From the IMG/VR virus record IMGVR_UViG_3300044960_000299, positions 1-23,212 of that record: a DNA stretch of 23,212 nucleotides. One strand, written 5' to 3'. This DNA is from a virus. Positions 1 to 23,212 of this stretch are shown here, one piece after another. Below the pieces are notes generated by a model. It worked only from the letters and a program-made list of their open reading frames with translations. It did not search any database and was not told the DNA's origin. The first letter of the stretch is position 1. Each line of letters opens with the position of its first letter. The position numbers and the translations under genes are program-made.

Positions 1-127
1 GAGCACGCGGCGTGCAAGGGGTTGCCAACCGATTGGTGGTTCCCCGAGAGGGGCGACACCGCTGCGGCTGCGAAGGCGATCTGCGCTGCGTGTCCGGTGC
101 GGGAGCCGTGCCTGCAGTACGCGGTCG
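1..127. repeat. 127-bp direct repeat, window-start copy (identical to window end)
   Basis: Bases 1-127 are identical to 23086-23212 and to 22215-22341. The start and end copies are probably the same locus read twice, because the sequence is circular. The exact length of 127 is a common largest k-mer in de Bruijn assemblers, which favours an assembly overlap over a physical terminal repeat. Confidence 0.9.
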
Positions 128-366
128 TGCACGATGTGCGTGTCGGGGTTTGGGGTGGTGAGGTGATGTCCAGCTACCACGCCCGCCGCGATGACGCCAT
201 CCGCCAGTTGCGTGCTCGTGCTGAGCGTGGCCAGACACAGCACGGCCCCCTCGCTGAGGGGGCCGCACCGGAGTGTGTGAGGGAGAGGAGTGTCCTCGAC
301 GACAACGCTAGCAGCATCGCGGCTGGATTGCTTGCTAGTGCCCCGAAAAATGATCGACCGGCATGA
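1..366 (+). CDS. WhiB-family iron-sulfur transcription regulator, 3' part (whiB copy C; start is at 23068)
   Basis: The reading frame is open from base 1 and continues upstream in the matching copy at the window end, giving a 127-residue protein from GTG 23068. Within the window part, Cys5, Cys28, Cys31 and Cys37 form the WhiB pattern C-X22-C-X2-C-X5-C that ligates a 4Fe-4S cluster, and GVWGG at residues 49-53 is the WhiB turn motif. A basic tail with several Arg follows and would contact DNA or sigma factor. The TTG at 22 is not a credible start because it would drop the first cluster cysteine. The tail after about residue 75 is longer than in the other two copies and is encoded across a stem-loop, so it may be an insertion. 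Phage WhiB proteins such as TM4 gp49 interfere with host WhiB2 and block septation; a similar role here is inference. Confidence 0.9.
   Translation, partial: EHAACKGLPTDWWFPERGDTAAAAKAICAACPVREPCLQYAVVHDVRVGVWGGEVMSSYHARRDDAIRQLRARAERGQTQHGPLAEGAAPECVRERSVLDDNASSIAAGLLASAPKNDRPA
244..295 (+). repeat. Two-hairpin element, copy 1
   Basis: A perfect 9-bp stem (arms 244-252 and 256-264, 3-nt loop) is followed by a spacer, the purine run gtgagggagaggag, and a small second stem (gagga / tcctc, 3-nt loop). The same arrangement is at 22713-22760. The first stem differs in sequence between the copies but stays perfectly paired. It overlaps the 3' coding part of whiB copy C. It could be a terminator-like or RNA-processing structure, or a small inserted element. 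Confidence 0.6.
308..338. repeat. Short inverted repeat in the 3' end of whiB copy C
   Basis: Arms ctagca (308-313) and tgctag (333-338) are exact complements separated by 19 bases. It follows directly on the two-hairpin element. Significance unclear; it could be an operator for the downstream winged-helix gene. Confidence 0.3.
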
Positions 367-395
367 CGTTGAGAGTGCGTGAGGAGGTTCCGGCA

Positions 396-980
396 GTGAC
401 CACCACCGCAACCAAAACCGGGCCCAGGCTCCGGTTCATCAACCGCCTGTGCGCAGATCCACGGGTGTCACACGCGGCGGCGACGTTCGCGACGAGAGTG
501 TTGTGGGAGTTCCACGACGAAACGATGTCCGCGTCGTGGCCCTCACAGGCGACGATCGCAGCGAGGCTCGACATGAGCGAACGGCACGTGCGCCGGCTCA
601 TCCACGAACTCGAGCAGGCAGGCTGGCTGCGAGTGGAACGCAGCGCCCCCACCCGCGACCCCGTGACAGGGCGGTGGTGTCGACGGCGCACCAACCGCTA
701 CCGCTGGGCGTGGGAGCGTGTCGCGGCGAGAAGCGTCCGTGCAGCGAGAGAGAACTCCCAGCTCGCACCTAGAGGACATCGGATGTCCTCTAGATCCTGT
801 AAGTATCTATCCGGCCGCCCCGAATGGGGCGGCGGCCGGAATGAAATTGAACGAGAATCATTCGCGAGACTCGAACGATTGAACAGAGACTGCCCCCAAT
901 GCGCCGGAACAACCTGGATCTACGAAACCGACACCTCAAACACCGTCAGACCATGCCCCCAATGCAGACCACAACCATGA
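396..980 (+). CDS. Winged-helix DNA-binding protein with C-terminal zinc ribbon; candidate replication initiator
   Basis: This 194-residue protein has a winged helix-turn-helix at about residues 47-80 (SWPSQATIAARLDMSERHVR is the recognition part), a basic linker rich in Arg/Trp, and a C-terminal zinc ribbon made of two CPQC knuckles (Cys166/169 and Cys187/190). GTG 396 is preferred over the in-frame ATG 363: gaggagg at 381-387 is well spaced, and the paralogue at 22692 starts at the equivalent position (MTAVTKNGPRL versus MTTTATKTGPRL). HTH proteins of this type act as phage or plasmid replication initiators or as regulators. The absence of any other initiator and the inverted repeats inside the gene favour replication, by inference. 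It directly follows whiB copy C. Confidence 0.75.
   Translation: MTTTATKTGPRLRFINRLCADPRVSHAAATFATRVLWEFHDETMSASWPSQATIAARLDMSERHVRRLIHELEQAGWLRVERSAPTRDPVTGRWCRRRTNRYRWAWERVAARSVRAARENSQLAPRGHRMSSRSCKYLSGRPEWGGGRNEIERESFARLERLNRDCPQCAGTTWIYETDTSNTVRPCPQCRPQP
769..793. repeat. Perfect 11-bp inverted repeat inside the winged-helix gene
   Basis: Arms ctagaggacat (769-779) and atgtcctctag (783-793) are exact complements around a 3-base centre. The near-dyad, moderate-GC palindrome lies between the segments coding for the HTH and the zinc ribbon. It resembles a dimer binding site (operator or origin element) more than a terminator, since no T-run follows. Confidence 0.8.
811..839. repeat. GC-rich hairpin next to the 769-793 palindrome
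   Basis: Arms ccgcccc (815-821) and ggggcgg (826-832) pair around a gaat loop, and flanking ccgg/ccgg can extend the stem past a 3-nt bulge. It is followed by a stretch (840-890) that is clearly more A/T-rich than the rest of the window and carries two attgaac repeats (846 and 878). Confidence 0.65.
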
Positions 981-1026
981 CCGAAGACCAAGACCACAAC
1001 CGACGCGACGTAGGAAAGTAGACTCC

Positions 1027-3003
1027 TTGGTTATGGCGTTCTTCCGGCGATCACGGCCAGCGCAGCTGACCCGTGCCGTGTCCTGGTCGACATCGTCGAT
1101 CGGTCTCGCTCCGGTGCCGTCCTGGTCGCATGACTGGTCGCTGTCGGCGGTGCAGCAAGTGGCGATCGTGCATGCGGCGGTGCGTGCGATTGCGGATGAT
1201 GTGGCGAATGTGCCGTTGCGGGTGGTGGGTCGTGACGGGGCGCCGGTGGAGTCGCATCCTGTGGCGATGTTGTTGTCGCCGCCACCTGGGGGCCCTCATC
1301 CTGGGGCGACGGCCCGCCAGTTGGTCGCGTGGCTGGTGGAGCAGTGGGTGTTGTGGGGTGCGGCGGCGGTGGAGGTGACCCGTGACGGTCGAGGTGTTCC
1401 AGCCGCGTTGTGGCCGCTGCCAGCGTCGACGGTGCAACCGGTGGTGGACTCATCCGGTGGCGGCTGGTGGGAAGCGTTCGATGTCGCGACCGCCAGCGGT
1501 GTTCAACGCCTGTCACCGGAGCAGATCATGTGGTGGCATCGACCGTCGCCGCAGGACTGGCGGACTCCCGAACCGCTGTTGATCGCGGCGCGTTTGCCGA
1601 TCGAGATCATCCGCCTGCAACAGCAGTTCGACAGCGCGTTTCTGCGCAACGACGCTCGACCTTCGATGCTCGTCGTGCACGAGGCGTTCGCGGACATCGA
1701 AGCTCGAGACGCGTGGCGTGCCGAGTTCCTCCGCCGGCACGGCGGCCCCGACAACGCTGGGAGCACCGCGTTCGTCGAAACCTCACCGGACGGTGCCCCG
1801 GCGAGGGACGCGGTGGCGATCCACCCGCTCGGCGTCAGTCACCGCGACAATCTCGCCACCGTGAGGATCGAGCAAGCAACGCGACAGGTGTGCGCTGCGC
1901 TCGGCGTGCCGCTCAGCCGCGTGCACGACGCCAGCGCGAGAACATTCAGCAACGCCAGTGAGGAGATGCGCAACTACTGGCGGTCGACGATCGCGCCGAT
2001 CGCGGCCGGGTTCGCTGACGCGGTCACCGTCCAGCTCATCCGCGACGACCGCTGGCGTTGCGAGCCCGACACGACCAGCATCGACGTGCTCACAACCAAA
2101 CGCTTCCCCGACGTCCAGGACGCGATCGCAGCAGTCAACAGCGGACTAGTCACCGTCGACGAAGCCCGCATCGACCTTGGCTTCCCACCCGCAACCCGGC
2201 AACGCGACACCACCCCTCCTCAACGCCGCGACAGCAACCGCAGCAGCATCGCCGACACGACCTGGCGCGCGATGAACCAGCGCGTCACCAGACTCGAACG
2301 CAGCATGTTCCGCCGCGCTCAGAATCTCCTCGCAGACCAACACCGGTCGATCATCGACCGGCTGACCGGCAACCGCGGACGGCGGGCCCTGCGCGTCACC
2401 CCACCCGACACCAGCCAACTCTTCGACGCCAGCTTCTGGTTCGAGCGGACGCGCACAACACTCGAGCCTGTGATTGAAACCACCGTCATGGTCGCTGGTC
2501 AAGCAGCGGCCGCAGACATCGGCCTCGCGTGGGACATCATGCTCCCAGCCGTCGACCGGATCATCACCGACCGAGCCGAACACCTCGCCGCAACCATCAC
2601 CGACACCACCGCAACCGCGATCGCCGATCAGCTCGCCGAAGGCGTCCGACTCGGCGAAAGCGTCGACCAGCTCGCCGCCCGCATCGACCACCTCTTCGAC
2701 GTCACCTGGGCGAACCGAGCCGAGACCGTCGCCCGAACTGAAGTCATCGCCGCGCACAACCACAGCTACAGGGCGGTGCTCGACGCCGGCGCCGCAGCCG
2801 GCCTCGTCGAAGAAATCGAATGGGTGTCAACCAGAGACCAGCGCACCCGCCCCGACCACCGTGAAGTCGACGGGCAACGCATCCCACCGAACGGGCGGTT
2901 CGACGTCGGAGGAGAACTCCTCGCCTACCCCGGCGACCCGAACGGGTCACCCGAGAACACCATCAACTGTCGATGCACCATCCGCGCCCTCATCGACCCA
3001 TAA
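1027..3003 (+). CDS. Phage portal protein fused to a MuF-type head morphogenesis domain
   Basis: The N-terminal two thirds (about residues 30-390) is an HK97-type portal, the dodecameric DNA channel at one capsid vertex; the FSNASEEMRNYW segment near residue 300 is a typical portal motif. The last ~110 residues form a Mu gpF-like domain: ARTE near 569, a W-x4-D-x-RTRPDH stretch, PGDP and a terminal NCRC near 647. MuF proteins are minor capsid components usually encoded by a separate gene after the portal; here they form one 658-residue protein. TTG 1027 has ggaaag at 1013-1018 eight bases upstream; ATG 1033 is the alternative. It opens the late structural cluster and is followed after four bases by the protease. 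Confidence 0.9.
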   Translation: MVMAFFRRSRPAQLTRAVSWSTSSIGLAPVPSWSHDWSLSAVQQVAIVHAAVRAIADDVANVPLRVVGRDGAPVESHPVAMLLSPPPGGPHPGATARQLVAWLVEQWVLWGAAAVEVTRDGRGVPAALWPLPASTVQPVVDSSGGGWWEAFDVATASGVQRLSPEQIMWWHRPSPQDWRTPEPLLIAARLPIEIIRLQQQFDSAFLRNDARPSMLVVHEAFADIEARDAWRAEFLRRHGGPDNAGSTAFVETSPDGAPARDAVAIHPLGVSHRDNLATVRIEQATRQVCAALGVPLSRVHDASARTFSNASEEMRNYWRSTIAPIAAGFADAVTVQLIRDDRWRCEPDTTSIDVLTTKRFPDVQDAIAAVNSGLVTVDEARIDLGFPPATRQRDTTPPQRRDSNRSSIADTTWRAMNQRVTRLERSMFRRAQNLLADQHRSIIDRLTGNRGRRALRVTPPDTSQLFDASFWFERTRTTLEPVIETTVMVAGQAAAADIGLAWDIMLPAVDRIITDRAEHLAATITDTTATAIADQLAEGVRLGESVDQLAARIDHLFDVTWANRAETVARTEVIAAHNHSYRAVLDAGAAAGLVEEIEWVSTRDQRTRPDHREVDGQRIPPNGRFDVGGELLAYPGDPNGSPENTINCRCTIRALIDP

Positions 3004-3007
3004 CATC

Positions 3008-3511
3008 ATGAGCGTGATCGAAACCCGAGCTGCGCCTCTCACACCGAGCGCAGACGACCCGCGCACCATCACCGCGCGAGCGCTGCGCTACGACGTCGTC
3101 GACTCGTACGGCACCATCTTCACACCAGGCTGCGCGACCGCAGCACTCGAACGTCGACTCCCCGTGATGTGCTGGGCGCACGACTGGGCTGAACCCATCG
3201 GCCGCTGTATCGGATGGACCGACACCGCAGAAGCGTTGACCCTCACCTGCCGGCTCGACGACCCGAACGCGGTCCCGCTCGTGTCACGAGCCATCGCACA
3301 GATCCAGTCCGGGACGCTCACCGATGTGAGCATCGGATTCCGTGAGCTTGCCAGCGACGGCAACCGGTTCACCGAGATCGAAATCTTGGAACTGTCGCTG
3401 GTGATCGCCGGGGCGGTCCCCGGCGCTCAGATCACCGACCTGAGAGACACCATGACCGCCGCTGAGATCAGAGCACACGCCTGGTCGCCGCTCACCCTCA
3501 CCAGGAGATGA
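3008..3511 (+). CDS. HK97-family prohead protease
   Basis: The 167-residue protein carries the herpesvirus/HK97 protease pattern: a DSYG...F.PG strand near residues 32-41, the catalytic His in WAHDW (His58) and the catalytic Ser in DVSIGF (Ser108). It cleaves the capsid delta domain and itself during prohead maturation. ATG 3008 starts four bases after the portal stop. The frame is open much further upstream inside the portal gene, but those extra residues are low-complexity shadow translation. The length is typical and the position directly before the major capsid gene is canonical. Confidence 0.92.
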   Translation: MSVIETRAAPLTPSADDPRTITARALRYDVVDSYGTIFTPGCATAALERRLPVMCWAHDWAEPIGRCIGWTDTAEALTLTCRLDDPNAVPLVSRAIAQIQSGTLTDVSIGFRELASDGNRFTEIEILELSLVIAGAVPGAQITDLRDTMTAAEIRAHAWSPLTLTRR

Positions 3512-3514
3512 CAG

Positions 3515-4708
3515 ATGCCATTCACACACGAGCTCCCTGAGAACCCGAGTCTCGCTGATGTCGTCGACGGGCTCCGCGCCGCCGGCGACTACCTCGCCGG
3601 CCTCAACCGCCGGGACGACGTCGACCCGGTTGACGCTCGATCGGCGATCGAGTTCATCGACCGTTGGGATCGAGTCGCAGCCGCATGGGCCCGCGCGGAC
3701 ATCCCGACGCCTTCACCCGCGTCACCGCCGGCTGTCGCGACGAGAGCTTCTATGCCGACACGTCGTTCGCTCGGCGAGACCGTCGCCTCTGACGACCGCT
3801 ACCTCGCCGCGGTCGGCGGGTTCGCCGGTCGCAGCATCGAACTCGTCTACCAGCGCAGTCTGCTCACCCGCGACGACGTGGACAGCTCGACCGGGGGAGC
3901 GTTTGTCCCTCCCGGTGAACCACAGCCGCCGCGCCCCGCCGAACGACGACTGTGGGTGCGAGACCTCATCCCGGTGATCCCGACCACCCTCGCTTCGGTG
4001 CCGTTCATCGTCGAGTCGCACGCCGGCGACACCGACGCCGCCCCGGTCGCTGAGGGTGCAGCCAAGCCAGAGGCGTCGATGGCGTGGGATCTGCAGGACG
4101 CGCCCGTTCGCAAGATCGCAGCGTGGGTGCCTGTCACCACCGAGATCCTCGACGACGCACCAACCCTCGCCGGCTACGTCGACCGGCGGCTCAGGTACTT
4201 GGTCGACCTCGCCGTAGAGCGGCAGGTCATCTCCGGGTCGGGTACACCGCCGCAGCTGCGTGGTCTGCTCAACACCACCGGCATCGGCTCGCAGACGTTC
4301 ACGTCGGATGCGGTCACGACGATCGGGCTCGCGATCGGAAAGGTCGAGGCCGCAGGCGGCATCCCGAACGGGGTGCTCATCAACCCGGTCGACTTCTGGC
4401 AGGCGGTCACGACGAGGCACGCGAACCAGTTCGACGCTGTCGGCTCCGCCGGGCTGCCGTTCGGCGCGGCGCCCCAGTCGCTGTGGGGTGTGCCGGTCGT
4501 GAGATCGTCGGTGGTGCCCGCCGGCACCGCGATCGTCGCCGACTTCCAGTTGGCCGCGACGATCCTCGATCGCCAGGCGACGACCGTGCGGCTCGGCAAC
4601 CAGCACGCCGACTTCTTCACGACGAACAGGGTGGCGATCGTCGCCGAATGCAGGATCGCTCTCGCGGTGCACCGGCCCGATGCGATCATCGAGACGGCGC
4701 TGTCATGA
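3515..4708 (+). CDS. Major capsid protein (HK97 fold)
   Basis: The 397-residue product has an N-terminal helical delta/scaffold region of about 100 residues, then the capsid fold beginning around residue 115. Recognisable segments include RDLIPVIPTTLASVPFI, the GAAKPEA strand, the W-x-PVT-x-EILDDAP helix and the SG-x-GTPPQLRGLL loop, all typical of HK97-type capsids. The protease just upstream would remove the delta domain; the boundary near MPTRRSLGE (about residues 79-87) is a plausible cut region. A good ribosome site (aggaga, 3503-3508) overlaps the protease stop, with ATG three bases after that stop. Confidence 0.93.
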   Translation: MPFTHELPENPSLADVVDGLRAAGDYLAGLNRRDDVDPVDARSAIEFIDRWDRVAAAWARADIPTPSPASPPAVATRASMPTRRSLGETVASDDRYLAAVGGFAGRSIELVYQRSLLTRDDVDSSTGGAFVPPGEPQPPRPAERRLWVRDLIPVIPTTLASVPFIVESHAGDTDAAPVAEGAAKPEASMAWDLQDAPVRKIAAWVPVTTEILDDAPTLAGYVDRRLRYLVDLAVERQVISGSGTPPQLRGLLNTTGIGSQTFTSDAVTTIGLAIGKVEAAGGIPNGVLINPVDFWQAVTTRHANQFDAVGSAGLPFGAAPQSLWGVPVVRSSVVPAGTAIVADFQLAATILDRQATTVRLGNQHADFFTTNRVAIVAECRIALAVHRPDAIIETALS

Positions 4709-4959
4709 GCGACCAGATGATCGCGGAGGATCGGATCTGGATGGGGGGTCGCCTGGTGTGCGCGCCAGGCGACCCGATCCCGGAGCACATTGCCGGCCGC
4801 CTGAAGAACGCACGCAAGACTCCCCGCGGGATCGTCGTACCGACTTCAACGACCGTTGCGAAACGCACCCGAACGACGTCGATCGCAGCGCCAGACGTCA
4901 CGGACATGAGCCCGCCGGTCGATGAGCCGGAGGCATCACCTGATGCTGGTGACGGTTGA
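4705..4959 (+). CDS. Small conserved-type phage protein after the capsid gene, unknown function
   Basis: ATG 4705 overlaps the capsid stop (ATGA), giving 84 residues. The N-terminal half contains RIWMGGRLVCAPGDPIPEHI, a compact pattern also seen in small proteins next to capsid genes of actinophages; the rest is a Thr/Pro-rich, probably disordered tail. The position between capsid and connector genes suggests a head decoration or connector accessory. No domain can be assigned with confidence. The stop overlaps the next gene by 17 bases. Confidence 0.7.
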   Translation: MSDQMIAEDRIWMGGRLVCAPGDPIPEHIAGRLKNARKTPRGIVVPTSTTVAKRTRTTSIAAPDVTDMSPPVDEPEASPDAGDG

Positions 4960-5242
4960 GCGTTGGCGTGAGATAACGGGTCGGACAGAACCCGACGATG
5001 ACGTCGTCGCCGCTGCGATCACGCAAGCCGAACAGCTTGTCTCCGAGTATCTGCGCCGGCCGTTGGAACACGGTGTGCACACGGAGCACGTGGTTGTGGT
5101 GGACGGGGTGGCGCGCCCTGCCGCGACGCCTGTCACCGCACCGCCGGAGGGGTGGGTGCAGTTGTCGCCGGTGGAGATCGCCAGCGATAGTCCCGAGTGT
5201 GTGGCGACGCTGATCACCGAGATCGACGGGGGTGAACCGTGA
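4943..5242 (+). CDS. Head-tail connector, N-terminal-type half
   Basis: A 99-residue protein. The helix AAITQAEQLVSEYLRRPLE (about residues 22-40) matches the start of gp6/gp15-type adaptor proteins that ring the portal and join it to the neck. Its end (PVEIASDSPECVATLITEID) would normally be followed by more strand and a long helix, which are missing here but appear in the gene at 6635. ATG 4943 is preferred over ATG 4922 because ggagg at 4929-4933 lies nine bases upstream. The stop overlaps the next start (GTGA). Confidence 0.65.
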   Translation: MLVTVERWREITGRTEPDDDVVAAAITQAEQLVSEYLRRPLEHGVHTEHVVVVDGVARPAATPVTAPPEGWVQLSPVEIASDSPECVATLITEIDGGEP

Positions 5243-6357
5243 CAAGTGTTGTGCGGACGATCCGGTTGCGGCGCGGCACCTCAGAGTTGTGGGCGGCGCG
5301 TAACCCTGTGCTCGCCGCTGGTGAGCCTGGTTGGGCGTCGGACACGCGGGAGCTGCGCATCGGTGACGGTGTGACACCGTGGCTCGATCTCCCGGCGATC
5401 GGCGGTGTGACGGTCACTGATCACAACTCGTTGACCGGTCGGGACGCTGTCGACGCTCACCCGATCGATGCGATCACCGGACTCGCTGACAGTCTCGCCG
5501 CGATCGACGCTCGTCTAGACAGGCATCGGTTCACGTGGTGGGACGCGCAGATCTCGACTCTGCCGAACGGGCCGCTGCCGGAGCCGTGGGAATCGATCGC
5601 GCCGTATGCGCTGGCGCAGGTGCACGACGGTGTCGTCAGGTTCGGCAGTGACACGTCTGCTGGAGGGAAGCGGAGCCTGTCGAGCGTTCCGCAGTTGCAT
5701 GAGCGGATGGTCGCTGTCACCGCGACCGCGACAGTGACCGGTGAGGAGATGAACGACGCGCTCGCTTCGTTCGGATGCGTCGACCTCGACAGCGGCACGA
5801 ACATCTTCGTCGAGTGCCGATCGATCAGTGGGCAACCGACAGTGTTCCTTGTGACGAGCATCGGCGAGTCTCCTGGTGTTGCGATCGCACCGGAGTGGTG
5901 GCCGTTGACGCTGGAGATCTGGCTCAAGTCGCAGGTCGCCAGGATCGTCACCGCAACAGGGATCATCCTGTCTGGTGTGCCGCTGCAGCCTGCAGAGAAC
6001 ATGCCGCGCTTGTCGGTCACACACGCGGCTGTCGCCGGCTATCAGGTCGAGCTGTCGGCTTCAGCGTCGATCAGCGAACTGCGTGTCGAGGTGTCCGACG
6101 ATCTTGGAGACATCCCGGTGCCGGCCACCTTTTGGGGACGTCATCTCCGAGATCTGATGGAGCAGAAGATCTGGGTCGGAGACATCGGAGTGTCCGTCGC
6201 GAGTCTCGTGGACGGGCGGGTTGTCGCCCCGTCCGGTCTCGCGACGGACGCGCGAGCTGTTGCGACTGGTGTCGGGTCGCTTGTGCAAGTGATGGAGGTG
6301 TACGACCCCTCCGGGGCGCTCGTCGGGTACGTGCCGATCTATGACGGGTTCTCGTGA
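5239..6357 (+). CDS. Fibre-like structural protein with Mtd/tail-fibre N-terminal domain
   Basis: The 372-residue product begins with the RRGT-x-ELW...NPVLAAGEPG...DTRELRIGDG-x-TPW-x-DLP pattern (residues 11-52). This is the N-terminal attachment module of many tail fibres and of the Bordetella phage major tropism determinant. A DHNSLTGRDAVDAHP segment (about 60-74) is the hinge motif often found next. The remainder is beta-rich with no enzyme signature. Its place among head-tail connector genes instead of after the baseplate genes suggests a capsid or neck fibre, or an inserted fibre gene. GTG 5239 overlaps the preceding stop. Confidence 0.75.
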   Translation: MTSVVRTIRLRRGTSELWAARNPVLAAGEPGWASDTRELRIGDGVTPWLDLPAIGGVTVTDHNSLTGRDAVDAHPIDAITGLADSLAAIDARLDRHRFTWWDAQISTLPNGPLPEPWESIAPYALAQVHDGVVRFGSDTSAGGKRSLSSVPQLHERMVAVTATATVTGEEMNDALASFGCVDLDSGTNIFVECRSISGQPTVFLVTSIGESPGVAIAPEWWPLTLEIWLKSQVARIVTATGIILSGVPLQPAENMPRLSVTHAAVAGYQVELSASASISELRVEVSDDLGDIPVPATFWGRHLRDLMEQKIWVGDIGVSVASLVDGRVVAPSGLATDARAVATGVGSLVQVMEVYDPSGALVGYVPIYDGFS

Positions 6358-6638
6358 TGAGTTGGTCTGCGCATCCTCTCGTAGCTGTCGCCGCGGGAAC
6401 GCTCCTGTCTGCTGTGGTCAGCGCGTTGGCGTGGCTCATGCGTCGCGTCCTCACCGGGATCGACCAGCTCCAAGCGCAGATCACCGCTCTGGATCGACAG
6501 CTCGTCACTCACATGGCTGTCGAGGAAACCCAAGCCGCGTGGCGGTCAGCTGAGCTCGCTGGCATGCGGGACAGGCTCGGTCGAGTCGAATCGCAGATCG
6601 AGGCGATCCACCGTCGACTCGATGAGGTGATCACATGA
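6357..6638 (+). CDS. Small membrane-anchored coiled-coil protein
   Basis: The 93-residue protein has one hydrophobic segment at about residues 8-28 (LVAVAAGTLLSAVVSALAWL), two Arg, then a heptad-like helical region to the end (IDQLQAQITALDRQL, LAGMRDRLGRVESQIEAI). This shape fits a class-III-like holin, a spanin-like accessory or a membrane-tethered structural protein. ATG 6357 shares a base with the previous stop (TGATG); GTG 6354 is possible. It sits with the fibre gene inside the connector cluster, far from the endolysin. Confidence 0.65.
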   Translation: MSWSAHPLVAVAAGTLLSAVVSALAWLMRRVLTGIDQLQAQITALDRQLVTHMAVEETQAAWRSAELAGMRDRLGRVESQIEAIHRRLDEVIT

Positions 6639-6880
6639 GAGTGCAGATCACCTACGAGGGCGGTTGGACTGCGACGACGATTCCGGCGACGGTTGAGCGG
6701 GTCATCTGCGAGTTGGCGTCGCAGCTGCTCGACACGACTCTCGCCACGCGTGTGCCGGTGGGCGCGTCGACCGTGTCGGCTGGAGACTTGTCCGTGCAGT
6801 TCGCTGTGCCGCCAGGGGAGCTGATCGACTCGCTGCTGCCAGGGGCGTCTCACGCGTTGAGGGCGTGGAGGTGTCGGTGA
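6635..6880 (+). CDS. Head-tail connector, C-terminal-type half
   Basis: An 81-residue protein with ITYEGGWTATTIPATVERVI followed by an Ile/Leu/Ala helix, a SVSAGDLSVQF strand and LLPGASHALRAWR at the end. This order (strand, PA-x-V helix, strand with GD, terminal LLP...L..yR) matches the second half of adaptor (Ad1/gp6-like) connector proteins. Together with 4943-5242 it would make one protein of normal size (about 180 residues). ATG 6635 overlaps the preceding stop (ATGA). Confidence 0.65.
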   Translation: MRVQITYEGGWTATTIPATVERVICELASQLLDTTLATRVPVGASTVSAGDLSVQFAVPPGELIDSLLPGASHALRAWRCR

Positions 6881-7173
6881 TCCCGTGGCCGACCGAGTGG
6901 CAGGTGTGTCGGGAGACGCGCAGTGAACCGCTGGAACCGGCGACGCTTGAGACGCTCGAGGTGATCAAGGGCCGTCACGCGTCCACGGTCTCGGTGGAGT
7001 GGCAGGAGGGGACCGGCAGCAGACAGGTGCGGGTGGTGTGTCCCGCGACGGTGGCGGAACCGGGGGATGTGCTCGTCGACCCTGCCGGACTGTTGTGGCG
7101 GGTGACGGCTGTGCGTCCCGTGACCGGGCCAGGTGTGTCCCATGTGGTGGTGGAGGCTGCGGCGTGGGAGTGA
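6877..7173 (+). CDS. Head closure / neck protein
   Basis: A 98-residue, beta-rich protein. GTG 6877 overlaps the connector stop (GTGA) and ggagg at 6867-6871 supports this start over GTG 6865. The strand pattern with EPGDVLVDPAGLLWRVTAV resembles the stopper proteins (Hc1 / SPP1 gp16-like), which carry a GD-x-V...WrV core. Position between the connector and the gp10-like neck protein fits this role. Confidence 0.6.
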   Translation: MIPWPTEWQVCRETRSEPLEPATLETLEVIKGRHASTVSVEWQEGTGSRQVRVVCPATVAEPGDVLVDPAGLLWRVTAVRPVTGPGVSHVVVEAAAWE

Positions 7174-7466
7174 TCCGCTGGAATCGACGGGCGTTGCGAG
7201 AAGCTCTCGCAGGTGAGATGGGGCCCGTCGCGCGCCGGCTCGATCGTGTCGGGCTCGTCGCTGTGAGCGACGCTCGCCGCGAATCACCGGTGGACACCGG
7301 ACGGTTGCGAGCATCGATCCACCATCGCCGTGGGGTGGACGCTCAAGGCGTGTTCGTCGATATCGGCTCGAACGTCGAGTACGCGGTGTTCGTCGAGGCG
7401 ACACATCCGCGCAAACGCGGGTTCATCCGTCGAGCTGTTGTGAAGGCGGTGCGCAATGTCCGATGA
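7164..7466 (+). CDS. HK97 gp10-like neck / tail completion protein
   Basis: The 100-residue product has the signature of the HK97 gp10 family: a basic N-terminal helix, SPVDTGRLRASI (about residues 41-52), a GSNVEYAVFVE strand-turn and a C-terminal FIRRAVVKAV helix. These proteins sit at the head-tail interface. GTG 7164 is chosen over GTG 7170 because ggagg at 7152-7156 is seven bases away. The stop overlaps the next gene by 11 bases. Confidence 0.8.
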   Translation: MGVIRWNRRALREALAGEMGPVARRLDRVGLVAVSDARRESPVDTGRLRASIHHRRGVDAQGVFVDIGSNVEYAVFVEATHPRKRGFIRRAVVKAVRNVR

Positions 7467-7857
7467 TCCGACTCTGGCGCTGCGGTCATGGTTGCGGAGC
7501 ATGGCTGTTCCGCTCGATGTGCTCCCAGAGCGGATCACGACGAGTCATCGCAGAGCCGGCGATGAACCAGCGATCGTGATTCACCGCATCGGCGGTGGCG
7601 ACGATCGCGGCGACGCACCTCTTGAGAGACCGCTAGTGCAACTCGACGTGTCGTCGTCATCGGAGGCTGTGACTGCTGAGCGGGCGTCTGCGCTGAAGGC
7701 GCTGCTGCGGTCGATCAAAGGGCGAACGATGCTGACGACGACGCTGGCGTGCTGGGGGATTACGATTGTGTCGGACGTCCTCTTGGTCGAGGGCGACCGG
7801 CTCGTGACCCGCTCCATCACCGTGGAACTCATGACAGGAGGCGACAATGCCGAATGA
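7456..7857 (+). CDS. Tail terminator-like protein
   Basis: The 133-residue protein starts with a short amphipathic helix (ALRSWLRSM) and continues as an alternating strand/helix fold with PLVQLDVSSSSEAVTAERAS (the strand-then-helix seen in lambda gpU/DUF3168-type terminators). Gene order (gp10-like, then this, then tail tube) is the standard place for the terminator that caps the tail tube at the head. Assignment rests mainly on order and fold pattern. Confidence 0.65.
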   Translation: MSDDPTLALRSWLRSMAVPLDVLPERITTSHRRAGDEPAIVIHRIGGGDDRGDAPLERPLVQLDVSSSSEAVTAERASALKALLRSIKGRTMLTTTLACWGITIVSDVLLVEGDRLVTRSITVELMTGGDNAE

Positions 7858-8395
7858 CCCGCTGGCCATCTCGATCGGGCCCGGTCGACTGTGGATCGGT
7901 CTCGCCGGTGTCATAGAACCAACGACCGCGTCAGCCGCGCCCGATCCTGACGACTTCGAACAAGTCGGCTACACGGAGGAAGGATCGACCTTCAAATACG
8001 AGGTCGGTTCTGAGGACGTGTATGTCGCCGAGGAGGTCGACCCTGTCCGCAACGAGATCACGACATCAACGGCGACACTGAGTCTCGCAATGGCCGAAGC
8101 GACCTTGAGGAACCTCGAGATCGCATTCGGCGCATGGGGTGGTGCAGGCACCGGCTACGTCGGCGGTGACACGTTCGAGCCGCCTGCCCCTGGGAGTGAG
8201 CAGCGGTACATGCTGCTGCTCGACACACCCGAGGGTGCACGCTGGATCTTCCGTCGAGCTGTGAACCGCGGCGCGATCGAGCTGGCGCGCAAGAAGGCCC
8301 CGGACAAGGCGTTGCTCGCTGTCGAGTTCCGGTTGGAGAAGCCGGCCGGTGCGGCGCTGTTCAAGGTCATCTCTTCGCCGGACGCGTTGGTGTGA
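7847..8395 (+). CDS. Major tail protein (tail tube)
   Basis: The 182-residue product shows features of siphoviral tube subunits: an N-terminal GPGRLWIGLAG strand, the FEQVGYTEEGSTFKYEVG segment, a long strand pair ending ITTSTATLSLAMAEAT, and a closing beta region with LAVEFRLEKP. Hexamers would stack to form the tail tube. It lies between the terminator candidate and the assembly chaperones. ATG 7847 has gacaggaggcgac just upstream. Confidence 0.85.
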   Translation: MPNDPLAISIGPGRLWIGLAGVIEPTTASAAPDPDDFEQVGYTEEGSTFKYEVGSEDVYVAEEVDPVRNEITTSTATLSLAMAEATLRNLEIAFGAWGGAGTGYVGGDTFEPPAPGSEQRYMLLLDTPEGARWIFRRAVNRGAIELARKKAPDKALLAVEFRLEKPAGAALFKVISSPDALV

Positions 8396-8733
8396 TGCGC
8401 AGGTTCGAAGCAGCGCGTGCGGCGCAGGCCGATGCAGAGCCGCTCGTGTTCGAGGTTGAAGGGGAGCGGTTCGAGGTTCCGCAGCCGATCCCGCAGATCG
8501 CTGTGATCGCGTTGGCGGAGATGGCAGCGGTCGAGGACTCGTCCGACCAGCCTGCTGTCACCGCGTTCAGCGCGTTGAGCGAGTTCTTCGCTGCGGTGCT
8601 CGGCCGCTCGGAGTGGGCTCGACTGAAGCGGGTGATGATCGATCATCGATGGTCGATCGACGATGTGACGCAGATCGTGCAGTGGATCGTGGAGGAATCA
8701 ACCGGGCGCCCTACGACGCCGCCATCGGGCTGA
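8395..8733 (+). CDS. Tail assembly chaperone, upstream frame
   Basis: The 112-residue helical protein directly precedes the overlapping frame at 8682-8981 and the tape measure gene, the invariant position of gpG/gpGT-type chaperones that coat the tape measure. The family pattern is seen in FEVEGERFEVPQPIP near the start and VTQIVQWIVEESTGRP near the end. ATG 8395 overlaps the tail tube stop; GTG 8392 is possible. It probably ends either here or by shifting frame into the next entry. Confidence 0.8.
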   Translation: MRRFEAARAAQADAEPLVFEVEGERFEVPQPIPQIAVIALAEMAAVEDSSDQPAVTAFSALSEFFAAVLGRSEWARLKRVMIDHRWSIDDVTQIVQWIVEESTGRPTTPPSG

Positions 8734-8981
8734 TGGCGGCTGCCTGTTCGGACTGGGCGCTAGTCAACGGCCGCTGCTTGATGCGCGTCGGCATCCCAGC
8801 TGCTCGACTGCGACTGTCGGATCTGCTCGATGTGGTGCACACGATGATCGTGGAGTCGTCTGACGATCCGGCGGGTACGCACGAGCTGTTGTCGATGCCC
8901 GCGGAGGATCGCGAGAAGCGCCGCCGTGAACAGCGTGTCGCTGCGATCATCGCCGCTGGAGGTGAGATCACATGGGGGTGA
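8682..8981 (+). CDS. Tail assembly chaperone, downstream (-1) frame
   Basis: This frame is -1 relative to 8395-8733 and open from about 8613. Family-like sequence (RAPYDAAIGLMAA) begins before the upstream stop, so it is likely expressed as a frameshift fusion, as in lambda gpGT and most actinophages. GTG 8682 is the first plausible independent start, and ATG 8733 overlaps the upstream stop (TGATG); neither has a clear ribosome site. No classic slippery heptamer is visible in the overlap; ccgggcgccc near 8702-8711 is the nearest candidate. The C-terminal half (AEDREKRRREQRVAAII) is a charged helix and overlaps the tape measure start by ten bases. Confidence 0.7.
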   Translation: MDRGGINRAPYDAAIGLMAAACSDWALVNGRCLMRVGIPAARLRLSDLLDVVHTMIVESSDDPAGTHELLSMPAEDREKRRREQRVAAIIAAGGEITWG

Positions 8982-11221
8982 TCGGCGAGCTGTTTCTGCG
9001 GGTGCGCCCGGACACCAGCGCGTTCGCTGCGGACGCTGAGCGGTCCATCGGTGGTGCGCTTGGTGGGTTGGCCAAGACGGCTGGGATGGCTGCGGCGGCG
9101 ATCGGCTCGGCGATGGTCGGCGCCGGCGGATTCGGGTTGCGTGTCGCGGCGGACATGCAGCAGGCCCAGATCGGGTTCACCACGTTGCTCGGTTCCGCGG
9201 AGCAGGCTGACGCGTTCATCCGAGAGATGCGCGACTTCGCTGCGCGCACGCCGTTCGAGTTCGCCGGTTTGCAAGAAGCGGCGTCGCGGTTGATCGCTGT
9301 CGGTGTCGAAGCCGATCGTGTCATCCCGCTGATGACCGCGCTCGGTGATGCGACGTCGGCCATGGGCACTGGCAGTCAAGGCATCGAGCAAGCCGTGCGT
9401 GCGCTCACGCAGATGCAGCAGAAAGGCAAGGTGAGCGGGGAGGAGATGCTGCAGCTCGCCGAGGCAGGGATCCCTGCGTGGGATGCGCTCGCTGCGAAGC
9501 TCGGAGTCGATGTCGCCACCGCCCAGGACATGGTTGCGAAGGGGCAGGTGCGAGTCAACGATTTGATGGCGGCGCTGGCCGAGCGAGCCGGCCCTGCGAT
9601 GCAGAAGGTCGCAGGGATGATGGACGCCCAGTCCAAGTCTCTTGCAGGGCTCATGTCGACGTTGAAGGACACACTGTCGATCGGTCTTGCGGATGCGATG
9701 GCGCCTGTGGTCGCTCAGCTCACCAGCGGTGGGTTGCTTGAGCGGATCAGCGGTCAGTTGACGTCGCTGCTTTCGTCGATCGGGCCTGCGCTCGCCTCGA
9801 CGGTCGCTGGTGTTGTCCAGGTGTTGGGCGCTGTGCTTCCGTCGCTGACACCGGTGCTCGAGTCGCTCGGTGGAGTGATCGCTGATCTGCTGGGGAGGGT
9901 CGCTCCGATCATCGCAGCGGTGCTCCCGCACGTGGCCGAGTTCGCGCGCCTGTTCCTCGACGCGTTCGGGACGGTCGCGGCTGCTGTGATGCCCGCGATC
10001 GCAGCGCTGCTCGAAGGGCTGTCTCCGTTGCTGCCGGTCATCGGAGATCTCGTGTCTCGGATCGCTGGTGCGCTCGCTCCAGTGCTCGCCGAGCTCGCCA
10101 TGGCGCTCGCCGAGGCCGCTGTGCCGATCGTCGAAGCTCTGTTGCCGATCCTCCCGCAGCTGCTGGACGCTCTGCTCCCGTTGATCGACGCGGCAGCCGA
10201 TCTCGTCGTGGCGATCGCTCCGCTGCTGCCGGCGATCACGAGACTTGTGAGCGAGGGATTGTCGGTGCTGCTGCCGTTGATCGTGCCGATCGTGGAGCGG
10301 GTCGGTGAGTGGGCTGCGCTGCTGGTTGAGTCGCTCGTCCCGGCGATCGAGACTGTTGTCGGGTGGATCGCCGAGTTCCTCGCCGCGTTGACTGGTGGTG
10401 ATTGGGAGCGTGCCGGTGAGATGCTCTCCGGGTTGTGGCAGTCGCTGCTCGACGGTCTCGCGTGGGTGCGTGACGAGCTGCCAGGCAAACTCGCCGAGCT
10501 GCTCGGATCGCTCGCAGTGTGGGTCTACAGCGCAGCTTTGCCGTGGCTGGTGAACCGAGGGGTCGAGGTTGCTGGTGCGATCCTCGGCTGGTTCGGTGAG
10601 ACGCTGCTCCAGTTGCCGGGCAAGCTCGCTGAGCTGCAAGCAGCGATCGCTGCTTGGGTGTTCGACCTGGCCGGTCGGCTCATCGGTTGGGCGGCGTCGC
10701 TGGTGCCGGCGTTGATCGGGTGGGTGAGCGACGCTGCTTCCCAGTTGCCTGGCAGGTTGCTCGAAGTCGCGGTGAGGTTGAGGGACTTCATCGCCGCGTT
10801 GCCCGGCGAGCTGCGGCGTTGGGCTGGGAACGCCGCGGACTGGTTGCGAGACCTCGGCGGTGACGTGCTGCGCGGGTTGTGGGAGGGGATCAAGTCTGCG
10901 CTTGGCAACGTCGCCGGCTGGATGGGTGACGTGCGAGACGCATTCGTCGGTGGGCTCAAGAACGCGTTCGGGATCCGGTCCCCGTCGACGGTGATGCGCT
11001 CGATCGGTCGCAGCATCGGGGACGGGTTCCGGGTTGGTGTCGAGGAGTCGATGCCGTCTGATCTGACGCCGCTCATCCCTGCTGTTCCGCTGGCTGCCGA
11101 CATGGCAGCTCGACGGTCGCAGAGCATCGTGTTCGCGGGGCCGGTGCAGTTCGGCGGTGACGCCCGATCCGCTGTCGACGAGCTCGATTGGTGGTTGCGT
11201 GTGAAGATGAGGGTGGCATGA
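8972..11221 (+). CDS. Tail tape measure protein
   Basis: At 749 residues this is the longest gene. The N-terminus has the tape-measure entry domain (ADMQQAQIGFTTLLGSAEQA, the FEFAGLQEAASRL helix and GTGSQGIEQAVRALTQMQQK, about residues 60-155). The middle, roughly 250-480, is a long hydrophobic Leu/Ile/Val/Pro-rich stretch of repeated LPLLP-like helices that may insert in the membrane. The C-terminus contains the AFGIRSPSTVMRSIG motif (about 665-679), common at the end of tape measures. By the usual ~1.5 Å per residue rule it predicts a tail of roughly 110 nm. The long complementary-strand open frame over this gene is a codon-bias shadow. Confidence 0.93.
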   Translation: MGVIGELFLRVRPDTSAFAADAERSIGGALGGLAKTAGMAAAAIGSAMVGAGGFGLRVAADMQQAQIGFTTLLGSAEQADAFIREMRDFAARTPFEFAGLQEAASRLIAVGVEADRVIPLMTALGDATSAMGTGSQGIEQAVRALTQMQQKGKVSGEEMLQLAEAGIPAWDALAAKLGVDVATAQDMVAKGQVRVNDLMAALAERAGPAMQKVAGMMDAQSKSLAGLMSTLKDTLSIGLADAMAPVVAQLTSGGLLERISGQLTSLLSSIGPALASTVAGVVQVLGAVLPSLTPVLESLGGVIADLLGRVAPIIAAVLPHVAEFARLFLDAFGTVAAAVMPAIAALLEGLSPLLPVIGDLVSRIAGALAPVLAELAMALAEAAVPIVEALLPILPQLLDALLPLIDAAADLVVAIAPLLPAITRLVSEGLSVLLPLIVPIVERVGEWAALLVESLVPAIETVVGWIAEFLAALTGGDWERAGEMLSGLWQSLLDGLAWVRDELPGKLAELLGSLAVWVYSAALPWLVNRGVEVAGAILGWFGETLLQLPGKLAELQAAIAAWVFDLAGRLIGWAASLVPALIGWVSDAASQLPGRLLEVAVRLRDFIAALPGELRRWAGNAADWLRDLGGDVLRGLWEGIKSALGNVAGWMGDVRDAFVGGLKNAFGIRSPSTVMRSIGRSIGDGFRVGVEESMPSDLTPLIPAVPLAADMAARRSQSIVFAGPVQFGGDARSAVDELDWWLRVKMRVA

Positions 11222-12081
11222 GCGGGATCCCGTCATCGACAGCGCCGCCGTCTCGTTGGCAGATCGTGATCGACGGTCGAGTGCTCGGACGTGGCACGAA
11301 GCTGCCGTTGCGGGCCGCTCCTCGCGGGTTGGGATTCGGTGAGGTGCGCTCGTCGGATGTCGAGTCTCTCACGAGGCCTGGCGGTTGGGCGCTTGGCGAC
11401 TCGGCCGGTTGGCGTGACATCGAGATCCCGTTGTGGGTGTTGGGTGATTCACCGGAGGAAGCGTGGTTGTTGACCCGCGAGCTCGCCGCCGTGTGCGCCC
11501 CTCGCAGCGTTGATGTGCCTGTGGGGGTGTGCATCGAGGGGGAACCGCTGGTTGTGTGGGCGCGGCCTCGACGATGCGAGATTGACGGTGATCGCATCGG
11601 CCGTTCGAGCCGAGCGGCAGCCACGATCCAGTTGCGTTGCACTGATCCGCGGTTGTGGTCGTGGGTGGAGCACACGGCGTCGATCCGGTTGCGTGGCGAC
11701 GGCACTGCTGGTGTGATCGCCCCGATCGAAGCGCCGTTGACGTTCGCCACTGTGGATGCGCAGGTGCTGTTGATCGAGAACCGGGGGACGACTGCGAGTC
11801 CGCCGCTGGTGTGCATCGCTGGGCCCGTCTCCCACCCCGTCGTGTCCTGCAACGGTGACACGTTTGGGGTTGATGTCGAGGTGGATGCCGGCAGCGTCTT
11901 GGAGATCGACATGCTCGAGCGGACGGTGCGCTTGGATGGCGCGTCGCGTGTAGCGAGCGTGGATGTGTCATCGACGTGGTTCGAGCTGCGACCGGGCATG
12001 AACCGGATCGTGTGGAGCCACAATGGTGTGTACGACCCGGAAGCCAGACTGACTGTTGTCTGGCGTGACGCCTGGTGGTGA
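11218..12081 (+). CDS. Distal tail (Dit-like) minor tail protein
   Basis: The 287-residue protein begins at ATG 11218, overlapping the tape measure stop. It contains GWRDIEIPLWVLGDSPEEAW (about residues 63-82), ARPRRCEIDGD and IQLRCTDPRLWSW, a pattern shared with actinophage distal tail proteins that build the ring joining tube and baseplate. The second half is a beta-sandwich-like region ending in a WSHNGVYDPEA turn. Position after the tape measure is canonical. Confidence 0.75.
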   Translation: MSGIPSSTAPPSRWQIVIDGRVLGRGTKLPLRAAPRGLGFGEVRSSDVESLTRPGGWALGDSAGWRDIEIPLWVLGDSPEEAWLLTRELAAVCAPRSVDVPVGVCIEGEPLVVWARPRRCEIDGDRIGRSSRAAATIQLRCTDPRLWSWVEHTASIRLRGDGTAGVIAPIEAPLTFATVDAQVLLIENRGTTASPPLVCIAGPVSHPVVSCNGDTFGVDVEVDAGSVLEIDMLERTVRLDGASRVASVDVSSTWFELRPGMNRIVWSHNGVYDPEARLTVVWRDAWW

Positions 12082-12084
12082 GAC

Positions 12085-13041
12085 ATGGAACAGCCTCCGA
12101 TCTTCATCGACGGTGAGATGCACTCGGCGGAGTTGGTGCGCCGAGCGATGGAACTCGCGCACCCGACCGACAAAGGCGGGGTGTACGACGGCGGGTCGCT
12201 GCGGGTGACAGAGTCGAGTCCGCCGGGGATGTCGGTCACTGTCGCGCCGGGCCGTGCTTGGGTGCCTGGGAGTGTGGTGGCGGGGCAAGGTGGTTATGGT
12301 GTCGATCTTCGATCGGCGACCGAGGTGAGTATTGAACCGGCGGATTCGACGTATGCGCGTCGTGACCTTGTCTGCGCTGTCGTGATCGATGACAACTATG
12401 CGGGGGTCGGGCGTGAGTGGGAGCTCGTAGCGGTGTCTGGTGTTCCTGCTCCGTCTCCTGTTCCGCCGGCGCCGCCGGATAACGCGCTGGTGCTCGCGGA
12501 GGTGTTGGTGCCGGCGTCGGACACGTCGATCACGAACGTGCAGATCACCGATCGTCGGTGGAGGATCAGTGATCTTGGTCCGGTCCGTGACTCGTTGCGG
12601 TTGTCGAAGTCGTCGCAAACCGTTGGGTGGGATGCCAGCTCCAACGGTTCATCTGGCTGGGGTCACTCGGGTGCGTACATGACCGGGATGACTCGCGATC
12701 TCGATCTGAGGTCGGTGTATGCGGGCGGGTCGATGGCGACGGTCGCTGTGGCTGGGCTGTATGTGCTGTCGTTCGCTGCGCGGTGGACCGCGACAAGCAC
12801 GTCCTGGTTGCATCTGCGTATCGTGCAGAACAGCTCGACGATCTGCCACAACGCGGTGCGCTGCCCGGCGAGCATCCCGACGAGAGGGGTCGTGACGTCG
12901 CAGCTCGTGGCGTTGAACGCTGGTGATCAGATTCGCTGGCAGGCGTGCACCGAGGCCGGCTCCGCGCAGACGATCTCGGAGATCCGCTGCACGTGGTTCC
13001 GTGTCGGTGACGTTCCGTTGCCTGGGGCTGGGAACGCGTGA
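12085..13041 (+). CDS. Minor tail / baseplate protein with C1q-like C-terminal domain, likely receptor binding
   Basis: The 318-residue protein has two parts. Residues ~1-165 resemble baseplate upper proteins of actinophages (a MSVTVAPGRAWVPG strand, YARRDLVCAVV, the Pro-rich linker SPVPPAPPDNALVLAEVLVP, and ITDRRWR). The C-terminal ~130 residues look like a C1q/TNF-type jelly roll: AGLYVLSFAARWTAT...WLHLRI, then VTSQLVALNAGDQIRWQA, the usual 'aGlY..s' and 'L.aGD.i' strands. Such domains trimerise and bind cell-surface sugars, so this is a good candidate for host recognition. It starts three bases after the distal tail gene. Confidence 0.7.
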   Translation: MEQPPIFIDGEMHSAELVRRAMELAHPTDKGGVYDGGSLRVTESSPPGMSVTVAPGRAWVPGSVVAGQGGYGVDLRSATEVSIEPADSTYARRDLVCAVVIDDNYAGVGREWELVAVSGVPAPSPVPPAPPDNALVLAEVLVPASDTSITNVQITDRRWRISDLGPVRDSLRLSKSSQTVGWDASSNGSSGWGHSGAYMTGMTRDLDLRSVYAGGSMATVAVAGLYVLSFAARWTATSTSWLHLRIVQNSSTICHNAVRCPASIPTRGVVTSQLVALNAGDQIRWQACTEAGSAQTISEIRCTWFRVGDVPLPGAGNA

Positions 13042-14093
13042 TGTTCAAGCCGGCCGACTATCGGGTGTTGTTGGTGCGTACGACCACGGGCGAGGTGATC
13101 GACGAGCTGCGCGTGTCGGAGTTGAGTGTTCGCCGGAGGATCGCAGCTCCTGGTTCGATGTCGGTCGTCGCGGCGGATCGCCGACCGTGGGATGTGCGTG
13201 AGGTGGAGCATTCGCTGTTGGTGTTGCGTGCGGGTGTGCCTGCGTGGTTCGGGGTGATCTGGCGGGTCCAGTTGGATCGGCAGGCGTCGACGTGGCGGGT
13301 TGACTGTGGTGATCCGCTGTCGATGATGGCGTGGCGTGTGATCCGCGGTGATCTGATCGTTCGGAACAGGCCGCAGGAGGAGATTCTCAGGGTGTTGCTG
13401 GATCTCGGGCAGCGGAAGACTCGTGGGTCGGTGCGTCTCGACACGAGTTCGATCGTCGCGGGGAGTGTTGTGCGGTCTCGCACGTGGGAAGGGCGTGACG
13501 CGACGTCTGTGCTGGATGCCGTGTTGGAGTTGGCACGTGTGCGTGATGGTGTGCGGTGGCGGTTGGTGCCGGTGTTCGACAGCGGGGTGGTGGTGGTGCG
13601 GGTGGAGACGGATTGGCTGTCGTCGCCGGTGTTGGCTGGTGTGATCGTCGAGGATGGTGTGACAGCGGAGTTGGTGTCGTTGACTCGCGATGGCACCGGG
13701 CAGCGGACGCTGGTGGATGGGTGGTGGGGTGATGCCGGTGGGAGGGTGACGGAGGTGGCGGCTGATGCGTCCTCGAGGCCGGCGATGGAGGTGGCGGTGT
13801 CGAGGCGTGATGTGCCGGATGCGCAGACGATGCGGGCTTTGGCTGCTCGGCTGGTCGATGAGGGGCGTGTCGGTGTCTCGCGCACGGAGTGGGTGTTGAG
13901 GCCGGGGTTCGCTGCCGAGCTTGTGCGGCTGTGTTGGCCTGGGGATGTGGTTCGGGTGCGTGCCCCGTTGTGGGGGGTGGATCAGGAGGACACGGTGTTG
14001 GAGGTGGTTGAGACCGCGCGTCCGGAGGGTGTTGTTGTTGAGGTGGAGTTCGGCGCTCCGCCTGTTGCGTTGGAGGAGCCGCCGCCGACATGA
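13041..14093 (+). CDS. Baseplate hub / tail-associated minor tail protein
   Basis: The 350-residue protein begins with YRVLLVRTTTGEVIDELRV and continues with ELSVRRRIAAPGSMSVVA, which fits the first hub domain of gp27/Tal-like proteins. WFGVIWRVQLDRQASTWRVDCGDPLSMM and the PQEEILRVLLDLGQ helix are common in actinophage minor tail proteins of this position. No lysozyme or peptidase domain is visible, so the hub seems to lack a cell-wall hydrolase. ATG 13041 shares a base with the upstream stop (TGATG). Confidence 0.7.
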   Translation: MFKPADYRVLLVRTTTGEVIDELRVSELSVRRRIAAPGSMSVVAADRRPWDVREVEHSLLVLRAGVPAWFGVIWRVQLDRQASTWRVDCGDPLSMMAWRVIRGDLIVRNRPQEEILRVLLDLGQRKTRGSVRLDTSSIVAGSVVRSRTWEGRDATSVLDAVLELARVRDGVRWRLVPVFDSGVVVVRVETDWLSSPVLAGVIVEDGVTAELVSLTRDGTGQRTLVDGWWGDAGGRVTEVAADASSRPAMEVAVSRRDVPDAQTMRALAARLVDEGRVGVSRTEWVLRPGFAAELVRLCWPGDVVRVRAPLWGVDQEDTVLEVVETARPEGVVVEVEFGAPPVALEEPPPT

Positions 14094-14425
14094 GTGATGC
14101 GCGTGATGTTGTTGGTGGTCTTGAGGAGCGTGTGGCAGCGCTTGAGGGTGGTGCTCATGGTGCGACGCAGCCAATGCGGGTCGTGTCGGATGAGTGGGTG
14201 GATGTCGTGGTGGTGTCGGCTGGGTCGGCGATCACGATCGACTGGGAGATGACGGTGTTCGCGTGGGGGGAGTGGTGGGTTCGTGGCTATGACGCGGACG
14301 GGGTCGAGTTCGGTGGCGGTACGGGTTCTGGGTCTCCTGCGTCGTGGACGGGTTTTCTGGTGCCGGCGACGGCGGTGTTGTCGGTGCGTGGTGAGGTGGA
14401 GATCACGTGGTCTGTGTCTGTCTAG
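14090..14425 (+). CDS. Small tail accessory protein
   Basis: A 111-residue protein with a short coiled-coil start (VVGGLEERVAALEGG), suggesting trimerisation, followed by a small beta-sandwich-like domain (TIDWEMTVFAWGEWWVRGY...LSVRGEVEITWSVSV). It overlaps the hub stop (ATGA) and is the last gene of the tail block. It could be a small fibre tip or baseplate ornament. No family recognised. Confidence 0.65.
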   Translation: MSDARDVVGGLEERVAALEGGAHGATQPMRVVSDEWVDVVVVSAGSAITIDWEMTVFAWGEWWVRGYDADGVEFGGGTGSGSPASWTGFLVPATAVLSVRGEVEITWSVSV

Positions 14426-14449
14426 TGGGTGACATTGGGGCTGAAAGTC

Positions 14450-14923
14450 ATGGCAGAGAAGAAGCAGCACACCGAGATCGAGCCGGCGTCGACTGGCGGC
14501 GATCTGCTCGGGTCGCCTCATCGCGAGTTCGACGCTCGCCGCCGCGCCAAGTTCCTTGAGCTGGTGGCGCAGGGGGTGCCGCGTTCTGCGGCGGCGAGAG
14601 GTTGCGGCGTCCACCGGGCAACCGTGTGGCGTGCCATGAAGAACGATGAACAGTTCGCTGCAGAAGTGGCCTACGCCGAAGACCTCGCGTGCGATGAGGT
14701 CGAATCCGCTCTGTTCCAGGCTGCGGTCAACGGGAACGTTGTCGCCCAACAGGTGTGGCTCTACAACCGCCGACCCGACCGGTGGATGGACAAGCGCAAC
14801 GTGCAGGTAACCGGAGCTGGCGGCGGGCCCGTACAAGTCCAGGCGGTTGACCCGATGGAGGTGTTCTCGTTGCGGATCGAGGAGATTCGGCGGAGACTCG
14901 AGCTGCCGTCCGGTGACGGGTGA
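14450..14923 (+). CDS. terS: Terminase small subunit
   Basis: The 157-residue protein has a helix-turn-helix near residues 30-65 (KFLELVAQGVPRSAAARGCG-VHRATVWRAMKND), then the typical AEDLACDEVESALFQAAVNGNVVAQQVWLYNR helix pair ending in NRRPDRW, the standard small-terminase pattern. It recognises the packaging site and loads the large subunit. ATG 14450 is chosen; GTG 14429 is possible. It lies directly before the large subunit but after the tail genes instead of before the portal. Confidence 0.85.
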   Translation: MAEKKQHTEIEPASTGGDLLGSPHREFDARRRAKFLELVAQGVPRSAAARGCGVHRATVWRAMKNDEQFAAEVAYAEDLACDEVESALFQAAVNGNVVAQQVWLYNRRPDRWMDKRNVQVTGAGGGPVQVQAVDPMEVFSLRIEEIRRRLELPSGDG

Positions 14924-14927
14924 ACGA

Positions 14928-16328
14928 ATGGTCCTCGATGTCGATCGGTTGAGTCCGCTTGAGCGGCTCGCGTTGTTGCCTGACGATGAGCTGCATCTCA
15001 GACTTGCTGCCGCTGGCGGCCCTGAAGCCGTGCTGCGTGATTGGAGGTGGCTGGCGAGACCAGCGCAGCGGGAACCAGCCGGTGATTGGCGGGAGTGGGT
15101 GATCCTCTCCGGTCGCGGGTTCGGGAAGACTCGTGCCGGCGCCGAGTGGGTTTGCGACCGGATTGAAGGGGGGGCGCGGCGTGTCGCGTTGATCGGGCGC
15201 AGACACGTCGACGTGCTCGATGTGATGATCCGCGGTGAGTCTGGGCTGGTGTCCGTCGCGGAGCGGCGTGGGCTGCCGGTGCGGTTGACGATGTCGCCGC
15301 GGATTGTCGTGCATGTCGGCGACGCGCACGTGATCGGTGTGACGGCTCAGGAGCCGGACGAGTTGCGCGGTCCCGAGCTCGACACGATCTGGGGTGATGA
15401 GGTGGCGGCTTGGCCTGACCGCCGCGATCAGGTCGGGGTCGGCGTGGTGGACAACGCTCTGCTCGCGTTGCGTGCTGCTCGTGACGGGCGGGCGTTGTGG
15501 ACGACGACTCCGCGGCCGGTGCCGATCGTGCGGGACTGGTTGCGGCGTGTCGAAGCTGGAGACCCGTCGATCGTGCTGACGCGCGGTTCGACGCTTGAGA
15601 ACGCCGCGAACCTCCCGGCGGACTATCTCGCTGATCTGTTGGGCCGCTGGCAGGGGACACGGCTCGCCGACCAGGAGATCGAGGGCCGGCTAGTCGAGCT
15701 CGGTGGTGGGATGATCGACCCGACCTCGATCAGGGTGACGAGCAGGTGGGGTGGGCGGAATGTGTGTCGTGTGCGCGGTTGGGATTGGGCGACGACGAGA
15801 GTGTCGGATGAGAATGCCGATCCTGACTGGCTGGCGTGCGCGCTAGTCGCGTTCGATCCTGACGCAACGGTGGATGTCGCTGGTGTTGCAGTGCGAGGAG
15901 CGTGGTGCATCGAGGAGGTGCGCAGGTGGCGGGTTGATGCGCAAGAGGCGTTGTCGGTTGTGGCGAGGGTGGCGCGATCGGATGCGGAGGTGTTGGGTGC
16001 GGCGGTGCGGTGGGTGATCGAGGAGGAGCCTGGGTCGCAGTCGCGGCTGGCGACGTCGATGATCACCGCTGAGGTGCGGCGCGCCGGGTTGCGGCATGTG
16101 GAGGCGCGTCGTCCGCGGGAGGACAAGGTGACGAGGGCGGAGGTGTGGGCTGCGGCGGTCGAGCAGGGGCGGGTGTGCCGGTTGGCCGGCGGGTGGTGGG
16201 AGTCTTTCGCGGCGGAGGTCGGGGTGTTCCCTGGCGGGGATCACGATGATCAGGTGGACGCTGTGTCTGCTGCGGTGGATGCGCTGTCGCGTTGGGCGCC
16301 GGCGGGGCGGGGCGGTCTCCGTGGTTGA
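14928..16328 (+). CDS. terL: Terminase large subunit (ATPase/nuclease)
   Basis: The 466-residue packaging motor has all expected motifs. Walker A is GRGFGKT (residues 62-68), Walker B is LDTIWGDE with Asp157/Glu158, and a WTTTP coupling segment follows near 192. The C-terminal RNase-H-like nuclease has Asp286 in GWDWATT, Glu residues in IEEEPGS (about 365-367) and Asp residues in GDHDDQVDA (438-444). ATG 14928 lies four bases after the small subunit stop; GTG 14913 is an in-frame alternative overlapping it. Intact motifs imply a functional motor. Confidence 0.93.
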   Translation: MVLDVDRLSPLERLALLPDDELHLRLAAAGGPEAVLRDWRWLARPAQREPAGDWREWVILSGRGFGKTRAGAEWVCDRIEGGARRVALIGRRHVDVLDVMIRGESGLVSVAERRGLPVRLTMSPRIVVHVGDAHVIGVTAQEPDELRGPELDTIWGDEVAAWPDRRDQVGVGVVDNALLALRAARDGRALWTTTPRPVPIVRDWLRRVEAGDPSIVLTRGSTLENAANLPADYLADLLGRWQGTRLADQEIEGRLVELGGGMIDPTSIRVTSRWGGRNVCRVRGWDWATTRVSDENADPDWLACALVAFDPDATVDVAGVAVRGAWCIEEVRRWRVDAQEALSVVARVARSDAEVLGAAVRWVIEEEPGSQSRLATSMITAEVRRAGLRHVEARRPREDKVTRAEVWAAAVEQGRVCRLAGGWWESFAAEVGVFPGGDHDDQVDAVSAAVDALSRWAPAGRGGLRG

Positions 16329-16335
16329 TCGCGGG

Positions 16336-16341
16336 TAGCAT
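16336..16341 (+). promoter_or_regulatory. Candidate -10 element for a leaderless endolysin transcript
   Basis: TAGCAT fits the actinobacterial TANNNT -10 consensus and ends six bases before the endolysin ATG (16348), so transcription would begin at or next to the A of the start codon. No ribosome site is visible before that ATG and no good -35 is seen 17 bp upstream. Leaderless mRNAs are common in actinobacteria. Confidence 0.4.
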
Positions 16342-16347
16342 CGGCGC

Positions 16348-17028
16348 ATGGGCGTGATGCTGCGGGCGAAGTGGGGGGCTGGTGCGTCGCATGCTCCGAT
16401 GATGACGATCGGTGCGGTGCGCTGGATCGTTGTGCACTACGTCGGGGGCGGGAGCGCGCCGATTGGTGAGGATGCTGAGCGGCGGGTGGTGCAGAGCATC
16501 GCGAGGGATCATCGGGCCCGTGGCTGGTCGGACATCGCGTATAGCTGGCTGGTGGGCCAGAGCGGGACGGTGTGGGAGGGTCGTGGCTGGGAGCGAGCTG
16601 ATGGAGCCACCCGTGGTCTCGGCGGTCAGTCGTGGTCGATCTGCTGGCTCGGCTCCCTCGAGCAGCCGTCGGAGGCTGCGCTCGATGCGATCGACTGGCT
16701 GGTGGCGGAGGGGCGGCGGAGGGCTGGCCGGCCGGTGCCGGTGATCGGGCATCGCGACTCGCCGGCGCATCCTGGCGAGACTGCGTGTCCTGGCGATGCG
16801 CTGTCGGCGGTGATCGCGTCAGGACGATGGGACCCAACACAGGAGGTGATGGTGGAGAAGAAGGTGCTGCTGCGAGACAAGGACGGGGGGATCTGGCTGT
16901 GTTGGGGCATCCTCCGGCACCGCGTCCCGTCGATGGAGCAGGTGCGGCTGCTGCGCTTCCTCGGCGTCGAGGATCAGACCGACAGGGACGGGTCGGCGAT
17001 CATCGAGACGCTGGCCGAGGTCCGCTGA
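16348..17028 (+). CDS. Endolysin: N-acetylmuramoyl-L-alanine amidase (amidase_2 / PGRP fold)
   Basis: Residues ~20-155 form an amidase_2 domain with the three zinc ligands in place: His30 in IVVHYVG, His135 in IGHRD and Cys147 in TACPGD, equivalent to T7 lysozyme His17, His122 and Cys130. The ISYSWLVGQSG-like central segment is present as IAYSWLVGQSG. A C-terminal region (VLLRDKDGGIWLCWG onward, about 170-226) is a separate small domain, probably for wall binding. There is no signal peptide, so export needs the holin. It cuts peptidoglycan between muramic acid and the stem peptide at lysis. Confidence 0.9.
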   Translation: MGVMLRAKWGAGASHAPMMTIGAVRWIVVHYVGGGSAPIGEDAERRVVQSIARDHRARGWSDIAYSWLVGQSGTVWEGRGWERADGATRGLGGQSWSICWLGSLEQPSEAALDAIDWLVAEGRRRAGRPVPVIGHRDSPAHPGETACPGDALSAVIASGRWDPTQEVMVEKKVLLRDKDGGIWLCWGILRHRVPSMEQVRLLRFLGVEDQTDRDGSAIIETLAEVR

Positions 17029-17064
17029 CTGCCGAGTGTTGCGATCCCGTTAAGGTTGTCGCGG

Positions 17065-17086
17065 GGGGCTTGACCGCCGGAGCCCC
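17065..17086 (+). terminator. Possible terminator-like stem-loop after the endolysin
   Basis: Arms ggggct (17065-17070) and agcccc (17081-17086) pair around a 10-base loop, followed by a pyrimidine-leaning stretch (gtgtgtcatcctgtcctt) but no true T-run. It lies at the boundary between the late genes and the next gene block, where transcription could end. Confidence 0.4.
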
Positions 17087-17098
17087 GTGTGTCATCCT
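17070..17098 (+). promoter_or_regulatory. Candidate promoter for the early/replication operon
   Basis: TTGACC (17070-17075) and CATCCT (17093-17098) are separated by 17 bp. The -35 is good and the -10 weak. Predicted initiation near 17105 would place the hairpin at 17108-17126 at the very 5' end of the message. It sits in the longest non-coding gap, which supports a promoter here. Confidence 0.45.
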
Positions 17099-17107
17099 GT
17101 CCTTGAC

Positions 17108-17126
17108 GGGGCGGAGGGACCGCCCC
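17108..17126 (+). promoter_or_regulatory. 5' leader hairpin just before a strong ribosome site
   Basis: Arms ggggcgg (17108-17114) and ccgcccc (17120-17126) form a 7-bp stem with a 5-base loop, followed at once by agagaggagaggag and ATG 17144. It may stabilise the mRNA 5' end or act as a terminator; without a T-run the former is preferred. Confidence 0.5.
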
Positions 17127-17143
17127 AGAGAGGAGAGGAGACC

Positions 17144-17374
17144 ATGGAGGTCGAGGTGCTCGACGCCGGCGAGTTCGCCGGGGTGCCGCTCCTGGTGGAG
17201 CGGTTGGGCGACCCGGTGGACGTGCCGCCGGCGCGACCCATGACCGTGTGGGTCGTGTCACGACTGGCGGCGGAGGCGATCCGCCGCGACGACCTCGTGT
17301 ACCCGGCTGACGTCGTCCGGGATGACGACGGTCGGGTCGTCGGCTGTCGAGCGTTCGGGGTGGTCTCACGATGA
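17144..17374 (+). CDS. Hypothetical protein, first gene of the early operon
   Basis: A 76-residue protein with a very strong ribosome site (aggagaggag). It is compact and probably alpha/beta: VEVLDAGEFAGVPLLVERLG, PARPMTVWVVSRLAAEAI, RRDDLVYPADVVRDDDGRVV. The last part resembles the 'bdlvyPadvVRDe.GrvvGcr.f' strands of small actinophage early proteins. No function assigned. It overlaps the next start (ATGA). Confidence 0.75.
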   Translation: MEVEVLDAGEFAGVPLLVERLGDPVDVPPARPMTVWVVSRLAAEAIRRDDLVYPADVVRDDDGRVVGCRAFGVVSR

Positions 17375-17700
17375 GCTGGGTGCCCCGTGATGATCTCGAC
17401 GTAACCGCGGAGCTGCGGCACGCGGCTGATCTCCTCGATCAGGTCGGCGAGCGTGTCGCTGATCCCGCGGTGGGGCTGCGCTCGCGTGAGCTCGCAACCG
17501 CCGCCCGCTCACTGATCGACGGGAGCGGCTGGGAGGAGGAGGCGCGAGCCCGGCTCGTGGAGGCGCGCGACGCGATCGCGGCTGTCGGCCTCTCAGCCGT
17601 GTATAGGCGACCTTCGGTCGCGGCTCGGCTCGACGACGCGCTCTCATGCCTGCGAGCGGCGCTCGCAGACCTTGGAGGAGACGCCGATGAGCCGTTCTGA
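17371..17700 (+). CDS. Hypothetical helical protein
   Basis: A 109-residue protein made almost entirely of predicted amphipathic helices (VTAELRHAADLLDQVGERV, RELATAARSLIDG, ARLVEARDAIAAVG, DDALSCLRAALADLGG). There are no metal-binding residues or known motifs. ATG 17371 overlaps the stop of the previous gene. It is in the operon that leads to the ERF, SSB and methyltransferase genes, so a DNA-metabolism accessory role is possible but unsupported. Confidence 0.7.
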   Translation: MSWVPRDDLDVTAELRHAADLLDQVGERVADPAVGLRSRELATAARSLIDGSGWEEEARARLVEARDAIAAVGLSAVYRRPSVAARLDDALSCLRAALADLGGDADEPF

Positions 17701-18172
17701 GCTGCTCATCGCGCTCACCGCCGAGGTCGACAAGGTCGAGCGCATCATCATCGAGACTGCCGAAAGTCTCGATGTGGAAGCGCTGGCTGTTGCGCACGTC
17801 GAGCTCGCAGACGTGATCCGCCGGTTGAGGGACGTGGCGCAGACGGTCGAGGATCGACTGGCTGAGGTGATGCCGCAGCGGCTCGAGGTCGACGGTCTGC
17901 CGATCCTGGAACGCAGGCGGGGAGTGGAGCGGCGTGCGTGGCAGTCGGATGAGCTGCTGCGCACGGTGATCCGTCGCTCGGTCGATCCGGAGGGCACGGG
18001 TGAGCTCCCGTCGGGCCCGGAGATCGTCGAGCGGGTCACCGAGGTGATCGAGCGTGTCATGCCTGTCACCCCGTCGCTGGGGTGGCGGGCGACAGCGCTA
18101 CGAGCGATGGGTCTCGACCCGGACGAGTGGTGCGAGACGAAGCTTGGTCGGGCCAGGGTGGTGGTGAGATGA
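17687..18172 (+). CDS. Hypothetical coiled-coil protein upstream of the ERF recombinase
   Basis: The 161-residue protein has a long heptad-rich N-terminal region (residues 5-65, e.g. ELADVIRRLRDVAQTVEDRL) and a C-terminal domain with SLGWRATALRAMGLDPDEWCE. ATG 17687 is chosen because ggaggag at 17674-17680 lies six bases upstream; a TTG further up is less likely. Genes of this size and shape often sit just before single-strand annealing proteins in actinophages, suggesting a recombination partner, but no catalytic motif is visible. The stop overlaps the next ATG. Confidence 0.7.
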   Translation: MSRSELLIALTAEVDKVERIIIETAESLDVEALAVAHVELADVIRRLRDVAQTVEDRLAEVMPQRLEVDGLPILERRRGVERRAWQSDELLRTVIRRSVDPEGTGELPSGPEIVERVTEVIERVMPVTPSLGWRATALRAMGLDPDEWCETKLGRARVVVR

Positions 18173-18753
18173 GCGAGACTGAGGAGAGAACGATGAGCGA
18201 GTTGAGAGCAGCTCTTGTCGATGCGCTGTCTGAGTTGTCGGTCGTGTCGGCTGACCGCTCAGCGACGATTCCGACGAAGAGCGGGAGCTTCAGTTACCGC
18301 TACGCGGACTTGGCGGATGTTGTGCGTATTTCGAGGGCGGTGCTTTCGAAGCATGGGATTGTGGCGTTGACTCCGATCGAGTCATGTGAGGATGACCAGC
18401 TCGCCGTAAGCGTGCTGCTGGTGCATCGGAGTGGGGAGACGATGCAGCTCGGTCGCGTTCGCTTCGCCGCCGGCGGTGACGCTCGAGCCACTGGCTCGGC
18501 GATCACCTACCACCGCCGCTACGCGCTGCTCGCTGCACTCGGTCTCGCGGCGAGCGGTGACGATGACGACGGCGAAGCCGCATCCGCACAGGCACCAGCT
18601 CGGACGGTCTCTCCTGGCGCCGCTGCACCACAGTCGCGGGCCCGTGATGTGGCGCCGGCGTGCACCGTGTGCGGCGCGTCGCTCGCCGGCGCGTCGGCGC
18701 GGAAGACACCGACCGGACCCGCGCATGTCCACTGTCTCGAGGAGGAGTTCTGA
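18169..18753 (+). CDS. erf: ERF-family single-strand annealing protein
   Basis: The 194-residue protein has the ERF core: SFSYRYADLADVVRISRAVLSKHGIVALTP (strand-helix) and a G-x-A-x-TYHRRYALLAALGLAA-x-GDDDD helix ending in an acidic run, the diagnostic ERF motif. It anneals complementary ssDNA during phage recombination, circularisation or repair. A Ser/Ala/Pro linker leads to a C-terminal zinc-binding segment (ACTVCGASLAG ... HVHC). ATG 18169 overlaps the previous stop; ATG 18193 has a better ribosome site (gaggag, 18181-18186) and could be the true start. SSB two genes downstream is a natural partner. Confidence 0.88.
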   Translation: MSETEERTMSELRAALVDALSELSVVSADRSATIPTKSGSFSYRYADLADVVRISRAVLSKHGIVALTPIESCEDDQLAVSVLLVHRSGETMQLGRVRFAAGGDARATGSAITYHRRYALLAALGLAASGDDDDGEAASAQAPARTVSPGAAAPQSRARDVAPACTVCGASLAGASARKTPTGPAHVHCLEEEF

Positions 18754-18754
18754 G

Positions 18755-19174
18755 ATGCTGTTCAACCTGCCGGACGAGTTCGATCGGGTGAATGCCGAAC
18801 GTCGAGACATGCTCCTGCTTGCGTTGCGAGATGAACGTCCCGATGCCGCGCGAGTGATCATCGACGCGTTCTGGCCCGGCCTGGTCGGCGATTGTCTCGA
18901 CGGCGTGGACGACCAGTGGTGGGAGTCATCGGCCGGGCGGACCGTGCAGCTGCTCCTCACCGACGAGACGCGGCTGGGGTTCTCTCGTGGTCGAGCAGCC
19001 GAGCTGACCGGGCTGGCGCTCAACTCGATCGGCCAGTACGTCGCACGCGGTCTGCTGCGGCGGACGACGCATCGAGGGCTGCTGCGCGCTGAGGATGTGC
19101 TGGCGTTGCGGGACCGGCGGCATCAAAAAGGAAGGCTGTCGTGGCGGCAGATGACGCTGGAGGAAGTTGAATGA
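18755..19174 (+). CDS. MerR/excisionase-like helix-turn-helix protein
   Basis: The 139-residue protein has a C-terminal HTH at about residues 75-125: FSRGRAAELTGLALNSIGQYVARGLLRR...RGLLRAEDVLAL. The 'gl....s..qYv.rGLLrr' pattern is MerR-like winged helix. The N-terminal 70 residues are helical and acidic with no motif (LFNLPDEFDRVNAERRDMLL). ATG 18755 has ggaggag at 18741-18747. It could regulate early genes or act at the replication complex with its neighbours ERF and SSB. Confidence 0.7.
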   Translation: MLFNLPDEFDRVNAERRDMLLLALRDERPDAARVIIDAFWPGLVGDCLDGVDDQWWESSAGRTVQLLLTDETRLGFSRGRAAELTGLALNSIGQYVARGLLRRTTHRGLLRAEDVLALRDRRHQKGRLSWRQMTLEEVE

Positions 19175-19563
19175 GTAATTCCGTGACGATCGTCGGGAAC
19201 ATGACCAGCGATCCTGAACTGCGGTTCACGAACAGCGGGATGCCCGTGGCGTCGTTCGGCGTCGCCATCAACAGCGGGCGGCGCAACCAGCAGACCGGCA
19301 AGTGGGAGGAAGGCGAGGCGTCGTTCTTCGACGTGGTCTGCTTCCGTGAGCTGGCTGACAACGTCGCCGAGTCGCTCACGAAAGGCACCCGGGTGGTGGT
19401 CGTCGGTCGGCTCAACCAGCGGTCCTGGGAGACCGACAGTGGCGAGAAGCGCTCGAAGGTGGAGATCGTCGCCGACGAGATCGCTCCGAGTCTGCGGTGG
19501 GCGACTGCGACCGTGCACCGGACTGAACGGAGGGAGGGGATGTCCGATGCTGATGGTGTATGA
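19171..19563 (+). CDS. ssb: Single-stranded DNA-binding protein
   Basis: The 130-residue OB-fold protein shows the SSB signature: VTIVGNMTSDPELRFTNSGMPVASFGVAIN at residues 5-34, FFDVVCFRELADNVAESLTKGTRVVVVGRL (51-80), then WETDSGEKRSKVEIVADEI. The C-terminal tail is short and ends without the acidic DDIPF-type tip that recruits host partners, so it may bind DNA without recruiting the host replisome, or be antagonistic to host SSB. It follows the HTH gene with an ATGA overlap and overlaps the methyltransferase start by 17 bases. Confidence 0.92.
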   Translation: MSNSVTIVGNMTSDPELRFTNSGMPVASFGVAINSGRRNQQTGKWEEGEASFFDVVCFRELADNVAESLTKGTRVVVVGRLNQRSWETDSGEKRSKVEIVADEIAPSLRWATATVHRTERREGMSDADGV

Positions 19564-20335
19564 CGTGACGACCGGGATCCCGCTGCCCGATGAGTCCGCG
19601 GACGTGATCATCACCAGTCCTCCCTACTACGGGTTGCGCTCCTACGGCGACAACCCCTCCGAGTTGGGAGCCGGCCAGTCTCTCGACGAGTACATCGCCG
19701 GTCTGCGAGGCGTGCTCAGCGAATGCCGGCGCATCCTCCGACCGACCGGGTTGCTGTGGCTCGTCATCGGTGACACGGCGTCCGGGTCGGGGGGCGCCGG
19801 CGGCGATTACCGAGCGGGCGGCCGGCGTGCCGGGCGGCGCATGTGGCGGCAGGGAGACACGGGTTTGCCGGCGGGGACGTGGTGCGCGGTGCCGGCGCGG
19901 GTCGCTGTCGCTGCGATCGACGACGGCTGGCTGCTGCGCTCGGAGATCATCTGGGCTAAGGGCGTCGAGCGGCCGGAGAGTCTGTCGCACGTGCGCAGAC
20001 CTCGACCTGCGCATGAGACGATCCTGCTGTTGGCGAAGTCGCGTGAGTATCGCTGGCGGTGGGAGGCGCTGGTGGAGTCGGGGACGGTGTGGCATGTCGC
20101 TCCGTCTCGAGGCGCTGCTGGGCATCCTGCGCCGTTCCCGCCGGAGCTGGTGCGCAGATGCTTGCAGGCGTCGGGCGTCGGTGTTGGTGATGTGGTGGTG
20201 GATCCGTTCGCCGGGTCGGGGACAACGCTCGAGGTCGCCCGCGAGTTCGGAGCTGACGCGATCGGGTTCGATGTCTACGACTGGAGGTCTGATGATGGAG
20301 CGGTATTCGCGGGCGTGGTTGGTGGACGCGGTTGA
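19547..20335 (+). CDS. Beta-class DNA methyltransferase (N4-cytosine or N6-adenine)
   Basis: The 262-residue enzyme has the catalytic motif IV TSPPYYG at residues 23-29 and the AdoMet-binding motif I DPFAGSGTT at 219-227. Catalytic motif first and FxGxG motif last is the beta-class order. Between them lie RVAVAAIDDGWLLRSEIIWAK and RPAHETILLLAKS, normal for this family. The S-P-P-Y form is most common in N4-cytosine enzymes, but N6-adenine is possible. With no restriction enzyme beside it, its likely job is protection of phage DNA from host nucleases. ATG 19547 follows ggagggagggga. The last 40 bases overlap the holin. Confidence 0.88.
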   Translation: MLMVYDVTTGIPLPDESADVIITSPPYYGLRSYGDNPSELGAGQSLDEYIAGLRGVLSECRRILRPTGLLWLVIGDTASGSGGAGGDYRAGGRRAGRRMWRQGDTGLPAGTWCAVPARVAVAAIDDGWLLRSEIIWAKGVERPESLSHVRRPRPAHETILLLAKSREYRWRWEALVESGTVWHVAPSRGAAGHPAPFPPELVRRCLQASGVGVGDVVVDPFAGSGTTLEVAREFGADAIGFDVYDWRSDDGAVFAGVVGGRG

Positions 20336-20522
20336 GCGTGCGGTGCGCACCGCGGCGCAGGCGGCGGTGGCTGTCATCGGAGTGTCCGCTGCGGTGGTGG
20401 AGGACGTCGATTGGCGGCGTGTTGCGAGCTCGGCGCTGTTGGCTGCTGCGGTCAGTCTGTTGACATCGATAGCCGGAGGGGCTGTCGGTGATCCCGATAC
20501 GGCGTCGCTGCTGCGTCGATGA
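20295..20522 (+). CDS. Holin, r1t-like
   Basis: A 75-residue protein with two hydrophobic segments (AVAVIGVSAAVV and the SSALLAAAVSLLTSIAGGAV stretch) preceded by RAWLVDAVERAVRTAAQAA, the 'W..da.eRavrT.aQa' start of the r1t holin family. It forms lesions in the membrane that release the amidase. ATG 20292 and ATG 20295 are both possible; ggagg at 20283-20287 is better spaced from 20295. It overlaps the methyltransferase end and lies more than 3 kb from the endolysin. Confidence 0.8.
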   Translation: MERYSRAWLVDAVERAVRTAAQAAVAVIGVSAAVVEDVDWRRVASSALLAAAVSLLTSIAGGAVGDPDTASLLRR

Positions 20523-20535
20523 GAGAGGAGGAGCC

Positions 20536-20760
20536 ATGTGGGGGATCGTGTTCGCTGCTGGGGTCGTCACCGGAGCGACGATCGCAGCGCTCGTGCTCGC
20601 GTTGATCTCCGAGCGTGATCTGCGCGAGCGGGACGAGCAGATCGAGGCCGCCACCAGGATGCTGCGCCGCATGAGGGTCGAGCACGCTGCGACGATCGCC
20701 GAGCATCGGCGGTTCTTGCGTTCGCTCGGTGTCGATGATCTGCCGGAGGTGCGTCGGTGA
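20536..20760 (+). CDS. Small membrane protein with helical tail, possible second lysis protein
   Basis: The 74-residue protein has one N-terminal hydrophobic helix (WGIVFAAGVVTGATIAALVLALI, about residues 2-24) followed by a charged helical region (RDLRERDEQIEAATRMLRRM). It comes right after the holin with a strong site (aggaggag) and has the same plan as the protein at 6357. Likely a membrane accessory of lysis, such as an antiholin-type partner; this is inference. Confidence 0.65.
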   Translation: MWGIVFAAGVVTGATIAALVLALISERDLRERDEQIEAATRMLRRMRVEHAATIAEHRRFLRSLGVDDLPEVRR

Positions 20761-21047
20761 CCGACGAGGAGCTCGACCGGGTCATCACTGCCGCTGCGCG
20801 GAGGTGGACGATGTCCGCCGACGCGGAGGAGCGGTGGCGGCGTGTGCTGCGCCGCGAGGACGCGGCTGCGGTGATGGCCGCGGTGCATCAGCTCGCCCGA
20901 GATCCGGATGTGCGGCTGCTGCCATCAGCGGTGTTTGTAAGGATGACAGCCGACGAGATCGTCGCAGCATCCGGCCGTCAGGCTGGTATGTCTGCTGAGG
21001 AGGGTCTCGCAGCGTCGAGGCGAGCGCTGCGAGAACGGCGGCGATGA
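20757..21047 (+). CDS. Hypothetical helical protein
   Basis: The 96-residue protein starts with GTG 20757, overlapping the previous stop (GTGA). It is helical and charged: EELDRVITAAARRWTMSADAEERWRRVLRRED, AVMAAVHQLARDPDVRLLPS, and a C-terminal SAEEGLAASRRALRERRR. The AVHQLARDP...LPS segment resembles the N-terminal part of phage proteins that partner replicative helicases, but the match is too weak to name. It is followed by the nuclease with an ATGA overlap. Confidence 0.65.
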   Translation: MTDEELDRVITAAARRWTMSADAEERWRRVLRREDAAAVMAAVHQLARDPDVRLLPSAVFVRMTADEIVAASGRQAGMSAEEGLAASRRALRERRR

Positions 21048-21652
21048 GCGGGCGATCCTCGAGGCGTCGCGGTGCTGACGCCGAACGGCGGGTCGCCGCG
21101 TGGCTCAGACAGAACGGCTGGGCGGACGCTCGACGTTCGCTCGCCGGTGACGGCCGGCAGGCGACCGACATCGACATCGGCGACCCACGGGTCGGGCTCG
21201 AGGTGAAGGATCGGGCGAGGTCGTCGTGGCCGTCGTGGCAGCGGCAAGCCGCGGAGTCCGGGCGGGCGATCCTCGTCGTGGTGCGCCGCTCTCGTGGGGT
21301 TGGTGATGTGGGGCGATGGGAGGCCAGACTGTCGATCGACGGTGGGGGCACCTGGCGTGAGTGCACGCTCGCCTCAGCGATGAGGCTCGTCGAGAAGGCG
21401 AAGCTCGCCGAGCGAGACGACCTGCCGGATTACATCGTGCGCATGCTCGCCGAGGATGAGGACCCGGACGCTTGGCGGCGGGAGCTGCCGGCCGCGGTGG
21501 TCGCCGAGCTCGCCGAGGACGCGGACCCCAGGGTCCGTGAGGCGATCGCTTGGCGGCTGGAGCTCCCCGCCGACCTGCGCGACGGGCTCGCAACCGACCC
21601 GCACCCCGCGGTCGCCCGCGCGGCCGAGCGGATGATGGGGGCCGAGCGATGA
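21044..21652 (+). CDS. PD-(D/E)XK-type nuclease fused to leucine-rich-variant (LRV) repeats
   Basis: Residues ~8-85 fit a resolvase/Mrr-like nuclease: a helix with Glu14 (GADAERRVAAWLRQNGW), Asp42/Asp44 in ATDIDIGD and Glu53-Val-Lys55 in GLEVKDRA, followed by SSWPSWQRQAAESGRAILVVV, the usual helix-strand. Residues ~125-202 are a tandem helical repeat of about 26 residues, two copies beginning ELPAAVVAELAEDADPRVRE and ELPADLRDGLATDPHPAVAR; this is the LRV (Armadillo/HEAT-like) pattern. The repeat array probably binds protein or DNA and targets the nuclease. The combination is uncommon in phages. Role may be Holliday-junction processing, host DNA degradation or anti-host function. Confidence 0.75.
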   Translation: MSGRSSRRRGADAERRVAAWLRQNGWADARRSLAGDGRQATDIDIGDPRVGLEVKDRARSSWPSWQRQAAESGRAILVVVRRSRGVGDVGRWEARLSIDGGGTWRECTLASAMRLVEKAKLAERDDLPDYIVRMLAEDEDPDAWRRELPAAVVAELAEDADPRVREAIAWRLELPADLRDGLATDPHPAVARAAERMMGAER

Positions 21653-21876
21653 GCCAGGCCCCCTCGACTGCCCGGCTGGCGTCCGACGCGAGGTGGCCGT
21701 ACCGCCACCTCGCTGCTCGGCGTGGCGACCTCCCCGCGGAGCTGCTCGAGCGGCTCGCCCGCGACCCTCATTGGGTGGTCCGCTGCGCGGTCGCGCGGCG
21801 TGCCGACCTGCCCGCGGAGCTGCTCGAGCGGCTCGCCAACCCATCCGAAGGAAAGGAGAACCAAGATGAGAACTGA
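21649..21876 (+). CDS. Small stand-alone LRV-repeat protein
   Basis: The 75-residue protein consists of nearly only LRV-type repeats: LAARRGDLPAELLERLARDP and AVARRADLPAELLERLANPS, spaced by 26 residues, matching the C-terminal repeats of the nuclease encoded just upstream (ATGA overlap). It may be a detached piece of the same repeat array, a co-folding partner or an inhibitor of the nuclease. The C-terminus is short and charged (KENQDEN). Confidence 0.7.
   Translation: MSQAPSTARLASDARWPYRHLAARRGDLPAELLERLARDPHWVVRCAVARRADLPAELLERLANPSEGKENQDEN
21718..21759 (+). repeat. LRV-coding DNA repeat, unit 1
   Basis: A 42-bp unit encoding RRGDLPAELLERLA that recurs at 21796-21837 with only two mismatches, at a period of 78 bp (26 codons). 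Such close DNA identity points to a recent tandem expansion inside the repeat protein. Confidence 0.8.
21796..21837 (+). repeat. LRV-coding DNA repeat, unit 2
   Basis: Second unit, encoding RRADLPAELLERLA; 40 of 42 bases match unit 1. Confidence 0.8.
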
Positions 21877-22159
21877 TCCAGCATTGTCGGCGTGGTTGTC
21901 GTCGATCGCTTCGATCGAGGACCCGGAGCAGCGGTTCACCGCGGCGAGCGATGCCGTGTCGGCGTTGCGATCCGCTCACGCGAATCTCGCTGACATTCGA
22001 GCGGCAGCAGCGTGCGAGCTGCTTGAGCGGTACTCGTGGGATGAGACCGCTGCGAGACTTGGGGTGAGCCGACCTCGGCTCGGTCAAATGTCGATGCGAG
22101 CACGCGGACGGCGGCGAGAACCGGCTAGGAGTCGGTCTGGCGGGGCTGATGAACAGTGA
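21866..22159 (+). CDS. Small helix-turn-helix protein
   Basis: The 97-residue protein starts at ATG 21866 with aaaggag at 21853-21859; it overlaps the LRV gene by 11 bases. Residues ~50-75 (LLERYSWDETAARLGVSRPRLGQMSMRARG) form a sigma-region-4-like HTH, preceded by a helical dimerisation-like region and followed by an Arg-rich tail. It could be an early regulator acting with the WhiB genes that follow immediately (overlap at 22149). Confidence 0.75.
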   Translation: MRTDPALSAWLSSIASIEDPEQRFTAASDAVSALRSAHANLADIRAAAACELLERYSWDETAARLGVSRPRLGQMSMRARGRRREPARSRSGGADEQ

Positions 22160-22445
22160 GCGCTGCCCCGGCGTTCACGCCGGGGAGGACGTCAACGACG
22201 AGGGTGATTGGCGGGAGCACGCGGCGTGCAAGGGGTTGCCAACCGATTGGTGGTTCCCCGAGAGGGGCGACACCGCTGCGGCTGCGAAGGCGATCTGCGC
22301 TGCGTGTCCGGTGCGGGAGCCGTGCCTGCAGTACGCGGTCGAGGCTGGTGAGCGGATGGGTGTGTGGGGTGGGGTGGCGATGTACGCGTCGCGGAAGCGG
22401 CGGATCGCTGAGCGTCGGGTGAGGAGGGTGAGAGATGGTCGGTGA
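22149..22445 (+). CDS. WhiB-family regulator, copy A
   Basis: The 98-residue protein has the four cluster cysteines at 27, 50, 53 and 59 and the GVWGG turn, followed by a basic C-terminus (SRKRRIAERRVRRVRDGR) typical of WhiB proteins. Its cysteine-rich half is identical at the DNA level to copy C over 133 bp, but the part after the last cysteine is different. ATG 22149 overlaps the previous stop; the region aligned to the starts of the other copies has GTC instead of a start codon at 22191, so the N-terminus is an extension crossing a hairpin. Confidence 0.88.
   Translation: MNSERCPGVHAGEDVNDEGDWREHAACKGLPTDWWFPERGDTAAAAKAICAACPVREPCLQYAVEAGERMGVWGGVAMYASRKRRIAERRVRRVRDGR
22166..22185 (+). 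repeat. Perfect hairpin in the 5' part of whiB copy A
   Basis: Arms ccccggcg (22166-22173) and cgccgggg (22178-22185) form an 8-bp stem with a ttca loop, just after the stop of the HTH gene and followed by aggac. It could be a weak terminator or a structure limiting translation of whiB copy A. Confidence 0.6.
22209..22341. repeat. 133-bp perfect direct repeat, internal copy (inside whiB copy A)
   Basis: This copy matches 23080-23212 for all 133 bases and covers the cluster-binding half of WhiB. The flanks diverge at once: T versus G upstream, A versus T downstream (compared with base 128). Perfect DNA identity with unrelated flanks indicates recent recombination or gene conversion, not slow divergence. 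Confidence 0.9.
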
Positions 22446-22695
22446 TTGGGAGGATCAAGCAGCGTGCAAGGGCACCCCGTCACAATGGTGGTTCCCGTCC
22501 GGGAACCCGCCGACTGAGGCACTGCAGCTGTGTCAGCATTGTCAGGTGCGCATCGACTGTCTCGCCTACGCGATCGCCAACGACATTCGGGTCGGGGTGT
22601 GGGGCGGCGAGCTGATGAGCCGCTACCATCGCCGCCGCGACCGCGCGATCAACGCGCTGAGAACGCGAGCTGAACACTCGAGGAGGACAGCATGA
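22435..22695 (+). CDS. WhiB-family regulator, copy B
   Basis: The 86-residue protein has cluster cysteines at 11, 33, 36 and 42 and the GVWGG turn. Its N-terminal half is clearly diverged from copies A and C (FPSGNPPTEALQLCQHC versus FPERGDTAAAAKAICAAC). Its C-terminal half (NDIRVGVWGGELMSRYHRRR) closely matches that of copy C (HDVRVGVWGGEVMSSYHARR). ATG 22435 has gaggagg at 22421-22427 and overlaps copy A by 11 bases. It is followed by the truncated winged-helix gene, the same neighbour order as copy C. Confidence 0.88.
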   Translation: MVGDWEDQAACKGTPSQWWFPSGNPPTEALQLCQHCQVRIDCLAYAIANDIRVGVWGGELMSRYHRRRDRAINALRTRAEHSRRTA

Positions 22696-22712
22696 CCGCC
22701 GTAACGAAGAAC

Positions 22713-22760
22713 GGCCCCCGACTTGCGGGGGCCGCCCTTCAGGGTGAGGGAGAGGAGAAT
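22713..22760 (+). repeat. Two-hairpin element, copy 2
   Basis: An 8-bp stem (arms 22713-22720 and 22726-22733, 5-nt loop) is followed by a spacer, gtgagggagaggag and a small stem gagga/tcctc, as at 244-295. Here it lies inside the 5' part of the truncated winged-helix gene, whereas copy 1 lies in the 3' part of a whiB gene. Confidence 0.6.
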
Positions 22761-22927
22761 CCTCGCCAGCACCATAACCCGCGGCTGCGACTGCTCGCAA
22801 GCATCTCAGCAGACAAAACCCTCACCCGAGCCGCAGCACCGTTCGCGACCAGGCTCCTGTCTGCCACCGACCTCGGTCCCGCGATCAGCCTGTTCTCCGG
22901 AGCTGGTGGGATGGATCTCGGCGCTGA

Positions 22928-23071
22928 GACGGTTTCGAGTTCGTTGGAAGCCGTTCCGCCATCCAGGCGCAGCTCGGGAACTCAGTGCCACCCCGGCTCG
23001 CCGAAGCTGTCGTACGTGCAGTCGCCGGCCTCGAGCGGCGAGAGTCTCTGGGTGGTGAGGTGTGCTGGTGA
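22928..23071 (+). pseudogene. C-terminal remnant of a C5-cytosine methyltransferase
   Basis: In the frame -1 to the upstream fusion, bases 22928-23071 encode DGFEFVGSRSAIQAQLGNSV then PPRLAEAVVRAVAGLERRES and a stop. The GF-x-F-x-GS and QLGNSVPPRLAEA patterns are motifs IX-X at the end of C5-cytosine methyltransferases. The stop overlaps the GTG start of whiB copy C as GTGA, the normal operon spacing in this genome, which indicates this was the native frame. A TGA at 22925 closes the frame upstream. The catalytic PCQ (IV) and ENV (VI) motifs are absent, so several hundred codons have been deleted. Confidence 0.75.
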
Positions 23072-23212
23072 GTGACGAGTGGCGGGAGCACGCGGCGTGC
23101 AAGGGGTTGCCAACCGATTGGTGGTTCCCCGAGAGGGGCGACACCGCTGCGGCTGCGAAGGCGATCTGCGCTGCGTGTCCGGTGCGGGAGCCGTGCCTGC
23201 AGTACGCGGTCG
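23068..23212 (+). CDS. WhiB-family regulator copy C, 5' part (continues at base 1)
   Basis: GTG 23068 opens the frame MSDEWREHAACKG and runs off the window after the fourth cluster cysteine. Joined to base 1 through the 127-base overlap it gives the complete 127-residue WhiB described at 1-366. A ggtgagg sequence lies about nine bases before the start, and the start overlaps the stop of the methyltransferase remnant. Confidence 0.85.
   Translation, partial: MSDEWREHAACKGLPTDWWFPERGDTAAAAKAICAACPVREPCLQYAV
23080..23212. repeat. 133-bp perfect direct repeat, window-end copy (inside whiB copy C)
   Basis: Identical to 22209-22341; its last 127 bases equal bases 1-127. It lies 871 bp downstream of the internal copy, so recombination between the two would excise or duplicate an 871-bp segment. 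Confidence 0.9.

Follow-up and report, generated by a model that had tools for sequence, protein, structure and literature searches.

The genome analysed here encodes a nuclease of a well-known phage enzyme family that carries a C-terminal tail of LRV-like helical repeats, and directly after it, in an overlapping frame, a second protein made almost entirely of LRV repeats. The enzyme itself is ordinary; the novelty lies in the domain combination. Nuclease, LRV tail and LRV gene occur together in this one genome, so far a singleton. The preliminary description knew of no described phage nuclease-LRV pair, and we found none either; nor did we find literature on LRV repeats in phages. The features concerned are as follows.

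18082..18753, + strand: gene for an Erf-like single-strand annealing protein, upstream of the nuclease (phrog_2324, E=1.1e-29)
19171..19563, + strand: gene for a single-strand DNA-binding protein (SSB), in the same module as Erf (phrog_44, E=9.6e-45)
21044-21652, + strand: nuclease gene, an ORF for a 202-aa protein
21044..21400, + strand: predicted PD-(D/E)XK resolvase domain, residues 1-118/119, from PHROG profile, alignment and fold match
21401..21652, + strand: C-terminal extension of the nuclease with stop codon, about three acidic 26-residue LRV/HEAT-like helical repeats
21649..21876, + strand: LRV-only gene (P0002), 75 aa, in ATGA overlap with the nuclease stop and matching PF01816
21718..21759, + strand: part-repeat, first copy, encoding about RRGDLPAELLERLA
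21796..21837, + strand: part-repeat, second copy, encoding about RRADLPAELLERLA

The window, by which we mean the whole stretch of DNA analysed, is a viral record 23,212 bases long. Because its first 127 bases recur at its end (1-127 = 23086-23212) and a contig from another sample (L082) spans the end junction at 100% identity, it amounts to a circular genome assembly of about 23,085 bp; the identical ends are probably an assembly k-mer overlap. Profile searches identified genes for portal, protease, capsid, tape measure, Dit-like tail protein, terminase and endolysin, and further for Erf, SSB, a DNA methyltransferase, a replication-initiation-like protein and several WhiB-like proteins. The WhiB genes, together with the nearest relatives of the nuclease, point to a host that is probably an actinobacterium.

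Three WhiB-like genes are clustered on the circular map in a span of about 1.5 kb (22149-22695; 23062-23212 joined to 1-366). Two of them have a 136-bp stretch in common at 99% identity (22206-22341 vs 23077-23212), in which the contig break falls; the middle gene (22435-22695) is divergent from the other two. The portal gene (1027-3003) encodes 658 aa, and the C-terminal part of its product (about 416-656) also matches head-morphogenesis (MuF-like) families, which marks it as a fused portal-head protein. The large terminase gene (14847-16328) follows the tail genes and is thus well separated from the portal. Even the nearest relatives, whether from phages or from viral contigs, reach only about 30-40% identity to it, and none of the 80 terminase loci compared has another detectable gene in common with the window.

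Residues 1-118 of the nuclease are solidly assigned by homology to the PD-(D/E)XK "Holliday junction resolvase" family phrog_244, which is common in actinobacteriophages. The core matches the PHROG profile at E=4.9e-12 (residues 1-85 vs profile positions 3-95); known members match over nearly the whole of their own length. Alignment with the family places the catalytic set at E14, D42 and E53-x-K55, so that the expected helix Glu, Asp and Glu/Gln-x-Lys are all present. In the AlphaFold model this domain has pLDDT mostly of 80-93, and Foldseek matched it to phage Holliday junction resolvase models in a viral structure library (E 9.8e-6 to 5.9e-4). Matches to the PDB were weak, with archaeal Hjc (4TKK) at E=0.27 and TM 0.31/0.44. 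Profile, catalytic residues and fold match thus bear out the resolvase/Mrr-like nuclease domain proposed earlier, for which structure prediction had been suggested as a check. The Erf-like gene upstream places the nuclease in a recombination/replication module, and family and neighborhood together suggest a branched-DNA resolvase role in this Erf/SSB module. The name "resolvase" for phrog_244 is itself given by homology. According to PMC3864405, resolvases from viruses typically act on branched DNA more promiscuously than those of bacteria.

Beyond this domain, residues 125-199 form repeat units that begin LPDYIV, LPAAVV and LPADLR. They fall under the Pfam cutoffs both for LRV (14.7 bits vs 21.6; E 0.041) and for HEAT_2 (19.5 vs 27.7; E 0.0012), and we call the tail LRV-like on its periodicity and its similarity to P0002 only. 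Its 26-residue periodicity gave p=0.004 by shuffling, and it aligned to P0002 better than 2000 of 2000 shuffled sequences, with a BLASTP E value of 2e-5. A fusion of the nuclease to 26-residue helical repeats, as first described, is supported by both measures. The tail is all-helical in the model, with six helices predicted at low confidence (pLDDT about 48-64).

The claim of a separate repeat-only gene next door also stands, with a Pfam LRV (PF01816) match of E=7.7e-11 to P0002 (42.1 bits vs a cutoff of 21.6). We take the start of P0002 as the ATG of the ATGA overlap; the TTG at 21550 given in the ORF list was set mechanically, as the first possible start. A programmed -1 frameshift leading into the LRV frame is unlikely, as the sole candidate, a GGGGG run at 21637-21641, does not fit X XXY YYZ in the nuclease frame. 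P0002 is nearly all LRV, with two repeats and the first part of a third (about 2.5); its C-terminal tail, past the repeats, spans the ribosome-binding site of the next gene. Single repeats score 29.2 and 24.2 bits, and the 26-residue periodicity was reached in none of 5000 shuffles. The best solved relative is 1LRV (E=1.2e-5). A single-sequence prediction of P0002 had pLDDT 65, and a fold search with it was uninformative.

Two part-repeats of P0002, about half a repeat long, are identical at 40 of 42 bases, the small difference that had drawn attention to them. In a run of 11 identical residues, 10 codons are identical where 4.4 are expected (p about 4e-4); for the full set of 21 identical residues, 16 codons agree vs 8.1 expected (p about 2e-4), the expectations being computed from the codon usage of the window. 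The excess supports one of two alternatives: that about half a repeat was duplicated or converted recently, or that codon use is locally unusual. It does not extend to the rapid expansion of a binding array that had been proposed: just one part-repeat is duplicated, no relatives or alleles offer a comparison of array size, and identity between the complete 78-base units is only 71%, so the array is not freshly expanded. For the suggested changing partner, such as a host defence protein, we found no evidence, and neither the nuclease nor P0002 had a PADLOC match.

Searches for relatives by tblastn with two protein queries gave 94 and 338 phage records with phrog_244 nucleases (some overlapping), often in neighborhoods with RecT, Erf, SSB, primase or helicase. 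Most of the members seen are minimal single-domain enzymes. In those read in detail the protein stops at about 108-135 aa or bears an unrelated tail; the longer relatives in Streptomyces phages (Dubu, 153 aa; AbbeyMikolon, 179 aa) have extra sequence with no Pfam match. No relative found carries either repeat part, and the neighborhood search that had been suggested gave no conserved nuclease-LRV pair among the relatives examined. More broadly, none of 59 phage records (terminase relatives, nuclease relatives and others) had an LRV match at E<=0.1, and at blast sensitivity nothing among 50,697 phage records matched the LRV consensus at E<=1. A degenerate DNA pattern matching the repeat of the window was absent from IMG/VR, a search with no positive control there. 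Searches of viral contigs, phage genomes and GTDB contigs for close relatives of the nuclease or P0002 returned nothing useful. The single GTDB match (L086, Caulobacterales) was judged spurious, lying antisense to a 996-aa ORF of Sel1/peptidoglycan-binding type in a genome with no LRV; 398 genomes of the same phylum yielded just one bare nuclease domain. LRV genes do occur on actinobacterial plasmids, where the closest match is a 490-aa Streptomyces protein (E=8e-6).

The explanation we tentatively prefer, plausible without being probable, combines a phrog_244 branched-DNA resolvase in the Erf/SSB module with a repeat tail and an LRV protein as protein-docking parts. The resolvase would be an Hjc-like PD-(D/E)XK enzyme working with the Erf annealing protein encoded upstream and with SSB, and we infer that it would remove branches arising in recombination and replication before the DNA is packaged. 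Its C-terminal tail of about three LRV/HEAT-like repeats would be an acquisition of this lineage. Protein docking is the most likely role for both repeat parts; the net charge of the tail (-9) makes DNA binding by the tail unlikely and favors docking. P0002 may stack on the tail, and would probably lengthen or cap the solenoid, or link it to a further protein of replication or packaging.

A less likely explanation, though one with some claim, is that the LRV gene broke off from the 3' end of a once longer nuclease-LRV gene through a frameshift, uses an internal start, and is either decaying or still complementing the tail. P0002 follows the nuclease directly in the -1 frame, the two repeat regions are related, and the third repeat of P0002 is cut short; joining the frames would give five to six nearly continuous repeats, with about four extra residues at the junction. 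Those extra residues also put the repeat register off by about four, and the junction is a clean ATGA overlap of the kind seen elsewhere in the cassette, for example at 21044. Moreover, a G-rich run precedes the P0002 start at plausible spacing, P0002 retains a coding-like codon structure (GC of 0.80/0.53/0.84 by codon position), and the searches found no longer relative. The clean junction, its style shared with neighboring genes, and the register offset together favor a real, separate LRV gene, so that on sequence grounds the broken-end explanation is mildly disfavored.

It is rather improbable, in our estimation, that tail and gene are an incidental acquisition from a bacterial LRV gene with little function. 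Such an origin would suit a singleton whose LRV parts are otherwise absent from related phages, and the Streptomyces plasmid match (52.5% over 60 aa) offers a possible type of source. Yet both frames are open and coding-like in a compact 23-kb genome, and tail and P0002 are only moderately similar in DNA (65% for the best full unit pair), making a brand-new duplicate pair unlikely. Lower still we place a regulator or inhibitor, in which P0002 would bind the nuclease tail and keep the enzyme inactive until needed. The gene overlap suggests that translation is coupled and that the two products are made in matching amounts, related solenoids can associate, and the charges tend to be opposite (-9 for the tail vs +3 for the P0002 repeat core); the resolvase relatives, however, have no such partner, and there was no toxin-antitoxin-like or defence match. 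Very doubtful is a two-part solenoid in which P0002 would complete the resolvase tail in trans, forming a modular recognition surface whose length would be set by repeat duplication and which would steer the nuclease to a specific DNA structure or partner protein.

A solenoid tail accompanied by an overlapping gene for nothing but solenoid would offer a resolvase of this kind a new mode of targeting or control. The searches gave no relative with the tail or the LRV gene in which conservation or selection could be seen; one genome without relatives makes this a lead rather than a system.

Among known systems, archaeal Hjc (PDB 4TKK) is a weak fold match to the nuclease; stronger matches came from viral models annotated as Hjc. 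The archaeal enzyme lacks a repeat tail and has no sequence similarity to the nuclease in a PDB sequence search. PF01816 proteins, with 1LRV as the solved example, have the same 26-residue two-helix repeat as P0002. Proteins of the 1LRV type have a cysteine-rich iron-sulphur part. P0002 differs in having only about 2.5 repeats and no iron-sulphur part, its single cysteine leaving no cluster for a 4Fe-4S center; the cellular example from the Streptomyces plasmid is also much longer. The phrog_244 members examined have neither LRV repeats nor an LRV neighbor, unlike the nuclease described here. In other respects this "RusA-like Holliday junction resolvase" family (Rhodococcus phage REQ3 gp19, Gordonia phage Schmidt gp51) is the closest parallel, with the same nuclease domain, catalytic residues and predicted fold, and a similar position in recombination/replication cassettes.
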